Part shown: in pieces, positions 1 through 40,127 of the stretch
Layout of the letters: each line of letters opens with the position of its first letter
Position numbering within the stretch: the stretch's first letter is position 1
NCBI GenBank assembly: GCA_001969505.1
Contig: LSSK01000299.1
Location: forward strand, 1-40,127
From: Zancudomyces culisetae
Lineage: Eukaryota; Kickxellomycota; Harpellomycetes; Harpellales; Legeriomycetaceae
Direction: 5' to 3'
Length of the DNA: 40,127 bases
Notes under the pieces: generated by a model
Database searches by the model: none
What the model was told of the DNA's origin: nothing
Seen by the model: the letters and a program-made list of their open reading frames with translations, nothing else
Position numbers and translations under genes: made by a program

Positions 1-2
1 GG

Positions 3-923
3 CATCAAGTTGATGATGACTCTGAGGTCAAATCTACATGGCAAAACGGAGAATCGTCGGTGATTGTCAAAGAAACAGGGAGAACAGTTGTAAATGATAT
101 GAGAGTAGCAGATATGGTTTACGGAGGACAGGGAGCACCATTGACTTCATTCTTGGATGTTGTTTTATGTGCAGAGGAAGGAAGAACAAGAGCTTACCAA
201 AACTTGGGAGGAATTTCAAACACCACATTCGTATCAATGAAAAATGGAATAATCACAGCGTTTGCATTTGATCAAGGACCTTCAAACGTTTTGATTGATC
301 GCGCCGTAAGACACTATACTGGTGGACAACAACAATTTGATAAGGATGGTCAGATGGCATCTCGTGGTAAAGTTAACACAGAGTTATTGCAGGAGCTTTT
401 GCAGAATCCATACTACAAGAAACAGCTACCAAAGACCACTGGACGTGAGCTTTTTAGCGATTCGTATGCAGATGAGGTGATTAAGAGATGTGAAGAACTA
501 AACATGTCTCCAGATGATGTGGTTGCTACCATCACACAGCTGACAATAGACACAGTTGTTCAATCATACCACGATTTTATGCCAGAGCCAGTAGAGGAGA
601 TCTTTGTTCATGGAGGAGGAGGTTTCAATCCTGTAGTTATGGAAGGAATTAGAAAGGGACTGCCAAATACAAAAGTAACACTTTTGACAAAAGAAGAGTA
701 TGGATTACCAGCTTCATGCAAAGAGGCAGCAATGTTTGCACTTATTGGTCATGAATGTATACACGGCCGACCAGGTCAAATCCCATCGTGTACTGGAGCA
801 TCACAATATACAGTTCTTGGTAAGATCACACCAGGATCAAACTATCATGAGTTGATTCGCAAGATAGCACAAGAACCAGTTCAGAGCTTTGATAGAACTG
901 TCAAGTTGGTTATCGAGAAATAG
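3..923 (+). CDS. anmK: Anhydro-N-acetylmuramic acid kinase (AnmK), 5' end outside window
   Basis: Cytosolic-type ASKHA kinase that, in bacteria, opens the 1,6-anhydro ring of anhydroMurNAc and phosphorylates it to MurNAc-6-P. The frame is open from base 3 to the window edge, so the gene is cut; about 306 residues are visible against roughly 370-400 in the family, and the N-terminal MSGTSxDG motif must lie upstream. Visible family motifs in order: GGQGAPL, NLGGISNTT, FDQGPSNVLID, a DKDG..ASRG segment, KTTGRELF and HGGGGFNP. No intron is seen in the visible part. The product feeds the MurQ domain encoded about 1.6 kb downstream on the same strand. A bacterial-type recycling enzyme in a fungal setting suggests transfer (inference). 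Identification of the family is very secure; the biochemical activity in this host is inferred. Confidence 0.93.
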   Translation, partial: HQVDDDSEVKSTWQNGESSVIVKETGRTVVNDMRVADMVYGGQGAPLTSFLDVVLCAEEGRTRAYQNLGGISNTTFVSMKNGIITAFAFDQGPSNVLIDRAVRHYTGGQQQFDKDGQMASRGKVNTELLQELLQNPYYKKQLPKTTGRELFSDSYADEVIKRCEELNMSPDDVVATITQLTIDTVVQSYHDFMPEPVEEIFVHGGGGFNPVVMEGIRKGLPNTKVTLLTKEEYGLPASCKEAAMFALIGHECIHGRPGQIPSCTGASQYTVLGKITPGSNYHELIRKIAQEPVQSFDRTVKLVIEK

Positions 924-2568
924 TTTGGTCTAATTTGTGATTTTCATATAATTATCTGCATTGATATAATCCCATTTAGAAAATTTTCCTCTTTTTTCTT
1001 GATACCTAATAATTAGCTTATCAAATATAATCACATTATCATTTTTTGAATTCCATTTTTTTCTGCTCAAAATCGGGATACGATACATCATTTGATATCC
1101 CATAACTTTAATTTTATTCATTTTGTGCTGATGAAATACTTTTGAAATACTATTTTCGTGGTGTACATACTCGAAATACAAGCACTTACCAAAAATTCTT
1201 TGCAAATTAATAATGGAGTTCACCACTCCTTAGTAGGTAGTATTACTTTATTAATCAACAAACTCCTAAAGCTTTTGCCTGATTAACTTTGACTTTTGTG
1301 TAACAAGTTTAATGTGCCTTTACTCCTTAGCTTTTTGTTGAGAAGCACCTCCATAAAGATCATTCATAGTATGGAGTATATTCTGTGTTTTTTTTTGAGT
1401 TTGTGTAAAGGGTTTAAACTTTTTTTCTAGTCATTACCAAAGTATACATGACAGAATGAACTAGTTTCAGTTTTCTTACTTTGAAAAAATCATCTATAAT
1501 TGTTGGCCTGTAGTTTATTTCATTTGTGTTAGGGATGCACATTCAATTTAACTCTGGTACACCAAATTCCCTACACCTTCACAGAATTGAAGGCCTTAAA
1601 AAACCTCATCATTTTCTTTCTAGTCTCTACACCACCTTTTAGTAATTGCTCCTGGTTTAAATTTTAATTTATATTCAAACAAAGAATGGCGAGATGTTCG
1701 ATGCTCTGCTCGATTCACCTTTTCCTGAGACTTGTTGGGTAAGATGTGTTATGTCGAACTTCGGCAAGTCTTTTAATGTGGAAACAGCGATTTCCAACAC
1801 TGGGTATTAGGATCTGATGTTGTTTGTTAGGGCCTTGGTTCACTTGGTTTATTATCCGGATTTTATCTCGGTGCATAAATTCTTTTTGGCTATACATTCA
1901 ACTTTCCTTATCACGTAATCCGTTATTTCATTTTTTGTCACGCTATAACCTACCCCCTTCACATTCTTTACCCTTACAAGTGTTTTTTTTTTGCGCAAAA
2001 TATCTAACAATTTATGATTGCCAGATATCACTTTGGAAAAATGTTCGGCTGATTTACAAAAATCCATAATAACTATTACCAAATATATTTGTAATCTCCA
2101 CCAAAAAAAAAATAAACGCATTCATAAATTTGTTTCAGAATATACACAACCAATCTTTCATTTTCTTTTAATGGTCACAACAAAACATTAAAATAATGCT
2201 CCCATTAATTTCATTTGTTATACCTCATAATTTTTGGGCATGAACTTGTTGGATTTAATATGCAGCTTTTCAAGGTCGAATTAAATGTGGAAAAGGATCT
2301 TTTTTTGTCTTTCTGTAACAAAAATGTGAAATATGGGAAATTAAAAATCAAAGCAACGGGTTTATGTTTTTCATTTTTAATTGCAATTCCAATTACAATT
2401 CTAATTTTAACTGAATCAAAGATTTAAGTTTTTTTTTTACTGATCATCCTATATTTCCTCTCTTGATAATTATACCTATTTGAAATAAATACTACATATT
2501 TTTCACTAGAAAAAAAAGTATCCTTAAGCATTGAAAAAAGGAAAATTCAAACAAACAATAACGTAAAC
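924..2568. other. Intergenic, AT-rich, between anmK and murQ-nagK
   Basis: No convincing gene. The minus strand has three weak open frames (930-1226, 1715-1897, and 1852-2121 whose likely ATG leaves about 71 residues). None shows a recognisable domain. The last two overlap in different frames and could be a decayed coding relic, but this is weak. Just before the murQ-nagK ATG is an A/CAA-rich leader typical of a fungal 5' UTR. Confidence 0.5.
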
Positions 2569-4446
2569 ATGAGTGATCTAGTATCGGAAAGTCTCTCTGT
2601 GCTTAGTAAGCTTCGCACAGAGTCAAGAAACCCTCAGTCAATGGGAATTGACACAATGTCCACAAAGGAGATGCTTACTCTCCTCAACAATCAGGACAAA
2701 ACAGTTCCATTTGCCGTAGAATCAGTTCTTGATGACATCATTCGTGCTGTTGACGGAATTGCTGAAAGAATGGCAAAAGGCGGAAGGTTGTTGTATTTTG
2801 GTGCAGGTACTAGTGGAAGATTGGGAGTATTAGATGCTAGTGAATGTCCACCTACATACAGCACCCACCCAGACCAAGTGGTTGGAGTAATGGCTGGAGG
2901 TGACGAAGCCATCAGATCAGCTAAAGAAAATGTAGAAGATTCAGTTGAAACAGGAAGAGCGGACTGCGCAGCCTTAAATATAAGAGACGTGGACACAGTT
3001 GTAGGAATCGCAGCCAGTGGTCGTACGCCGTATGTAATTGGAGCACTTGACTATGCCAGAGAACAAGGAGCACTCACAATTGGGCTCTCAACAAACTCCT
3101 ACTCAATGCTTAAAGAGCACTCTGATATTCTACTCTCACCTGACGTTGGACCAGAGGTGGTCACAGGGTCCACTCGTATGAAGTCAGGCACTGCACAAAA
3201 GCTGGTTCTCAACATGTTGAGTACAGGAGCCATGATAAAATTAGGAAAGACATATAGCAATTTGATGGTTGATTTTAGACCAACAAATGAAAAACTTAGG
3301 ATGAGAGCTCCAAAGATTGTACGAGAAATAACAAATGTATCACAAGAAGAAGCACTAGATGTTCTAAGTAAATGTGATGGTGAAGTAAAGGTAGCGATTA
3401 TGAGTATATTGGCCAAGGTAGACCCCGAGAAAGCAAGAAATCTTCTCGCCAGCAATGGTGGTGTTTTGGCCAGAGCAATTGGAGCCGCCAGAGCAGCAAA
3501 CTCAACAGATACCGAGCACCCAGTACCAGTGTTGATGGTTACCGATGGAGGTGGAACCAACACCAGAGTCTTGCTGCTCAAGCTGGACGGAGAAGTAATT
3601 GGAGAGGGCATTGTTGGAAGCACCAACAACTCGACGGTTTCAATTGATGTGATCGTTTCTAGAATTGAAGAGGCTGTAGCTAAGGCTAAAGGTGAAAGAA
3701 GAGACTTGGCTATCAAGAAATGTTGGTTAGGCTTGGCCGGTATGGGTGAACAAACTAAAAGACGTGAATTGGCAGAAAAACTTAAGCATTTGGCACCTGA
3801 AGTTACTATTACATCTGATGTTGAACTGTTCTCATCCTCATTGCCCAAATCCACCGCTGATTCCCTATCAGTTTCCGTAATCGCAGGAACCGGTAGCTCT
3901 GTTTTGGGCGCTTTGGCAAATGGCGGAATTGATGTTTGTGGTGGCTGGGGTCCTGTTTTGGGAGATCAAGGCTCTGGAAATGCTCTAGGAACTGCTTGTA
4001 TCAAGGCTGTGTCAATGGACTTGGAGAAGGCTGGCCCCTCAACTAAAATGACAGATGCTGTATGCGCAAAATGGAACGCCAAAAAAAGACTTGAGTTTGT
4101 TAACTTTATCCGTTCCATGACTCCTGAAGCACAGAGAATTGAAATCTCAAGTCTCTCTAAAATAGTTCTTGAGTGCGCCTACGAGCAACATGACGAGATT
4201 GCCCTAAAAATTGTTGAAACTGAGGCAAGATGTCTTGCCAACTTTATCATTGCCTTGTTGAAACGAAATAACGCAAAATCAACTGACCTGGCTCTTGCTG
4301 GTTCTGTTATTGTCCGTTCTCAACAGTACCGCGATACTGTTTTGGGCCATGTTAGAGATGCCGGTTTCGTTATCAATTCGTGCCTTCTCGTCGACAGACC
4401 TGTCACTATTGCTGCAAAGTACCTTGTCGCCTCATATAACAAATGA
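2569..4446 (+). CDS. MurQ-NagK fusion: MurNAc-6-P etherase plus amino-sugar kinase
   Basis: Two-domain enzyme of 625 residues, single exon. Residues about 1-315 are MurQ: a SIS domain with GAGTSGRLGVLDASECPPT at 78-96, GGDEAIRSAKENVED near 110-124, the ASGRTPYV loop near 149-156, and TGSTRMKSGTAQK at 199-211, then the helical C-terminal module. Glu92 and Glu123 have the 31-residue spacing of the two acid/base glutamates of E. coli MurQ. Residues about 320-625 are a BadF/BadG/NagK-type ASKHA kinase: DGGGTNTR near 326-333, GLAGMG, IAGTGSSVLG near 438-447, GGWGPVLGDQGSGNALG near 458-474 and LAGSV near 576. The etherase removes D-lactate from MurNAc-6-P to give GlcNAc-6-P. The kinase could phosphorylate GlcNAc, or MurNAc as bacterial MurK of this family does; sequence alone cannot decide. 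With the upstream AnmK it forms a short peptidoglycan-salvage route. Confidence 0.95.
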   Translation: MSDLVSESLSVLSKLRTESRNPQSMGIDTMSTKEMLTLLNNQDKTVPFAVESVLDDIIRAVDGIAERMAKGGRLLYFGAGTSGRLGVLDASECPPTYSTHPDQVVGVMAGGDEAIRSAKENVEDSVETGRADCAALNIRDVDTVVGIAASGRTPYVIGALDYAREQGALTIGLSTNSYSMLKEHSDILLSPDVGPEVVTGSTRMKSGTAQKLVLNMLSTGAMIKLGKTYSNLMVDFRPTNEKLRMRAPKIVREITNVSQEEALDVLSKCDGEVKVAIMSILAKVDPEKARNLLASNGGVLARAIGAARAANSTDTEHPVPVLMVTDGGGTNTRVLLLKLDGEVIGEGIVGSTNNSTVSIDVIVSRIEEAVAKAKGERRDLAIKKCWLGLAGMGEQTKRRELAEKLKHLAPEVTITSDVELFSSSLPKSTADSLSVSVIAGTGSSVLGALANGGIDVCGGWGPVLGDQGSGNALGTACIKAVSMDLEKAGPSTKMTDAVCAKWNAKKRLEFVNFIRSMTPEAQRIEISSLSKIVLECAYEQHDEIALKIVETEARCLANFIIALLKRNNAKSTDLALAGSVIVRSQQYRDTVLGHVRDAGFVINSCLLVDRPVTIAAKYLVASYNK

Positions 4447-4680
4447 GTTTTCTATTTTCATTCTTTCTTGTATTAGCAGCTTCACGAGGACTGCTTTTTT
4501 TATATCTTCGTGTTTATTATATCTTATCTTAGAACGGATATCATCTATAGCTAACTCAAAAGCATTGGTTTTAATAAACTATTTTTTTAAATAAGCTCTC
4601 TGAAAACTACTGGTAGTTCATAACTAAAACTTCGTTTAATACCTTTAACGGTTTTAAAACAAAAAAGTCAACTTCCCCAG

Positions 4681-4739
4681 TTCAGGCCAGCTTGCCTAAC
4701 GAAAGGAAGGGGTAGCAAGTCCATCTAGTGAAGCCTGAA
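4681..4739. other. Nested stem structure in a GC-richer patch
   Basis: TTCAGGC at 4681-4687 is the exact reverse complement of GCCTGAA at 4733-4739. Inside it CTTGC (4691-4695) pairs with GCAAG (4715-4719). The patch is clearly GC-richer than the surrounding DNA. It could be a small structured RNA or a 3' UTR element; no box C/D, H/ACA or tRNA pattern was recognised, and at 59 nt it is too short for a normal tRNA. Confidence 0.3.
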
Positions 4740-5051
4740 AATATTTGTGTGTATTTGAACTTTTTATTTTATAAAAATAAATTTCTTATCATTGTTTAGA
4801 AGCACGATAGTATCAGTTGGGTAACCGTCAATACTGGTCAGTATTTTACTCGCATATGTCGGCATATCTGAAGACTTTACAGCTTAGTTTCAAAATCTGG
4901 CTTGTTGTTTCTTACTCGCAAAATCTGGCACCTTTTAATACCAAAGCTTGTAATTGGCCAATAATTTTGCTCAAAAATTATATTTCTGACTCTAGCTAAT
5001 TGTTTTTGGCTTTTTTACATCTGTTATGTAACAGAAAGAAAACATAGATTT

Positions 5052-5073
5052 ATCTCGAATTTTTATTCGAGAT
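5052..5073. repeat. Perfect 9-bp inverted repeat, TTTT loop
   Basis: ATCTCGAAT at 5052-5060 is followed by TTTT and its exact reverse complement at 5065-5073. It lies about 180 bp upstream of the start of the M1-like gene. Function unknown. Confidence 0.45.
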
Positions 5074-5252
5074 TATTTTGACGCATATTTGCCACAAATC
5101 AATCAATGCAAAGTGCTAAGTCCCTTTAAAACTACTGATTATTTGCTCAATAGATGAAAATCAGATCTTTTTGATAAATATACATTTTCCTATGTGGATT
5201 TCCTTGTTTATTTTTTACTAAAAAAATTGAACTGGAAATATGATATTCAAAG

Positions 5253-8200
5253 ATGGAGGATGTTTATGCTCGTAGTATATACCACAAATCAATTAAATCC
5301 ATTTATCAAAGAAATAAATCTTCGAAAATCGAGGATGAAATCACCCGCTCGACACCAAAATATGCTCCCGACACAATACTAGAGATTTCCCACATAGGTA
5401 TGATCTAACCCATTTATCTTTGCATTGTTGATTTTGACGGTGCAAATGCACACTTCTTTTTTTTGGCGAGAGTCACACGTCGTCGCATAGTGTTTGTTCA
5501 TCTTAATAGTACATAACCAACCCAATTATATTGGTAAACTATATTGGACTACTATTTCACTATAGATCTATATCTTGAAATAAGCCTGTATGATCAGCGT
5601 ATATTTGGCGAGGCTACATATAACATTGTACATAGACGCGAATGTTTATTGGCCAATGAGAACGAACGTTCACAAATCAAACTGAATGCAATTGATTTTA
5701 TCAGGGTCGATGTTATAGGAGAAAATATCAAGAGTTGGAGGTATGACGGCCACTTTATTGACATAGTATGGGGAAAATGCTTCGAGGGTGAAGAGTGTAG
5801 GGAGATTAGGATAAAATGGGAGGTAACTACGCCAATCAGCGGAGTCAACTTTCAGGTACCGAAGCCCGACAACCATTACTTGGATCAATCAATACTGGCG
5901 TTCACAGATAATAGCGATGAAAGGTATTTACTTTATTTTATTTTTCCCTCTTTTGGTGTTTTGCAGTATTGTACTTTGACTACTTGAGCGCGTAACATTA
6001 TTGATGAAGGGGAAACTATTGTCATATAATCGAAATAGTGCGCGGTACTATCTTCCATGTATTGACTATCCAAATAACCGCTCGACAATGAACATAACTA
6101 TTATTCATCAAGTTGATCATGAATGTGTTACTAGTGGGGTATGGCTTAATACCAGCGAAGTTTTAACCTTTGATAATATCCATATGAAGAAATCCGAATA
6201 TTTAGTTGACACACCTATTTCTGCATCTCAATTTGGGTTTGTTCTTGGAAAATTAAATAAACATTTTTATGAGGCTAGTGAAAGTGTAAAATTAGGATAT
6301 TATTATACAAAGGAAATCAAAAGAGAAGACATCGAGAAAACATTCTCAAAGACTTTGGAAATGATCAAATTTGTCTCGGATGTAATTGGGATCGAAGGTA
6401 GGTAATATCCCAGAGTGTGGGTTATAATGATTCTTTACTTGGCATTTTATTTGTATTAAAATGTATAAATAGGCGATTTTATAAAATATGACTATGCGAT
6501 TATTCCAAGAGCGAGATATACCTCTGAGGGGTCTAGCCTGTCAATCTACCCATCAACACTTTTGCTAGAGGCACAAACTACTGATGAGTTGCAAGAACGG
6601 TCAGAGTCATTTATTATATCTGATATCGCTAAATCTTATTTCGGAAATATGGTTGGAATTAATTATTTCGATAATATGTGGCTGAAAAACGGCTTTGCGA
6701 CATACTTCGAGTCGTTATGGCAGGGTAAAAACGACGAAAAGGACGAATTTGATTTTCACATGGTCATGGCGGCCAAAAGATACACCGAGGAGTGTACTGC
6801 TTACCAGAGACCTTTGGCATTCAATAAATATAGCAGTAGTGCTCAGCTTCATGACTATCACGGTTACGAGGGAGCAGCTTGGCGGGTACACATGCTTGAG
6901 CGAAGGTTGGGCAAGAACGTGTTTTGGAGTAGCGTAAAAAGGTTTCTGGTGGATAATCGAGGAACTTTGGTGGATACAGCGATGTTTAAAAGAGGGTTGG
7001 AGGCTGCAAGCGGAAAGTCCTTGGACAGATTCTTTGACGAGTTCGTTTATGGCGTAGGATATCCGCGAATAAGATGTCATCTCCAATATCAACCAAGCAA
7101 AGGGTTGGTTCAAATAACACTTGATCAAAGTAGCGATAGGATTAGAGACTATCCAATAGTTTGGTTTGGGTTCGATATTGAAATAGAACTTGTGGATTCT
7201 AGCGGAGGTTGCCATAGAGAAATTCTCAGTTTCGACCAAAACACAAGAGCCTTAGCTGTTATTCAGCTGCCTGAAGGCACACGACCATCTCATATATCTA
7301 TCGATCCAAATCTCAATATGCTCTTCACCCTAGAATTCAATCCTGGATTTGATCTGCTTTTGAATATGGCTGAGAGAGCAAGAGATGTTCGCTCCAGAAT
7401 ATTTGCCTATGAAACAGCCATAAAAAGTGGCTATCCAAATTTGTTACAGGCGGTAAAAATGAGGCTTAGAAATGAATCTCACTACGGAGTGCGTATGTTT
7501 GCAGGAAAGAGTTTGGCCAAGCTGCATTCCAGAGAGGCCCATGAGCTGTTATCGGAGCTGATTTCTACAGAAACTCATCCTATAGCTTTAGCGCATTTAT
7601 TTTCGTACTGCTCTTCGATCTCTTCGATATGTTTACTCCATTCCATTCAATCAAAAATCCTCGACCCGAGCCTCGGTCTTCACTCTCTTTCCAATGCATA
7701 TAATGCCTTAGGAAATCAGAAGCAATTCGACGGTTTTGACACTTTTTCAAACCTTTTGTCTCAGCGTATCCAGACATTATATACACATCCTTTGGTGCGT
7801 CGTGGATTGTTTGTGGGAATCTCAAAGGTTCCAGGCGAAAATCAAAGCCTTGGCTTTATACTGGATAGACTAGAGAACAGCGGGTTAGAGTGCACTAGGG
7901 TACTACCCTCTGTCATAAACGCCATTTCTCTATCTGCAAGAACAAGTTGTTCTGATAACAGACTATATACCCGTGCACTTGAGCTTTTAGGGAGCTTTTG
8001 CTTTCATAATGATGATTGTATCCGATGGGCCGCGTTTGATGCCTTATTTCAGTTGCAGGCGTTTGACAAGTATTGGCTCATGGAAACAGCAAAGAGAAGA
8101 CATTTTTCAGAACAGCTACATCCAATGTTGAACTCTGGAATGCTTTCCCTCCTAATCCCACAAAGCCAACAGGATATTTCTGCCTTGAATTCTATGTCTA

Positions 8201-8685
8201 CTCTTAACCCTTTGCACACAGTGATCAATGATTTGAAAAACAAAGTTTGGGATCTGGAGGTACGGCTAGAACAACACAATGCCATCTTAAATGCCGATTC
8301 CGAATCTAAGCTAAACCAGCTACGGCACCAATCACCGGCTCTTTCCCGCACCATTCCCTCAAATGCTCCCATACCCCGTCCTATCCCAACATCTCCATCC
8401 ACCTCAGCTTCAGCCTCACCTTCAGCCCGAACTTCAACTTTAACTAAGCCCAAAACTCCATCTCAGTCTCAGTCTCAGTCTCAGTCTCAGTTCTACCAAA
8501 AACAATCCATCGGGCATTCCTCGAGCCCGATTCCTATTCCTATGCCTTCACCGTCTACCAAACCTCAAGTTTCCTCCAATGAAAAAAACTTTGGAAATGA
8601 TTCGCTCTTTTGCTTCCCCAAATCGGGTACCCAGCCCTCTAAAATACAAGTACCCCCTTCATCTCTTAAACAAAGGAGGTTTTAA
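5253..8685 (+). CDS. M1-aminopeptidase-like pseudoenzyme with HEAT repeats and coiled coil
   Basis: Four exons: 5253-5397, 5566-5923, 6039-6397, 6473-8685 (introns 168, 115 and 75 bp); total 3075 nt, 1024 residues. Junctions rebuild family sequence, e.g. ISHI-DLYLEIS, TDNSDE-SARYYLPCIDYP and IEG-DFIKYDYAIIP. Order: M1 N-terminal beta domain, peptidase-like domain, C-terminal beta segment, HEAT-type helices, coiled coil near 865-905, and a Ser/Pro/Gln-rich tail. The HExxH-(18)-E site is destroyed: residues 337-341 read SDIAK and the distal Glu is Asn360; GAMEN is also lost. It should bind no catalytic zinc, so a scaffold or binding role is likely. Layout and the end in a coiled coil resemble bacterial M1-HEAT proteins; the eukaryotic relative with the same loss is TAF2, which remains an alternative. 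The intron-bearing structure shows it is a settled nuclear gene. Confidence 0.85.
8461..8490 (+). repeat. Hexanucleotide repeat (TCTCAG)x5 in coding sequence
   Basis: Five perfect copies of TCTCAG encode a Ser-Gln run in the disordered C-terminal tail of the M1-like protein. A length-variable microsatellite is likely. Confidence 0.8.
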
Positions 8686-10852
8686 AATCTATGCTTTTCG
8701 TGTAATTTTTTTATTTCGATGATCATTGCAAACCTTGAACCCTCCCACCCCTGTCCCATGCTTTGATATGATTTTGCAGTATTATTTATTTTACATTTAT
8801 ATTTACATACCTAGTACTCTTATTATTTATCTACAGCTTTAATAGAATTTAAAGAGAACGCCAGGTTATAATTGCTTATCAGTCTATTATTGCTAACGTA
8901 GTTTGACATTCTACACATTTTTTTGCCGCCAGACTGTGATCAAACCACTTTAGTTATGCAAGGGTGGTCATAAAATTTCCTGGAATGACACTACACTGTG
9001 TGTATTTGAGCACCATCATAGCTATCTTTCACTTATACCAATAGTGGCTCTATTAAATTTAAATTGATTATTGTTTCTGGCAATCTTGCCCTATAGAAAC
9101 ATCAATAAAGCTTGGTATTTTTTGATGATGTGATTTATTAAATTAATAAGTACACTAGACTGTTCTCCAAGTCAAGGTAGGTAAGACCTAATTCAAAAGG
9201 TGACAAATTTTGTGTGTTCAATCAGTGTTTAAAACGATTCGTTTGTGTATATGAACTGCTAATTTTTATTGTGGATACTTTCACTGTTCTAAACACTACA
9301 CTTTAAAGTTTCGATTGTTCCGATTTAGCTGTTACTTTGTAAATCCGATATTTTAGAAACGTTCAGCTCTTTCGTTGTTTATATTCTATGTATAAATTTT
9401 ACACTACACTAGTAGCACAGAAATATTTTTATAAGGAGTGAGGAGGAAAGAGTATTTCAATAGCAGCCATTTTAGAGTTGGTGGCTGAATGGTAATCTCA
9501 ATACATTTTCGATTATGGCAGTATTATGGAAATCGAATGCGATAAAGCGACTCAAGGTTATTCTTTTTTGTTTAATGTAATAACAATTGTTCACCAACAA
9601 TTCAAGGCGTTTCTTTTATTGCCTTCTTCCTTCTTTCCTCCCTTAATCAGCTTCCCCAAACATCAGTAATAAAAATGATACGTTCAACATTCAAAACACG
9701 AACGAATTGTTTTTGCGTTTCTGAAGCATAAACTTGCTTTTTTAAAAATAATAATAGTAATAATAATAAATAAAACTGGATAACAATTTATGTTTAAAAC
9801 GCGTATCTCTGTAATACCTAGTGGTACTATTTTCGGATATTATAATCCTGATTGAATTATGATTAATAGTGAGGCGCGAAGTTTAAATTACTTTGGATTG
9901 GTTTTCTACTGCCCAAAATGCAATGCTTATTCTTCTTTTTTTTATAAAAACACAGGATGAATCAATAAAAGGTGAAAGACAAGCATTACATCCTCATTTG
10001 TTGTAGGAAAAGCCCAATTGATTATAACACTATTTTTCGATTAACATTACCTTTATCTGAAAAAAAAGAAAAAAGAAAAAAATGTCACTGGTTTTAACCA
10101 TGATACTAGGACATTTTTTAGTTAAAAATGCACTTTACTCTTAAGAAATGATATTTAATAGCAATTCTTTTCTTTAACAAAAAGAAATGAACAATCTACA
10201 ATGACAGAGCATGGATTTTTAAAACAATCAAGCCAACTAAAACATGTTTTTTTAAACAAACAATAGACAATTGCTTTAATTCATTCTTTTTTGCTCGGAA
10301 TTAAAAAGCTGAGATTATGTCTTGCAAGTTTCCAAAGAAATAGACAATCGAAATAGATTCTCGGGAGTATATCCTTATATTTACACACAAAATGTCTAGT
10401 TTTTTTTCTTACATGTGTATAAACAATCGTGCTTTTTTATGTGCATCTTTGGATTCTCAAGAATAAGTTAAAATGTATTAACACCAGCATCTGCACTAGT
10501 ATCACATTGGTTCATAAATATTGGTACAGCTAAAACAACCAAATGTAATGGTGTTGATGCTAAAAAGAGTATTACAAACAGGTTTTGTTTTGTTTTTGTT
10601 TTAGGTTTAGTTTTAGCTTTAGTTGATTTTGTTTTTTTAGAAAATAAGTCTTGCATTTTAAACTATATCGTTGATTCTTTTATTCATTAAGCTCTTGGAT
10701 ATATTCAAATCGAAAAGACAAGATATAGAAACTTAAACTAGCATCCACTTTCTAAAATATATTAAAAATCCAAAGTAAAATCTTGAGTATTGATCTAAAT
10801 ATTATTTTGACGATATACATTACTACTAACACCTTTCTTAAATCGTATAATC
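8686..10852. other. Intergenic, 2.2 kb, AT-rich
   Basis: No supported gene apart from one weak small ORF on the minus strand (10468-10656, listed separately). Contains an AAT-type microsatellite near 9746-9774, poly(A)/poly(T) runs, and small palindromes such as CAGCCA..TGGCTG near 9464-9487. Confidence 0.5.
10468..10656 (-). CDS. Weak small ORF: lysine-rich head plus one membrane segment
   Basis: 62-residue frame on the minus strand with an ATG in an A-rich context. The head is Lys/Thr-rich (KTKSTKAKTKPKTKTK) and is followed by one hydrophobic stretch (LFVILFLASTPLHLVVLAVPIF). The layout resembles small tail-anchored ER proteins, but no family is recognised and the Lys/Thr part comes from T/G simple sequence, so it may be chance. 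Confidence 0.2.
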   Translation of the reverse strand: MQDLFSKKTKSTKAKTKPKTKTKQNLFVILFLASTPLHLVVLAVPIFMNQCDTSADAGVNTF

Positions 10853-12748
10853 ATGACAGCAAAAAACAAAAAAAGAACAAAGTCGAAGGTGACTGATAAA
10901 AGCTCAAAAAATTCAGAAATAAATAAGATTAAAAGCAGTTTAAACCCTGTTGTTGTTGAAAAAAGCATTGAGGAGATTGTTGAGCAAGCAAAAGATGTTG
11001 AAGATACAGAAAAAAACATAGAGGTCAAAGAACTACCCTCCGATGGTGTTAAATCAGCTGTGAGTTATGCTAAAAATGAGGAAAACCCACAACTTTCTAA
11101 AGCTAAAGAGAAAGAGATCGATACAAAAGCTAAAAGCAATGAAGTGTTAAATAAAATGGTAACCAGAAATAGGGATGAAGGTATCAATAGTTCGGACATA
11201 AAAACCCAAAAAGAAGTAAAGGTTACAAGTAAAAAACCAAGTAAAAAATCAAGTAGTAATGTTAAACTTAATGATGGCGCCAATGATGATAGCAATGAAA
11301 TGAGTGTTTTCACTGAAGAAATTGATGAAATGTCAAGAGAGAAGTTTAATGATATAGTGGACGCAGAGGAGGGCTTCAAGGGCATAAGCGGTTCTAATAC
11401 TAATATTCGCAACATCCTTGCAAAAAATGTGACACAAACATATGAAGATGCAGAAAGTGGTAGTTATGATGATAAATATTCCGATGATAACAGTATAAAT
11501 GGAAAGCTACAAAATAAATATGACCCAGACAGCGTGTTATCTCTTAATGAAAAGTCAAAAGAATTTGGTAACGACAAAATACCAAAAGAAAACATCGGGA
11601 CTAGTGAGAGCACAAATGAATCATTAAGTTCGCAGGATAGCATAAACTTAGCCGATGTATTAAAAGAGAAAAGACTCGAAAAGGCTACGACGTCTAACAA
11701 TTCTGGTGATGGAGTTGAAAACGAGAATAACAACGAGCCTCAACACAAAGAAAACATTGTCGAAGCTGAAGCAGAGGGTAAGGATAAAGTTTCAGACAAT
11801 GGTGGTGATGCTGATCAAAGTAGTGTTACCGAAAAACTTGCTAACATAAAACCCGAAGAAGTAAAAAAAGTCGAACAACTAATTTCTGGGAATGAAGAGC
11901 AAGATGGTAAGTCAGAACAACAACTAGACACAGAAAAAAACAAATCCAAAGCAGAACCGATTCAAATCAATGACAAAGGCACGGTCAAAGATACAGTCAA
12001 AGAAGAGGAGTTAAAGACAACCAAAGATACAGTAGTTGGGCAGAACAACTTAAAGATGTTAAAGTTTGACTTTGACCTCTCAAACTTTTCAAAGGAGGTA
12101 ACCGAAGGAAATAATAAAATCTTGAACAGCTATGGGGTTGTAGATATAGACGCAACACCTGCGAATGGCGTCAGTGCCGACACTTCCAAAGAAGCGGGTG
12201 TAAGCCCAGGTGTGGAATTCAGTGGATCTCAAAACCAATCATCTGGAGGTAAGCTGGGTAATTCAAATGACAAGCATAAGAATGCAAAGAGAGCATCTAT
12301 TTTCTCTAAACTCGGCGACATGTTCAGCTCCAAGTTTAAAATAAAAGGATTCAGAGGTTTTGATAATGTGTTTGGTAGGCATTCAATTCCAAAAACAAGT
12401 CAAACACCTGAACCATCTTCGTCTCGAATTGAACGGACAGTTCGAAACTCAACTCCTAATTTGCTCGCACATGCAACTGATGACAGCAAGAAAGGCAAAA
12501 GGCATCCTATTTTTTCCAAGTCACAGATGTTTTTTTCGGATATGGGTAAAGGGGACAGAAAGTCTGTGATCTCTCTCAAAAACTATAAACTGAAGGATAA
12601 AAAATCTGTTAGCCCAGATACAACTGAAAAAAAGGAGTTTAACCAGCTCGGGGGTTTATTGAGCTTTACTGGCGTTGGTACTGACTTCACTTCGGAGATC
12701 CGCCAGAATTTGCTAGAAAAAGACATTAATCTGTATGCCACAAAATAA
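10853..12748 (+). CDS. Large disordered charged protein, unrecognised
   Basis: Single-exon gene of 631 residues with an in-context ATG. About the first 450 residues are low-complexity and rich in Lys, Glu, Asp, Ser and Asn, with almost no predicted folded segment. The last ~150 are basic and Ser-rich, with short hydrophobic pieces such as RASIFSKLGDMFSSKFKIKG and a C-terminal LGGLLSFTGVG patch, which look like short linear binding or phosphorylation sites. No domain, signal peptide or membrane segment is recognised. Its unbroken length in AT-rich DNA makes a real gene very likely. It converges with the minus-strand gene ending at 13205. Confidence 0.75.
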   Translation: MTAKNKKRTKSKVTDKSSKNSEINKIKSSLNPVVVEKSIEEIVEQAKDVEDTEKNIEVKELPSDGVKSAVSYAKNEENPQLSKAKEKEIDTKAKSNEVLNKMVTRNRDEGINSSDIKTQKEVKVTSKKPSKKSSSNVKLNDGANDDSNEMSVFTEEIDEMSREKFNDIVDAEEGFKGISGSNTNIRNILAKNVTQTYEDAESGSYDDKYSDDNSINGKLQNKYDPDSVLSLNEKSKEFGNDKIPKENIGTSESTNESLSSQDSINLADVLKEKRLEKATTSNNSGDGVENENNNEPQHKENIVEAEAEGKDKVSDNGGDADQSSVTEKLANIKPEEVKKVEQLISGNEEQDGKSEQQLDTEKNKSKAEPIQINDKGTVKDTVKEEELKTTKDTVVGQNNLKMLKFDFDLSNFSKEVTEGNNKILNSYGVVDIDATPANGVSADTSKEAGVSPGVEFSGSQNQSSGGKLGNSNDKHKNAKRASIFSKLGDMFSSKFKIKGFRGFDNVFGRHSIPKTSQTPEPSSSRIERTVRNSTPNLLAHATDDSKKGKRHPIFSKSQMFFSDMGKGDRKSVISLKNYKLKDKKSVSPDTTEKKEFNQLGGLLSFTGVGTDFTSEIRQNLLEKDINLYATK

Positions 12749-13204
12749 AACCACTACTTGGATGAACCTATGGGGGCAGGAATTGACATTGCCCTGATTA
12801 CACATTTCATGTGCTCTATTTTTGAGCTCCTACCTTGCTGTTTGTTGTCCTTTAAACTTTCCAACCGCTTTTGTTATTCTTCTATAGTACATATACGCCT
12901 AATCTATAATATAACGCAATTCTTGTTTCTAATATACAATAATTATCAATTTACTAAATTTTAAACCTTTGGTGTCGAATATTAATCATTTTTGCCAGCT
13001 TTATGTTTATCAAGCATATTTAAAAGATATACAAAGGTGTAATTATATGACCAAGCTAATTTAAGAAGTCACAAATAACCCAAAATCTAGCACGTTCGCT
13101 GAATGTGTTCACTAAACGTGCTACTAAAATTCCATACACATAATTTATTATAATTAATAAAACACCAAATCCTACACAATTCTAACAGGTATCTAGGTAA
13201 GAAG
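12749..13204. other. Convergent intergenic region
   Basis: Shared 3' region of two converging genes. AT-rich apart from the strong hairpin at 13088-13123; no coding signal seen. Confidence 0.5.
13088..13123. other. 9-bp stem hairpin between convergent genes
   Basis: TAGCACGTT (13088-13096) pairs exactly with AACGTGCTA (13115-13123), and inside it TGAA (13100-13103) pairs with TTCA (13108-13111). It lies about 80 bp past the stop of the minus-strand gene and 340 bp past the plus-strand one. It may act in 3'-end formation or limit read-through; this is inference. Confidence 0.5.
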
Positions 13205-13663
13205 TTAATAGGATGTTTTCTTCCCTTGTTCCTTCAACACTGCCTTCCAATCAGAAGGGGTATTGATCCTACCATCCCAGAAATCTTTGCCTTTGCCCCT
13301 CTCAGCATTGATGGTTTTTATAATGTTGGTTATCTGTGTTTTAGCTTCTTCATCGCTCATACTCCTGTATTTCTCTTCAAGTTCTGGCTGGATTGACCAC
13401 AGCCAAGACGAAGAATCCTTAAGCGTAAATCCATCTGGAGATTGTAACAGTTTTTCCGAAATTGCTTTATGACTTGATGGGGTGGCTCGAATTTGTCCCA
13501 AAGCCTTTAGATTTTTTAAATACACTTTTTTTATATTGGTTTTAGTAACTCCTGCAAATTCTGCTGGGTAAGCTTGCAACAGTCCTTCGTGTAAGCTCGT
13601 GATCGTTTGAGGTCCCCGTTCGCTTAGGAGTTTTTTTATTAAAACGGCTCTTGGATTTCCCAT
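13205..13663 (-). CDS. Small basic protein, unrecognised (possible winged-helix fold)
   Basis: Single-exon gene of 152 residues. The first ~60 residues read like a small helical or winged-helix unit (LIKKLLSERGPQTITSLHEG, then ITKTN-like helix with KKVYLKNLKALGQIR). A conserved-looking W-rich middle (SSSWLWSIQPELEEKYRSM) and a basic tail follow. No signal peptide or membrane segment. The balanced amino-acid use and aromatic spacing suggest a folded, conserved protein. The size and charge would suit a fungal mitochondrial ribosomal or RNA-associated protein, but I do not recognise the family and assign no function. Its 5' side faces the 2OG-oxygenase gene about 490 bp away, so the two may share a promoter region. 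Confidence 0.75.
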   Translation of the reverse strand: MGNPRAVLIKKLLSERGPQTITSLHEGLLQAYPAEFAGVTKTNIKKVYLKNLKALGQIRATPSSHKAISEKLLQSPDGFTLKDSSSWLWSIQPELEEKYRSMSDEEAKTQITNIIKTINAERGKGKDFWDGRINTPSDWKAVLKEQGKKTSY

Positions 13664-14151
13664 GGTCCAATGTGTATATATATTGAATAGATCGCTAGAA
13701 TAACTGAAAAGGATGAATTACAATGTAATAAAGTCCAGTAACTCAAAAGTTAAAGATTATAGATTATTTGAATTACGAGCTCAAGTATTTTTTTTAATGA
13801 TTTATATGTAAATTGGCAAGAGTGGAATGAGATATCTTTGATCAAATCATTTGTGTGGTACACTGGATAATTTTGGAAAGACCTGCTGATAGCTAGAGCG
13901 GAAAAAAAATTTTTTTCTTTCTTTAAAATATCAACTCAAAGGTTGAGGACTGGTGCAGAGGCATTTTACTTTCTATGGGCCACCCAACAACTTATTTGCA
14001 AGCATGTTCCCAAGCTCAGATGTTTGCATTATAATATTTACTTCCCACATAAATCACAACTTGGGTCATCTATTATTGCACAAAAGAAATTAGCCTCATA
14101 TTCACCATCATTCCTGGTTGCTTCCATTTGCACATACACAACAACTGTACA
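13664..14151. other. Divergent intergenic (promoter) region
   Basis: 488 bp between divergent genes. Open frames here run without a domain or good start and look like chance. Contains a poly(A)/poly(T) tract near 13902-13925, a possible nucleosome-excluding element. Confidence 0.4.
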
Positions 14152-14913
14152 ATGTCAAAAAATCGAATAAAGTCGAGACAAGCGAATAAAGAAAAGGGGA
14201 GCACTGATTCTGACAAGAAGCCAAGTACTGAAATCAAGAAAAATGAATTTGACTTTCCAAAAATTGAAATTGTCAAAAAACCCCCACATTTATCACAAAT
14301 TCATCCCTATATTTACATTTCCGATCGCTTTCTGTCTCCAAAATCGTGTGAACATATAATTAACAAGTTTGAAACATACGTTAAAAGTAATAACATACAC
14401 TCTACAGAGCATATTAAAGGCAAAGGGTATGCTGTCAGAAACAATTTGAGAATATCATTTATTGATAAAGATTTTGCAAAGGAATTATGGGAAAACTCAG
14501 GTCTTAGAGAAATGCTGAGGGATTGGAGTGTAGGGACAAACCGATCTAAACGGCCAATTGGATTATATGAAAACATTCGATTATATCGGTACTCAGAAGG
14601 TCAAAAGTTTGGGAAGCACTATGACGACCATTTTAAAACAGCTTCTGGAAATTTAACTGAGTATACGCTATTAATATATTTAAATGCCATTGAGAAACCC
14701 AGTAAAAATGGGGCAGTGCTCCTAGAAAAAACCTGTGGCGGCGAAACTGTGTTTTATACCACTAAATCCAGGACAGAGGGCGTGATTTCGGTATCTCCCG
14801 AACAGGGGAAACTGCTGTTGCACAAGCATGGGGCCGACTGCTTAATTCACGAATCTAAGGAAGTAATTTATGGTGTTAAGTACATCTTACGATCGGATGT
14901 TGTCTTTGGATAA
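14152..14913 (+). CDS. 2-oxoglutarate/Fe(II) dioxygenase, prolyl-4-hydroxylase-like
   Basis: 253 residues, single exon, starting at the ATG at 14152; the open frame extends 8 codons upstream without another ATG. A Lys-rich disordered head (1-45) precedes the double-stranded beta-helix. Iron ligands fit the HxD...H pattern: His156 and Asp158 in KFGKHYDDH, and His233 in CLIHESKEV. Lys243 in GVKYILRSDV is the likely 2-oxoglutarate carboxylate contact. GGET at 197-200 is the usual beta-turn of the P4H-type fold. No signal peptide, so a nuclear or cytosolic target such as a protein side chain is more likely than collagen-like secreted substrate. The substrate cannot be named. The family call is secure. 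Confidence 0.88.
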   Translation: MSKNRIKSRQANKEKGSTDSDKKPSTEIKKNEFDFPKIEIVKKPPHLSQIHPYIYISDRFLSPKSCEHIINKFETYVKSNNIHSTEHIKGKGYAVRNNLRISFIDKDFAKELWENSGLREMLRDWSVGTNRSKRPIGLYENIRLYRYSEGQKFGKHYDDHFKTASGNLTEYTLLIYLNAIEKPSKNGAVLLEKTCGGETVFYTTKSRTEGVISVSPEQGKLLLHKHGADCLIHESKEVIYGVKYILRSDVVFG

Positions 14914-15263
14914 CAATATAATAAACTCCTTTTCTGGTTACCCCACCTCCGTGATTCCGTATCGATATCAACCATTAAAAAGATATCTGAGGGATTTAGA
15001 AAAGCCAAATCTCTTTACAGCCGTACCAATGCCTAAATATTCCTGCGGATATAATGATATCAACTATTATCGATTTTCATTTCGATATTGATGAACGTAT
15101 GTGGTGACTTCTGGAAGTATTTATTATTATTGTTGTCGTTGTTATTGAAAGAAGGTTTGCAGGAAATCTGAGCATCTATAACGTGAATATGAAATGCTGC
15201 TATCGTCACTTAAAATACACGAGACTAGACAAACTAATGAATTATACATCTCTGTAACTGTCT
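14914..15263. other. Convergent intergenic region
   Basis: 350 bp between the stops of the oxygenase gene and the minus-strand ankyrin gene. Only overlapping shadow frames and a TTATTATTATTGTTGTCG microsatellite-like run near 15120; no gene seen. Confidence 0.5.
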
Positions 15264-18200
15264 CTATATTTCTGTACCACCGCTCGAGCATTCTTGGTGG
15301 TGTGGTACATCTGTTGATACACCAAGCGCGTCCAGCATAGCTAAAGCATCATTTTGCTTTCCTAGTGATGCCCACAGTCGTGCAACGCCATTAAATCTAT
15401 TACAATTAATCCCATGTTCGACTAAAGTTCTGATTAAGCTAAGGTTACCCTTTAAACAGGCCCAGTAAAGTGCTCTATTACTTTTTGCGCCTACATCCAC
15501 ACCGTACCCCAGCATTATTTTGACTGCTTCTATGTTCTGGTACTTACACGCACAGATATATAGCTCTTCGGCCAGACAACTGCTCTTCATATATGTGTTT
15601 ATGGTGGTTTGATAGTAGTTCAGAGATTTTATCGATAATATGAATTCTTCGTATAAGGATACTATTTTCTCGTTTTTGTTACTTTCTATTATTTGAATTA
15701 GGCTATCCAATGACCCAATGATTTTATTATGTGATGAGATAGCTCGATGTGCTTTCGATTTATAAATAATACCCAAACCGTAAGAAACAATAAAATCGCC
15801 AATCGAGTCGAGCTTTTCGAGAATATCCATGTAGCATGGCGGTATACGTAAATATGTTAGCCTTAAGGATTCACTTATCAGCTTTTTTCCACGTTCAAGA
15901 CATTTAAAGTACATCAAATCACACCTAACAACGAGATTTTGGACTACTTGTGATATCGTGAACATTAGCATTTTAATGTTGTTAGATTTGATGTACCTCA
16001 TCATGCACTTTTTGAGTACACGGCTAGCACGCTCCGAAAACATATCAGAAACAGCAGTTCTGCTTGAAAAGCAGCGTAGATATTCTTGAACTAGTTGTGC
16101 ACTTGCATTTTTAGCGTTACCATTATGATGTTGAATAGCATCATGTATATCTTGAAGACAATTGCCACTGTTTCTGTAGAATGCGTACTTCTCCGAGTAA
16201 GTTCTACAAACATCACTTACTAGCTTGATCTCATTATTCTGTCTTGTCACTACACTCTCCGAGTATATCAGAGCATGTAAACACATACTGTATACTAAAT
16301 CAGCCACATTTAACAAACCTGGTGTTTCTGTGCTCTTGTCTACTGGTTTGACCATATCCCCTTTCTGTTCAAAATAGTATCTGTACAGGTAGGCAAACAT
16401 CCCCACGTTTTTTGCCTTTATCGCATGGAATAATAGATCAAAACTATTGACAAACAGGTTGGCGCCATGTCTAACATACATGTTAATCAATTCAATATTG
16501 TTGTAGTACACTGCATCTCTCAAAACCACTTCGTTGTCCACATGCACATTTGCACCATATTTTAGAAGCAACAGAGCCATATTTGTATTTTGATACTTTG
16601 TTGCAGTTTTAAGACACTCGTCGTTATTAGCATGAATATCCGCGCCTGATTCTAGTAAAAATTTTACTATACTAACATTTCCTAGCCTACATGAAAACCG
16701 CAGCAATTTGTTGTTAAGTACAGTTATGTCCATCCCCAGAGCCATAAGTCTTGTTAGCAACTCGATTTTCCCCATGAAACAGCATTGCATCAATGCACTT
16801 ATATTATTTGGTAAAGGTGAGTTGCGTGTGGCGAAATACTCAAACGCTTGACGGTTGCCACCTACACACGAATACGTTATGGCCAACTTTCCCGAGTATC
16901 TAATTTTGTGTTTCCGGTTAAAGACTCTCGTGATATTACCAATATTTCCGTATTTACAGATGTGAATCAACGCGTTTCGCCCAATTTTTAGCTTTTTATT
17001 GCTGTTGACTACTAGCAACTCGGCCACATCTATATTATCTTCTACTAAGCTTGTGTTTAGTATTTCAGAAGAAATTTTGTGGATACCAAGATTGTTTTTC
17101 AGTAAAAACATGACATTTTCATTCTTAAAGCTTATCGTTCGTAATAGTTCTGGATACTTGTCCAGTACACAAAAGTCAACACCAGATTTATACATTAGCT
17201 CTATAAGCTCATAATTATTACTTTGACAAGAAGCTACTATTATTTCAGGGCAGTTTTTGTTAACGTCTACGCCATTCTCTAGTAGTCTTTTTGTAATTTC
17301 TATACTACCGCTTCGGCACGCGTTTATCAGTGGCTCGTTGTTGTTGTCATCAATTTTAACTCCTTTTTGTATTAGCAGATCAACAATACTCAAGTAACTG
17401 TTTTGGCATGCAACAGTAAGTGCTTTTCCATTATTAAAATTCACGTCTGCGCCCATCTTTATATAGAAATCTGCCATCTCGAAATTACCAAATTCACAAG
17501 CCTCTAATAAATACTTTGCAAGGTCATCAACGGTTTCTGCAAGTCTCCCAATCAAAAAGACTGCAATCTCAACACACCCATATTTGCTACATAAAGATAA
17601 CATATCTTTGACCTCATCTTGCGTATAATTCGCAATACCAAATATGTGGTAAACCAGCTGAACTTCCTTTCTTCTACATGCCCAACTCAAAACAAAAATG
17701 TGGTTGGCTCTAACCTTTTCTTTGTCGTTCAGTAGTATCACTACAGTATCATTTCTATTAGATTCCGAGCTAAGTACTAATGCATCGTTATAAAAACCTT
17801 TTAAGTCTAGACCTTGAAGCAGCAAGCATTGTAAACTGTCCATTCTTTCTTTATTCACTACTGCTGAGGTAAGATCTTCAATACTGTTTATGTTTACTCT
17901 ACTGTGACATTCAACCGATACGACATTTTTTTCTACCCAATGCGGTAATATGGTATTCAAAACTTCTTTATTGAGATTGATATTATGGCACTCTAACAGA
18001 ATTTTGATAGTTGCGACATCGTTGTTGAGAACTGCCAATTTCAGCGCAACATTACCTTCGCTGTTAATATCAATGGCAGGGCGCACTACAATATCCTTGA
18101 CTTCATCATTGGATGTGTATAGTTTTCTGCATGTTTTCGTTTTCAAATTTATTAAAAAGTTAATTGATATGTGATTTATTTCTATGTACTGTTCTTGGTG

Positions 18201-18548
18201 GCCGATATTGAACGTGTTTACCATGAGATCTACAGTGTCCTTCCACCCATTTTTTATTGCGATTTTAAAGATATATTGGTGATCGGATGTTATATTCGCG
18301 CCACTTATGATCAACAGGTTTACCAATTCTTTATTATTTAATAATCTTGGGTATCGGAATGGTACGCCACAGTATGACTGAAATATATTATTTCTTCCAA
18401 ACTCATTAAAAACGAATTTTGCTTGAGCTAATATCGATTGGGATGCATAATAGCAGCATCTATTCACGAGTGCAAACTCGGTATTTTGACTCTGAATAAA
18501 CACTTGCTCGAGTATTTCGAGAGGGAGGCAATTGAACGTGGTTACCAT
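15264..18548 (-). CDS. F-box plus ankyrin-repeat protein
   Basis: Single exon of 1094 residues. The N-terminus is F-box-like (LPLEILEQVFIQ, then LVNRCCYY; residues about 7-40). Most of the rest is degenerate ankyrin repeats with the recurring pattern A(C/A)..G...I...LL..G(A/V)(D/N)(I/V)..., e.g. ALTVACQNSYLSIVDLLIQK, LINACRSGSIEITKRLLENG, LRFSCRLGNVSIVKFLLESG and near the C-terminus LYWACLKGNLSLIRTLVEHG. A non-repeat helical stretch of about 250 residues separates the last repeats from the main array. By family analogy it would be a substrate adaptor for an SCF (Skp1-Cul1) ubiquitin ligase. Such proteins are often expanded and fast evolving; repeats here are quite divergent from each other. 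Fold call secure, F-box moderate, substrate unknown. Confidence 0.85.
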   Translation of the reverse strand: MVTTFNCLPLEILEQVFIQSQNTEFALVNRCCYYASQSILAQAKFVFNEFGRNNIFQSYCGVPFRYPRLLNNKELVNLLIISGANITSDHQYIFKIAIKNGWKDTVDLMVNTFNIGHQEQYIEINHISINFLINLKTKTCRKLYTSNDEVKDIVVRPAIDINSEGNVALKLAVLNNDVATIKILLECHNINLNKEVLNTILPHWVEKNVVSVECHSRVNINSIEDLTSAVVNKERMDSLQCLLLQGLDLKGFYNDALVLSSESNRNDTVVILLNDKEKVRANHIFVLSWACRRKEVQLVYHIFGIANYTQDEVKDMLSLCSKYGCVEIAVFLIGRLAETVDDLAKYLLEACEFGNFEMADFYIKMGADVNFNNGKALTVACQNSYLSIVDLLIQKGVKIDDNNNEPLINACRSGSIEITKRLLENGVDVNKNCPEIIVASCQSNNYELIELMYKSGVDFCVLDKYPELLRTISFKNENVMFLLKNNLGIHKISSEILNTSLVEDNIDVAELLVVNSNKKLKIGRNALIHICKYGNIGNITRVFNRKHKIRYSGKLAITYSCVGGNRQAFEYFATRNSPLPNNISALMQCCFMGKIELLTRLMALGMDITVLNNKLLRFSCRLGNVSIVKFLLESGADIHANNDECLKTATKYQNTNMALLLLKYGANVHVDNEVVLRDAVYYNNIELINMYVRHGANLFVNSFDLLFHAIKAKNVGMFAYLYRYYFEQKGDMVKPVDKSTETPGLLNVADLVYSMCLHALIYSESVVTRQNNEIKLVSDVCRTYSEKYAFYRNSGNCLQDIHDAIQHHNGNAKNASAQLVQEYLRCFSSRTAVSDMFSERASRVLKKCMMRYIKSNNIKMLMFTISQVVQNLVVRCDLMYFKCLERGKKLISESLRLTYLRIPPCYMDILEKLDSIGDFIVSYGLGIIYKSKAHRAISSHNKIIGSLDSLIQIIESNKNEKIVSLYEEFILSIKSLNYYQTTINTYMKSSCLAEELYICACKYQNIEAVKIMLGYGVDVGAKSNRALYWACLKGNLSLIRTLVEHGINCNRFNGVARLWASLGKQNDALAMLDALGVSTDVPHHQECSSGGTEI

Positions 18549-19558
18549 TTTTAAGTATTATTTTCTAACACCCTGTCTCAGAACTCTGACTAGAACAGGA
18601 TATACACTATCAACTATTAGGTTTGAAGTGTTTTATTCTTCAATTTGGACCCAATAATCTGACTTATTTGTAAAGAATATGTATTCTTATTTAGATATTG
18701 ATCGAGGTCGTCCTCAGTTGTATTTTTTCCTTATTACATCTATCTTTTATGTTCCACAAGGCCTCTCACGTTGGGCTACAGCATAAGTATAGTTGGAAAC
18801 AATATACCCACATAAGTGTTAATATTTATTGAAGTAAAAGAGTAACCAACGGGAAAAAAAGAATAGCTGTGTTGTTTTTCGTTATTTTTTAAGGTTCTAT
18901 CTAGTTTATACTAATGTTTCATCAATGGTTTGGAATATGAAAAAAAGGGTTAAACGATAAATAAACGGTGAGTTTGCACATTTAATGTGAGATGTAGTTG
19001 AAGTATTTACAAAAAAAAAAAGATAAATGAAAATGATAACTAAAACAAACATCTGCAGTGATACTCTGGATGTAAATGCATAAAGTAAAACACCAATAAT
19101 GCTAAAGGTAGAGAAGCAGTGTTATGTTTTTGGTTTATTGCATATGCATCGTACGCTTATCCACGGCGGAAGGTTGGTAAATGATAAACAGATATTTTCA
19201 GTTTTAAAACTTGTTGAAATAATGCCACTGCGCTTTTTCCCGCTCGGACAAGTAAAATGGGCTGCAATGTATTGGCGTAGAACAGGGGCGCATATCCAAA
19301 CACTCTAGGCTCGCTTGTAGGAAAAAAAAAGCACAAAACAAAACTTTGGAAATCACACCTTTGAGTTCAAACAAAGCGAGCATGTGGCGAATTCAAATTG
19401 TACGATGTGCGCATTTGTATTAGATTTTAGATGAAACTTCGGAGGATGAAACCATCCAGTACCTTCTTGCTGCTTGCTTTTTTTTTTCCAAAGGGCAGGT
19501 TGCAAGGGGTATTTATTGATATAGAAGCCAAATTAAAATCATTGTCTTTTATCACACC

Positions 19559-19612
19559 ACATTCCCCATTCCCCACATTCCACGTTCCACTCTCCACCCC
19601 GTCCCCCTATCT
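19559..19612. repeat. Imperfect C-rich heptamer array
   Basis: A run of degenerate units of the type ATTCCCC / ATTCCAC / GTTCCAC / TCTCCAC followed by CCCCGTCCCCC. The opposite strand carries several GGGG/GGG runs, so G-quadruplex or i-motif formation is conceivable. It stands out from the AT-rich surroundings. Confidence 0.45.
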
Positions 19613-20112
19613 CACCCATAAATAAAAACATAATATCAGTAACTAATGGCGCTTAAAATCTTCAAAGTGGGTATCACAACTGAAACCAAAAAAAATAAAT
19701 GGATATCCACTAGAATAAAAAGAAAAAGTTCAGTCCAGGAAAAATAATGTTCGACGAACCTGGTTATCACTCTCTTTAACGGTTTACTTACGCAACTGAC
19801 CCATCTTAGAAGACTGGTGTGGTATTTGACGGGAAATGGCATTATTTCAAGTTACAACAGTTTCAAAACCGACTTTATTTGCACACATGCTTATTAAAGC
19901 AACCATTATTTTTCCGATTGAGGTACAATTATAAAACTTTGTTTTAACGAGAACCAAAGGTTTATACTGTGAGGTAGGTAGTACAAGTAATTCGGCCTTG
20001 AGTTTAGAAAATAATTTCTTTTACATCCTGCGCACATATATGCTATACAGTAGTTGCTGCAATTGAATAACGATTGATTACTATCGTTTCAGGTATGATA
20101 TCATTTTTTTTT

Positions 20113-20241
20113 ATGCGGTGTCTATTAACCAGGTTCTCATTAGACATTGACGAATATGTCTGCATGCTAGAGTGGATAGAGATTGGCGATGAATGGAGGA
20201 GGAAAGAAATTCTACCTTGGATATGGTGGGTACTTGTCTAG
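20113..20241 (+). CDS. Possible 42-residue small ORF
   Basis: ATG to TAG, with an acidic, Trp-rich product containing LEWIEIGDEWRRKEILPWIW. The composition is unlike the translated noise around it, and it could be a uORF, a missed exon or a small peptide gene. No homology recognised. Confidence 0.2.
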   Translation: MRCLLTRFSLDIDEYVCMLEWIEIGDEWRRKEILPWIWWVLV

Positions 20242-22354
20242 AAATGGATTTATTTACGCCCAGAAGCTAACTACCACTTGATGAGCTTGCCAGATTACTT
20301 TGGCTCGGAACATGGCTGTATCACACCATGTAGTGTATTCCAGAAAATATTGTCGGAAAGAGTGTAAAAAAGAGTTGTTTATTGCGAAAAAATTCTATTA
20401 GGAGGTGGATGGGAGGAAGTTGTGGTGGAAATGAAGATTTGTGACTTTTTTTTTTGGTTGGTTAAACAAAAATAACCCAAAATACGTTTAGAGCTACACC
20501 ACACCACAAAGTTTGAATTTACGGGATTTATTTTATTTTATTAGGCTTTTTGTGCACTCTAATTATATCAGCTCCTTTTCCCACTTTCTATTCAATCTCA
20601 TCCAAGATTTTTTAATGCTTCTAATTGGAGTTTAGAAAAGTAAGATTGAGAAAAACTCTGACTGTCGAGGAAAAAAGAGCAAGTTTTTTTTTTTGGTGCA
20701 AGTTGAGTAACAATATTGGGTATTCATTGGCAGGGAATCCAAAAACGTTTGGCCCAATTCAACTCATAATTGCTGGCAAAGTCCAATTAAAATAAAATGA
20801 GAATAATAAATACAACAAATAAGGAATAGCAGCAAATCAAATTGCATTGTTAAAAAAAATCACAATCACTTACCAAAGCTACGATTATTATGTGTTTATA
20901 TGTAAATGGGAAGTATGTGCTGTGTTTGTATTGTAAAGTGAGGGCAAAAGTGAAGGTGGTGATTAAGATGTAGTGGCGAGGCAGAAGAAGAAAAAACCGT
21001 TGAGAAAGCGCGGTATTTGTGTTTAATTGTTGGGTTAAGTCAATTTCTCCTGTTCCCCCCAATCTTTACAAGAAAAAAAATTAAAAAAACAAAAGTATCA
21101 AACCAAAAATAAATAAATCAAAAGTGGTGATTTCGTGGGACCCAAAAGGAGCGGATTCACCTTTTCTCCCCTCCCCCCTCCCCGTCTTCCTCCACTTCAA
21201 TTTCCATTGCATCCGAATCAAAATATGTGATTACAGAAAAATATCACTAACATTCTATGATAATAGAATCAAAGTGTTCTATACAGTTTTAGTGAACTTG
21301 TTTTTGTTTATTTATCAATCAGAGTTAAAAGCGTGTTTGCGATAAAGTGGAAACCACACGCACAAAAAATGAAGATTGTTTCGATTTGGTTAAGAGTAGG
21401 AATCGTGTTTTTTGTATTATTATATATTCCATAAAAAAAATAAGCCATTCAAAACTCAACTAAAAGCCTGGAATTGCTAAAAGATAACAAAATATAGTCC
21501 AGGACAGTAACGTTTTAAGCATACAGTAAAGTGGTTGAATGTTAGAAAGTGAGGAAATGCCTAGTGGAAATATTGCTAGTTTTGCTAACAGAAAATTTGA
21601 GATTGACAAAATAAATGAAAAAAATGACAAATCTACATTTAATTCCTTACCAAAGTGGATTAAATATATTTAGCGCCATTTAGGTAATATGAAAACAGAA
21701 AAAAAAATAAACTGCAAACAACAATCGACTTGATTGTTAATGTGTATGTATCGCTTGCGAATTAAAAAAAAGGATGAATAAAAGAGGATAAACGTTACGA
21801 AAAAGTAATAAAAAAAAGAAATAGTGTTTATGAACTTGAAAAAAGCATTTGGTAAAACGAACAAAGTTACTCCCACACCTCAACGCAATAATATACTTTA
21901 AAGGTCTATAAGCTTGAAACAAAAAGCACTAATCTATAGAATCAATACGAAAATTTTACCTTGACATTACCCCTCCCACAACCCTCTCTTGATTTCGATT
22001 AAAGCATAATATACTATAGCATAACGCAGGTATTATCAAAGAATAAACATACAATTCAACGCCGTGGAATGAACGGGATAAGCACACTGATTCGAATTAA
22101 AATATTTGAGAAGTTGGTTATATAGCTGGGCGAATCCCAAAACTAATAAGAGAAAAAAAACATAAAGTTAAAGATATATTTATCTTTTAAATGGTAAACA
22201 GGGTAGGAAAAAAAAAGATAAACAGGATAGTACTTGATTCTTAGTGGTGATAAGGCCAGGACGAAAAAAAGTTTCTTTTTATACTGATTTATAATAGATA
22301 GAAAAAAGGAGAAAACGAGAAAGAAAGATAGATAAAAAACAAGATATATAGAAA

Positions 22355-24292
22355 ATGAATAAAAATAAGCTGCAAGAACAAGATGAGGATAATAGCCGGA
22401 CCTTGGAAAATAAGGCAGAAGGTACAGACCAGCTGATGTACGGGATGCCTTTTATAGGGGAGGGGAGTGGTGATAGAAGAGATAGACAATATATGCTGAG
22501 TCTGGCAGAGAAGGTGGTGTCAGATATAGAGGAAGACGAGCTACGGCGTATAGAGGAAGAGGAGCCAAAAGTAGGGTTTCGGAAAGAAAATGCAGGGAAT
22601 AAGAAGGCAAATAGGAGGTCATCGAATAGTATTGAGAGTGAAGGTAGAGGGGATTATGATAGACAATCGTATTTTTACGAAAATGGAGAGTCGACACAAT
22701 TTTTTGACACAAGATTATGGCGAAGAATTTCAAAGACACTTCCAAATGCAGTACGAGATCCGCTTGATTTCAATGAGTTGGAAAAGGACGAGATACAGAG
22801 AAATATGAATAAACGGGAAGTAGAAAGTGAAACGTCTAGCAGCCAACAGTTATATCCAATGGGATTGAGCTTGAGCAAAATTATACATCAAGACGGAGAG
22901 TGGTCTACGCAGGGAGGAGGGAGAGAGAAGGGGACAGGGCGAGTGATTCCAGGAGGGTTGACAGAGCGAGACTGGATGTATCTACAAGACCATAATCTTC
23001 GCAATGGGGGATTACCGACACTTGAACAGGTTTTACAAAAGAAAACATATGCACCGCTTTCGTTTAGAGACTTTGCAGTGCATTGTTCGGTGCGGCAGCC
23101 GGAGGCACGCAAATGGTTGGAGTTCTATTTGGCAGCAGTTGCGCATGAGAAGATGTGTATTTCGTACCAAAAGAAGAAGGAGCGAGGGGGAAGGGGGAGT
23201 AGAGAAAATGGACGGGATGAGGAATATGAGGACGATCGAGAAAGTAATGGGGAGAGAGTTGGGCGTAAAAAGACTAATGCAAGTCTTTCGAGCGAAGAGA
23301 AAAAAAATATGATGAAAGAGGTGTTACAGATCCAAGGAGCAGCAGAGTCGATCTTTTTGCGGTATTTCCGGGCGGCACTGATTCCAACAGGACAAACTGA
23401 GTGGGACGAGACAGAGAAAGAAGGGTTTGGGGGTGGTAGTAAAAAAAAGTTGGCGTCAGAGATGAGGCGGATGTTTAACCGACCAATAGAGTTTATGTCG
23501 AATGCACTTGCGGTTGGCGGAAGACCTACAGTGACACTAGGGCCAGGCGGACAAGATCCGAATGCACGGTTTATCCATATGAACGACCGGAGCAAGTATA
23601 TGTCGGAAAAACAACTCCCGTATGGATTTGGGGGAGGAGAGTTTGACCGAATGGGACGACAAAAGTCGATGTATAAAAGTCAGGTGATATACTACATGCC
23701 TTGGCCACCTGAAATCCTCTCCAAAATCGAGCTGCAACTGTCACGTGGAAATGCCAGTCTGGATCCTCACCTGTTTTCCGAGGCTATCATGTATGCCTAT
23801 GAAATCCTTGATGTATACTACTTTACTGTCTTTGTCCGTGAAGGCACTTCCCGCAACGTCACCCACGCCCACTGCGTTATCCGTGTTGCCTTTGCCTGTC
23901 TGTTGCTTCTGTTTGGCTTTTGCTATCCTCTGACTTTAATTCTCTCCGATGCCTCGCCCATTGTCAACCGCCTGTGGTGCATAATCCCACTTCTGGTTGG
24001 TTGGTGGAATATGGGTGTTGGTTTCAGTGGTGCTGATCTTTTGCTGAGCTTGACCTCTAAATATCAGTCTCCTGTTCCCAAAACCCAATCTGGTAAACCT
24101 GGTGGTGGTTTAGGTTATCGTGGTGCCAGCTGGAAAAACGCCTGGTTTTCTACCCGAAACAGTATTGACCGCACTGCCACAAGGATGGTCTATATAAACA
24201 GTTTGAAGTGGTTTTCTGTCAGTATGTTGTTTGCTGTCATTTGCTGTGTCATTTTATGCTCTGTTCCTGGAAGAATTATTTATACAAACTAG
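22355..24292 (+). CDS. Rax1-like protein: split RGS domain plus three membrane segments
   Basis: Single exon, 645 residues. An acidic disordered head (1-200) is followed by an RGS domain from about residue 215: PTLEQVLQKKTYAPLSFRDF, then RKWLEFYLAAVAHEKM. The domain is interrupted by charged low-complexity inserts and resumes at GAAESIFLRYFRAAL and HLFSEAIMYAYEILDVYYFT (to about 492). Three hydrophobic segments follow at about 505-530 (VIRVAFACLLLLFGFCYPLT), 537-566 and 617-641. This order matches fungal Rax1 (bud-site selection, with Rax2), which is a membrane protein with an atypical RGS domain. In this organism it would mark membrane or polarity sites; G-protein GAP activity is uncertain. 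Codon use shifts to more C/G in the membrane part. It is tail to tail with the Kv channel gene, 82 bp apart. Confidence 0.8.
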   Translation: MNKNKLQEQDEDNSRTLENKAEGTDQLMYGMPFIGEGSGDRRDRQYMLSLAEKVVSDIEEDELRRIEEEEPKVGFRKENAGNKKANRRSSNSIESEGRGDYDRQSYFYENGESTQFFDTRLWRRISKTLPNAVRDPLDFNELEKDEIQRNMNKREVESETSSSQQLYPMGLSLSKIIHQDGEWSTQGGGREKGTGRVIPGGLTERDWMYLQDHNLRNGGLPTLEQVLQKKTYAPLSFRDFAVHCSVRQPEARKWLEFYLAAVAHEKMCISYQKKKERGGRGSRENGRDEEYEDDRESNGERVGRKKTNASLSSEEKKNMMKEVLQIQGAAESIFLRYFRAALIPTGQTEWDETEKEGFGGGSKKKLASEMRRMFNRPIEFMSNALAVGGRPTVTLGPGGQDPNARFIHMNDRSKYMSEKQLPYGFGGGEFDRMGRQKSMYKSQVIYYMPWPPEILSKIELQLSRGNASLDPHLFSEAIMYAYEILDVYYFTVFVREGTSRNVTHAHCVIRVAFACLLLLFGFCYPLTLILSDASPIVNRLWCIIPLLVGWWNMGVGFSGADLLLSLTSKYQSPVPKTQSGKPGGGLGYRGASWKNAWFSTRNSIDRTATRMVYINSLKWFSVSMLFAVICCVILCSVPGRIIYTN

Positions 24293-24374
24293 TTCATTTA
24301 TTATTTTACTTTATTATTTTTTAATCATTAAATCCTTTTTTTAATTTACAAATCTTTTTGTATCTTTTTTACTT

Positions 24375-26830
24375 TTATCCAAGTTTATCAAGTTTCCTTA
24401 GAATTTCCATCTGGTTCTGTTGGATCTGTCTAATATCACTCTGAAACTCCTTTCTGATTTCTCCCAATGCAACTTTTAGTGTTGTACGGCTCTTCTCTAG
24501 CTTATGTTCCACTTTTGCCATCATATACTCAACATCCAGACTAGTTTTCCGTCTATCTTCCTCTTCGTTAAAGCCAAAAAAATTGTTTTCGTCATCGTAT
24601 TCTCCAAAATCCGAAAAAAACGACCGACCATGTGTCTTGTGTCCGTGTATACTTGTATTTCTTGTCTGACTAGCTCTACCTCCACTTCCACCTCCACTTC
24701 CACTCCCGCTCCTACCTTTACTTTTGTCTTTGTCTCGTATTTTACTTTTACTTTTACTTGTAAATCTACTCTTTGGTACTACGTATGATGTGGATGCCTC
24801 AACTCCGTATTTCTCTATATCTGAGTCCATATCTCTACTTTTACTCCTACTCTTATTTTTGCTTTTAAATGTTCGAAGTTCTATTTCTTGGTCTTCCCAT
24901 CTTCCTTTATAACCACTACCACTACCACCACCACTATCAATATTTATCACCGAATCATTTCCTTTCTGGTCATTATATCCACCACCATCTGTACTACCAC
25001 TACCCCTACCCCTACCCCTTCCATCAAAGATACCTGCATATCCTTCATGGCTTGATTTTGCACTACCCATAAGACTCTCGTGAGCCTTCAACTTTATTTG
25101 GTATCTCCTAGCCTTTTCCCATACCTGCGTAAAACTACGCCCAACTATAATCGATGGCAGTGCAATCAACAAAATTCCACACAACATCGCTGGAACACTC
25201 AACAACTTGCCAATCCATGTAGATGGTACCATATCCCCATACCCCGTTGTGGTTAATGTCACAATCATATACCACGCCGACATTGGTACACTGCTAAACG
25301 GACTCTCCTCTCCACTTATCTTGTCCTTCACAAATATCTGCTTTTCTCCATCCCACTCTCCCCTCTCTACAAAATAAAGCAGTGTACTAAACACCAACAC
25401 TGTAGATATCAGTATAAATAGAAGTGCATATAGCGAGTTCTTGGATCGTCTAATCGCCACCACAAGCACCTCTATAGATAGCTGTAAAAGCGATGTGTAT
25501 TTATATGCACTAAACGTTCTGAATATTCGGAATACCCTAAGCACTGAAAGTCTATACAGATTGTAATCCTTATCCCTCACCAATACGTTTACATAAAAAG
25601 GAAATATTGCCAGGAAATCAATTATCGTCAATGGCGCTATTTTATATCACACCACACCACACCACACCAAGTCACATTATTTTTAATATTTTATTTATTT
25701 AACTACTTTATTTAACTATCACACATATATTTTTCTAGTACACATATTATTTATACATTTAAAATTCTGATCTCATCTTATCTCCCCCCCCCCTCCTCCT
25801 TCTCCCTCCCTTCATCCCCCTTCCTTTAGAATTTTTACTAAAATCTGTACTTACATTTGATAAAATTCCAGAAAAATATCGGCCTAGAACTATGAACCAC
25901 CACCCTGGCTACAAATTCCACTGTAAACACAAATACTATAAAATACTCTGTCCACAGCAAAAATGAATCCCCATACTTCTTCCTTATCGACGGTACTGTT
26001 TCCATTGTTGAAAAAAATGCCCCGAGAATTATTAATATCGTTATTGACACATTCAATAAAAAGGCCCACCGGCTAGATTTTGGATCGTAAAGCAGCATAT
26101 ACAACTTTTTTCGCCACAGCTCCTATTATAACCCATTTTCCAAATCATTTTTTTTAGTTATCATGTACTTAAATACCTATATTACACCTCTCCTACACGT
26201 TCAAACCAACTAAAATAAACAGACAGAAAAAAAACAAACCTTCATCGAGTTAATCTCATAACTACTCTCTTGTGTTACATCTCGCCTCCCTGGCTCCATG
26301 AACGATCCTGTAATCGATTCACGAATATTCGATTTATCATGCCTTATTATTTTACTTAACTCCTTACTACTTCTTTGGTCATCAAATAGCACACTGCTTC
26401 GCATACGCTCAAGATACCTTCTTTTGCGTTTTTCTTCCTCCTCCTCCTTTCTGCTTTCGTAATCTGTATCTATGCTGCTTATACCCCCGCTACTATACCC
26501 ATTTCCCTCTTCCTCAACACCTTTTTGTAAATAGCCACCAACTTCTGTATATACACCGCCACCTTCACCCACCCTGTACTCGCCAAGCTTTGGATCATAC
26601 TCCATATCATGAGACTGCTCTTTACTGGCATCCCCACTTTTCTCTGGTTCGTGTGTTTCTTTTTCTCTTGTTTTCCCGCTTCTTTCAGTTCCACTATAGC
26701 CACCCTCCCTACCTAAAAGCTTTCCACGCACCTGCTCTTCGTTATTGCCATACTCCAGGCTACTCTTACTCTCCGTACTGCTACTTTTTCTTGTCTTTTT
26801 GTGTATCACACTGCTATTTCGTCTTTCCAT
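24375..26830 (-). CDS. Voltage-gated potassium channel (Kv type), three exons
   Basis: Exons on the minus strand: 26830-26240, 26122-25855, 25636-24375 (introns 117 and 218 bp); 2121 nt, 706 residues. Junctions restore typical Kv sequence: NSMK-ELWRKKLYMLL before S1 and FIK-SPLTIIDFLAIFP in S3. S1 about 216-237; S2 252-272 with the conserved FTVEFVAR Glu/Arg; S3 290-306; S4 315-332 with RVFRIFR; S5 353-376; filter TTTGYGD ending at 421; S6 431-453. The S6 hinge is ALPSII instead of the animal PVP. There is no T1 domain; the 197-residue head is disordered and charged. The long tail is Ser/Arg/Gly/Lys-rich and ends in a predicted coiled coil (VEHKLEKS to LDKLG), which may hold the tetramer instead. 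It would conduct K+ across the plasma membrane on depolarisation. Confidence 0.93.
25782..25827 (-). other. Polypurine, G-rich tract inside Kv intron 2
   Basis: On the transcribed strand this is a nearly pure G/A run with GGGGG, GGG, GGG and a 10-G run, starting about 27 nt after the GTAAGT donor. It could form a G-quadruplex or triplex and affect splicing. The same intron also carries a tandem ACCAC pentamer array near 25651-25669 (plus strand) close to the acceptor. Confidence 0.5.
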
Positions 26831-27965
26831 ATCGCTTCTAACTATAACTTTATAAAATTATATCTATTAGTAAGTGATATTCAATACAATCACACCATTG
26901 AATGATCGAAACAGCTGTACTTTACCTCTTTCCCCGTCTACTTTTTTTTCAATATCTGTGTTTTTTTTGCTCTTCTGTTTTTTTGTGTCTTTTTGATCTC
27001 CAGGATCAATATTCATTTTCCTTTCTTTTTACCTTCTCTTATTTTCTATTTTTGGCTAACCTGGCTGCTCCCAATCTAGCTGTCGTTTTATTTTAAAATT
27101 TCACTTGTCTATCAATCGTAATATTCATTTTTCATCCCGAATACAAATCTCGGTGGCCAAGGTAATCGATTTAGAAAATAGTAGAATAACAAAAAAAAAT
27201 GGCGTGTCACAGTGTGTTTTTAGTTATTTTACCACCTCCAGTCGCCTTTTTCGGTGTCTCTTTTGTCTCTGTAATGAATATCTCAGAATATAGCCCGATT
27301 AAAACTATTGAGCTTAAACTTTTTTTTTATTTTATTTATTTATTTATTTACTATTTACATTAGCCTGATTTTCAACAATCTCTTTCATGTGTCTTTTGTT
27401 GTAGTGAACATCTGTGCACTTGAAAATTTCATTTTCCGCCAAATTTCCTTTATTTTTGTGCCTGTTTTTCTGAGGGTAAATAAAAAAATTAGACAAACAA
27501 TAGGTATAAATTGATCATCAACAATTGTTTTGTAAAGATAACTAATATTGGTTTGTTCGTATATCCACATAAAATTCAGGAATAGTGCCAATACAACGCT
27601 TTCTCTTTTTAAGCAACGTGAATTAGCCTAGGAAATAGCTAAAAACAAACCATTCAACTCGAGATTGGTACGCAGAAATGTAGGACTCGTTAGTTTGAGT
27701 CCTAAAAGTGAAAGGTGGAGAAATAATCACGTTCTCGTTTGCATACACACTATTAATATTACAGAATTAAACACCCAATATTTTAAATTAGCTGACATTT
27801 TCTTATATTAATCTGGATCCAGACCAACATATAGCCTTTTCAGCATTTTTTTTCTGGGATCTAGACTCTAACTGTTATCACAATCGAAAACACCAACAGG
27901 AAATACAGTTTATATTAATCCTTTTTTTTTTGTTCGATGAATTTATTAAATAAACTTTGAATTAA

Positions 27966-28200
27966 TCGTTGTGTGATATACCACGAAATTCTTGGTGGAT
28001 CATTAAAGACAGAGGTTAAACATAAACATAGATACAGAATAAAATGCGTATAATAACCAATTACATAGCATACCAACTCCCAACAAAATGTACATACATA
28101 ACCAATTGCAGAACATACCAACTCCCCTCTGGGATAAAGTAATAAGCCCAAGTTTGCGAGTTGAGAGCCTAATCCGTAGCACCTGTTTGAGGATTTCACC
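27966..28200 (-). mobile_element. Possible LTR-retroelement 3' end, decayed
   Basis: Read on the minus strand: a frame giving ILKQVLRIRLSTRKLGL resembles the extreme C-terminus of copia-type pol (which ends in LTK.L....LR..LGL). It is followed by a short polypurine run AGAGGGGAG, then two imperfect ~45-bp tandem copies beginning GAGTTGGTATG. Further on, a sequence starting TGTTGGGAG ends at GTATATCACA, giving TG..CA-like ends. No intact pol and no second LTR in the window. The tandem copies are directly visible; the retroelement reading is weak inference. Confidence 0.25.
28041..28130. repeat. Two imperfect ~45-bp tandem copies
   Basis: Copies begin AAAATGCGTA (28041) and AAAATGTACA (28085) and share TAACCAATT and the block CATACCAACTCCC. 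Frame-preserving length on the minus strand. Confidence 0.7.
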
Positions 28201-28755
28201 AGTGCTATGGAAGAAACTGTGGAATGGTATGTGGTTTGTAACTATTTAAATGAGCAGATCTTTGGGTTTTCATTTTTCATTTTTCATTTTTTGCCCTGGG
28301 AGATATGCGTACCTACCTCATCCACGCCATTTGATTTGACTATTCCTTTGGATTTAAGCTCAAATCATATTACATTTCAAGATTTTCCTTTTGAGCTCGT
28401 ATATACTTTGCTATAAAAAAATTGATTACACTGTAAACAAAAAAAATAAAGGTCATAAACCGTTTCTATTCCCCAGTATTGATCATCAAAGGCTTTATAC
28501 CCAACAGAGTCCAGTTTTACGATATTTTTTACTTATACTGGTAAAATAAACAAAAAAAGCTTCACGCATTTGGTTCACTTTCAGGGAAATTGATACAAAC
28601 TCGGTAGCTTTTTAATTTAACATTGCTATAGGTGTTTGGATATTTCATCCATTCGAAATTAAAGGTATAAAAAAAGCAGCGTTTGACCTTTTTTTCTTTT
28701 ATAAGAATATTTCAAACAGATACTGATAATAAATTTAATATAATAACTAATAAAA

Positions 28756-29741
28756 ATGGTAGTATCAGGCAGTATACGCAACTTTTTGACGACAAGAGGC
28801 ATATGTACTGTATGCATACTGTTTGGTGTTAGTAATTTAGCAAGTGCTGATATTCACGTAAACCGCAGGCAAGCCGCTGATAAATATGATGGGTTTGAAA
28901 ATTTGGAGAGTATAAAAAATAAAGAAAAAGAGGAGGACGGGCCGAGTATTGATAATGACGTAGATGAATTAGTATCAGGGCTCGAATCCACCAGTAAAAA
29001 ATATTTCACGGACAGAACCCGTTTGCACGGCCCAGCTCCTTCTCTAGCAAAACCTTTACTAGGCAGTGGTAAGCTGAGTTTACTGAATCTTCTTTGAACT
29101 GGAGGTTTTACTGTGGGTTCATTTTTTTTTATACACATCAATAAATTAATAAGCTATTCGTCTAATATTATTACAACATAGATTTTAACAGAGAATATTT
29201 TGCAAAGAACGCAAAAAACAATGATGCGTTGAATAAGTTCTACTACTTGCCAGAGCTAGAGAATAATGCTACTACACCTTTTGTAGAAGTGACTCATGGT
29301 ATTAGTATAACTTGGGAAACTGTTACTTCAAACGAACAACACTTATCACCAGTGGCGGAAGGCAAAGTTATAGAAACAATCGCCGATATAATAGACAATG
29401 AAAGCATACGAGATCTACTAGATCCTGTCTTAGACAACAGCAAATACGACGGTTTTGAATTTTTGGGAGAAGAGGGATCAGATCTAAGAAGTAAAACCAC
29501 CACACATGAGAAAGGCTCAACTAAAAGCGGAAATTCTGGAAATCTTGGTGGTTTTGAGAATTTGCTTCAATCTATTAGCAGTCATCAAAAAAATAAATCA
29601 GAGAGCACATTATGCGATGATGATGATGAAAAAGAAGAGACAGCTAAAAGTTTAGATATTTCAGAGTATACCCTTACACCCACTGCTACTGAAGATGCTA
29701 TACCTGCAGAGTTGGGTATGTTATACGAAAGCATCGGTTGA
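28756..29741 (+). CDS. Small secreted protein with KYDGFE motifs
   Basis: Two exons, 28756-29068 and 29182-29741 (intron 113 bp, donor GTAAGC, acceptor CATAG); 873 nt, 290 residues. A signal peptide is visible (ICTVCILFGVSNLASA, cleavage near residue 31), followed by an acidic, Ser/Lys-rich mature protein. The motif KYDGFExL occurs twice (about residue 43 in DKYDGFENL, and in SKYDGFEFL in exon 2) with a third partial copy GGFENLL, which suggests internal duplication. Only one Cys is obvious in the mature chain, so disulfide-rich effector folds are unlikely. No known family. A secreted or wall-associated, possibly host- or environment-facing protein is a reasonable guess only. Confidence 0.7.
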
Positions 29742-30355
29742 AAATCACTTGTCAAAAAATCAACGTGTTTTCCAGTTATGCATGATTGTAGCCAGATCAT
29801 GTTCTGGAACAAACCAAACAACATATATGTGCGTGTACGCGCACTTTAGCTAGTGTATGCAAGGGTATTGTATATTTGGAGTTTTGTGAAAATATTAATT
29901 ACCTGTTAACACTACTTGACACTCATACCTTTGTCTTATATTCCACAAGAACTTTTTTTTATATATACTTTTTAAAAGGTATTTTTTATTCAAACCCTAG
30001 CACAAAGCACAATAAAAGTAAATGCCTTCGCGTTCCTAAATGACAAGCAAATACAAAGCATAACTAGTTTTGACACACTTAAGTTTTGACCAATATTTTC
30101 GCTACGACCTTGGAATTGTGATATGATCGATTCTACTTTTTTTTTCTTCATTAAAAAAAATACTAAACAGAAAAACAGTCTGATGTAAGCTATAAATAAG
30201 TTGGTTATGAAAAAAAGGGTAAAATAGTGAAATATTAAGAAAGTAGTAAAAAAGAATAAGCATTTTCATTACAACTCACACAAAATGCTATACCACCCTT
30301 TCCACTTTTATAGTTAAAATTAGTATACACGAAAATAACAATAGTAATTGCAAAA
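29742..30355. other. Intergenic, 0.6 kb
   Basis: AT-rich spacer between two plus-strand genes; no coding or RNA signal recognised. Confidence 0.5.
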
Positions 30356-33300
30356 ATGCTCAGACAGATTGAAATAACGAACAAAGATATCAATCTACTG
30401 ATTGAAAACTTACGTGGTGTAAAATCAACAATAACAGACGAAACGATTTTTGAAAAAGCTATTACGGTATTCAAAATATATATACAAGAAGATGCTGTCA
30501 CTACAGGAGTGTTTCAAAAAACAAAATCCAACGTACATGCTTGTGAAAAAGAAGTGGCATCGAGCAAAAATAAAGTTGTCTCTAAAGGACAAGTACGTTC
30601 AGAAAACATAGCCGAAGAGCGACTTTTATACCTGGAAACGAAGAAAATACAAATTTTACTGAGAGTAAGTTTACGATTTGTGCACAACTTTTCTAGAAAA
30701 TAGCGTTTTAGTGGTATTATTTAAAACAAACACAACCAAAACTACACACATGGAGACTATATTAGCTATGTGGTCTCATTTCAAGGGGAGTGAGGAGGTT
30801 ATATATTAAGTGAAAAGCTTGTAACGTTTAGGAATTGATTTTGCAAAGGAAAGATTACAGATTGCGTGCGATGGCTATCAGGGTACTTGGGACAATTATC
30901 AATGTATGCGCAAATCTGAAAAGGCTTAAAAATATGTGTATATTTAATGACGTTCAAGAAAATATAAACTGTACCATGAAAACGGATCGAGCTTCCGAAT
31001 TTTTATCCAATTGCTTAGATATATTAAGAGATCCACTAGACGGCGAATCGATTATAGAGTTCATTATTAAGAACACAGAAACACACATGGGGATATTGAG
31101 ATATGCGGTAGCCGAGTTTTTCACAGCATGTTTTGGAGATTATCGGCTCTACACTGAGTAAGATAATGCTAATATACTAATGTAGTTTTAAAAAGGTTGA
31201 CCGAGTTGCTAATCAAATCGTGCTATGCCTACCCCTTTCGAGAATAATAGCCAATTAAAAACCTGCCTCAACAATAATATCATATATAGGTTGACGAGAA
31301 TGTTTGATTTGTCTGTGTATGTGAAGAATCGAATATGTGACAGTAGTATTTATGTAGGTTTATATAATACTTAACCTTTGTATGAACTTTCTCTATTGTG
31401 CTGTGTTACTAAACCTTTGTATTTAAATACTATAGATACGTAGAATTACAGCAAAACTAATTACTCACTTGGTGAATATTGAGACTCAGCAGAACGCAGA
31501 ATCACATGACAAAAGTATATTATTGGATGTTAAAAAGTACATGTCTGAAGTCTTGGATGGAAGTATACAGGAAAACAGGTACGGAGGGAATAAAGAAAAA
31601 ATGTATAATTTTGAGTGTTTATCACACACACTCTTGGAGAACGCGGACCAGAAGTTTGTAGAAGAAATGGTTACACCAAGACTCGAGATGATTATAAACA
31701 CGCTTATACAGGTTAGAAACGATGCGTACGAGGCTGCGACAGTTTTAAAGTTAGTAAAGGTATATCTCCAAAAGAAGATCGGAAACTTTGGAGGAAATGT
31801 TCTAGAGGATGAAGGTTTTTTGAAAACTTTTTTTTCTACACTTCTGAGAATATTTAATGAAACGACAGTCGAGGATGAATCGCTCTTTGTGGTAGTCTTA
31901 AATGTTTTTCGATTGATCTTAGTTGAATTAAGCTCGTTGGACGGCGAGCACGAAAATGAAATCACAGGCGCTGCTGACAAAATTTATAACATGTTTAAAA
32001 CGTGCTTTATAATGTGCATGGATAAGATGTTGGGACTAAGAGATGAAGTAACTGGTGAAGCGCAACTTTATAACGCGAGAAGACACACGGAATCGCCAGT
32101 ATATGCTTGTGATGTGCAAGTTGTCGAATTTATTGAGAAATTTGAGACTTTTATTAATGAAAAAGTCGAGAAAACACGTCGGCACAATACGAACCTTCCT
32201 ATATGCGCTACTCAAATATTGAGTGTTATTGTACCAACCGTTGGGATTGTTTCTAGCAGAGCAAAGAATGCGCAACTTCTAAAGCTGCTTCTTGTAGCAA
32301 CTGAACGAGTTTTAATCTCGATTAGACAGCCTAAGCTAGGTGCATTGTTTCTAGACTCGCTTATGTCCGCAGTAGATAGAGAAGTGGGTTATGGTGATAC
32401 TGGTTTTCGGCTAACTGTCATGAAGGTTCGTTTATCTTTTTTTTTTATCACATTATTTTTGTTGAGATCTGACGATTTAAACATATAAATATTAGTTCTC
32501 CATCTATATATCAGATAAATTTTATAGATGGGTGGTTTCTCAAGAAATAGCATTTGAGTAGTTGCTAAATACTCATTCTTGTGAATTGATACTATAGAAA
32601 GTAATGGAAATAGCCGGAAATTTGACTGTTGGAACACGCTCTCTGTCTAAGCTACTTTATATATTTGCTTCTCAATTGGATTCTAAGATAAAGACTGACT
32701 CTTCCCTATTGCGAGTTACTGAAGAAAATATGAGTATCAGGTTGGTCGATAAGGACTACCAGGTCAGGGAACTGGTTACTGATTATATTTCAAAGCTTAT
32801 TGATTCTGAAAACTCTGAGTTGATCAGTGATGGGCTGTTACAAAATGCGTTTGCCTTGGTTCTTGACCCCGAGGCCGAAGTTCGTGCAGCTGCACTAAAA
32901 CTCGCCATGAAGACATACTCACAGAAAAATCAACGCTTTTTTATGATGAAAGCTCAGCTTACCACGGACACTTTGCATAGATTGCTTGGGGATAGCCACT
33001 CACTTGTACGTATGTGTGCTATCGACTTTTTAACCTGCGTAGTTATCTCCTTAAACGTGGACACCGACAATCTTTACCGCGCATATCTTTTTGCTTTCGA
33101 TAAAGGAACATTGGGTGCATTGTCAGCAGATACCGAGTGTGGGGTTCAGCTTAGACTGATTTCGCTGCTGGAGGTTTTACTAGCTTCACTTTTCACTGTC
33201 TTTTCTGGTATTGGGAGATTCTGCCACAATTGCAATGCCAGCCTTATATTGGGGCTAATGGATCTCGATTTACATAAATCGCTTATTGCTTTTACCAAAA

Positions 33301-33665
33301 ACTTCCTCAGATTGGTGAGATCAAACGCTACAGATGCACTGGTACGCTTAAGGCCACTTGCACAGATGGATCAAAGTGCAGCGACACGTACTAGTAGTAA
33401 TTTTTGTGTCCAGTGTAAAGCTAATCAAAATCCATCCAGGATTGGTTATGTGAGCGTTGACCTAAACTGCCTTCACAAAAGCGTAGCCAATTTGGTACAG
33501 GACTTTGGTTTACATTGTGATGCCTTGGATTTTGATGGGCTGATGGAGTCCAACAAGTCCGAGTCAGTTTATGGCGAATTGTTTGATCCTGGCCTATTTA
33601 CTTCAACCTCAGTTTCGAGTGAACTGGGCGATTCAGCTCACATTAATGTCCTGGATTGTTACTAA
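30356..33665 (+). CDS. HEAT/armadillo-repeat protein, possible BRAT1 relative
   Basis: Five exons: 30356-30664, 30832-31157, 31290-31353, 31436-32425, 32598-33665 (introns 167, 132, 82 and 172 bp); 2757 nt, 918 residues. The 64-nt third exon (LTRMFDLSVYVKNRICDSSI) is needed to keep phase. The protein is almost wholly helical with HEAT-like pairs, e.g. RLRAMAIRVLGTIINV, KDYQVRELVTDYISKLI and DPEAEVRAAALKLAMKTY. No signal peptide or membrane segment. The last residues are VLDCY, and my recollection is that metazoan BRAT1 (an ATM- and Integrator INTS11-associated HEAT protein) also ends in a conserved Cys-Tyr tail; together with length and fold this suggests BRAT1, but a different HEAT scaffold is quite possible. 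Confidence 0.75.
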
Positions 33666-34790
33666 TTTTATTCTTTTGGTGATTTCATGAATTGTGTGAT
33701 ATTGTAATACAATTATTTGCTAGAATTTCTTCATTCGGATTTTCTAGATATTTGTTAATTGAATTAAAGGAAGTTCCGTATTTTATTTACGGGAAAAGTA
33801 TACAGGTTCAAACAAGTAAAAGGCAAATAAGCAAAATTCTTGACCATCAATGAAGCATTTCGCTCCGCTTTCCTCATCTTCCTCTTTGCGGAATTTTACA
33901 CCCACTCTCTGGAAACATAAATTGCTTATTTTCCAATACTTGTTTACGTCTGGAATAATGGAGAAAGTGGTTTTTTTTTATCAAGAAAGTTCAAAGTCGA
34001 CACTCAGTAAAACGTCACTAATTTTAGTCAAAGTAATGCATGTGCAAAGAGAGTGAAATGGCAGCACTGACACTAATACCAAGCAATAGTGACTAAAAAG
34101 CCACCCCTTAATAGATCTGAGATTGCTGCTATGTAAATTTTGTATGGATTGACAAAATGATAAAACATTAACTCGGGAAAAACCCCCATATTTTGCATGT
34201 TCAGCATTATAACACATTTTTTTATTCACATTCTGCAATTATACGCACTACAAATGGATATTTTTTCATCCAATTTTCTTCTCCAATAATTATTGTCAGC
34301 CAATTTCATCGAAAATCAGGAAATGTGGGTTAATAAAACAATCCATACCAAAACGAAAAAAAAAACATTTTAAGAAGGCTTTTCCGAAACCGTACTACAT
34401 TTTACAAAAACAGAAAGAAAATGTTGGAAAACAATTAGGAGAGGAAACTCCCTTCAGTTTTGTTGTTTTAACATGGCAGTTTTGTAAAAGCACATGTAGT
34501 ATATCATTCAAAATGCAATATAATTTTATTCACGCTGCACCCTTACCGAAAATAAACACTGCTAATATTGCTATCGCTTTTATAAGATCAAACACACCCC
34601 ACCCCTTCAAGATATTTTATAGCAATCGAAGCACAAACTCACTCCCTCTTTTTTAATTTCATTCTTTACTATCTCATAGTTTTGAAAAGGATAAAAACCC
34701 ACTATACTTTTTCCAGCAATTTCTTAAATTCATTTAAGTGGCGAAAAGTAAGAAACATAGCATAGAAATCCCCCCCAATAAGGTACAAAG
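33666..34790. other. Intergenic, 1.1 kb
   Basis: AT-rich spacer before the YHM2-like gene. Open frames here look like chance; no RNA gene or repeat of note. A C-run (CCCCCCC) lies about 15 bp before the next ATG. Confidence 0.5.
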
Positions 34791-35922
34791 ATGGAAAATA
34801 AAGTTACTATGGGCCCTGCAATCGCAATACAGAGTAAAGGCCGTGATTTCTCATGGCGGAACCTTGCTATCGGTGCGGCAATCCAGGTGATTGAGGTCTC
34901 CACACTAGGACAGCCCTTCGAAGTTGTTAAAACACAAATGGCGGGTAAGTCTATGTCTTTTCTTCTATAACAACACCTTTCTTTTGTGTTTTTTTTTCTA
35001 CCGTACTCTGTTACTTTTCATGGCTCTTCGGCTATGCAGCGATAAAACAAGAACATCCTTACTGGGTTTTTAACACTTTAGGGAATATCATCCTGCTTAA
35101 CAACTATAGTCAATAAATAAACACATATATAACAGAATGGGAAATGCATCTTAAATAGCCAACAGAAGCCAGAATCTGAGTCAAGCAACAATGGCGGTCT
35201 ACAAAAGGGGTGGAATGAGAGGGTATTTCCAAGGCCTGATACCTTGGGCATGGATAGAGGCCTCTACAAAAGGTGGTGTACTGCTTTTTACCTCTTCAGA
35301 GGTTGAGAAGGTGGTACTCGCAATGGGTTCATCACGTACAGTTGCTGGATTATTTGGAGGCATGTTGGGAGGGATAGCCCAGGCGTACACAACAATGGGT
35401 TTTTGTACATTTATGAAAACTGTTGAAGTTACTAGAGATAAAATGCCAGGTGATAAAACATCAACAGTTGGAATCGCATATAAGGTTTTCAAGAAAGAAG
35501 GTATCAGGGGACTCAATCGCGGTGTTTCTGCTGTTGCGATTAGACAAATGACAAACTGGGGCTCAAGGTTCGGAATTTCCCGCTTTGCTGAAGCTATTAT
35601 ACGTGGGAAGGATAAAAACCGCAAGCTGTCTAATGGCGAAAGAATCCTTTCTTCAATGATTGGTGGCGCCCTTTCATGCTGGAATCAGCCCATTGAGGTT
35701 ATTCGGGTTGAAATGCAATCCCAAACAAAAGACCCAAATCGACCCAAAAACTTAAATGTGTATACATGCGCCAAGTATATTTATAGACAAAGCGGATTTC
35801 TAGGTTTCTATAGAGGCGTCACACCTAGGATTGGCCTGAGTGTGTACCTGACCACATGTATGGTCTTTGGTGGTGATAGTGTCAAGGCATACTTTAACAA
35901 AAAACAAACTCATCAAATTTAA
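34791..35922 (+). CDS. YHM2: Mitochondrial citrate/oxoglutarate carrier, YHM2 type
   Basis: Two exons, 34791-34944 and 35159-35922 (intron 214 bp, donor GTAAGT); 918 nt, 305 residues, the usual length. The splice restores KTQMA-ANRSQ. Solute-carrier signature copies: QPFEVVKTQMA in exon 1, the second-repeat segment GFCTFMKTVEVTR, and NQPIEVIRVEMQS. YHM2-specific blocks are nearly complete: FQGLIPWAWIEASTKG, AIRQMTNWGSRFGISRFAE and DPNRPKNL. In yeast Yhm2 exchanges citrate for 2-oxoglutarate across the inner mitochondrial membrane and also associates with mtDNA nucleoids. It belongs to the fungal mitochondrial carrier set, which is one of the best indicators that this is a fungal genome. Next downstream is Gep4, also mitochondrial. 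Confidence 0.96.
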
Positions 35923-36576
35923 TGCATCTATTTCTATATCTTTTCCTTTTCTTTATTATTGTAGGATAGGGTGGTTATAGTGATTTTTCAAGCACACTGT
36001 AAATCTACTTTTATTTTTTATTTTTTATTTATATAATGATTTTTTTTACTTAGTTAATATAAAGCAAAACATCTTTAACCAAATGAAGTATATTTCACTT
36101 TATCAAATTTTCTGAATCCAAGGTATAGTTTATTAGTCCATTATAAATTACATAGGACGTTTGAATATGGTGATGTGTTTTCTCTACTTGGTATCCGTCA
36201 ACTATGATTACTGTATTTATTGGAATACTATCTCCAAAATAAAGGACGTGTTCGATACACGCTTTGTAGTTAAACTGTTTTTGAACCACTTGAACATTCA
36301 GATCCTCTACCCGCTCTTCTGTTTGTGCCTGCTTGTGTACTTGCTTTTGGAAAAAATTACGATTTCACCAATCAGTGTTTAGAGGTGGAGTTTATTGGGT
36401 ATTAGTTATCTATTTTTCTTGAACCCAGCAATCCTCGATTGATTGATTCTACAAAAAAGAAAGACATATACAAGCATACACACAATATAATAATAACATA
36501 CTTTTTCATACCTACGTTGTCTAAATAACAAGGTTGGGTTGCTGTAAAAAGGAAAATAGTTTCAGGGAGCTAGTAA
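35923..36576. other. Intergenic, 0.65 kb
   Basis: AT-rich, holds the 3' end of the carrier gene and the promoter of Gep4. No gene seen. Confidence 0.5.
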
Positions 36577-38132
36577 ATGGTCCAGTCTTTAAACTTTTCA
36601 GGGATAAGGTGCTTTTTTAAAGTGCTCTTGAATCCCAGTCTGATTAACCCCCATATTCGTGTAAAAGGTAAAATGCTACTAAGTTTAAATTGTCCGTTAT
36701 TAAGGTAATAACGGATGACCAAAAAAAAACAACATATTTTGAACACGACATGGACAGCAACTGGCTTTGAGTCAAAAGCTGTATACAAATTCACACGATA
36801 AGGACACTAAATCTGGCTAAAATGTGAACACGAGTAGATATAAGATTTATCAATTTCCAGGAATTGTACGATCGAGGAATCAGATTTATAGCATTTGATA
36901 AGGACAATTGTCTTTCTGCACCATACGAAAACAAGATCCACGAACCATTCCTAGTAATTTTTTTCTATATTTATTTATCTTTACCTTTTTCAGTATGTAA
37001 AGTACAAAAGATGGTTGAATATGGAGATTCTAAACGAGACATACATGAAGCAAGATCCTTTTCTATGATTTTTTTATAGAATGGGATAGTATGTATTTCT
37101 AATATATTACTTCAAGTGGCATAATAGCTTTCTTTTTATTTAGTCAATTCTTGTATGCTAAAACCATAACACTTGGTTGTAGGATGCCTGGGGAAAATGC
37201 CTGAAAACATTTTCTACAGAAAATGTAATTATTATATCCAACTCTGCAGGAAGTTTAGACGACCATAACTTTACAAAGGTATGGATACCATTAGCTCTGC
37301 TATTTACTTACCCGTTGACCAAGAAATACCATTGTAGTTGAGTGCACAGAAAAGCGCATCCATACCCCTTTTGTACTCTTTTCTGGTAAAAAAAAACACT
37401 TGATTTCAATATTCACCTGTCACATTGTTTTTAACCGTATAGGCGCTAGTAATTGAAAAGGACCTGGGTGTTCGTGTTTTGAGGCACAAAGAAAAGGTAT
37501 GTACTAGGTATACATATCTAAACAACGTTATCTTTTGCTGTTGATTTCACAAAACAAGCATTCTTGTATTTTTCTCAGATGTTTGCTTACTTTTTACTTA
37601 CAAGGTTGTAATTATGATAATAATGGTAGCACAACGATACACATAGAAACCGGGTTGTGGGACTGAGCTTATGGGCTATTTAAGCGGAAAATGGAATAAA
37701 AATCAGATCGCAGTTGTTGGAGACAGGCTATTAACAGATGTAGCCTTTGGAAACCTAAACGGGTTTCTCTCTATATGGACAAGGGATATTGTTAGTTTAA
37801 AAAATGATAACTACATGGCGGTAAAGGTATGAATCACGTTATTTCTCACAGATTATACTAGGCTCCTGGGCAATAACAGGGTATTGTGGTTTCTTTTTTC
37901 ATAAGATATGTACTACTAATTGAATAGATAAGACAGCTAGAACATCGCTTTTTTGATAGTATATTGAGCAAACGCATACCGAACAACCATCCGTTGTTTA
38001 AAAACGATAAGACGAACTCGTAAAATGCGGTTAAGTAGCTTTCCACACCTGATTCCCTTGGTGATTTTTTTTTTGGTTTTTTGTTGTTTATTCTAGTCAT
38101 TTAGTTTGTGGATAGTGGGAGAGAGTACCTAG
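36577..38132 (+). CDS. GEP4: Mitochondrial phosphatidylglycerophosphatase, Gep4 type (HAD family)
   Basis: Six exons: 36577-36667, 36835-36953, 37183-37278, 37443-37496, 37647-37826, 38097-38132; 576 nt, 191 residues (yeast Gep4 is about 185). It dephosphorylates phosphatidylglycerophosphate for cardiolipin synthesis at the mitochondrial inner membrane. Evidence: N-terminal FFKVLLNPSLINPHI as in Gep4; HAD motif I AFDKDNC with Asp52 and Asp54; PYENKIHEPF; motif II IIISNSAGS; motif III VLRHKEKKPGC; motif IV VVGDRLLTDV. Introns of 150-270 bp match neighbours. The last exon is the weak point: acceptor TTTATTCTAG at 38096 gives an 11-residue tail, while an AG 8 bp downstream keeps a frame open to 38296; the first has the better pyrimidine tract and gives the expected length. 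Confidence 0.9.
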
Positions 38133-39083
38133 CTTACTACCGACTGTGTACCACCATCCAACCTGTCTTCAACGCACTTGAGAACGATAGAGTAAACACG
38201 CACTGTGACATTGGATATAGAGTATGTGGATCAGCAACTGTCAATATTTGGGTTTATATTATATGCATTTCCCACGTGTTGTCCTTTTCTCAATAGTATG
38301 ATCAAAACTGGATTAGTATGTATTGACTAGTTACTAAATACAATTTTTACTTGTGCCTTAGCAATGTTCTGTCGCAAAGATTTTTTTTGTTTTAAAGAGA
38401 TGGCCACTGTACGCTTACTCGTTCGCACAATACAAACAGAGTACAAGATGGAGAACTGAGCTGGTGCTCCGATGCGGATACCTTTGCTGCTAGCAAACAC
38501 ATTTTCTGTCTCATTCTCAATAAATCCAATATTTGGTGTGTGTTCAAAGATTTTCAGATTTTTACTGTATTTTATTGGGTAGATGTGCAAGCTTTTGAAA
38601 TCAATTGGGTAAAACTTTTAGCCTATACATATAAAGTGTAGAAAATTTTTTGCAGTGAATAGGAAAAAAAAAATTGCTTGAAAACCAAAGATTAAAATGT
38701 CAACATAAACCTAAAATTTATTTTAGTTTAGTTTAAAACTTAGCATAAATAGCCGATCGCGTAGACGTATTGTTCCCATAGGAATTAAGAAGGGTTAAAA
38801 GCTACTTTACATCACACGATTAAATAGGTAAGATATTCGACATTTTTAATTACGAGGTAGCACATATAGCTGTGGTAGTCGGACAAGCTTAGGAGATCTT
38901 TGGTTTTAAAAAATACTGGATTCAATTTATACGTAACCTTTAGTGAACCAATTTGATATTGCGAAAAATTGAATCCATCTAGTTATTTACTACATATTTT
39001 GCCATTAAATCATTTTCAAAAGGTATCACTCTTATTAATCATTTGTATTTTTGAAAACCGTAGATCTAAAATAAACACAAAAG
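38133..39083. other. Intergenic between Gep4 and P2
   Basis: No supported gene. 38133-38296 is GC-richer and open in one frame, so it may be a longer Gep4 terminus or 3' UTR. A minus-strand frame at 38327-38590 (87 residues) has no recognisable domain. Confidence 0.45.
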
Positions 39084-39413
39084 ATGCGTTACATTGCCGC
39101 TTACTTGCTTCTCCACTCCGCTGGATCCAAGAGTATCACCGCCGATGACATCAAGAATGTTATCTCATCAGTCGGAATCGAAGTCGACGAGGCCCGCGCC
39201 GCCGAAGTTGTAGAGGCCTTCAAGGGCAAGTCCGTCGAGACCTTGATTGCCGAGGGAGCCACCAAGCTTGCTTCAGTTCCATCAGGTGGTGCTGCTGCTG
39301 CCGGAGGTGCCGCCGCCCCAGCTGCTGGTGCTGATGCTCCAGCTGCCGCTGCTGCTGAACCAGAGCCAGAGGAAGAATCCGATGACGACATGGGTTTCGG
39401 TCTATTCGACTAA
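39084..39413 (+). CDS. RPP2: 60S acidic ribosomal protein P2
   Basis: Single exon, 109 residues, the normal P2 length. Stalk protein of the large ribosomal subunit that recruits translational GTPases. It begins [20 protein letters not shown], which separates P2 from P1, has the helical dimerisation domain, an Ala/Gly/Pro hinge (about 70-92) and ends in the phosphorylatable [14 protein letters not shown] tail. Codon use is strongly biased to GCC, AAG, TCC and GAC, unlike the AT-rich neighbours, as expected for a very highly expressed gene. A poly(A) signal follows. Confidence 0.97.
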
Positions 39414-39512
39414 GCTATGCTATCTGGAATTCCAATTTTGTGAAATCCTGCTTTGGGGTTTTTTTGAAATTCGTTTGTAATTACAAGAATAATTGTGAAT
39501 TTTTTGTTTTTT

Positions 39513-39518
39513 AATAAA
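39513..39518 (+). terminator. Poly(A) signal AATAAA of the P2 gene
   Basis: Canonical AATAAA about 100 bp after the P2 stop, following a T-rich stretch and before a U-rich segment. Confidence 0.6.
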
Positions 39519-39691
39519 CCTGGTTCATTCACTTAAACCATTGATCTCCGCACATATTCTGTGATATGTATTTGTTTTATATTGGAAAGACTCTCTTAAC
39601 TTTGTAAAAAAACTTTTCTTCTGAATCAACCAATCAGATTGCAGCGTTTTTTAAGATAAGTATACAGTTTTTAACAGCAAATTCAGCAACA

Positions 39692-40127
39692 ATGGAGGGG
39701 GATGAGGAAACGAGGGGTGACAGAACCGACACCGGTAACGTCAACAAGCGACAGCGGTTGGACTACCGCCAAGCAATCATGAAAAATGCGCACGATGCGC
39801 ATTCAAATGGACCCAATTTGGGGAGACCTTTTAGTGCCGAAACAGGAAGGCGTAAGAAGCCATACAAAGCTATTATGGTGAGTGACAGGGATCAGTATGG
39901 GGAAAGATCCGTTTACCACCTCCATAATGGGGGTAATGAAAGATTAGTAAGAAAATTATCTATTAGAGGATCCGACTACAAGCTCGGTGTAAGTTGGGCC
40001 CAATTCGAAGGGTACCACGATCAAGACCTGATAACACTCATGCGCTTTATGAAGGACTATTTCGGGTTTGTGGAACACGATAAATTCAACAAAGTAACGT
40101 ACTTCACTTTTGAAGACGTGGAGACAG
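39692..40127 (+). CDS. Unrecognised gene, cut by the 3' edge
   Basis: Open frame from the ATG at 39692 (context AACAATGG) through the window end without a stop: at least 145 residues. Codon use is higher in G/C than in the intergenic DNA, supporting a real gene. The start is charged and likely disordered (RGDRTDTGNVNKRQR), followed by a folded-looking part with KKPYKAIMVSDRDQYGERSV, then WAQFEGYHDQDLITLMRFMK. A GTGAGT inside the frame (39877-39882) could be an intron donor, but the frame reads through sensibly. No domain recognised. Confidence 0.6.
   Translation, partial: MEGDEETRGDRTDTGNVNKRQRLDYRQAIMKNAHDAHSNGPNLGRPFSAETGRRKKPYKAIMVSDRDQYGERSVYHLHNGGNERLVRKLSIRGSDYKLGVSWAQFEGYHDQDLITLMRFMKDYFGFVEHDKFNKVTYFTFEDVET

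Follow-up and report, generated by a model that had tools for sequence, protein, structure and literature searches.

AnmK-family and MurQ-kinase genes on a fungal contig point to a probable salvage of peptidoglycan amino sugars

In Bacillus subtilis, peptidoglycan sugars are recovered through a linked NagZ-AmiE-NamZ-MurQ layout together with a PTS importer, and in E. coli AnmK and MurQ recycle anhydroMurNAc from the cell's own wall. To our knowledge, fungi make no peptidoglycan. NagZ and NamZ of B. subtilis are extracellular according to the accessible part of PMC13204101. Among eukaryotes, Camponotini ants acquired murQ from Mollicutes, a transfer described in PMC13320244, the accessible part of which calls it previously unreported. 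In the literature that we searched, which took in PMC11708051 apart from its tables, we found no fungus for which a route of muramic acid degradation is described; tables aside, that catalogue of fungal HGT names Harpellales in its reference list only.

The window, that is, the whole stretch of 40,127 nucleotides analysed here, is the entire contig C602 (1-40127) of a 23.1 Mb genome in 859 contigs and therefore extends no further upstream. Its G+C content is 36.5%, and a value of 35.5% is given for Zancudomyces culisetae in the accessible part of PMC5954228; cultivation of Zancudomyces is stated in that of PMC12611240. These values, the 0.4% haplotype difference described below and the outer placement of the window MurQ among Harpellales would be in keeping with that species. 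The organism is a Harpellales fungus, most likely a gut symbiont of insect larvae. The first two genes of the window are as follows.

3-923, + strand: AnmK-family 1,6-anhydro-sugar kinase, 306 aa, 5' end lost at the contig end
270..272, + strand: GAT codon for the conserved Asp of FDQGPSN, aligned with Asp182 of P. aeruginosa AnmK
2569..4446, + strand: fusion of MurQ etherase and MurK/NagK-type kinase, 625 aa, intronless
2602..3486, + strand: MurQ (N-acetylmuramic acid 6-phosphate etherase) domain, residues ~12-306
2842..2844, + strand: Glu92 codon, aligned with the ECPPT glutamate of MurQ
2935..2937, + strand: Glu123 codon, aligned with the GAED glutamate of MurQ
3523..4443, + strand: BcrAD_BadFG sugar-kinase domain (MurK/NagK type), residues ~319-625
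3817..3819, + strand: Asp417 codon, invariant Asp in the kinase half

The two genes lie on the same strand with 1,645 bp between them, and neither the fusion gene nor the remaining part of the AnmK gene has an intron. Profile matches and reading frames thus agree with the initial annotation, which had described an intronless AnmK and MurQ-kinase pair spaced by about 1.6 kb. We propose, with a probability of about 0.72 for the explanation as a whole, that the two genes are derived from bacteria, have long resided in Harpellales and serve the salvage of peptidoglycan amino sugars together with NamZ, NagZ, NagA and NagB encoded elsewhere in the genome.

The fusion protein passed the equivalog cut-off of TIGR00274 (MurNAc-6-P etherase; 385 bits against 302). 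Glu92 and Glu123, which we take to correspond to Glu83 and Glu114 of E. coli MurQ and to share their catalytic role, also line up with the MurQ structures of the PDB in the alignment, and both are invariant, together with D326, Asp417 and the GTGS motif, in the 42 sequences aligned out of 120 listed matches. The kinase half scored 81.3 bits against PF01869 (BcrAD_BadFG; cut-off 31.5) and keeps the conserved glycines and Asp of the nucleotide site; from family membership, Asp417 is predicted to be catalytic. The same half missed the equivalog cut-off of NCBIfam NagK_SO3507 (92 bits against 370) and is, therefore, not that NagK. In the predicted model of the fusion (pLDDT 91.7), the best structural match of the first half was MurQ and that of the second half, by Z, was Clostridium acetobutylicum MurK. 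This enzyme (8zo3) and Tannerella MurK (8oqw) are single-domain MurNAc kinases that share 21% and 17% identity, respectively, with the kinase half, whereas bacterial MurQ-kinase fusions (Gemmataceae among the few named) have the same domain order and length and are mostly 39-46% identical to the fungal protein. The predicted etherase is joined in one protein to a kinase that may act on MurNAc, GlcNAc or glucose.

The AnmK-family protein matched PF03702 (AnmK) at 247 bits against a cut-off of 24 and is 68% identical to residues 110-415 of a Furculomyces protein of 416 aa (P0122), which indicates that about 109 N-terminal residues are absent; a full-length Furculomyces AnmK query found only the window fragment in the assembly. 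With about one quarter of the protein missing, none of the 14 NCBIfam AnmK equivalog cut-offs was reached (best 304.5 bits against 387). The Asp aligned with Asp182 of P. aeruginosa AnmK, which we take to be the general base, falls in a column (D199 of P0122) in which no fewer than 97% of the aligned rows agree.

One alternative is that the AnmK-like gene encodes a levoglucosan kinase, which converts 1,6-anhydroglucose to glucose-6-P, and that only the MurQ-kinase handles muramic acid. The levoglucosan kinase of Lipomyces, which like those of other Dikarya (4zfv, 4yh5) is a homologous fungal relative of AnmK, was the best PDB match, and fungal "AnmK" enzymes have been used for their levoglucosan kinase activity. 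However, at the 20 alignment columns in which AnmK and levoglucosan kinases differ, the Harpellales proteins lack most of the residues fixed in the levoglucosan kinase clade, being of the AnmK type at 11, of the levoglucosan kinase type at just two and neither or tied at seven; the 16 columns covered by the window protein divide into 10, one and five. The Harpellales sequences form their own clade (100/100), which a quick tree (89 rows chosen from two listings and the bacterial loci) grouped with Chloroflexota-type sequences and not with the levoglucosan kinases, and which a careful tree, leaving out 14 of the 89, paired with Ktedonobacter at only 84/24; a joint clade with levoglucosan kinases was not rejected (AU p 0.24). 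In addition, MurQ, the next enzyme after AnmK, occurs in the same five other Harpellales as well as in the window. We consider the levoglucosan kinase explanation fairly unlikely. Since the name AnmK is also carried by some fungal levoglucosan kinases, the AnmK role is favored as a prediction.

The genome encodes further candidates for the proposed salvage.

Contig C565: NamZ exo-beta-N-acetylmuramidase gene, both domains
Contigs C789 and C273: NagZ, Bacillus type
Contig C676: NagA and NagB, ~3.3 kb apart

The NamZ gene product matched NamZ_N (232 bits), NamZ_C (167 bits) and PDB 4k05 (195 bits). NagZ matched 3bmx at 530 bits across residues 5-635 of 636, a full-length two-domain homology, and retains the KHFPGHGDT His/Asp motif and TDAxNM. 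It is present on both C789 and C273, which are 99.57% identical (a 0.4% haplotype difference) and also encode a fungal CAP59 mannosyltransferase. NagB exceeded the TIGR00502 cut-off (403 bits against 237); the Glucosamine_iso matches on C115 and C438, which were considered as further NagB candidates, are 6-phosphogluconolactonase. The codon use of the six salvage genes is alike (r 0.61-0.88). The initial annotation had expected more of the set just upstream of the window, including a glycosidase such as NagZ and an amidase. A NagZ is indeed encoded, on another contig, as are the other parts found; searches of the genome for six families of amidases, peptidases and lysozymes, GH24, GH25 and PF00144 among them, gave no match. 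As in B. subtilis, extracellular-type NagZ, of the same ~640-aa architecture, and NamZ appear to feed a MurQ route. Unlike the Bacillus nagZ-amiE-namZ-murQ cluster, the fungal genes are unlinked on separate contigs, the kinase is fused to MurQ (where Bacillus has a PTS importer), AnmK is present and there is no match to PF00144, presumably the AmiE-type family.

Another hypothesis is that these genes serve only chitin and GlcNAc turnover, the fusion phosphorylating GlcNAc, its MurQ part being vestigial or a GKRP-like regulator, and NagZ, NagA and NagB recycling chitin. The kinase half does resemble NagK in sequence and structure comparison, there is also a Pfam GKRP_SIS_N match in the MurQ domain, and NagA, NagB and GH3 enzymes suit the use of GlcNAc. 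Nevertheless, the score above the etherase cut-off and the two glutamates kept in the 42 aligned sequences argue against a vestigial MurQ, and the two-domain NamZ belongs to a family annotated as muramidase. We regard chitin turnover alone as quite improbable.

The starts of NamZ and NagZ are signal-peptide-like by eye, which would also suit a role other than feeding, such as the blunting of host immune sensing through destruction of muropeptide sugars, or antagonism of gut bacteria; the ant murQ transfer is read as antibacterial in the accessible part of PMC13320244. Against this, the starts of the fusion and of Furculomyces AnmK lack such features by eye, and the genome yielded no GH24, GH25 or amidase of the families searched. 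Moreover, enzymes of this kind act on free sugars and so point to nutrients rather than killing. A non-feeding role, therefore, seems improbable.

Salvage of muramic acid, as the initial annotation suggested, is supported and is strengthened by the co-occurrence of NamZ, NagZ, NagA and NagB in one genome. In the proposed route, secreted NagZ and NamZ would clip GlcNAc and MurNAc off the glycan strands of bacteria that have died or been digested, host or bacterial amidases would strip the stem peptides, and a putative carrier would import the freed sugars. The kinase half would phosphorylate MurNAc, and probably GlcNAc too, at O-6, and the MurQ half would cleave MurNAc-6-P at its D-lactyl ether, releasing D-lactate and leaving GlcNAc-6-P. 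AnmK would provide a second entry, converting anhydroMurNAc from bacterial lytic transglycosylases directly to MurNAc-6-P. AnmK and MurQ would thus converge on GlcNAc-6-P as in E. coli; in contrast to E. coli, the organism is a fungus with no peptidoglycan of its own, and has a fused kinase and secreted-type glycosidases. NagA and NagB would turn GlcNAc-6-P into fructose-6-P and ammonia; alternatively, the flux may lead to UDP-GlcNAc and chitin. The chitin outlet named in the initial annotation is possible, but because NagA and NagB are present, catabolism is at least as likely.

Downstream of the two genes, the neighbors are eukaryotic and include, besides a gene of the M1-peptidase type, genes for an ankyrin protein, an ion-channel protein and a mitochondrial carrier.

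5538..8685, + strand: peptidase-M1-type gene in several open frames, marking the eukaryotic neighborhood
5980-6402, within this gene: Peptidase_M1_N match
6469-8682, within this gene: Peptidase_M1 match

The several frames are most simply read as one gene interrupted by candidate introns. A TAF2 identity was considered; the search gave M1-family peptidases only, and weakly, and the gene was kept as M1-type.

Genes that lack introns, have bacterial relatives and lie at the end of a contig could come from bacterial contamination joined onto a fungal contig, and their codon use would suit an AT-rich bacterium (r 0.83 with Clostridium murQ). It also correlates with that of fungal genes (r 0.84 and 0.87), and eukaryotic genes follow on the same contig. 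Contamination, the objection that the initial annotation had itself raised, fits poorly with the occurrence of orthologues of the two genes in S. simulii, S. culicis, S. mucronatum, S. megazygosporum and Furculomyces, conservation within the order that leaves it a negligible probability. The fusion is 57-60% identical to these five proteins and at most 46% to the other matches listed; for AnmK, the values are 62-68% and at most 51%. Harpellales form one clade (100/100) in the MurQ-domain tree as in the AnmK tree, the window MurQ being placed outside the other five at only 85/67. The two window genes and NagZ reside in the fungus, and NamZ may do so too. In four of the five other species, AnmK and MurQ-kinase are on different contigs, and so do not form a conserved cluster there; the fifth is undecidable from the listing.

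In the careful MurQ-domain tree, which kept 91 of 115 rows (left out were five long or odd rows and 19 of 29 fused ones), Harpellales fell outside the bacterial fused proteins and beside Gastranaerophilales at 92/83. The quick tree, with 29 of the 114 listed fused non-Harpellales proteins, had given 95 for this placement. Gastranaerophilales was not retained as the MurQ donor, since the support of the quick tree did not hold in the careful one and joining Harpellales with the bacterial fused group was not rejected (AU p 0.36-0.38). Besides the true fusion L004, that "fused" group included L003, L005 and L006, which have a stop between the domains, and the second test accordingly used a mixed group. 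One or two fusion events are, therefore, possible. Likewise, Ktedonobacter was dropped as the AnmK donor, its sister position having fallen from 96 in the quick tree to 84/24. A scan of genome contigs with a single protein as query found no relative; an alignment-based scan confirmed 575 stretches. Among the best 80 of these, L004 was the sole confirmed fusion, nine others that were checked had a separate kinase gene directly after MurQ, and AnmK lay near MurQ in 10. Three of these 10, from planctomycetes (L005, L014 and L022), also have a kinase beside MurQ; because those AnmK proteins share no more than 27-31% identity with that of Furculomyces, we do not infer a joint transfer of AnmK and MurQ. 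It may be that the fungal fusion arose on its own, apart from the bacterial fusions, its donor having had murQ and the kinase gene as separate neighbors.

As in Camponotini ants, a bacterial murQ has become fixed in a eukaryotic nucleus; unlike the fungal set, that of the ants, as the accessible part of PMC13320244 describes it, consists of murQ by itself, lacking both a fused kinase and a NamZ/NagZ set. Whether this gut-fungal order has assembled a complete extracellular-to-cytosolic pathway for peptidoglycan sugars from several bacterial donors, with insect amidases and lysozymes opening the bacterial walls, is in our judgment evenly balanced. Judged from their sequences, the enzymes look able to turn muramic acid into a building block of fungal chitin or into energy. 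If the route works, it would go some way to account for the use of bacterial wall debris by obligate gut fungi, it would link insect digestion of bacteria to the chitin and nitrogen supply of the fungus, and it would offer a culturable eukaryotic microbe in which the use of bacterial walls could be studied.

The initial annotation had placed a bacterial-type AnmK gene (1,6-anhydro-sugar kinase) and a MurQ-kinase gene on the same strand, about 1.6 kb apart, and both identities were borne out (PF03702, 247 bits; TIGR00274, 385 bits), with a spacing of 1,645 bp. The genes and their neighbors are as follows.

3–923, + strand: AnmK-family kinase, 306 residues (PF03702)
2569–4446, + strand: MurQ-kinase, complete 625-aa protein (TIGR00274 and BcrAD_BadFG)
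Residues ~12–306 of the fusion, + strand: MurQ etherase domain (TIGR00274, cut-off 302 bits)
Residues ~319–625 of the fusion, + strand: BcrAD_BadFG kinase domain, C-terminal to MurQ (81 bits)
Downstream of both genes: M1-peptidase-type gene, eukaryotic, broken into several open frames
Downstream in the window: ankyrin protein, ion-channel protein and mitochondrial carrier, all eukaryotic neighbors

The AnmK fragment corresponds to residues 110–415 of the 416-aa Furculomyces protein, about 109 residues having been lost at the contig end. Two further open frames of ~645 aa, at 22352–24292 (+) and 10811–12748 (+), gave no Pfam match (E 0.001) and lie in or adjoin stretches with strong base skew.

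Bacterial contamination had been named as one finding that would overturn the placement of this pathway in a fungal locus. The top protein matches of both genes are from Harpellales. The MurQ-kinase is 57–60% identical to proteins of Smittium simulii, S. culicis, Furculomyces, S. megazygosporum and S. mucronatum; the remaining 114 of the 120 matches listed (the best of 6,754, so that remoter fungal homologues may rank lower) are 39–46% identical, with no fungus among the few that are named. The AnmK list has six rows covering these five species again, at 62–68% identity; none of the remaining 113 of 120 (likewise the best of 4,451) exceeds 51%, and Ktedonobacter is the highest-ranked of them with a name. 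In the careful trees of both MurQ and AnmK, the five species and the window form a single clade (100/100); in the MurQ tree the window sequence lies outside the group made up of the other five (85/67, unstarred). Codon use of the window genes correlates with that of fungal genes of this genome at r 0.84 and 0.87, as against 0.79–0.88 among the fungal genes themselves, but this is a weak test of contamination, given that Clostridium and Neobacillus murQ reach 0.83 and 0.77. Because five other species also have both genes, with a divergence in keeping with a single order, and because eukaryotic genes lie on the same contig, the two window genes are taken to be fungal residents and not contamination.

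Clustering of AnmK with the MurQ-kinase is so far seen in this genome alone: in four of the five other species (S. simulii, S. culicis, S. mucronatum and S. megazygosporum) the longest contigs listed for the one gene and for the other are of unequal length, which puts the genes on separate contigs. The Furculomyces rows cover two contigs per gene, so that the count rests on the other four.

In the trees, the Harpellales proteins are placed among bacterial sequences, AnmK beside Ktedonobacter (84/24) and MurQ beside Gastranaerophilales (92/83), with grouping with bacterial fused proteins allowed (AU p 0.36–0.38). Neither placement singles out a donor. Two separate sources are likely. Ten bacterial loci with a kinase adjoining MurQ were checked (from 80): in L004 the two are truly fused, and in the other nine they are separate neighboring genes, for which reason the fusion may have been made in the fungus from adjacent donor genes; it may equally well have been inherited, already fused, from a bacterium. 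In three planctomycete loci (L005, L014 and L022), MurQ and its kinase gene are soon followed by a short AnmK that runs on the opposite strand.

One alternative is that the AnmK-like protein is a levoglucosan kinase. Fungal proteins named AnmK have been used as such, and several of six enzymes tested had activity near the empty-vector control (PMC9476349). The Harpellales protein scores 363 bits with the Lipomyces levoglucosan kinase and 185 bits with a bacterial AnmK of known structure, and a joint clade with the levoglucosan kinases is not rejected by the AU test (p 0.24). However, 17 sequences of the levoglucosan-kinase clade can be told apart from 10 AnmK sequences of bacterial loci at 20 columns, and of these columns the Harpellales residues are AnmK-type at 11, levoglucosan-kinase-type at 2 and neither or tied at 7 (10, 1 and 5 at the 16 columns within the window part). 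These AnmK letters are partly ancestral, because Chloroflexota-type sequences keep most of them as well. We put anhydroMurNAc ahead of levoglucosan as the predicted substrate, because the window and the same five Harpellales species were also found to have MurQ, the next enzyme. The Dikarya levoglucosan-kinase clade also has many metagenome proteins (371–395 aa, 76–79% identical), possibly bacterial; if so, transfer between fungi and bacteria would be implied.

It had been suggested that more of the pathway could lie just upstream of the window. A search with ten families across the genome (23.1 Mb, 859 contigs; the window is one whole contig, C602) found further parts, but on other contigs.

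C565: NamZ (NamZ_N 232 bits, NamZ_C 167 bits, PDB 4k05 195 bits)
C789 and C273: GH3 enzyme NagZ (Bacillus NagZ, 3bmx, matched along its entire length, 530 bits)
C676: NagA, main exon (215.8 bits, cut-off 225.65)
C676: NagB (403 bits, cut-off 236.9), ~3.3 kb from NagA

NagZ has the KHFPGHGDT and TDAxNM motifs, and its neighbors are a CAP59 mannosyltransferase gene and a Gfo/Idh oxidoreductase gene. By eye, the N-termini of both NamZ and NagZ are short hydrophobic stretches resembling signal peptides. C789:7000–14988 and C273:1–7988 are 99.57% identical across 7,990 bp; the two contigs are probably haplotypes assembled separately, as in a diploid. NagB (C676:16737–17405; L087:1480–2379) is of the long type, with human GNPDA1 (1ne7) as its best solved match (405 bits), and a GH17 glucanase-type gene (C676:18112–19392; L096:1212–2492) adjoins it. 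NamZ is the least secured gene as to fungal residence, because its contig is 15 kb long, carries a 3,459-base N run at one end (C565:1–3459), has 30% G+C (34–37% in other stretches examined) and offers a single weak 7TM-like neighbor (7tm_1, E 0.0086). Codon use among the six pathway genes correlates pairwise at r 0.61–0.88, as compared with 0.23–0.74 against three bacterial murQ and 0.35–0.72 against the CAP59 gene. NagZ and NagB both favor C-ending codons and AAG, which we read, without proof, as a sign of high expression.

GH25, Amidase_2, PF00144, NLPC_P60, Amidase_3 and GH24 had no match in the genome, although intron-rich fungal genes could escape this search; the same searches were positive in 3, 6, 9, 9, 8 and 3, respectively, of 14 controls, all prokaryotes.

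Every step of the proposed route is known from bacteria. The NagZ, NamZ, MurQ, NagA and NagB steps there are described in PMC13204101. The whole set in a fungus, with kinase and etherase in one protein, appears to be new, no earlier description having been found in the literature surveyed; an ant murQ is termed previously unreported in PMC13320244. Chitin turnover and immune blunting are rival, less likely uses of the genes. The absence of the tested amidases from the genome search suggests the hypothesis that the fungus would rely on insect-gut or bacterial amidases.
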